From the NCBI GenBank assembly GCA_903820955.1, contig CAIJJH010000087.1:1-12257 (forward strand): 12,257 nt of DNA, written 5' to 3'. This DNA comes from an uncultured Micrococcales bacterium (GTDB taxonomy: Bacteria; Actinomycetota; Actinomycetes; Actinomycetales; Microbacteriaceae). Positions 1 to 12,257 of this stretch are shown piece after piece (position 1 is the stretch's first letter; each line of letters begins with the position of its first letter). A program made the position numbers and the translations under genes. Under the pieces are notes generated by a model. The model did not search any database, was not told the origin of the DNA, and saw nothing but the letters and a program-made list of their open reading frames with translations.

Positions 1-132
1 GAAGTACTCGCCAGGCCTGAACACGTTGTGGGCTAGGCGGTCGGTGATCTGCCAAGCCATGGCGAAAATCAGCGAAGCGGCGGTAAGGAGTCGCACAAAT
101 CCTGCGGTTTTTAACAAGGTAGTTGAGTTCAT
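1..132 (-). CDS. Pr6Pr-like (FAR-17a/AIG1-type) integral membrane protein, N-terminal fragment
   Basis: An open frame on the minus strand starts at ATG 132-130 and runs off the window edge after 44 codons. The translation begins MNSTTLLKTAGFVRLLTAAS, continues as a hydrophobic helix, and reaches a segment containing AHNVFRPGEYF. A first membrane helix followed by an 'F.P..FF'-like loop resembles the Pr6Pr/FAR-17a membrane protein family common in actinobacteria, whose members have several transmembrane helices. That assignment is from memory of the family and rests on one helix. No strong ribosome-binding site is visible upstream. It is divergent from the GH16 gene and shares an AT-rich promoter region with it. 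The rest of the gene lies outside the window, so function is not assigned. Confidence 0.55.
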   Translation of the reverse strand, partial: MNSTTLLKTAGFVRLLTAASLIFAMAWQITDRLAHNVFRPGEYF

Positions 133-198
133 GGGTTCACTCTATTGGCATAGTCTCTATATATAGGCTTTGTGCGAAGCGAAATCCGAAGGGTTATT
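133..198. promoter_or_regulatory. Divergent promoter region with a palindromic TATATATA core
   Basis: The gap between the minus-strand membrane gene and the GH16 gene contains TATATATA at 158-165, which reads the same on both strands. For the plus strand, TTCACT at 136-141 could be a -35 box with 16-18 bp to a -10 of TATATA, placing transcription start near 170. No good -35 was found for the minus strand. The Shine-Dalgarno GAAGGG at 188-193 sits 5 nt before TTG 199 and supports that codon as the GH16 start. Confidence 0.45.
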
Positions 199-1356
199 TT
201 GTTTCGCAAACTTGCTTCAGCGCTCATAGCGGCATCCGTGATCATTGCCATTGCGGGCGCTTCGGCCCAAGCGGCAGTGGCTCCCAGAATCATCAAAGTG
301 GCGAGCCTTCCGGCAGCAATTACCCCCGGTGCAACCGTGAGAGTCACTCCTGCAGTTGCAAACCTGAAGGCAACGAGGACCTATGTTTGGTATCTGGCTG
401 GCCAACGAATCGCGACCGGCTCTGACAGATCGCTGAAGACCTTTGTCAGCGACAACGGATCCAGCCTGTTCGCAATCGAGTCGCTCAAGTTTGCAAATAA
501 GAAGGTGCTGACCTCGCGCACCAAAACTGTGACGGTGGGAACTGCTGTTCCTCCAAACTCGCCGGGTCCTCCAACCCCGACTTACCTTTGGGACCAAGAA
601 TTCAACGACTTTGCGGGATCGGGCGTCAGCACTTCGGACTTCAACCTAACCTCGCCTTACGGGACGGGTGACGGGAGTGGAATCGGCAATCCTGGCTGGG
701 GCAACAACGAGGCCGAATGGTATTTGCCAACTACCGCCAAAACCGACGGCCAGGGCAATCTAGTTCTCCCCGCCCAAAAAACCGTCGCGAACGACAACCT
801 GCAGTGCTACTACGGCACCTGCTCCTGGAAGAGCGCCAAGCTAATTACCCTCGGCAAAATCGGCTTCAAATACGGACGCATCGAGGTGCGCGCCAAGCTA
901 TCGGGTGGCCAGGGCCAGTGGCCGGCAATATGGCTTCTCGGCGCTAACCAACCCTCGGTCGGCTGGCCACAGTGTGGCGAAGTCGACATCGCCGAGTGGA
1001 AGGGTGACCTCCCGAACATGCTTTGGGGAACCCTTCACGGACCCGGTTACCTCAATCAGGGCAATACAACCTCGATAAACGGCGGTTTCACCGGTTACCA
1101 CACCTACCGAATCGACTGGATCCCAAACCAGATCACTTGGTATCTAGACGGCGTTCAATACCACCAGATGAAGGCGAGTGGAATCGGCGGAAACACCTGG
1201 GTCTTCAACTCCGAGCAGTACCTGATTCTCAACGTTGCGATGGGCGGAAATTTTGTGGGCAACCAGATTGGCAACTCGGTGACTCAAACATCGATGAGCG
1301 TTGACTGGATCCACTATTCGTCAATCGATGGTGTTGGAACGCTAATACGGCACTGA
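199..1356 (+). CDS. Secreted GH16-family endo-beta-glucanase (laminarinase-like) with N-terminal Ig-like domain
   Basis: This is a predicted exported glycoside hydrolase of family 16, likely cutting beta-1,3(1,4)-glucans such as laminarin outside the cell. From the chosen start the 385-residue product has a Sec signal peptide (cleavage likely after ASAQA, residue 25), an Ig-like beta domain (about 31-115, with VWYLAGQ), a Pro-rich linker (116-128), and a catalytic domain to the C-terminus. The GH16 signature is GEVDIAEW: E261 nucleophile, D263, E266 acid/base, in the E-x-D-x-x-E form of laminarinases. WPAIWLL and a tryptophan-rich cleft are also present. TTG 199 is preferred over GTG 172 because GAAGGG lies 5 nt upstream and the signal peptide then begins MFRKLAS. 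No C-terminal wall anchor is seen. Substrate is family-based inference. Confidence 0.9.
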   Translation: MFRKLASALIAASVIIAIAGASAQAAVAPRIIKVASLPAAITPGATVRVTPAVANLKATRTYVWYLAGQRIATGSDRSLKTFVSDNGSSLFAIESLKFANKKVLTSRTKTVTVGTAVPPNSPGPPTPTYLWDQEFNDFAGSGVSTSDFNLTSPYGTGDGSGIGNPGWGNNEAEWYLPTTAKTDGQGNLVLPAQKTVANDNLQCYYGTCSWKSAKLITLGKIGFKYGRIEVRAKLSGGQGQWPAIWLLGANQPSVGWPQCGEVDIAEWKGDLPNMLWGTLHGPGYLNQGNTTSINGGFTGYHTYRIDWIPNQITWYLDGVQYHQMKASGIGGNTWVFNSEQYLILNVAMGGNFVGNQIGNSVTQTSMSVDWIHYSSIDGVGTLIRH

Positions 1357-1384
1357 TTCGCTGTTTTTACGCCTTGGCAAACCC

Positions 1385-1412
1385 TTGTTTGACATCGTAA
1401 GATATTGATAAT
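1385..1412 (+). promoter_or_regulatory. Candidate promoter for the C-type-lectin-domain gene
   Basis: TTGTTT at 1385-1390 and GATAAT at 1407-1412 are spaced by 16 bp. A perfect TTGACA overlaps at 1389-1394, but its 17-bp partner is a poor -10 (TAGTCA). Start would be near 1419, giving a leader of about 48 nt. It lies in the 110-bp gap after the GH16 gene, so the large gene probably has its own promoter. Confidence 0.45.
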
Positions 1413-1466
1413 AGTCACGCTCATTTGCTGGCGAATTCACATCTTTTGGTTGGCCTTGGAGGTTAT

Positions 1467-4403
1467 GTGCGCAGAATACTTGCCACAATCGCCACCTTTC
1501 TTGCGGTAATTGCCACCGGTGTTCCTGCCGTTGCCGCCGACCCATTTGAAGTATCAGCGCCGGGGTCAATCGAATACGACCCAACTCTGGGTGGGTTTGC
1601 CGTTGCAGGAATCCAAATCACCGGTGCACCAACTTACATTCAGGTTGGGCTTACGCTCACCGACACCACCGGCGTTCAGGTGCCGGCAAACGATGACTTT
1701 CACATCGCCGTAGCTACAAGGTGTTCATTCAACAATTCTTGGTCCAATTCTGCAACTGGCGGAAATGTAGTTATCTCTGGTGACAACTCCACGAACGTTC
1801 TTTTGGCCGGAAACGCTGGCGATGTAATTGCGGCCCTTGAGAACACGTGGATCTTTGATCGCAACTCAAATTTTTGCACCGGTTCTGCTACTCAAAAACT
1901 TGGGCAAGGGCTTTTGTTTAGAAACCTGCAGGTATCGGCAATCGAGTCGGCACCGGGCCTGTTTTGGTCGCCAAGCACCCAGCACTACTACCAGCTAGCA
2001 ACTCAGACAACAGACGATGGCATGGGTCAACCCACAGACGACTTTGGCAACGTCACCGACTCGTCACGTTATTTTGTGCGCTGGAGCACAGCTAGAGCCG
2101 AAGCGAAGTCTGCGGTCTTGAGCATCGGTGGAAACACGCATCGCGGATACCTGGCGGCAATTACAACTCGCGATGAGTTTTCGTTTCTAAACGACAACGT
2201 CACCGGCGGTAGCGGAACCTTGTACCCGGCATGGGTTGGCGGCTCAGACGCCGCTACAGAAGGTGTGTGGAAGTGGGTTGACGGCCCCGAGGCCGAAAGG
2301 TTTGGCGGCGACACCCTTACTCGCTACATCGACCAGCAGGTTGCTCCAGACGGCAGGGTTCTCGAACAAGACTCAGAGGGGTCGTATTACCTAAACTTTC
2401 CGATGGACGGAGAGCCTTACCGGTCTTACATGAGCCAGGTAACGTTCTTCCGTGATTCGAGCGGCAACAAGGTTATTGATCCAGACACGGGTTATCCACT
2501 CGCGTTCAATTCAGGCCCCGACGGCGGATATTGCGCTGCGGCAAATAACGATATTTGGGCGGCTTGGGCAGACTTCAACGCCAATGGCCCAACCACTGAA
2601 GCAACTCCCTATGGCAGCTACGTTCTTTGCGACATGCAGTGGGGTTGGTGGGGCGCGCCGTATGTAGAACCAAAACTGCAAGATGCTGACGGAAACCTAG
2701 CTCCGACGACCGATGCGATCTACATAACCGAATGGGGATACCCTCTCGCTAACGCAGATGGAAACTATCGGGCCGTCGAACCAAATACATCTGACTTCAC
2801 ACAGCAGAGCGGTATCGTTCAAAACTTTGAGGGTGCAACTTTTTGGGGCCCAGATGCCGGAGACCCCGATACAGCGGTGCCAAACTTGTGCACCTCCCGA
2901 GGCATCCGCGGTGTTTGCACCCAGAACCAAAGACAAGTTGATGGCCAATGGGTAGACAACACCTATTACATCTATTGGTCAAATGGAAACCGTAGCTATG
3001 AACGCAACTGGGACGGGACAGGCGTAAAGCCCGGCGACGGCGTTTATGCGCCACAACCCGATAACTACAATGGCAATAATCCTGACGGCGAAGATGCACT
3101 AATCATCAACTGGTGTGCTCGCAACGGCGGTGTCGGCGCTAACTCCGACGCTATTGAGCAAAGCCTCTACGGAAATACTGGCTACTTTTGCACGCCGGGC
3201 TGGAACGACCTTACTGCGGGCGATTGGGCGTTCAGCTCATCCACCTACCCAAACGGTCACGCCTACGACACCCCGAATCAAATCGGTACAACCGACTACG
3301 TGATCGAGTATTGCGGCTATGCAGACGAAGCTTCATGTGCCGTAACTCAGGCGGCGACAGCGATGGTTTCATTCAGCATTGGTTCGCAAGGTTGCCCAAA
3401 GTCGGGAACCCCTAACTTGAGTGTCAGTTATTCAGCGGCGACTGTGACCTCGACCGATCTCAGTTCTCCGACCATGGTTACCGAAACCTTTGACAACATT
3501 CCAGCCGGCTGGATGTCCGATCAGATGACAGACGTTGGCTTTATCCAGGGAAGCACCTACATCGGCCCGGCTGGAGACGTTGGTGGCTCGGGTGGTACCG
3601 GCAGCTTTCCGAGCGCAGTCGACACAACTTTGACTCTTCCGACCACGGAATGCTATCTGGGATTCTGGTGGTCTGCAGGTAACGCTCAAAACTACGTCGA
3701 ACTAATGGACGCGGCGGGCAACGTGCTTGCCAGCTTCTCGGCCTCTGACCTTGTCAATGACCTGGGCGGTTGCCCAAACGCATACTGCGGAAACCCAGAC
3801 CATGGCTATGGTGCACCTGGAGAACTATTTGCTTATGTGCACATGCGATTACCTACCGGGTTTCAAAAGGTGCATTTCTACGGCCAAGGCTTTGAGTTCG
3901 ACAACGTATCGATCTCAATTTCGGTTCCGGGAGCGAGTTCTGGCGAGACCTTCCTGGGCGGAGGCGACCCAACACTTGTCGCACCTGAGGTTCTCTTGAT
4001 TGACCCAAGGTCTCATGCCATCAACTTGCCCGAGTTGCAGGTTTCGGGGACCTCTACTGCCACCGTATGTTTCATGCAGGTTGCGGATTCCTCGGGAGGA
4101 AGTCTGAGCGCACCTACGGTTTCAGTTTCTGCTCCAAACGCGACAGGCACAGCTCAGGCAGTTGGTGATGATTTTGTGATGAGTGGTTCAAACGCCGACG
4201 TGCAGAGTGACACCAAGCATCTGGTCATAAGTTCAAGTCAAAGGTTAGCTTCGGGTGGCCCGATTTTCTTCAAGGTCTCGGCGTCGAGCGGTGTCAGTGC
4301 TTCTGCCCAAAGTTGCAATACAGGTGTGAGTCGAGTTGTTGAGATCAGGCCGGTGGCCCTTGATCTTGTCTCAAATCTCGTTGCCCACTTCAACCACCAG
4401 TGA
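1467..4403 (+). CDS. Large secreted protein with C-type-lectin-like domain (QPD/WND) and beta-sandwich modules
   Basis: I know of no named gene for this 978-residue protein; it is probably a surface or secreted glycan-binding protein. The signal peptide begins MRRILATIATFLAV and ends PAVAA|D. A beta-rich domain follows (about 25-160). A C-type-lectin-like domain then spans about 167-620: HYY, GYLAAITT, AWVGGSD (255-261) and WKWVDGPE (268-275) form its first half; QPD (530-532), GEDALI (541-546), WND (579-581) and YVIEYCGY its second half. About 245 residues separate the halves. A module starting TETFDNIP and containing YLGFWWSAGN (about 670-820) and a Ser/Thr-rich tail follow. No LPXTG or terminal helix is visible. 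GTG 1467 is chosen because GGAGG lies 4 nt upstream; the longer frame from TTG 1425 has no such site. Its stop is 10 bp from the convergent OmpA-like gene. Confidence 0.75.
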   Translation: MRRILATIATFLAVIATGVPAVAADPFEVSAPGSIEYDPTLGGFAVAGIQITGAPTYIQVGLTLTDTTGVQVPANDDFHIAVATRCSFNNSWSNSATGGNVVISGDNSTNVLLAGNAGDVIAALENTWIFDRNSNFCTGSATQKLGQGLLFRNLQVSAIESAPGLFWSPSTQHYYQLATQTTDDGMGQPTDDFGNVTDSSRYFVRWSTARAEAKSAVLSIGGNTHRGYLAAITTRDEFSFLNDNVTGGSGTLYPAWVGGSDAATEGVWKWVDGPEAERFGGDTLTRYIDQQVAPDGRVLEQDSEGSYYLNFPMDGEPYRSYMSQVTFFRDSSGNKVIDPDTGYPLAFNSGPDGGYCAAANNDIWAAWADFNANGPTTEATPYGSYVLCDMQWGWWGAPYVEPKLQDADGNLAPTTDAIYITEWGYPLANADGNYRAVEPNTSDFTQQSGIVQNFEGATFWGPDAGDPDTAVPNLCTSRGIRGVCTQNQRQVDGQWVDNTYYIYWSNGNRSYERNWDGTGVKPGDGVYAPQPDNYNGNNPDGEDALIINWCARNGGVGANSDAIEQSLYGNTGYFCTPGWNDLTAGDWAFSSSTYPNGHAYDTPNQIGTTDYVIEYCGYADEASCAVTQAATAMVSFSIGSQGCPKSGTPNLSVSYSAATVTSTDLSSPTMVTETFDNIPAGWMSDQMTDVGFIQGSTYIGPAGDVGGSGGTGSFPSAVDTTLTLPTTECYLGFWWSAGNAQNYVELMDAAGNVLASFSASDLVNDLGGCPNAYCGNPDHGYGAPGELFAYVHMRLPTGFQKVHFYGQGFEFDNVSISISVPGASSGETFLGGGDPTLVAPEVLLIDPRSHAINLPELQVSGTSTATVCFMQVADSSGGSLSAPTVSVSAPNATGTAQAVGDDFVMSGSNADVQSDTKHLVISSSQRLASGGPIFFKVSASSGVSASAQSCNTGVSRVVEIRPVALDLVSNLVAHFNHQ

Positions 4404-4413
4404 GAGTTGTATC

Positions 4414-5148
4414 TCAGTCGTGGACCGAAAAGGCGACCTTATCGACGGTAGTTGACTTGATTTCGGTACTCGTGAAGTCCGAGAAAACCAAGTTGAGTGT
4501 CACCCCAGTGATCGTCTTGTTGAGTGTGTGGCCAAGCTCGGCTCCGCTGGCATCCATCAGGTAAACGTCTAAGAGCTTGCCTTTGCAGTTCAAGCTGATG
4601 TCGCTCAGCGCCATTTGTGAAAAGTACAGATCAGAACGAAGTAGCCGGGACCTCATTTTGACGATGATGTTGTTATCGCAGGTTCCAACAGTGTTGTCTC
4701 CGCTGCCTCCGCCCGTGCCTCCGCCGGTCGGAACGCTACCGTTTCTCGCAAGGGTGATTGTGACTCTCCGAGAGTTGGGATTCTGTGAGGAGCTTGGAAC
4801 ACCTGCAGTGCTTGCGATTCTGATGTTGGGCTGAAGCGCTTTAATGAATTTGCAGGAAATCTTGGCTCTGGTAACCGCCAATTTCTTCATGAAGGCTGCC
4901 GAGCGGTTTGAGACGTTGTATCCGGTGAACCCGAAGCAACTGACTTGGGTGAAGTCGGGGTTCAAGGCCAACCAGCCCTGAATCGCAGTTCGCATGTCGG
5001 TCGATAGCGAGGTCTTTTCAAACTCAAAACCGGTAAAGGTGCGGCTGATGGTCAAAATATCAGCCCGCGCGTTTGGTGCTCCAAGAGCGAGTAGGCCAGC
5101 AAACGAGAGCGCTAGAGCAGTAAGCACAGCAGTTAGTTTCGCCCTCAT
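4414..5148 (-). CDS. Exported OmpA-like protein with C-terminal Cys domain shared with the neighbouring small exported protein
   Basis: The 244-residue product has a Sec signal peptide (MRAKLTAVLT..., cleavage after APNARA, residue 29). Residues about 35-134 look like a divergent OmpA-type peptidoglycan-associating domain: FGFTGYN, then LAVTRAKISCKFIKAL and NSRRVTITL match the family's 'LS..RA..V...L' and 'NRRVEI.L' features. A Gly-rich linker (142-150) leads to a domain (154-244) starting CDNNII, with LSDISLNCKGK and ending VDKVAFSVHD. That domain resembles the body of the protein encoded at 6104-6604. It is the last gene of the cassette, 21 bp after the signal peptidase stop, with GGAG upstream of the ATG. 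I infer a wall-anchored adaptor or cap for a polymer of the small protein. The OmpA call is moderate; the role is unproven. Confidence 0.7.
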   Translation of the reverse strand: MRAKLTAVLTALALSFAGLLALGAPNARADILTISRTFTGFEFEKTSLSTDMRTAIQGWLALNPDFTQVSCFGFTGYNVSNRSAAFMKKLAVTRAKISCKFIKALQPNIRIASTAGVPSSSQNPNSRRVTITLARNGSVPTGGGTGGGSGDNTVGTCDNNIIVKMRSRLLRSDLYFSQMALSDISLNCKGKLLDVYLMDASGAELGHTLNKTITGVTLNLVFSDFTSTEIKSTTVDKVAFSVHD

Positions 5149-5169
5149 AAAGAACTCCGTCGAGTTTTT

Positions 5170-6033
5170 CTAATCAAAGGGTAGCCAAAGAACTCCCACG
5201 AATGGAACCACGAATCGAATCGGTCCTTCTACGTCGGCGCTAGAAATCAGAAGTTTGCCGATATTGGCACTCACCGTGTAAGTGTGACCCTTGATCGCTT
5301 CAACCCGAACGAGGTTTTTGTGCCCGGCAACGGTGGCTATGGCGAGGTCACCAATTTTCGCGGCAGAATTCGGGGCGACTAACACCAGTGACTGGTTTGA
5401 AGCCCCGACTGGTAATTGAGGCCCGACCTGGGGATGTTCAAATTTGGCTATTCCAGCGAGAGCTAGTCCTGTGATTATTAGCCAGATTGCTAAGAGCGAC
5501 AGCGCGGATCTAGCTAGCCACTTGCCAACACGGCCTCGACCAGCCACCCAGTCACCGGCTTTCTTGAAGCCGGTCTTTAGGTAGTCGCGACTGAAGTAAA
5601 GGACTGCAATTAGAGAAATAATCACAAACAAAATGAGCGGGCTAGCCAGTTTTCCGGGACCTGGGATCCAGAAGTTGACCACACCTAAGACATCGGATGC
5701 TGCCACGGATGTGGGGTCAGCAGACATATTGTTATCGCCCTGGAATGTGTAACCGGAAGCTGAGCCTCCTGCAATTACACGGTGAACCACGTCGTCGGTT
5801 GGTTTCCCCTGCAAATCGCGGGCATGGTAAATAGCGATGTCACCTATGTTTGGTTTGAGCCAGTTTGCAGAAACCACCAGGTCACCTTGGTTGATGGTTC
5901 CCTGCATGGAGTTGGTTTGGACGATTCTTAGGCTGATGACGCCGAGCAAGCTAGCCAGCGCAGTCGCCACCATCAGGGAGCTCAAAACGTACGCGGCGAT
6001 TCGCCCAAAACGCAGACGCTTGGTAGAGGTCAT
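5170..6033 (-). CDS. SipW-like (ER-type, S26B) signal peptidase I with a second, degenerate peptidase-like domain
   Basis: This is a membrane serine protease predicted to remove leader peptides from exported proteins. Of its 287 residues, helix 1 covers about 12-35. The catalytic region follows: TNSMQGTINQGDLVV carries Ser42, NIGDIAIYH is the conserved strand, and VVHRVIA carries His84. The Ser-His pair, rather than Ser-Lys, marks the SipW/Sec11/archaeal branch. FQGDNN (97-102) and SDVLGVV (113-119) complete the domain. Two more helices lie at about 131-147 and 176-196. The tail (about 198-287) repeats the peptidase pattern without catalytic residues. The start ATG has GGAG 5 nt upstream. Its likely substrate is the product of the gene immediately before it, since SipW enzymes are often encoded beside their substrates. 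Substrate pairing is inferred. Confidence 0.88.
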   Translation of the reverse strand: MTSTKRLRFGRIAAYVLSSLMVATALASLLGVISLRIVQTNSMQGTINQGDLVVSANWLKPNIGDIAIYHARDLQGKPTDDVVHRVIAGGSASGYTFQGDNNMSADPTSVAASDVLGVVNFWIPGPGKLASPLILFVIISLIAVLYFSRDYLKTGFKKAGDWVAGRGRVGKWLARSALSLLAIWLIITGLALAGIAKFEHPQVGPQLPVGASNQSLVLVAPNSAAKIGDLAIATVAGHKNLVRVEAIKGHTYTVSANIGKLLISSADVEGPIRFVVPFVGVLWLPFD

Positions 6034-6053
6034 CTCAGCTCCGACTTAATTGG

Positions 6054-6089
6054 TTGGTGGTGCTGTTCACACGAGAACAGCACCACCAA
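6054..6089 (-). terminator. Strong 15-bp hairpin between the small exported protein gene and the signal peptidase gene
   Basis: Positions 6054-6068 and 6075-6089 are perfect inverted repeats (TTGGTGGTGCTGTTC and its complement) around a 6-nt loop. The hairpin lies 14 nt after the stop of the upstream gene and 20 nt before the peptidase ATG, clear of its GGAG. No T-run follows on either strand, so it is not a textbook intrinsic terminator. It may act as an attenuator, a U-less terminator or a 3'-end stabiliser, lowering expression of the two downstream genes relative to the first. Confidence 0.6.
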
Positions 6090-6103
6090 ACTCAAAAGGT
6101 TTA

Positions 6104-6604
6104 CTAGCTGGTGGCTAGAGCAATCTTGGTGACCTGCGAAGAGTCACAACCGGCGGCAACCGGGATTGTGATCGTTGCAGTTTGACCGGTTGTGATTGCG
6201 GTTGCACCCAGGGTGAAGCCGTCATCGCCCGAGGTCAAGGTCGCGGCGTTGGTGGTGAGAGTCGGGCTTGCGATTGTGGTTGCGCCGTCGACTCCGCAGT
6301 TACCAGATGGGCCTACAACAACAACCTTGACGGTCTTGCCGTTGCAGGTGTCTGCGATGCCAGAGAGCACGATGCTCGAAAGCTCGAACTTGCTATCTGT
6401 CGATGAGTAAGCCTGGTTTAGTGCCGTAGTTATAGCCGAGTCACATGAGGTGGTGCTTGCGACGCCGGCACCGAACTCGATGGTTCCCGAGTTAATCGTG
6501 ATCGTGTTCGAAGCAAAAACAGCGCCAACAGAGGTAACTAGGGCGACACCGCTGATGATCAAAAACTTTTTGCTTCGCTTGTTCTTTGTTTCGTTCGAGG
6601 TCAT
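6104..6604 (-). CDS. Small exported protein with SipW-type leader (TasA/camelysin-like or pilin-like subunit)
   Basis: The 166-residue product starts with a charged segment (NKRSKK) and a hydrophobic helix (about 14-31) ending GAVFAS. Next comes NTITINSGTIEFGAG, which resembles the 'S.NT..AGTLDL' stretch after the leader of SipW-dependent proteins such as TasA. The rest (about 50-166) is Thr/Ser/Gly/Val-rich with Cys54, Cys87, Cys103 and Cys153, suited to a beta-sheet fold with disulfides. No catalytic motif is visible. It has a strong ribosome-binding site (AAAGGA) and a good promoter, and heads the operon whose next gene encodes a SipW-like peptidase. I infer a secreted, possibly fibre-forming structural protein. 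Overall homology to TasA was not tested, so the name describes the leader type only. Confidence 0.75.
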   Translation of the reverse strand: MTSNETKNKRSKKFLIISGVALVTSVGAVFASNTITINSGTIEFGAGVASTTSCDSAITTALNQAYSSTDSKFELSSIVLSGIADTCNGKTVKVVVVGPSGNCGVDGATTIASPTLTTNAATLTSGDDGFTLGATAITTGQTATITIPVAAGCDSSQVTKIALATS

Positions 6605-6646
6605 TTTGCTTCCTTTACATTCGGTTGGCCAAAAGGACTAAAAGCA

Positions 6647-6674
6647 ATCTTACAATGTCAGATAAAGAAGTCAA
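6647..6674 (-). promoter_or_regulatory. Housekeeping-type promoter for the exported-protein/signal-peptidase cassette
   Basis: On the minus strand TTGACT (6674-6669) and TAAGAT (6652-6647) are separated by 16 bp, close to the sigma-70/SigA consensus. Start would fall near 6640, giving a leader of about 36 nt that includes AAAGGA before ATG 6604. It is the best promoter match noticed in the window, consistent with strong expression of the small exported protein. Confidence 0.6.
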
Positions 6675-6681
6675 CAAATAT

Positions 6682-6710
6682 TTGCCAAAGATAAATGAAG
6701 ACTTTAGACC
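6682..6710 (+). promoter_or_regulatory. Weak candidate promoter for the flavin-dependent oxidoreductase gene
   Basis: TTGCCA (6682-6687) and TAGACC (6705-6710) are spaced by 17 bp in the 145-bp divergent gap. The -10 match is poor. Start would be near 6717, about 33 nt before ATG 6750, and no clear Shine-Dalgarno is seen before that ATG. Confidence 0.25.
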
Positions 6711-6749
6711 ATGGGAACAAATCAACACGGAAACCTCTTGGCTTAAAGC

Positions 6750-7787
6750 ATGACTAACCCTGCGGACCTCAAATTTGGCTTGGACACCTTCGGTGACATG
6801 ACGTTGGACGACAGCGGAAAACCTCTAACAGCTGGCGCGGTTCTAAGAGATGTGGTTGCTCAAGCCGTTGCTGCCGACGAGGTAGGTATCGATCACTTCA
6901 ACATCGGTGAGCACCACCGCGACGACTTCGCGGTCACCGCTCCTGACACGGTGCTCGCCGGCATCGCGACCGTCACCAAAAACATCACTCTCGGCACCGG
7001 CGTAACCGTGCTTTCGAGCGAAGACCCGATTCGCGTCTACCAGCGTTTTGCGACCCTGGACGCGCTATCGAACGGACGGGCCGAAATAACAGCCGGTCGC
7101 GGTTCCTTCACCGAATCGTGTCCGCTGTTCGGTTACAACCTTGGCGATTACTCTGCGCTCTTCGAAGAAAAGCTCGAGATGCTAGTGAAGTTGTGGGAAG
7201 AAAAGCCGATGACCTGGCAAGGCAATTTCACCCCAACTCTCAACAACCAAGAGGTTTACCCAAAGACCGAGCGTGGTCGCATGGGCCTTCGGGTCGGTGT
7301 CGGTGGCAGCCCAGAATCTGTAGTTCGAGCCGCTCGACTAAACATCCCACTGGCTCTCGCGATCATCGGTGGAGACCCAGCTCGCTTCTACCCATACTCG
7401 GTGCTCTACAAGGAGCAGCTGGAAATACACGGCAACTCGATGCTGCCGATTTCGATTCACTCACCCGGCCACATCGCCGAAACCGACGAACAGGCTCTCG
7501 AAGAGCTTTGGCCGCACTACCAAGAAGGATTCGGCCGAATCGGTCGCGAACGCGGCTGGGGCCCGATGACCAAGGACCACTTCTTGAACGAGGCGTACAA
7601 CGGCTCGGTCTACTGTGGTTCACCTCAGACGGTTGCCAAGAAGATCGTTCACGCTCTCACCTCGGTTGGCGCAACTCGCTTCGACCTGAAGTATTCGAAC
7701 GGCCCGATGCCTCACAGCAAACTCATGAAGTCCATCGAGCTTTACGGCACCAAGGTGATTCCGCTGGTTCGAGAGATGATGGCCTAA
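6750..7787 (+). CDS. LLM-class (luciferase-like) flavin-dependent oxidoreductase
   Basis: The 345-residue product has the length and pattern of bacterial luciferase-like monooxygenases, TIM-barrel enzymes that use reduced FMN or F420 on small molecules. Visible features are FGLDTFGD near the N-terminus, NIGEHHRDDF (51-60), the strand ITLGTGVTVLSSEDPIRVYQ, then SNGRAEITAGRGSF, GLRVGVGGSPESVVRAA in the second half, and YCGSPQTVAKKI near the C-terminus. These fit the subgroup usually annotated only as 'LLM class flavin-dependent oxidoreductase'. Cofactor choice and substrate cannot be told from sequence alone. The ATG at 6750 is the first workable start; an in-frame ATG at 6711 is blocked by a stop. 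It is divergent from the exported-protein cassette and followed after 41 bp by the DUF4190 gene. Confidence 0.92.
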   Translation: MTNPADLKFGLDTFGDMTLDDSGKPLTAGAVLRDVVAQAVAADEVGIDHFNIGEHHRDDFAVTAPDTVLAGIATVTKNITLGTGVTVLSSEDPIRVYQRFATLDALSNGRAEITAGRGSFTESCPLFGYNLGDYSALFEEKLEMLVKLWEEKPMTWQGNFTPTLNNQEVYPKTERGRMGLRVGVGGSPESVVRAARLNIPLALAIIGGDPARFYPYSVLYKEQLEIHGNSMLPISIHSPGHIAETDEQALEELWPHYQEGFGRIGRERGWGPMTKDHFLNEAYNGSVYCGSPQTVAKKIVHALTSVGATRFDLKYSNGPMPHSKLMKSIELYGTKVIPLVREMMA

Positions 7788-7828
7788 GCAACTCGCGATT
7801 CGCTATGCTTTTCACAAAGGGGATTTTT

Positions 7829-8206
7829 ATGAATTGCACTAATTGCGGAACCGCTCTTGCGGCCGAAACCAGCTTCTGCGCAAACTGTGGCACACCTAGG
7901 GGTGTAGCACCTCAGGCTGCCCCGCAGGCTACTCCAGCAGCTCCTAACTACGCACAGCCTGCTCCAGCGGGACAAACCAATGGACTTGCAATCGCCAGTC
8001 TCGTGCTTTCGATCCTCGGTTGCACGGCGCTGGTTGGAGCGATCCTTGGCCACGTTGCACTCGGCCAGATCAAGCGAACTGGTCAGGGCGGCCGCGGCCT
8101 TGCCGTCGCGGGCGTTGCCATTGGTTGGGGCTTCCTCGGCTTCCAGATCATCTACGGTGTCATTATTGGTGTGATGTTGTCTACGTCAGGCTATTACGGT
8201 TACTAG
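7829..8206 (+). CDS. Zinc-ribbon plus DUF4190 membrane protein
   Basis: The 125-residue product begins with a zinc ribbon of two CxxC pairs (C3/C6 and C17/C20, in MNCTNCG and CANCGTPRG). A Pro/Ala-rich flexible stretch (about 22-50) follows, then two hydrophobic segments (about 51-77 and 88-118) that fit DUF4190: NGLAIASLVLSIL, GHVALGQIKRTGQGGRGLAV. DUF4190 proteins are small membrane proteins of unknown function, common in actinobacteria. The start ATG is preceded by AAAGGGGA with 5 nt spacing. Its TAG stop overlaps the GTG of the next gene by one base, so the two are probably translated together. Confidence 0.85.
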   Translation: MNCTNCGTALAAETSFCANCGTPRGVAPQAAPQATPAAPNYAQPAPAGQTNGLAIASLVLSILGCTALVGAILGHVALGQIKRTGQGGRGLAVAGVAIGWGFLGFQIIYGVIIGVMLSTSGYYGY

Positions 8207-8412
8207 TGACCGACAAAGTAAAAGGCCCGGCATCCTATTTTCCGTCGACCGAAAAGACCTACGGCAAGCCGATGCAGCATTGGTTTGACTTGCTTGCGAG
8301 CAAGTTAGAGCTCAAGCACATGGAGCAGGTCGAGTGGCTAAAGACCGAGCATGGCATGGGCCACGGTCACGCTAACGCTGTAGTCCACTACCTCAAGCAA
8401 CAGCAGAAGTAA
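8206..8412 (+). CDS. DUF4287 domain-containing small protein
   Basis: This is a 68-residue protein starting at GTG 8206 within the TAGTG overlap of the preceding stop. The sequence has SYFPSTEKTYGKPMQHW, then a helical stretch and HGMGHGHANAVVHYLK at the C-terminus, which matches the short DUF4287 domain (unknown function). It is soluble and charged with no signal peptide. No separate ribosome-binding site is convincing, so translation probably depends on coupling to the DUF4190 gene. Its last 20 bp overlap the 3' end of purC on the opposite strand. Confidence 0.85.
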   Translation: MTDKVKGPASYFPSTEKTYGKPMQHWFDLLASKLELKHMEQVEWLKTEHGMGHGHANAVVHYLKQQQK

Positions 8413-9259
8413 GACGCTCGACCAGTTCGGCATATTTAGCCGAGGTCTGCTGAACAATCTCTGCGGGTAATGCCGGTGGTTCGCCGGTTTGATCCCAGTT
8501 GTCAGCCAGCCAGTTGCGCACAATTTGCTTGTCGAACGAGTCTTTGCGCTCGCCGCGCTCCCATGACGAGCGGGCCCAGAATCGGCTTGAGTCTGGAGTC
8601 AAGACTTCATCGCCGAGAGTCGTGACTCCGGTTGCCGGGTCTGTGCCAAATTCAAACTTGGTGTCGGCCAGAATCAGTCCGGCTTTTTCGGCTAGCGCGG
8701 ACGCGCGGTTAAAGATCTTTAGCGATAGCTCGCGGAGTTCGGTTGCGTGCTCGATACCGATAAGTTCTACGACTCGCTCGAAGGTGATATTTTCGTCGTG
8801 CTCACCGAGTTCGGCTTTGAACGCCGGGGTGAAGATCGGTTCGGGCAACTGCGCGCCAAAAGTGAGGCCAGCCGGAAGTTTGATTCCGCAAACAGTGCCT
8901 TGCTCCTGATATTCCTTCCAGCCGGACCCCGAGATGTAGCCGCGCACTACGCACTCGATTGGGAACATCTTTAGCTTCTTGGCAACCGTTGCTCGGCCAG
9001 CAACAACTGTGGGCACGGCAACCGAGTCGTCCATGTGGTTTGGCACTCCGAGGCGAGCAAACCACCAGTTGGTGAGTGTGGTCAGGTGAATGCCCTTGCC
9101 CGGAATCTCAGGCTCTAGAACGTGGTCGAAGGCGCTGACTCGATCGCTGGCGACAACCAACAGCACATCGCTGTGAGCCGGGTCGAGGCTCTCGTAGAGG
9201 TCGCGAACCTTGCCCGAGTAAATGTGGTTCCAGCCTTCGATTTCGATCGGGTCACTCAT
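8393..9259 (-). CDS. purC: Phosphoribosylaminoimidazole-succinocarboxamide synthase (SAICAR synthetase)
   Basis: PurC joins aspartate to CAIR with ATP to make SAICAR, the eighth step of de novo IMP synthesis, in the cytoplasm. The 288-residue product is full length for single-domain bacterial enzymes. Signatures are GKVRDLYE (16-23), ASDRVSAFDHVLEPEIPGKG (38-57), FPIECVVRGYISGSGWKEY (99-117), LILADTKFEFG (195-205) and DEVLTPDSSRFW (217-228). ATG 9259 is chosen over TTG 9268 because AGAAGG lies 9 nt before it, while it abuts the TTG. The ATGAGTGA junction overlaps the purD stop by 8 bp, indicating an operon with coupled translation. Confidence 0.97.
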   Translation of the reverse strand: MSDPIEIEGWNHIYSGKVRDLYESLDPAHSDVLLVVASDRVSAFDHVLEPEIPGKGIHLTTLTNWWFARLGVPNHMDDSVAVPTVVAGRATVAKKLKMFPIECVVRGYISGSGWKEYQEQGTVCGIKLPAGLTFGAQLPEPIFTPAFKAELGEHDENITFERVVELIGIEHATELRELSLKIFNRASALAEKAGLILADTKFEFGTDPATGVTTLGDEVLTPDSSRFWARSSWERGERKDSFDKQIVRNWLADNWDQTGEPPALPAEIVQQTSAKYAELVERLTSAVA

Positions 9260-10511
9260 GTTCGTCAACCTTCTTTGCGATGTCGGTGCGGTAGTGCGAA
9301 CCCTCGAGGCTGATTTTCTCTATGCCCTGGTAGGCAAGTTTGCGGGCGTGGTGGAAGGTCTTGCCGGTCGCTACAACACTGAGCACGCGTCCGCCGTTGG
9401 CATAGAGCTCTCCCACTTGTTCGCGAGCGGCCGCCACGCAAACCTCCACGTCTTCGATGGCCTCGGCTTCGGCGATGCCTCGAATCACTCGGTCGGGGGC
9501 GGCGGTGTCTGGGTAACCCTCGCTGGCTAGAACAACCGCAACCGCTACGTGATCGCTGAACTCTGGCTCGATTATTGAGTCGAGGTGACCGGTGGCGCTC
9601 TTGTGCAGCAAAGCCTCGAGCGAGGAGGTGAGCCGGCGAAGCACGACCTGAGTCTCCGGGTCACCGAAGCGGGCGTTGAATTCGATGACGCGGATTCCAC
9701 GTTCGGTAACGATGAGACCGCAGTAGAGCAGGCCGATAAAGGGTGCGCCTAATCGATCGAGTTCACGAATGGTCGGCTCGGCAACCTTGGCCTGAACCTC
9801 GGCAACGAAACCAGCTGGCAACCAGTTCAGTGGGCTGTATGAACCCATTCCACCGGTGTTTGGGCCTTTATCGTGATTCAACGCACGTTTGAAGTCCTGA
9901 GCCGGGGTTAGCGGCATAACCGTCTTGCCGTCGCTCAAGAAGAACAGGCTGACCTCTTGGCCATCGAGAAACTCCTCGACCAGCACGCTCTGGTGAATGA
10001 ACTTCTCGGCGTGCTCGAGTGCGGCGGCACGGTCGCTCGTGACGATCACGCCCTTGCCGGCGGCGAGGCCGTCTGCCTTGACAACGTAAGGGGCACCGAA
10101 TTGGTCAATTGCTCGAGTAACTTCTTCGATCGTCGCGCACTCGTGAGCCATGCCCGTTGGCACTCCGGCCGCGGCCATGACCTCTTTGGCAAAAGACTTC
10201 GAGCCCTCGAGTTGGGCGGCTTGCTTGGATGGGCCGAAGACGGCGATGCCGGCAGCGCGCAGTGGGTCGGCAACTCCGGCAATCAGTGGGGCCTCTGGGC
10301 CAACAATCACTAGCTCGAAGGCACCAGCGAGAGCGTATGCGGTTACCTCGGCTGGCTCGAGCATGTTGAGGCTCGGGTCACAAGTGGCGTCTTTGGCGAT
10401 GCCAGCGTTTCCAGGCGCGACCACGATATTGGCGCGCGAAGTGCCAGTGCGCACGAGCGCTTTGACGATTGCGTGCTCTCTGGCGCCCGAACCCAAAACC
10501 AAGATTTTCAT
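9252..10511 (-). CDS. purD: Phosphoribosylamine-glycine ligase (GAR synthetase)
   Basis: PurD ligates glycine to phosphoribosylamine using ATP, the second step of purine synthesis. The 419-residue product is full length. Features in order are LGSGAREHA (6-14), GPEAPL (71-76), LEGSKSFAKE (101-110) opening the ATP-grasp region, YVVKADGLAAGKGVIV (142-157), LVEEFLDGQEVSL (177-189), GPNTGGMGSYSP (216-227) and VIEFNARFGDPETQ (275-288). ATG 10511 is used because MKILVLGSGA is the usual N-terminus; the open frame extending to 10589 is not needed. There is no Shine-Dalgarno, but TAAACT ends 7 nt before the ATG, suggesting a leaderless mRNA. It is followed directly by purC. Confidence 0.97.
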   Translation of the reverse strand: MKILVLGSGAREHAIVKALVRTGTSRANIVVAPGNAGIAKDATCDPSLNMLEPAEVTAYALAGAFELVIVGPEAPLIAGVADPLRAAGIAVFGPSKQAAQLEGSKSFAKEVMAAAGVPTGMAHECATIEEVTRAIDQFGAPYVVKADGLAAGKGVIVTSDRAAALEHAEKFIHQSVLVEEFLDGQEVSLFFLSDGKTVMPLTPAQDFKRALNHDKGPNTGGMGSYSPLNWLPAGFVAEVQAKVAEPTIRELDRLGAPFIGLLYCGLIVTERGIRVIEFNARFGDPETQVVLRRLTSSLEALLHKSATGHLDSIIEPEFSDHVAVAVVLASEGYPDTAAPDRVIRGIAEAEAIEDVEVCVAAAREQVGELYANGGRVLSVVATGKTFHHARKLAYQGIEKISLEGSHYRTDIAKKVDEHE

Positions 10512-10542
10512 TAGTACAAGTTTAAGCGTGAAGAATGGTTGT
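10512..10542. promoter_or_regulatory. Compact divergent control region of purD and the SCP-family gene
   Basis: Only 31 bp separate the purD ATG from the preferred SCP-gene GTG. On the minus strand TAAACT (10524-10519) ends 7 nt before ATG 10511. On the plus strand TACAAG (10515-10520) ends 7 nt before an in-frame GTG at 10528. The two boxes overlap, and neither direction has a clear -35 or Shine-Dalgarno. This fits TANNNT-type promoters feeding leaderless transcripts. Confidence 0.35.
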
Positions 10543-10899
10543 GTGCCCCGCAGAAGAATCAAACCCGAGGACGGCCTCCAAGCCGTCACGCTTTATCGCG
10601 CCGGAGACGAGAGTCAAAAAGCGACCGCGGTTCGTTACCTTCTCGAAGAACTCACTTTTTTGCGCCCTGGCAACGCGGTCGAGGTTCGGGTTCCACCGTT
10701 CGGGGCGGTGCAGTGCATCGAGGGCTTGACCCACAAGCGTGGAACGCCGCCAAACGTGGTCGAGTTCGATGCCGACACCTGGTTGGCTCTGGCTTTTGGC
10801 GAGCTGACCTGGCCCGACGCCGTTGCCGCCGGCAAGGTTCACGCCTCTGGCACGAGAGCCGATCTGGCAGAACTGCTGCCACTCATGCGGTTCAATTAA
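10543..10899 (+). CDS. Sterol carrier protein (SCP-2-like, SCP_3 type) family protein
   Basis: The 118-residue protein begins MPRRRIKPEDG and contains the conserved block VEVRVPPFGAVQCIEG, then RGTPPNVVEFDADTWLALA and a C-terminal HASGTRADL. This matches the 'sterol carrier family protein' of actinobacteria, a small alpha/beta lipid-binding-like fold whose ligand is unknown in bacteria. GTG 10543 is preferred because the family starts with a short M-x-R-R-K-like segment; GTG 10528 in the same frame would add five residues and could serve a leaderless mRNA. It is divergent from purD and 3 bp upstream of the small membrane protein gene. Confidence 0.88.
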   Translation: MPRRRIKPEDGLQAVTLYRAGDESQKATAVRYLLEELTFLRPGNAVEVRVPPFGAVQCIEGLTHKRGTPPNVVEFDADTWLALAFGELTWPDAVAAGKVHASGTRADLAELLPLMRFN

Positions 10900-10902
10900 G
10901 TC

Positions 10903-11166
10903 ATGGCCAAAAAGAAGACTCTCGACCTAAACATTCGCAAGGCACCAAAGTTTCTCGCGTTCCTGATCTCGGGTTCGGTGTTGGGTGTGATCGTCGCAGT
11001 CGTGCTTTACTCACTCGCAACCAAGACCACCGGGGCCTCGATTTTCGGTTACCTAATAATTTTTTGTGCCGGTCTCGGGGCCGGCCTTGGGTGCGTCCTG
11101 GCCGTCGTTCTTGACCGCGTCCTTCGAACCAAATCAAAGGTCGTAAAGGCCGAAGTCAGCCGCTAA
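10903..11166 (+). CDS. Small two-helix membrane protein of unknown function
   Basis: The 87-residue product has a basic N-terminus (MAKKKTLDLNIRKAPK), two hydrophobic helices (about 17-38 and 46-70) with a Gly/Ala-rich second helix (CAGLGAGLGC), and a basic tail (RVLRTKSKVVKAE). By the positive-inside rule both ends should face the cytoplasm. I do not recognise a family. It starts 3 bp after the SCP gene stop with no obvious ribosome-binding site, so translation is probably coupled. It ends 42 bp before purF. Confidence 0.75.
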   Translation: MAKKKTLDLNIRKAPKFLAFLISGSVLGVIVAVVLYSLATKTTGASIFGYLIIFCAGLGAGLGCVLAVVLDRVLRTKSKVVKAEVSR

Positions 11167-11169
11167 ACT

Positions 11170-11175
11170 TATAGA
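11170..11175 (+). promoter_or_regulatory. Possible -10 element for purF
   Basis: TATAGA at 11170-11175 could be a -10 box with a start near 11183 in the 42-bp gap before purF. No matching -35 was seen at the expected distance, so purF may instead be read from the upstream genes. Confidence 0.25.
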
Positions 11176-11208
11176 GAAACCGCACCAACAAAAGACGGGG
11201 TTACCCTT

Positions 11209-12257
11209 TTGATCCGTGGCGACGGCCTCTTAAATCACGATTTGCTCCCTGACGAAAAAGGGCCGCAAGACGAGTGTGGCGTATTCGGCGTATGGGCGCC
11301 GGGTGAAGAGGTAGCAAAGCTAACTTTCTTCGGTTTGTATGCACTTCAGCACCGCGGCCAAGAGTCTGCCGGTATCGCAACATCCGATGGCAAGAAGATC
11401 CTCGTCTACAAAGACATGGGTCTGGTCTCGCAGGTATTTAGCGAAAGCTCGCTAGAAAGCCTCGTTGGCCACATCGCGGTTGGTCACAATCGATACTCGA
11501 CCACCGGTTCGTCCTCGTGGCGTAATGCGCAACCGACACTCGGACGCACCTCAGCGGGCACCGTGGCACTCGCCCACAACGGCAACCTGACCAACACCGC
11601 AGACCTGGTTGAGATGCTAAGCGTTCGCTACCCAGACCAGGACAACAACGAGATCACCGGCGGTAACACCACCGATACAGCGGTGCTGACCGCCTTGATG
11701 GCTGGCGACCTCGATCACACTCTAGAATCCACCGCACTCGAATTGTTGCCAAAAGTCAAAGGCGCGTTCTGCCTCGTCTTCATGGATGAAACCACTCTTT
11801 ACGCAGCTCGCGACCCTCAGGGCGTTCGCCCGCTGGTTCTCGGGCGCCTAGAGCGCGGCTGGGTGGTTGCCTCAGAATCTGCGGCACTCGATATCGTCGG
11901 TGCCTCATTTGTTCGCGAGGTCGAGCCTGGCGAGTTGATCGCTATCGACGAGAACGGTCTTCGTTCGACTCGGTTCGCCGAGATGAAGCGCGCCGGCTGC
12001 GTTTTCGAATACGTATACCTTGCTCGCCCAGACACCTCGATCAACGGCAAGAACGTCTATGACGCGCGTGTCGAAATGGGCCGCCAGCTCGCACGCGAAT
12101 ACCCGGTCGAGGCTGACTTGGTTATTCCGACCCCCGAGTCCGGCACCCCGGCAGCAATTGGTTTCTCGCAGGACTCCGGAATCCCTTTCGGTCACGGTCT
12201 GGTGAAAAACGCCTACGTCGGCCGCACATTCATTCAGCCGTCACAAACAATTCGCCA
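11209..12257 (+). CDS. purF: Amidophosphoribosyltransferase, 3'-truncated by window end
   Basis: PurF makes phosphoribosylamine from PRPP and glutamine, the committed step of purine synthesis. The window holds 349 complete codons; the C-terminal part, including the PRPP loop, lies beyond. A short propeptide (residues 1-22) precedes Cys23 in CGVFGVW, the expected N-terminal nucleophile of the class II glutamine amidotransferase domain after self-cleavage. Further motifs are YALQHRGQESAGIA (44-57), GHNRYSTTG (92-100) and HNGNLTN (123-129). The phosphoribosyltransferase part begins with VIPTPESGTPAA and ends here after KNAYVGRTFIQPSQ. TTG 11209 is the start because no other in-frame start lies nearby and GACGGGG is 8 nt upstream. 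Confidence 0.97.
   Translation, partial: MIRGDGLLNHDLLPDEKGPQDECGVFGVWAPGEEVAKLTFFGLYALQHRGQESAGIATSDGKKILVYKDMGLVSQVFSESSLESLVGHIAVGHNRYSTTGSSSWRNAQPTLGRTSAGTVALAHNGNLTNTADLVEMLSVRYPDQDNNEITGGNTTDTAVLTALMAGDLDHTLESTALELLPKVKGAFCLVFMDETTLYAARDPQGVRPLVLGRLERGWVVASESAALDIVGASFVREVEPGELIAIDENGLRSTRFAEMKRAGCVFEYVYLARPDTSINGKNVYDARVEMGRQLAREYPVEADLVIPTPESGTPAAIGFSQDSGIPFGHGLVKNAYVGRTFIQPSQTIR

Follow-up and report, generated by a model that had tools for sequence, protein, structure and literature searches.

What do three adjacent minus-strand genes (positions 4414-6604; Table 1) accomplish together? Their products are 166, 287 and 244 aa long; the second is a signal peptidase and the third is exported. 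The window, by which we mean the whole stretch of DNA that was analyzed, is an entire contig of 12,257 bp from a 1.27-Mb assembly of 202 contigs. A sequence-only reading had described the three products as a small protein with a SipW-type leader, a Ser-His peptidase and an exported OmpA-like protein, and all three descriptions were confirmed. It had also proposed that they form an actinobacterial equivalent of the Bacillus SipW/TasA system, with a peptidoglycan-binding adaptor in the place of TapA.

Table 1. Positions in the window of the three genes, their parts and the sequence elements near them.
Feature	Position	Strand	Description
Gene 1	6104..6604	-	166-aa subunit: SipW-type leader and two-cysteine beta-sandwich domain (predicted fold)
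SipW-type leader of gene 1	6512..6604	-	Residues 1-31; predicted cleavage near FAS/N, placed by eye
EFG(A/Q)G motif and Cys domain of gene 1	6107..6478	-	Residues 43-166
Gene 2	5170..6033	-	Ser-His signal peptidase of the ER/archaeal type, 287 aa
C-terminal extension of the gene 2 peptidase	5173..5598	-	Missing from three relatives in the genus
Gene 3	4414..5148	-	244-aa exported partner: Sec leader, OmpA-like domain, Gly linker, Cys domain
OmpA-like domain of gene 3 (predicted fold)	4738..5058	-	Residues 31-137; own conserved Cys pair
C-terminal Cys domain of gene 3	4420..4704	-	Residues 149-243; common with gene 1 in profile comparisons
Perfect 15-bp hairpin between genes 1 and 2	6054..6089	-	Energy z -5.18; without a T-run
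Promoter-like site TTGACT-16-TAAGAT, upstream of gene 1	6647..6674	-	9/12 matches; weak evidence

Elsewhere in the window, on the plus strand, an apparently exported family-16 glycoside hydrolase (172-1356; Pfam E 2.4e-21) adjoins a 992-aa exported protein (1425-4403). In the latter, NCBIfam recognizes the Npun_F0296 exosortase-dependent surface-protein domain (83.5 bits against a cut-off of 29), and there is a C-type-lectin match as well, under the cut-off.

To assess conservation we used 119 related genomes, the window's included, 67 of which belong to its genus. Gene 1 was found in 6 of the 119, gene 3 in 16 and gene 2 in 23; 12 of the 16 gene 3 matches were mainly to the OmpA-like part, and the gene 2 matches were mostly to distant peptidases only. 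All three genes lie side by side, with their order kept, in the window's genome and in G032, G040 and G044, and these are all four of the genus genomes in which the gene 1 profile matches. In the three relatives the flanks are alike, with a TetR-like gene upstream and a convergent DCC-like gene downstream (names given by eye), and the window's trio has other neighbors, which makes two genomic contexts in all. The recurrence of the trio in relatives that the sequence-only reading had looked for was therefore borne out, though in only 4 of the 67 genus genomes. From the order kept across two contexts we conclude that the trio moves or is retained as a unit, though one that is rare in the genus.

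The same reading had assigned a common C-terminal domain to the small and the OmpA-like proteins. Profile-profile alignment of the four gene 1 proteins with the four gene 3 C-termini gave an hhalign E of 4.9e-5 (probability 68), and a more diverse set of 11 subunits gave 7.6e-7 (probability 92). A profile of these 11 subunits, built without any gene 3 sequence, found the gene 3 C-terminus of the window's own genome at E 6.1e-8, and a Cys-domain profile of 23 subunits matched gene 3 of the three relatives at 5.8e-8 to 1.8e-6 and that of the window at 1.1e-4. Gene 1 used alone matched gene 3 of G044 (E 2.8e-5). In the predicted models of gene 1 and gene 3, compared without superposition, the strands appear to follow a similar succession. 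On these results we regard the common domain as sound; the comparison of the two Cys regions covers homology by profile and strand order in the models.

Gene 2 has the catalytic arrangement of a Ser-His signal peptidase, with Ser and His instead of the Ser-Lys pair: Ser42, His84, Asp100 and Asp106 are invariant in all six aligned peptidases, and the nearest solved chains to the alignment are SEC11A and SEC11C. It shares this arrangement with archaeal/ER-type signal peptidase I (TIGR02228, SEC11) and differs from that type in falling under the cut-off of the sigpep_I_arch model (41.2 of 51.85 bits) and in carrying about 140 additional C-terminal residues, which include a second hydrophobic segment. 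Against the bacterial model it scores 25.1 of 47 bits. The peptidases of the genus relatives, of 154-156 aa, are without the extension. The extension may have arisen as a degenerate duplicate of the protein's first half; the register is suggestive, but the BLASTP E is only 0.65, and a duplication inside the peptidase was not adopted. Across 15 genomes the cassette peptidase exceeded the sigpep_I_arch cut-off in 13, the exceptions being the window and G040, and in 10 of the 15 it was the sole protein to do so. All four trio genomes also encode a standard bacterial signal peptidase I (LepB), over its cut-off and on a different contig. A second ER-type signal peptidase over the cut-off, in 345-aa open frames, was seen in two trio carriers (G032:C12:4648-5049 and G040:C17:6654-7058).

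The cysteines of gene 1 (Cys54 and Cys87, and a second pair, Cys103 and Cys153) are all kept in the four genus members. Its predicted monomer model is middling (mean pLDDT 69.5, pTM 0.60); poor prediction of an N-terminus can have many causes, a leader among them. Compared with the PDB by Foldseek and VIA-align, the model gave no convincing fold match, pilins included. Pfam and NCBIfam searches of 23 subunits at E up to 1 returned no family common to more than two of them, and we found no name for the subunit family in these two curated libraries. Several candidates were rejected along the way. Matches of gene 1 to GHMP-kinase and decarboxylase families (Pfam E 0.061 and 0.016) were judged to be chance, and a match to FilA, a putative pilus protein in NCBIfam, occurred in one subunit of the 23 (E 9.6e-4) and was not built on. 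Also set aside was a profile match (best E 1.1e-4) between the subunits and PDB chains of viral fusion glycoproteins: the construct holds the matching stretch twice, each copy alone has an i-Evalue of 1.3, and the other chains score E of at least 0.2. A comparison with viral structures gave no match at E 0.001 or better.

We favor, with a probability of roughly 0.55, the reading that the cassette would be a dedicated secretion-and-anchoring set for a surface polymer of beta-sandwich subunits, with the partner's copy of the domain as anchor. Starting from what the sequences let us compute (the gene content, the shared domain, the peptidase type, the separate LepB, the trio, and a pairing of subunit and peptidase that recurs with changing partners), we infer cleavage, disulfides, donor-strand polymerization, anchoring and wall binding. 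The leader of gene 1, presumably a poor LepB substrate, would be cut by the cassette's own Ser-His peptidase, to leave a mature protein that would begin with a short strand-forming stretch (NTITINSG..EFGAG) and continue as a disulfide-pinned beta-sandwich. Subunits would then join, most plausibly by lending the N-terminal strand to a neighbor; donor-strand linking of this kind occurs in TasA and in archaeal bundling pili. Gene 3 would leave the cell by the ordinary Sec/LepB route and be held at the wall by its OmpA-like domain. Its Cys domain, which has a Gly-rich flexible linker in place of the N-terminal strand, could receive the first subunit as its acceptor and in this way tether the polymer or serve as its starting point.

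The wall-binding step depends on the OmpA-like part of gene 3. Residues 31-137 are predicted to adopt an OmpA-like fold, but none of the four gene 3 proteins matches the Pfam OmpA models at E up to 10, and the NCBIfam search of gene 3 gave no match. In OmpA, the Asp of the GHTD motif and an Arg hold diaminopimelate. With the positions placed by eye, gene 3 has Gly in the place of that Asp, and Arg94 is invariant in the four partners. The domain differs from 9uu2, 3td5 and FopA1 (6u83) in the missing Pfam match, in this Gly and in an invariant Cys pair of its own. The case for a "peptidoglycan-binding" adaptor is therefore weaker than the sequence-only reading had put it, and peptidoglycan binding by gene 3 is uncertain. 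One could also see in gene 3 a secretion or folding helper, for instance one that keeps unfolded subunits or the peptidase at the wall, in which case the polymer, if any, would be free. The missing Asp would fit this role, as would the fact that no LPXTG or lipobox was evident when gene 3 was scanned by eye. A Cys domain mounted distally on an OmpA-like or collagen-like module suits presentation away from the cell, and we consider a helper role improbable.

The idea that the three genes stand under one good promoter was not upheld: the promoter-like site is a single match, against a mean of 1.5 in shuffled sequences, and is no better than the shuffles. Genes 1 and 2 are separated by 70 bases, in which lies a hairpin that none of 200 shuffles equaled; the three relatives have only 3-4 bases at this place. 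A classical terminator is not supported, as none is listed between these genes; the hairpin, which has no T-run, is strong in itself. Our guess is that the hairpin could stabilize the gene 1 message or damp gene 2, to give many subunits per peptidase.

How widely does this arrangement occur? A scan of named genomes gave 11 loci, three from the genus and eight in Planktophila, Nanopelagicaceae or records labeled simply actinobacterium or Actinomycetota. In the larger loci (L057, L058, L061 and L062) several tandem subunits are followed by a related peptidase, after which comes a membrane protein about 480-560 aa long. Where the contig continues (L057, L061 and L062), the next product is an exported one that carries a collagen-like stretch, a Gly-rich linker and a C-terminal Cys domain. 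The Pfam Collagen model was tried on two of these proteins and confirmed that of L061 (1.7e-10) and not that of L057. By profile, a collagen-like partner accompanies the peptidase at six loci (L057, L061, L098, L099, L100 and L103), and L059 has such a partner and no peptidase within the stretch examined. The Cys domain of the L062 partner (L062:5582-6493) was seen by eye only and is unmatched by the profiles at the thresholds used; likewise, for family f10 an alignment showed the domain to the eye in the third gene (L007:66-842, L108 and L109), and the profiles did not match it at these thresholds. The membrane protein, with DIPLLTWERG near its start, follows the peptidase at all four loci examined (L057:7712-9289 and its equivalents in L058, L061 and L062). 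The one tested, from L057, had no Pfam match; this protein is a candidate assembly factor.

Within the genus itself, G058 encodes a collagen-like protein of 406 aa with the same Cys domain at its C-terminal end (profile E 8e-9; contig C4, L148:12319-13536, minus strand), followed by a 570-aa membrane protein (10607-12316, minus strand). Neither subunit nor peptidase was found in the 19 kb around the collagen-like gene. We regard this protein as a bridge between the OmpA-like and the collagen-like types of partner.

The subunit profiles matched 10 of 394 genomes in a class-wide sample and 7 of 396 in a phylum-wide one; the window's genome is in both, which makes 16 distinct genomes. Within the stretches examined, the subunit adjoins a related peptidase in 13 of these 16, and no such linkage was seen in G259, G417 and G425, the last judged on three loci only. 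On generous assumptions we put the chance of a single subunit-peptidase linkage at 4 to 9 percent in each genome, the product being taken over the 13 linked genomes with the three unlinked ones left out. In the three phylum-level relatives tested (L139, L141 and L145), a CBM96 protein lies between subunit and peptidase (Pfam E 2.7e-15 to 3.2e-20). Judged by eye, this protein has a similar leader, but the profiles detected no Cys domain there, so the idea of the same domain on the anchor leaves the CBM96 lineages uncovered. As in the window, then, these cassettes cluster a subunit, a peptidase and an exported partner, but the partner changes: in the window it has an OmpA-like part, at other loci a collagen-like stretch together with that C-terminal domain, and at still others it is a CBM96 protein. 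The label "actinobacterial equivalent" is to this extent a fair one, and the theme is wider than had been claimed.

These loci also bear on whether a fibre is made at all. A serious alternative, though in our judgment an unlikely one, is surface display in which the Cys-domain protein of gene 1, abundant and either secreted or retained at the membrane, would be monomeric or lattice-like and dock domain-to-domain on gene 3, to give a decorated wall without a fibre. Several relatives outside the genus (for example L059, L060 and L064) carry long extra C-terminal regions that look adhesin-like rather than like repeating subunits, and the want of a convincing pilin match for the gene 1 model points the same way. 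On the other hand, the linked extra peptidase, the tandem paralogous subunits (three in L062, four in L057 and in L058) and a partner that bears the subunit domain but lacks the N-terminal strand are more in keeping with a subunit and its cap.

If the polymer reading is extended to the phylum, Actinomycetota may possess a widespread, uncatalogued surface polymer with its own ER-type signal peptidase. Its disulfide-pinned beta-sandwich would be linked by the N-terminal strand and capped or anchored by a domain copy on interchangeable modules (OmpA-like or collagen-like), with CBM96 partners in other lineages, and as a Gram-positive assembly system it would be parallel to TasA and not descended from it. 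We put this forward tentatively and would ourselves sooner bet against it than for it. It is of interest that some freshwater actinobacteria with genomes of only 1.1-1.5 Mb devote several genes to the cassette. Were the proposal true, it would offer a testable handle on appendage building, attachment and grazing resistance in small planktonic Gram-positive cells, and an annotation for proteins that now have none. If anchored fibres form, they would be a second answer, unrelated in sequence, to the SipW/TasA problem of a special peptidase for a special substrate.

In Bacillus, the tapA-sipW-tasA operon encodes proteins with SipW-type leaders, a linked Ser-His peptidase that works beside the housekeeping one, and an exported partner presumed to hold the polymer in place or to initiate it. 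The equivalence drawn by the sequence-only reading holds as an analogy: in all four trio genomes an extra Ser-His peptidase lies beside a protein with a SipW-type leader, and the housekeeping Lep is separate. Membership, which is the other sense of the word, does not follow. The TasA/camelysin family PF12389 (Peptidase_M73) matched none of the 23 subunits at E up to 1, and against the SipW equivalog NF046067 gene 2 scored 16.6 of 190 bits. Across the genus, PF12389 exceeded its cut-off in one of 67 genomes (G042) and gave three matches at E up to 0.1, none of them a trio gene, while the B. subtilis control was positive; membership of the subunit in the TasA family was therefore rejected by sequence. 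The G042 match (G042:C28:15417-15713, L122) is in a genome that does not carry the trio. In the fold comparison TasA was absent among the listed Foldseek and VIA-align rows, an absence that excludes nothing.

An ordinary TasA/SipW/TapA operon that has diverged in sequence would follow the same overall logic, and all six aligned peptidases do touch the Bacillus SipW model (best E 4.1e-13, the window's own 0.0045). With PF12389 missing from all 23 subunits and from the trio, and with an OmpA-like part that is foreign to TasA/SipW/TapA operons to our knowledge, we hold such descent to be very improbable. By analogy, the cassette would work like SipW/TasA while not being a member of that system. 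It resembles tapA-sipW-tasA in the SipW-type leader, the linked extra Ser-His peptidase and the exported partner, and differs from it in a subunit outside PF12389, a peptidase under the SipW cut-off, and a partner that combines an OmpA-like part with a copy of the subunit domain. SipW-type cassettes are known as a kind; this one uses a subunit family for which we found no name in Pfam or NCBIfam, and a partner that bears the subunit's own domain.
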